Shown one piece after another: positions 1 through 6,135 of a stretch of 6,135 nt of DNA. Where the stretch lies: contig CASEPH010000037.1 of assembly GCA_949289625.1 (NCBI GenBank), positions 1-6,135 of the forward strand, written 5' to 3'. Below the pieces are notes generated by a model. It saw nothing but the letters and a program-made list of their open reading frames with translations. It did no database searches and was not told the origin of the DNA. Every line of letters starts with the position of its first letter. The stretch's first letter is position 1. This stretch comes from an uncultured Clostridia bacterium (GTDB lineage Bacteria; Bacillota_A; Clostridia; Oscillospirales; Oscillospiraceae). The position numbers and the translations under genes were made by a program.

Positions 1-543
1 AAAACTGTAACGGAGTACCGGAAGAAGATGCTCTCCACCTCCGTCAAAGACGGAAAGGCGGTTTTGCAGGAATTGACCGGCCAGCGCAAGGAAGAAGCCG
101 AGGATGACGATATGGACTGGGAGGAGGAAGTCCTGGGCGAGATGGAGGGCGGAGAACCAAACGACCGCTTCTCCAGCTACTGGGATGATGATACGGAGAT
201 GACCTATCCGCTCATCCTGGCCAAGATTCCGGTCAAGAATCCCTGGGAGATCTTCGCGTACCTGCCCTTCGGAAACTGGAACGAGTGCCCCAACACGCCG
301 GAGCTGATGGCTGCGGCCAAATACTGGTTCGAGCAGTACGGCGCGGTGCCTGCCGCGATGAGTCACGATGAGCTGGAATTCCTGCTTCCGGCCCCCGTCC
401 CCAAGGAGAAGGCCATGGACACGGCGGTGGAACTGTATGGCTTCTGCCCCGATATCATCGACCAGGGGCCGGAGGACGCCACCGTGGGCGCTCTGGCCGA
501 TGTGCTGCGGCAGTCCACTGTTTGGTACTTCTGGTGGGATTGA
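1..543 (+). CDS. DUF4253-domain protein, C-terminal part (5' end outside window)
   Basis: The reading frame is open from base 1 to the TGA at 541-543, so the true start probably lies upstream. The ATG at 28 is in frame but has no well-placed ribosome site, so I treat the gene as partial. After an acidic linker (roughly residues 30-55 counted from base 1, rich in D and E) comes a domain I recognise as DUF4253. Its hallmarks are NPWEIFAYLPFGNWNECP, then KYWFEQYGAVP, then YGFCPDIIDQGPED, and the terminal VWYFWWD. The family has no established biochemical activity. It is cytosolic here, with no signal peptide or membrane segment in the visible part. It is the first visible gene of a tight operon; the next start is 13 nt after its stop. 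Codon third positions are rich in G/C compared with the following gene. The domain call is from memory of the family pattern, not a search. Confidence 0.85.
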   Translation, partial: KTVTEYRKKMLSTSVKDGKAVLQELTGQRKEEAEDDDMDWEEEVLGEMEGGEPNDRFSSYWDDDTEMTYPLILAKIPVKNPWEIFAYLPFGNWNECPNTPELMAAAKYWFEQYGAVPAAMSHDELEFLLPAPVPKEKAMDTAVELYGFCPDIIDQGPEDATVGALADVLRQSTVWYFWWD

Positions 544-556
544 AAGGAGAATTTTT

Positions 557-1270
557 GTGGGATACGATGTGAGTTTTCACCCAATTTCACCAGAGGAAAT
601 GCGGGAATGGTATTTTACTCCCTTAACCTGGATACAGCAGGGACAGGAGGAAAAAGTGCTGGCCCTTGCCGCGCAGCATGGAATGGAGGATTTCTATGCC
701 GAAAAATATCTGAATACCTTGCGCATTGGGGCTGAAACGGAATCTAACGAGCTGTTTGACAAAAGCCACGGCTTCTATATTGCAGTAATCCAAGGCTTCT
801 TCCGAGATTACTATTACACCAGGGGCAGTGCCTTTTCTTTTCTGGTGGAAGAAAAGCCGGAATATGGGCGGTATTTCACGCCATGGACACAGGTGGCGCC
901 GGCTGCCCTTCCTAATCCGGCAGAAAATCAGATCATCGAAAATTACTGCTCCGGTGTTTACCTGTCTCCAAAGCAGGTCACGCAGCTTCTCAAAGATATG
1001 GAGCAGGCCCCTAAAGTGCTTGAAGATCTGGAGGAAGTTTGGAGCGACGGGCGGGTTGCGGTGCTGAAAAAGGCACTTGTCGCTGCGGCAGAATTGGGTG
1101 TTGGTCTGCTGGAAGCCACTGAGGTGGTGGAACCTAACCCTATCCGCCCCAATGAGAGCACGAGTTATTCCAACCTATACCACTGCGACCGGGACGGGGT
1201 GTATTTCTACATGGACGCTGTCAGAAAACAGCTTGAAGATGTCATCAGGAGAAGTGAGGGACAAGTATGA
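557..1270 (+). CDS. Conserved-looking hypothetical protein, 237 residues
   Basis: I do not recognise a named family. The start is the GTG at 557, giving an N-terminus beginning MGYDVSFHPISPEEM. It sits 7 nt after a good GGAG (546-549, within AAAGGAGA). The frame is open further upstream only because it shadows the preceding gene. The protein is soluble, with no signal peptide or membrane helix. The N-terminal half is aromatic-rich (REWYFTPLTW, FFRDYYYTRG, YGRYFTPW). The C-terminal part has GLLEATEVVEPNPIRPNEST followed by YSNLYHCDRDGVYFY. That strongly patterned tail suggests a conserved domain rather than a spurious ORF. It overlaps the next gene by the 4-bp ATGA (1267-1270), implying translational coupling with the DUF4261 gene. 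Its placement between DUF4253 and DUF4261 genes suggests a shared accessory or immunity-type role, but that is inference. Confidence 0.8.
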   Translation: MGYDVSFHPISPEEMREWYFTPLTWIQQGQEEKVLALAAQHGMEDFYAEKYLNTLRIGAETESNELFDKSHGFYIAVIQGFFRDYYYTRGSAFSFLVEEKPEYGRYFTPWTQVAPAALPNPAENQIIENYCSGVYLSPKQVTQLLKDMEQAPKVLEDLEEVWSDGRVAVLKKALVAAAELGVGLLEATEVVEPNPIRPNESTSYSNLYHCDRDGVYFYMDAVRKQLEDVIRRSEGQV

Positions 1271-2148
1271 GCAATCAAGTGTTCCAGCAAAATCTGAACG
1301 ACAAAAAAGGCCCCCAGCCCGGCGGCCCCTTCCTCATCCAGATGCTGTTCAGAGAAAAGGTACCCATGCCGGACAAAGCGGCTATGACCGCCGTGATGGA
1401 ACGGCATATCGGGCCGGTGGAGTGCTTCTGCCATGATAAAAAGACGGCGGGCTTTGCCGCGCTGGAGCATATCGCAGAATTTCAGGACGGCAAATGCCCG
1501 GTGCAGCTTATGGTGATGAAATGCGACAGGTTCAAGGGCAAAGGCTTCGACGAGTTCCTCCTGAGCCAGATGTGGGACTGCCAGGAGGACCGGGACCGGA
1601 TCTTCCGGGAGTGCCGGTATCAGGTGATTGCAACAGATATGCTGGCGGCGGCACTTCCGGCACTGGAGCGGGCCAACCTGGACGCCGACTTCGTGGAGGC
1701 CCTGGCGGAGTTGTACCCCACCTGCGAGGCGTTCTACTTCCAGAACTGCGGCAAGCTCCTGCTGGCGGAGGATGTGCGTTCCCATCAGATTGAAGGCTCG
1801 GATCGGTTCATCCGCTTTGGCGTCAATGTCCGCTTCTTCAACATTGAGGGCACCGAAGATATGCTCATCGACACGGTGGGCATGAGCACCCTGTTTCTGC
1901 CGGATCTCCAGTATCACTTCCACGATATGGACCCCAACTGGGTGGTGAATCACGCCTACAATGTGGCGTCGTACATTCTGGCAAATGACGACCCCATTGA
2001 GGACGGGGAGACGGTGGATGGTGTGGAGGATGGCCAGATGAGCCGGGATGTCCAGTGGAAGTGCCAATATGAGGACGCCCTGATCCAGCCGCCCAGGGCG
2101 GTGCTGGACATCAACATGGGAGGGTACGCGGCCGGGAACCGCGGCTGA
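1267..2148 (+). CDS. DUF4261-domain protein
   Basis: This 293-residue cytosolic protein starts at the ATG overlapping the previous stop, with GAGGG (1256-1260) 6 nt upstream. The N-terminal region (about 20-100) begins PGGPFLIQMLFREKVPMPD. The middle (about 100-185) contains ADMLAAALPALE-like and LYPTCEAFYFQNCGKLL segments. The C-terminal half (about 185-265) matches what I know of DUF4261: RFGVNVRFFNIEG, MLIDTVGMSTLFLPDLQYHF, and then the tail ANDDPIEDGETVDGVED. The function of the family is unknown. The last 25 or so residues look like a poorly conserved tail. Codon use is G/C-rich at third positions, like the DUF4253 gene and unlike the gene between them. Coupling to the preceding gene and a 23-nt gap to the WYL regulator place it in the middle of the operon. 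The family assignment is by recognition and unverified. Confidence 0.82.
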   Translation: MSNQVFQQNLNDKKGPQPGGPFLIQMLFREKVPMPDKAAMTAVMERHIGPVECFCHDKKTAGFAALEHIAEFQDGKCPVQLMVMKCDRFKGKGFDEFLLSQMWDCQEDRDRIFRECRYQVIATDMLAAALPALERANLDADFVEALAELYPTCEAFYFQNCGKLLLAEDVRSHQIEGSDRFIRFGVNVRFFNIEGTEDMLIDTVGMSTLFLPDLQYHFHDMDPNWVVNHAYNVASYILANDDPIEDGETVDGVEDGQMSRDVQWKCQYEDALIQPPRAVLDINMGGYAAGNRG

Positions 2149-2171
2149 CAGCAGCAACTGGGGGTATATCG

Positions 2172-3134
2172 ATGCAAAGGCAAAGCAACATCAGGATCTT
2201 GGAAATTTTACAATACCTCTATCTGCGGACAGATGAGGAGCACCCCGTCACTGTAGCCGACATACTGGATGATCTCAAGGCCAGGGGAATCCATGCAGTT
2301 CGCCAGACAGTGTATGGGGATCTTCAAGATCTTATTTCCACTGGCATTGATATTGTGGTAGTCAAAAGCACGCAAAACCAATATTTTATTGGCAATCGCC
2401 TATTTGAGTATCCCGAGTTAAAGATGCTGACGGATGCTGTTGCATCCTCCAAGGTCATATCGGCGGAAAAAACAAATGAACTCATCCAGAAACTCTGCCG
2501 GCTGACCAGTGAGGCAGAGGCCATGCAGCTTCGCCGTCTGGCGGCAATTTCAAGCCGGATCAAGCCGCATAATGAGAAGGTCTATTACATCATCGATGGT
2601 ATCCAGAATGCCATTCTGGAAAGCCGGCAGATCCAGTTCCAGTATTATGAGTACACGCAGCAGAAAGAGCGAGTTCTCAAGCATAACGGCTATTTTTATA
2701 AGCTGGACCCTTACGCCCTGGAATGGAAAAACGACCACTACTACCTGATCGGGTATTCCCATAAGCACCATGGCATGGCGCATTTCCGTGTGGATCGGCT
2801 GGCCGGAATTGAGATCCTGGAATCCACCTATGTGCCTCAACCTGATTTCGATGTAGCCGACTATACCAATAAGATGATCGATATGTTTGCGGCCGGTCAT
2901 ACTGTCCTCGTCGAACTCCTTTGTGAAAATCGGTTCATGAAAACAATCGTGGATGATTATGGAGAGGCCGTTCCCACACATCCATACGATAGTGAGCATT
3001 TTGTAGCTCAAATCGAAGTAAACCCCAGCGGAACCTTTTATGGATGGGTGTTCAAGTTTATGGGCGGAGTCAAAATTATTGCTCCCCAGAAGTGCGTGGA
3101 GGAGATGGCGCGGATCGCCCGCATATTCCTGTAA
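2172..3134 (+). CDS. WYL-domain transcriptional regulator
   Basis: A 320-residue DNA-binding regulator of normal length for the family. Residues about 5-65 form an N-terminal winged helix-turn-helix (VTVADILDDLKARGI, then RQTVYGDLQDLISTGIDI). Residues about 136-212 are the WYL domain: KLDPYALEWKNDHYYLIGY, where the signature tripeptide is YYL rather than WYL, followed by FRVDRL. The C-terminal region (about 243-318, with FYGWVFKFMGGVKIIAPQ) fits the WCX extension. In studied members the WYL domain senses a ligand, often nucleic acid or a nucleotide, and controls DNA binding. WYL regulators frequently sit in defence and mobile-element loci. The start ATG at 2172 follows a G-run (GGGGG, about 2160-2163 region), a modest ribosome site. 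The gene is 23 nt after the DUF4261 stop and is followed directly by a strong terminator, so it is the last gene of the operon and may autoregulate it. Confidence 0.93.
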   Translation: MQRQSNIRILEILQYLYLRTDEEHPVTVADILDDLKARGIHAVRQTVYGDLQDLISTGIDIVVVKSTQNQYFIGNRLFEYPELKMLTDAVASSKVISAEKTNELIQKLCRLTSEAEAMQLRRLAAISSRIKPHNEKVYYIIDGIQNAILESRQIQFQYYEYTQQKERVLKHNGYFYKLDPYALEWKNDHYYLIGYSHKHHGMAHFRVDRLAGIEILESTYVPQPDFDVADYTNKMIDMFAAGHTVLVELLCENRFMKTIVDDYGEAVPTHPYDSEHFVAQIEVNPSGTFYGWVFKFMGGVKIIAPQKCVEEMARIARIFL

Positions 3135-3138
3135 CAAT

Positions 3139-3185
3139 GTGGCGAGGTGTTACGCATTTTTAACACCTCGCCACGATTTCTTTTT
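3139..3185 (+). terminator. Intrinsic terminator after the WYL gene
   Basis: A perfect 14-bp inverted repeat, GTGGCGAGGTGTTA (3139-3152) and TAACACCTCGCCAC (3161-3174), with an 8-nt loop, is followed by the T-rich GATTTCTTTTT. It begins 4 nt after the WYL stop, so it ends the first operon and insulates it from the promoter at 3192. Confidence 0.92.
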
Positions 3186-3191
3186 GCCCTC

Positions 3192-3220
3192 TTGAATAGA
3201 ACATCTGTACGATTTATAAT
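3192..3220 (+). promoter_or_regulatory. SigA-type promoter of the XRE-ImmA operon
   Basis: TTGAAT (3192-3197) and a perfect TATAAT (3215-3220) are separated by 17 bp. Transcription would start near 3227, giving a leader of about 47 nt that contains the dyad at 3232-3249 before the XRE ribosome site. It is the best promoter in the window. Confidence 0.9.
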
Positions 3221-3231
3221 GAAAGCACGAT

Positions 3232-3249
3232 GTTCGCAGTCAAGCGAAC
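3232..3249 (+). promoter_or_regulatory. Candidate operator, copy 1 (GTTCGC-N6-GCGAAC)
   Basis: A perfect 6-bp dyad with spacer AGTCAA, centred about 14 bp after the predicted start site of the XRE promoter. The same 18-bp sequence, with one spacer change, recurs at 4339-4356. Position and dyad symmetry suit binding by a dimeric XRE repressor, most likely the product of the adjacent gene. An RNA hairpin role in the leader is the alternative. Confidence 0.65.
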
Positions 3250-3273
3250 CGACCACAAGGGGAGGCGCACGAC

Positions 3274-3633
3274 ATGACCTTTGGGGCATTTATTAGTGCA
3301 AAACGAAAAGAGGCCAGGCTGAACCTCCGGGATGCCGCCAGGCATCTCGGGATCGCTTATGGGTATCTCTGTGATATTGAGCAGGGGCGCCGCCCGGCCC
3401 CGGAGGGAAAATTTGTTGAACGCATTTCCTCTTTTCTGTCTTTGAGTAAGGAGGAGTATGAACAACTTCTGGACTTGGCGGCAGACTCCAGGCAGACAGT
3501 CCCAGCAGATCTGCCGGATTATATCCGCCAGCATGATATTGTCCGGGCGGCTCTGAGAGTCGCAAAAGAAGTTGACGCTACGGATGAGGAATGGACGGCG
3601 TTTATGGAAATGCTGAAAAGCCGTCAAAGCTGA
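3274..3633 (+). CDS. XRE-family helix-turn-helix repressor (ImmR-like)
   Basis: A 119-residue cytosolic DNA-binding protein. The HTH spans about residues 5-60: an opening FGAFISAKRKEARLNLRDAA, then the recognition region HLGIAYGYLCDIEQGRRPAP, where the IEQGRRPAP turn is typical of the family. The C-terminal half (about 60-119) is a short alpha-helical tail. The start ATG has GGGGAGG (3259-3265) 8 nt upstream. The stop lies 12 nt before the start of the ImmA-type peptidase gene, an arrangement matching immR-immA of ICEBs1 and similar phage/ICE switches, where the peptidase cleaves the repressor on induction. A Phe-Met pair at residues 110-111 recalls the Phe-Met cleavage site described for ICEBs1 ImmR, but such a short match may be chance. 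Probably autoregulated through the dyad at 3232 and acting also at 4339. Confidence 0.9.
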   Translation: MTFGAFISAKRKEARLNLRDAARHLGIAYGYLCDIEQGRRPAPEGKFVERISSFLSLSKEEYEQLLDLAADSRQTVPADLPDYIRQHDIVRAALRVAKEVDATDEEWTAFMEMLKSRQS

Positions 3634-3645
3634 GGAGGGATTCCC

Positions 3646-4260
3646 TTGTATGCGCCTAAGTACCGACTGGATGCCATTGAAACCATCGGTCGAAAGATCC
3701 TGCTGGAATATGACCGCACACTGCTGGAAGGCCCTCCCCAGGCGATTCCAATCGAAACGATCATTGAAACAAAGTTTGATCTAATCCTGGAGTACCATAC
3801 CCTTCGCAAAAATGGGAGCGTCCTTGGAGAAACCATTTTTGATGATGGAGCGGCCATTTTATATGACCGGACAGAGAGGCGATACCGCTTGATCGCTGTT
3901 AAGGCTGGAACCATTTTGGTGGACGAGCGGCTTTGCGCGGACAGACTTCTCGGCCGGATGCGGTTTACCTGTGCCCATGAACTTGGCCATTGGGTCCTTC
4001 ATCAAAAATTATACTCCGGAACCGGGGATGTGGCAGCCTATGAGGGGAAAACCTCCTCAGACGAAAGCCATGGTCTGATTGAGCGGCAAGCCGATGCACT
4101 GGCAACAGCACTGTTAATGCCCATCCCCCAGGTCAAAAAATGCTTTTACCGTTTGCGTTCCGGGAAAGGCAAGGATCTGCTAACTGCGGAAATGGCCCGG
4201 ATTTTTCAAGTCTCCAAACAGGCTATGCGGATTCGCTTAGAAACTCATAATTTGCTCTGA
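3646..4260 (+). CDS. ImmA/IrrE-family metallopeptidase (anti-repressor)
   Basis: A 204-residue protein with the zinc-metallopeptidase motif HELGH (residues 111-115, in FTCAHELGHWVLHQ) and a downstream acidic ligand region ERQADALATALLMP (about 146-159). Together these define the ImmA/IrrE (DUF955, COG2856) family. The N-terminal 100 residues form the usual mixed domain, and residues 175-200 (LTAEMARIFQVSKQAMRIRL) look like a small HTH-like tail. The start is TTG at 3646, 6 nt after AGGAGGG, which overlaps the stop region of the XRE gene; the nearby ATG at 3650 is out of frame and gives a short product. By analogy with ICEBs1, it would cleave the neighbouring XRE repressor when activated, derepressing element genes. 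Substrate is inferred from adjacency only. All catalytic residues appear intact. Confidence 0.93.
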   Translation: MYAPKYRLDAIETIGRKILLEYDRTLLEGPPQAIPIETIIETKFDLILEYHTLRKNGSVLGETIFDDGAAILYDRTERRYRLIAVKAGTILVDERLCADRLLGRMRFTCAHELGHWVLHQKLYSGTGDVAAYEGKTSSDESHGLIERQADALATALLMPIPQVKKCFYRLRSGKGKDLLTAEMARIFQVSKQAMRIRLETHNLL

Positions 4261-4267
4261 GCTTGGT

Positions 4268-4301
4268 ATGGGAAGGCCCTCTGTTACAGGAGGGCCGCCA
4301 T
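4268..4301 (+). terminator. Hairpin after the ImmA gene, possible weak terminator
   Basis: GGCCCTC (4275-4281) pairs with GAGGGCC (4290-4296) around an 8-nt loop, and the flanking ATGG (4268-4271) can pair with CCAT (4298-4301) across a small internal loop. It starts 7 nt after the ImmA stop. There is only a short, broken T stretch downstream, so termination would be weak or partial. It may limit read-through into the next gene or act as a 3'-end stabiliser. Confidence 0.5.
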
Positions 4302-4329
4302 TTCCAACACAGTTCCCCGGTTTTACGAT
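4301..4329 (+). promoter_or_regulatory. Candidate promoter of the ArpU-like gene
   Basis: TTTCCA (4301-4306) and TACGAT (4324-4329) are 17 bp apart, each matching consensus at four of six positions. Support comes from position: the second copy of the dyad begins 9 nt after this -10, almost the same geometry (11 nt) as at the XRE promoter. Weak on sequence alone. Confidence 0.4.
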
Positions 4330-4338
4330 GCGTGTTTT

Positions 4339-4356
4339 GTTCGCAGTCCAGCGAAC
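4339..4356 (+). promoter_or_regulatory. Candidate operator, copy 2 (GTTCGC-N6-GCGAAC)
   Basis: GTTCGCAGTCCAGCGAAC is identical to copy 1 except for one spacer base (C for A). It lies 4 nt before the ribosome site of the 4377 gene. Sharing with the XRE leader suggests that the repressor controls both transcripts. Confidence 0.65.
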
Positions 4357-4376
4357 GCGGAAGGAGGAAGGATAGC

Positions 4377-4919
4377 ATGAGGAAAGAGAGTGTCACTGTC
4401 CAGAAATGCAAGAAACAGATGGCCTCCCTTGGATTTGACAGCCAATTGGCCTACCACAGGGTAAAGTTGATTTTGAAGATCTACCGGGACGTGGTGTGGG
4501 TCCTCAGTGAGCGCGCAGAGGAGCTGCACGCATACGCATGGGAACTCGGGAATCGGGACGCTGATGCCGGCCTCTGCTATCTGGAAAACTTTGCCCCAGA
4601 CATCGACCTCCAGGAATTTGAGGAAAGAGTCTGTTGTGTCATGGAGAGCCGTATGCTGGTGGATGTGATCGACCGGGCCCTGCTCCGGCTGAAACGGTAC
4701 CCAGACCGCGGAGAACTCTACTATGAGATCCTGACCAAGCAATTCATCTATCGGTTCAACAGTACAGAAAAGGAACTGTTGGACGAGCTGAATATGGAGC
4801 GAAGTGTATTTTATGACCGGAAGCGGGAGGCGCTTTTTCTGTTTTCTGTCTGCCTCTTTGGGTATGCTGTTCCTGAACTGCAGAAAGAACTGGAGGCGCC
4901 CCGACTATTTCCCGACTGA
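4377..4919 (+). CDS. ArpU/RinA-like phage/ICE transcriptional regulator
   Basis: A 180-residue soluble protein starting at the ATG at 4377, set by AGGAGG (4362-4367) 9 nt upstream. The frame is open back to 4263, but that stretch holds the hairpin and dyad and is unlikely to be coding. The N-terminal part begins MRKESVTVQKCKKQMASLGF. The middle (about 25-105) is helical with several cysteines. Residues about 105-165 resemble the C-terminal region of ArpU/RinA-type regulators: YPDRGELYYEILTKQFIYRF, then TEKELLDELNMERSVFYDRKREAL, a sigma-region-4-like HTH. Such proteins activate late or packaging genes in Gram-positive phages and occur in related ICEs. The last six codons overlap an 11-bp repeat array leading into a -35-less promoter, a natural target for this protein. 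The exact family is uncertain; a distant sigma-like protein is the main alternative. Confidence 0.72.
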   Translation: MRKESVTVQKCKKQMASLGFDSQLAYHRVKLILKIYRDVVWVLSERAEELHAYAWELGNRDADAGLCYLENFAPDIDLQEFEERVCCVMESRMLVDVIDRALLRLKRYPDRGELYYEILTKQFIYRFNSTEKELLDELNMERSVFYDRKREALFLFSVCLFGYAVPELQKELEAPRLFPD

Positions 4920-4966
4920 TTCCCGATGAAAAACCGACCTAATCCCTACTCCCTTCCGACTTTGCC
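4901..4966 (+). repeat. Six-copy phased 11-bp direct repeat (CCGACTNNTTC)
   Basis: The pentamer CCGAC or a one-base variant starts at 4901, 4912, 4923 (CCGAT), 4934, 4945 (CCTAC) and 4956, an exact 11-bp period with no slip. Copies 1 and 2 agree at nine of eleven positions; copies 3 and 5 are the most diverged. The array begins inside the 3' end of the ArpU-like gene and ends 5 bp before the TATACT at 4972. Near-helical spacing places every copy on one face of DNA, as in activator arrays such as PhoB-type boxes. Confidence 0.85.
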
Positions 4967-4971
4967 TCTGC

Positions 4972-4977
4972 TATACT
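4972..4977 (+). promoter_or_regulatory. -10 element TATACT of an activator-dependent promoter
   Basis: TATACT matches five of six consensus -10 positions. With 17-bp spacing the -35 would be CTCCCT (4949-4954), which does not resemble TTGACA and lies inside the phased array. This suggests that a protein bound to the repeats replaces -35 recognition. Transcription would start near 4984. Confidence 0.6.
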
Positions 4978-4983
4978 CGGTAC

Positions 4984-5127
4984 AGTGGCAGGTATGCGCA
5001 AAAATGAATCATTCCAGTCAGTAAGGCCCCAGGCGCCGGGAAAGCGCCTGGGGCCTTACCGCTCCTGTCGCAATATGGCGGCAGGAGTTTGCCGGGGACG
5101 CTGAAATACGTCCCCGGCTTTTTTTCT
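4984..5127 (+). ncRNA. Candidate structured small RNA or terminated leader, three hairpins
   Basis: From the predicted start near 4984 the transcript would fold into three consecutive hairpins. Hairpin A is a perfect 16-bp stem (5021-5036 with 5044-5059) with a 7-nt loop. Hairpin B is a 10-bp stem with one G-U pair (5062-5071 with 5078-5087). Hairpin C is the terminator at 5091-5127. There is no good ORF in the span. The result is either an independent RNA of about 140 nt or a leader whose terminator must be passed to express the sigma-like gene at 5237. I recognise no known RNA family. A transfer-origin role for the inverted repeats cannot be excluded. Confidence 0.5.
5091..5127 (+). terminator. 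Strong intrinsic terminator
   Basis: GCCGGGGACG (5091-5100) pairs perfectly with CGTCCCCGGC (5109-5118) across an 8-nt loop, followed by seven T residues and CT. It lies between the array promoter and the sigma-like gene, so downstream transcription needs read-through, antitermination or another promoter. Confidence 0.93.
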
Positions 5128-5149
5128 GCCCGGTACCAGGAGGATCGGT

Positions 5150-5185
5150 GTGGGCTGGGAGGCTTATATCGCCAAGTACCCCTGA
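5150..5185 (+). CDS. Possible 11-codon upstream ORF / leader peptide
   Basis: A GTG at 5150 lies 6 nt after a perfect AGGAGG (5138-5143) and encodes MGWEAYIAKYP before a TGA at 5183-5185. The ribosome site is among the best in the window, yet the ORF is tiny. Its stop codon touches the base of the 16-bp hairpin at 5185-5221, so a terminating ribosome would cover or open that stem. It could be a regulatory leader peptide or the remnant of a truncated gene. A neighbouring GTG at 5148 in another frame runs into the sigma-like gene and is less well placed. Confidence 0.4.
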   Translation: MGWEAYIAKYP

Positions 5186-5221
5186 TTTCAAGATTTTGAT
5201 TTCCCATCAAAATCTTGAAAT
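5185..5221 (+). repeat. 16-bp inverted repeat directly upstream of the sigma-like gene
   Basis: ATTTCAAGATTTTGAT (5185-5200) is the exact reverse complement of ATCAAAATCTTGAAAT (5206-5221), with loop TTCCC. It ends 2 nt before the GGAGG ribosome site (5224-5228) of the gene at 5237. It is A/T-rich, unlike the G/C-rich hairpins before it, and lacks a proper U-tract, so a terminator is less likely than an operator dyad or a translational-control stem. Confidence 0.85.
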
Positions 5222-5236
5222 TTGGAGGAACGGCAA

Positions 5237-5695
5237 ATGGATGCCAATACAAAATATACCCTTATCGTTTTCAATACCTGTACGCAGAAATACGAAGAAG
5301 TCGCAGTGACCGAGGAAGTCTATCGCACTTACTGCAGGACAGGCTGGAATATCAAAGATAATGACCTGAGTTTCTTTGACCATGAGATCCAGTTAAGTGG
5401 GATGATCGGCAGTCAGGATGGCGCATACGAAAACTTCCGTGAATTTGTTGACTCTGTAAATACACCAGAGAATATTGTACTTTCCCAGATAGAAAAAGAA
5501 GCACTGTACCAAGCAATCTCTGCATTACCAACTAAAAGCCGCAGCTTGGTACAGAGTTTGTTTTTTGAGGGGCTCAGCGAGTATGAATATGCGGATATGC
5601 TTGGTGTTTCACGCGCTGCGATACACAAGCGGAAGATGCGGATACTCAGGGTCCTCAAAAAAACTTTGAGAAAATTTAAATTTGGGGGTTGCTAA
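5237..5695 (+). CDS. Sigma-70 region 4-type protein of ICE family
   Basis: A 152-residue protein starting at the ATG at 5237, set by GGAGG (5224-5228) 8 nt upstream; a TTG at 5222 in frame overlaps that ribosome site and is rejected. The N-terminal 70 residues (YTLIVFNTCTQKYEEVAVTE, then TGWNIKDNDLSFFDHEIQLS) match the lead-in commonly seen in ICE-borne sigma-like proteins of Clostridia. Residues about 85-145 are a sigma-70 region 4: LYQAISALPTKSRSLVQSLF, then FEGLSEYEYADMLGVSRAAI and HKRKMRILRVL, with the HTH at about 112-135. Region 2 is absent, so it is not a full sigma factor; it may act as an activator or a partner of another factor. The C-terminus is basic (LKKTLRKFKFGGC). It probably controls transfer genes downstream. 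The start is preceded by a terminator, a short ORF and a hairpin, suggesting layered control. Confidence 0.88.
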   Translation: MDANTKYTLIVFNTCTQKYEEVAVTEEVYRTYCRTGWNIKDNDLSFFDHEIQLSGMIGSQDGAYENFREFVDSVNTPENIVLSQIEKEALYQAISALPTKSRSLVQSLFFEGLSEYEYADMLGVSRAAIHKRKMRILRVLKKTLRKFKFGGC

Positions 5696-5696
5696 A

Positions 5697-5753
5697 ATGC
5701 GGACTTCTTCCCCTATACAAGCGAGAAGAAAGAGCTTCTCGGTTGTTCCTTGA
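5697..5753 (+). CDS. Possible 18-residue leader peptide
   Basis: An ATG one base after the sigma-like stop, with GGGGG (5684-5688) 8 nt upstream, encodes MRTSSPIQARRKSFSVVP. It overlaps a 7-bp hairpin (5722-5741). Nothing identifies it beyond ribosome-site spacing, basic composition and its position, so it may be chance. Confidence 0.25.
   Translation: MRTSSPIQARRKSFSVVP
5722..5741 (+). terminator. Hairpin after the sigma-like gene, possible weak terminator
   Basis: CGAGAAG (5722-5728) pairs with CTTCTCG (5735-5741) over a 6-nt loop, followed by GTTGTTCCTT, a poor U-tract. TTCTTC at 5705-5710 can instead pair with GAAGAA at 5725-5730, which would disrupt this stem, so an attenuator-like switch is possible. 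Confidence 0.35.
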
Positions 5754-6135
5754 AAACAGAATACCCGATCATCTGGATACTTTCCTGACGGGGCCCTCTG
5801 AACAAGGGCAAGCGACGCTGGAGGATGCGCCAAGACCACCTGTAGATGCACAGCGCAGGGTTGCAGACGAAGACACCCATACTGTTCTGTTCGGTTCTGA
5901 CAACCAGGCTGACCCACATCTATCAACGACGGCCAAACAAGGTGCAAGCGGGTCCATCCGTCCACAAAACAGCCTGTGGCGGGCTGTTTCGCAACGACTC
6001 CGTCAGGGACAATGATACTTCTGCCCAGTCCCAGCCGCAAGCAAGGAGGGCAGCCGGGAGAGATCCTCGCGGGGGTGAGACGCCCATGACGCGGTGAAGC
6101 CAGCTGCGGTCCAGATCGGTTGCCCTGTCGCCTGG
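5754..6135. other. Stretch of about 380 bases without a convincing gene
   Basis: No ORF here has both a good ribosome site and recognisable protein features. The longest forward frame (5846-6097) has no ribosome site and an uninformative composition. A perfect 8-bp hairpin, AAACAGCC (5967-5974) with GGCTGTTT (5982-5989), is the clearest structure. A GTG at 6094 opens a frame (MKPAAVQIGCPVAW) that runs to the window edge, but its nearest G-rich tract (about 6070-6078) is too far upstream to be convincing. The stretch could be a long leader or a cis-acting region such as a transfer origin; I see no diagnostic motif. Confidence 0.5.

Follow-up and report, generated by a model that had tools for sequence, protein, structure and literature searches.

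Gene content of the locus

The window (the whole 6,135-nucleotide stretch of clostridial DNA analyzed here) carries an ImmR-like and an ImmA-like gene, a putative regulator gene, P0001, with a tandem array, a promoter and a structured leader behind it, and a sigma-70-region-4-like gene (Table 1). The palindrome preceding both the ImmR-like and the regulator gene was found in exact form at both places in 5 of the 14 loci scanned, the window included. In L017 and L001, a variant whose arms read TGTTCG occupies both places, and 7 of the 14 showed no recurring perfect palindrome.

Table 1. Features of the window, with putative functions
Feature	Positions	Strand	Remarks
Palindrome GTTCGC-N6-GCGAAC, putative operator	3232-3249		Before ImmR-like gene
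ImmR-like HTH gene, putative repressor	3274-3633	+	HTH_31
ImmA-like metalloprotease gene	3646-4260	+	Peptidase_M78
Palindrome GTTCGC-N6-GCGAAC, second copy	4339-4356		Before regulator gene
Putative array-binding regulator gene P0001, 180 aa	4377-4919	+	Distant ArpU/RinA-like
Array unit 1, CCGACTATTTC, CCGAC	4901-4911	+	Within regulator gene
Array unit 2, CCGACTGATTC, CCGAC	4912-4922	+	Overlaps regulator stop codon
Array unit 3, CCGATGAAAAA, CCGAT	4923-4933	+	
Array unit 4, CCGACCTAATC, CCGAC	4934-4944	+	
Array unit 5, CCTACTCCCTT, CCTAC	4945-4955	+	Roughly at −35 position
Array unit 6, CCGACTTTGCC, CCGAC	4956-4966	+	Between −35 and −10 positions
Extended −10, TGC TATACT	4969-4977	+	TATACT at 4972-4977
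Second −10-like hexamer, TACAGT	4981-4986	+	9 bp past first −10
Initially transcribed stretch AGTGGCAGGTATGCGCAAA, nearly invariant	4984-5002	+	Alignment A6 of 13 leaders, window's cluster
Leader hairpin 1, 16-bp perfect stem	5021-5059	+	
Leader hairpin 2, strongly conserved CTCCTGYCGC/GCGGCAGGAG	5062-5087	+	
Intrinsic terminator, 10-bp GC stem and TTTTTTT	5091-5125	+	Compensatory changes keep stem
Sigma-70-region-4-like gene	5237-5695	+	First full gene past terminator

The AlphaFold2 model of P0001 is all-helical, with a sigma-region-4-like helix-turn-helix (HTH) at the C terminus (about residues 93 to 166). Protein searches gave 259 relatives at an E value of ≤0.001, the best 120 of which were listed. 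The first-pass annotation had labeled the protein ArpU/RinA-like, which holds only in a distant sense: its score against the ArpU family TIGR01637 was 15.5 bits (E value of 0.015), below the curated cut-off of 43.1 bits. TIGR01637 matched 10 of the 16 members of A3 at an E value of ≤0.01 (best, 2.1e-6), and P0001 is probably a distant ArpU relative outside formal membership of that family. The A5 profile did not match the solved Q or AlpA chains, and neither protein was among the 50 fold matches listed in each of two comparisons, in which the sigma-region-4-like fold was present; the match to the "Q-like" phrog_79 was weak (E value of 0.067).

A phased array ahead of an extended −10 promoter

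Six CCGAC-like units exactly 11 bp apart, ending 5 bp before TATACT with no −35 at the expected place, had been described from the letters of the window, and a recount confirmed all of this: the distance from the start of the last unit to the −10 is 16 bp, and the best match to TTGACA at a spacing of 16 to 18 is 2/6. At lag 11, 31 of 55 positions of the array match (z of 4.6), a score reached by none of 200 dinucleotide shuffles, ruling out chance periodicity. Lag 11 scores best among lags 5 to 22, and Tandem Repeats Finder reported a period of 11 at 4900-4926. The same description had overlooked the TGC at 4969-4971, which makes this an extended −10 promoter, as well as the hexamer TACAGT and the terminator. 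The transcription start is predicted near 4984. The second −10-like element and the terminator, as read from the sequence, point to something beyond plain activation.

Conservation of the array among relatives

Loci were drawn from genome, plasmid, phage and viral collections. The 80 regulator matches gave 55 loci with a unique downstream region, 48 of which were aligned on the −10 and form 17 clusters at 70% identity. The remaining seven (L058, L062, L071, L073, L036, L082, and L074), which are truncated, fragmentary or very distant and have no clear promoter, were left out before this alignment, so that counts out of 48 and 17 are more favorable. The script choosing the −10 rewarded TGn with a bonus. 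The −10 was placed by hand in nine loci (L001, L017, L030, L042, L043, L060, L069, L070, and L080), after the hexamer pair described below had been noticed; L042, L043, L060 and L069 are cluster representatives, in which the script had chosen a later hexamer.

All 28 CCGAC-type loci (seven protein clusters) have a unit beginning exactly 16 bp upstream of the −10. Every step is 11 bp in 23 of them; in the other five (L042, L004, L078, L043, and L046), the final step is 12 bp. The penultimate unit is CCTAC in the window and in the other CCGAC-type loci, L041 excepted. The other loci use unit words such as NGAAC, GNNAC and GGCAC in what was judged by eye to be the same frame. Copy number runs from 4 (L046) to about 8 (L060), and the near-identical L001, L017 and L018 have 5, 6 and 7 copies, respectively. 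The lag-11 score exceeded that of every shuffle in 32 of the 55 loci and in 9 of the 17 clusters. The low scores of L046 and L043 are due to their arrays lying beyond another frame, and the outer clade has degenerate repeats, at least 36 of 200 shuffles matching the observed score at 7 of its 11 loci. The first-pass annotation would have been refuted by homologous elements lacking the repeat, and the outcome was the opposite: the 11-bp array persists downstream of homologues with as little as 31 to 44% identity.

TGn precedes the −10 in 42 of 48 loci and 12 of 17 cluster representatives, being absent from five of the latter, and ATGACA (5/6) stands at the −35 position in L068, L069 and L072. 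In 46 of the 48 aligned loci the promoter comes directly after the regulator gene, with 29 to 117 bp between the stop codon and the −10. In L043 and L046 (242 and 274 bp, respectively), a frame intervenes, which by eye resembles a LexA N terminus. The partial embedding of the array in the regulator gene, to which weight had been given as keeping the two together, is real in the window, but it is incidental and not conserved; a functional role was rejected because the distance from stop to −10 varies across loci.

Array wording tracks the adjacent regulator

Two comparisons favor the adjacent regulator as the partner of the array, as had been proposed initially. Protein distance and unit-word distance were correlated over the 17 clusters (Mantel r of 0.48, with 0 of 5,000 permutations as high), against an r of 0.01 for a control stretch 180 bp away (2,268 of 5,000 as high). 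A blind search of the viral collection, with three units plus TGnTA as the pattern, returned six stretches, all six with a homologue ending just upstream, L050 to L052 being newly found in this way. An initial scan of viral contigs had given no match. The same pattern matched 1 of 391 class-level genomes, at an already known array, and the three-unit pattern with one mismatch gave, in 10 genomes, the known arrays and 10 scattered matches, no more than the reversed control. Of two array-like scattered matches inspected by eye, one (L046) lies downstream of a 38% identical homologue, and the other (L047) has no homologue upstream. TIGR01637 was discarded as a route to further arrays, since lag 11 was best in only 1 of the 10 loci inspected (L086). 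The regulator gene of one viral contig (L052:1729-2283) has one in-frame stop codon, and its six-unit array is still intact.

Residue 147 of the recognition helix is D with the CCGAC class, K or Q with the NGAAC class, and R elsewhere. We rejected it as proof of specificity and keep it as a lead, because the tree requires a single origin for D.

It is very improbable that some other protein of the element, either the sigma-4-like or the ImmR-like one, binds the array, possibly as a repressor. Both are DNA binding by family and are encoded within about 1.7 kb, but the unit words follow the regulator and the array-only matches lead to the upstream regulator gene in 6 of 6 cases. Furthermore, the distinct palindrome common to the ImmR-like and regulator genes makes a better candidate ImmR site, and the sigma-4-like gene is replaced by other genes in L068, L072 and L079 of the outer clade. 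Arm-type recombination sites or replication iterons were rejected as well, given that the array stays before the −10 whichever recombinase follows (tyrosine-type in L017, serine-type in L032 and L044) and that regulator homologues also precede likely conjugation genes. The comparisons strongly suggest that the array is bound by the regulator, which would substitute for a −35.

A second −10-like hexamer

Eleven of the 17 representatives have the pattern T1A2T6 at +9, and three more have it at +8 (14 of 17 in total; L044, L002 and L061 lack it); 43 of 48 loci have it at one or the other. In 5,000 shuffles no offset exceeded 6 of 17, and the control rate, taken over 535 further TGnTA...T sites of the retrieved DNA, was 4.5% at +9 and 1.9% at +8. 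By eye, the second hexamer is less like TATAAT and seldom comes with TGn, and it was rejected as the true −10.

The pair was also found in 9 of 10 RinA/Alt/ArpU-type loci, with TATTAT, TAGTGT, TATTGT, TAGCGT, TAGTAT or TAGCAT at +8; shuffles reached at most 5 of 9. This set comprises nine phage loci encoding a RinA- or Alt-like protein (seven of the 48 listed matches plus two records taken by accession) and the genomic L086, which lies below the TIGR01637 cut-off and was the one of 10 TIGR01637 loci chosen, for its repeats, for the hexamer test. The phage bIL310 (L121) has no promoter after its regulator gene and was excluded from the shuffle test. The −10 of phi11 and DW2 was chosen partly by the second hexamer, leaving seven of nine cases free of that choice, and some of the phage promoters are 67 to 72% alike.

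Leader and terminator

Calling a terminator wherever a hairpin of at most −8 kcal/mol is followed by a T run, we found one 53 to 152 nt past the predicted start in 17 of 17 clusters, against 33 of 170 for shuffled sequences and 4 of 17 for stretches taken upstream, at the same limit. In every cluster this range includes a hairpin of −13.3 or stronger. The T run starts at 53 to 77 nt in 13 clusters and at 98 to 152 nt in 4, including the window (about 135 nt, hairpin of −21.6). Aligning leaders from 13 of the 17 loci that make up the window's cluster showed almost no variation over the first ~19 transcribed bases. The terminator hairpin varies yet stays paired, both sides having changed in 10 of 31 predicted pairs. 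A T run follows leader hairpin 1 in relatives such as L017 and is absent from the window. At 4985-4992, near the 5′ end of the transcript, GTGGCAGG is almost identical to the 3′ arm of leader hairpin 2, and therefore could pair with CCTGYCGC in an alternative fold.

These data bear on a further reading, in which the array serves to express a small RNA, namely the terminated leader of roughly 140 nt, and transcription of the operon starts at some other place. The strong conservation of the leader in the window's cluster, with hairpins that pair through compensatory changes, would suit it, as would the first 27 nt, which over the 17 clusters are more stable than controls (mean z of −1.7 versus −0.25, with 12 of 17 below −1.3), although in the window's own cluster this fold is weak (−0.58). 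However, leaders of different clusters look unrelated by eye except for the first bases, the leader matched no Rfam family on the + strand, and PemK-like frames follow in L017 (by Pfam) and in L005, L038 and L040 (by eye), as if the operon mattered. We consider a small RNA improbable.

Past the terminator, at 5150-5185 and with a Shine-Dalgarno sequence just ahead, the micro-ORF VGWEAYIAKYP* looks like a conserved leader peptide. Its relatives, identified by eye, are MRWEAYIAKYP (L017), MGWEAYIAKYP (L003) and VDWETYIAKYP (L007); L032 and L041 have longer micro-ORFs ending in RYP*, and L005 has none. Between it and the ribosome site of the sigma-4-like gene lies a 15-bp perfect hairpin (5186-5220), whose counterparts in L007 and L017 keep, by eye, a stem of differing sequence. 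This hairpin may couple leader-peptide translation to the gene behind.

Operons behind the array

In L017 the operon consists of a frame without a Pfam match, PemK, two HTH_17 proteins and a tyrosine integrase, while serine recombinases are found in L032 and L044. A pemK RNA motif (RF02913, 68.1 bits) lies at 6009-6089 of the window, and the PemK toxin gene is found farther down the L017 operon. In the outer clade, frames of L072 and L068 have weak matches, below cut-off, to TrbC/VirB2 and TrbL/VirB6, and the frame downstream of the L079 regulator had no Pfam match to VirB2/VirB6-like families. Frames that look VirB2-like and VirB6-like follow the regulator homologues of L068, L069, L070, L072 and L079. 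A second class of the same switch may, judging by these frames, drive a conjugation operon in the sister clade. Recombinases in the inner clades and conjugation-like frames in the outer clade fit a late switch.

Proposed mechanism

The comparison shows that the regulator gene, the predicted array, the −10, the second hexamer and the terminator recur together, and the layout of array, hexamer and terminator is, on the face of the sequence, the cis-anatomy of Q/AlpA antiterminator loading sites. Our preferred reading, to which we give a probability of roughly 0.55, is an Alt/RinA-style late switch with terminator bypass, probably under ImmR/ImmA, in an integrative mobile element. The array would be the operator of the neighboring sigma-region-4-like regulator, several copies of which would sit in a row along the same side of the helix, the lowest near −39 and −28, and would stand in for the −35 at the extended −10 promoter. 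The −10-like hexamer at the transcript start would hold sigma region 2 and pause RNA polymerase. From the anatomy and the analogy with Q and AlpA, the paused polymerase may then receive the bound regulator and, so loaded, read through the terminator into the operon behind, which in the window starts with the sigma-4-like gene. Upstream, the ImmR-like repressor would probably silence the regulator gene via the shared palindrome until the ImmA-like protease removed it. The module would act like a phage late switch, as a trigger for excision of the element and, tentatively, for the conjugation operon in the sister clade.

The two halves of this proposal differ in strength. Promoter activation by the regulator, already expected in the first-pass annotation, is supported by the comparison of relatives, and the regulator would probably also help RNA polymerase through the terminator. 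Alternatively, the terminator might mark off a small RNA or serve to insulate the operon. Other points that weigh against the preferred reading are the lack of a Q or AlpA match and the weak phrog_79 match, the representatives without TGn (5 of 17) or the second hexamer (3 of 17), and, in the outer clade, the degenerate repeats and the ATGACA of L068, L069 and L072. The main competitor, a distinctly less probable one that we nevertheless take seriously, is that the array-bound regulator simply activates the promoter, as has been described for Alt of TP901-1 and Ltr of phi13 (PMC13123087). The terminator would then end some transcripts or insulate, and the second hexamer would tune promoter escape or mark a second start. 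The array data fit simple activation equally well, but it leaves unexplained the terminator after the promoter in 17 of 17 clusters and the near-fixed second hexamer (14 of 17 clusters and 9 of 10 RinA/Alt/ArpU-type loci).

A wider proposal, for which we would put the odds a little below even, is that the RinA, Alt and ArpU types and the window family are all Q-type loading antiterminators, used here for excision or conjugation. If true, sigma-region-4-like proteins on a phased array would engage RNA polymerase during a sigma-dependent pause, imposed by a −10-like hexamer 8 to 9 bp past the −10, and travel with it through terminators, and integrative elements would share a late switch for excision and, in the sister clade, conjugation. 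None of the open-licence papers listed (the best 8 to 20 per search) calls RinA, Alt or Ltr an antiterminator; the near-fixed −10 pair and the terminators give concrete ground for examining late regulators as such. For annotation, four to eight units of 11 bp, the last starting 16 bp before an extended −10, would mark a mobile-element operon switch and also name its regulator.

Comparison with known systems

ICEBs1 has an ImmR/ImmA pair, and in the window, too, an HTH gene adjoins a Peptidase_M78-type gene. Unlike in ICEBs1, the pair sits above a separate putative array-binding regulator, in a circuit suggested by the shared palindrome.

RinA, Alt and Ltr are described as transcription activators or regulators, with Alt and Ltr binding, or probably binding, direct repeats upstream of the start to activate late genes; the TP901-1 late promoter has four imperfect direct repeats at −76 to −32, and the phi13 repeats are 18 bp (PMC13123087). 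As in the window, alt lies directly upstream of its promoter, lag 11 is best just after its stop codon, and an extended −10 (TGATATACT) is followed 8 bp on by TATTAT. TP901-1 differs in having this hexamer at +8 rather than +9, in driving phage packaging genes and not element excision, and in that its terminator-like hairpins are all weak (−9.2 to −11.1) and lie a long way downstream, close to terS. RinA of phi11 and Ltr of phi13 are likewise small late regulators encoded directly before the target promoter. phi11 has TGGCAG twice 11 bp apart and TATTAT followed by TAGTGT at +8, but it has no TGn and scores best at lag 22 rather than 11. The profile of the P0001 family detected no homology to Alt (score of −0.9) or RinA (−1.0). 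Lag 11 was best in 4 of the 10 RinA/Alt/ArpU-type loci (TP901-1, J4, PLg-TB25, and L086). Besides TP901-1, terminator-like hairpins precede the next gene in phi11 and J4 (−13.2, the same sequence), DW2 (−12.4), PLE2 (−14.4), ul36 (−10.4) and PLg-TB25 (−8.1 and −8.6), and none was called there in TP712, L086 or bIL310. In phi11 and J4 (L114 and L116), the late promoter after rinA is followed by an intrinsic terminator directly before terS.

Among Gram-positive conjugative elements, operons gated by terminators and processive antitermination are described for the canT RNA of Tn916 and for ConAn1/conAn2 of pLS20 (PMC11658703, PMC8955417); canT is a cis-acting RNA and ConAn an RNA plus a protein, and the portions of these sources consulted describe no promoter-bound DNA array for either. 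Q/AlpA sites combine a binding element in the promoter, a −10-like initially transcribed sequence and a downstream terminator, and 21Q carries a sigma-region-4-like HTH (PMC6606751, PMC9371919). The hexamers are 8 to 9 bp apart here, whereas the AlpA promoter would have them about 11 bp apart, assuming a −10 at the customary place, and the sigma-dependent pause is for this reason unproven. AlpA's promoter has a −35, which the window promoter lacks, and Q and AlpA use one or two binding sites, against four to eight phased units in the window family. With Q of 21 and lambda and with AlpA, the window shares the −10-like sequence in the predicted initially transcribed region and the downstream terminator, and its last array unit is a candidate counterpart of the promoter-internal binding element.
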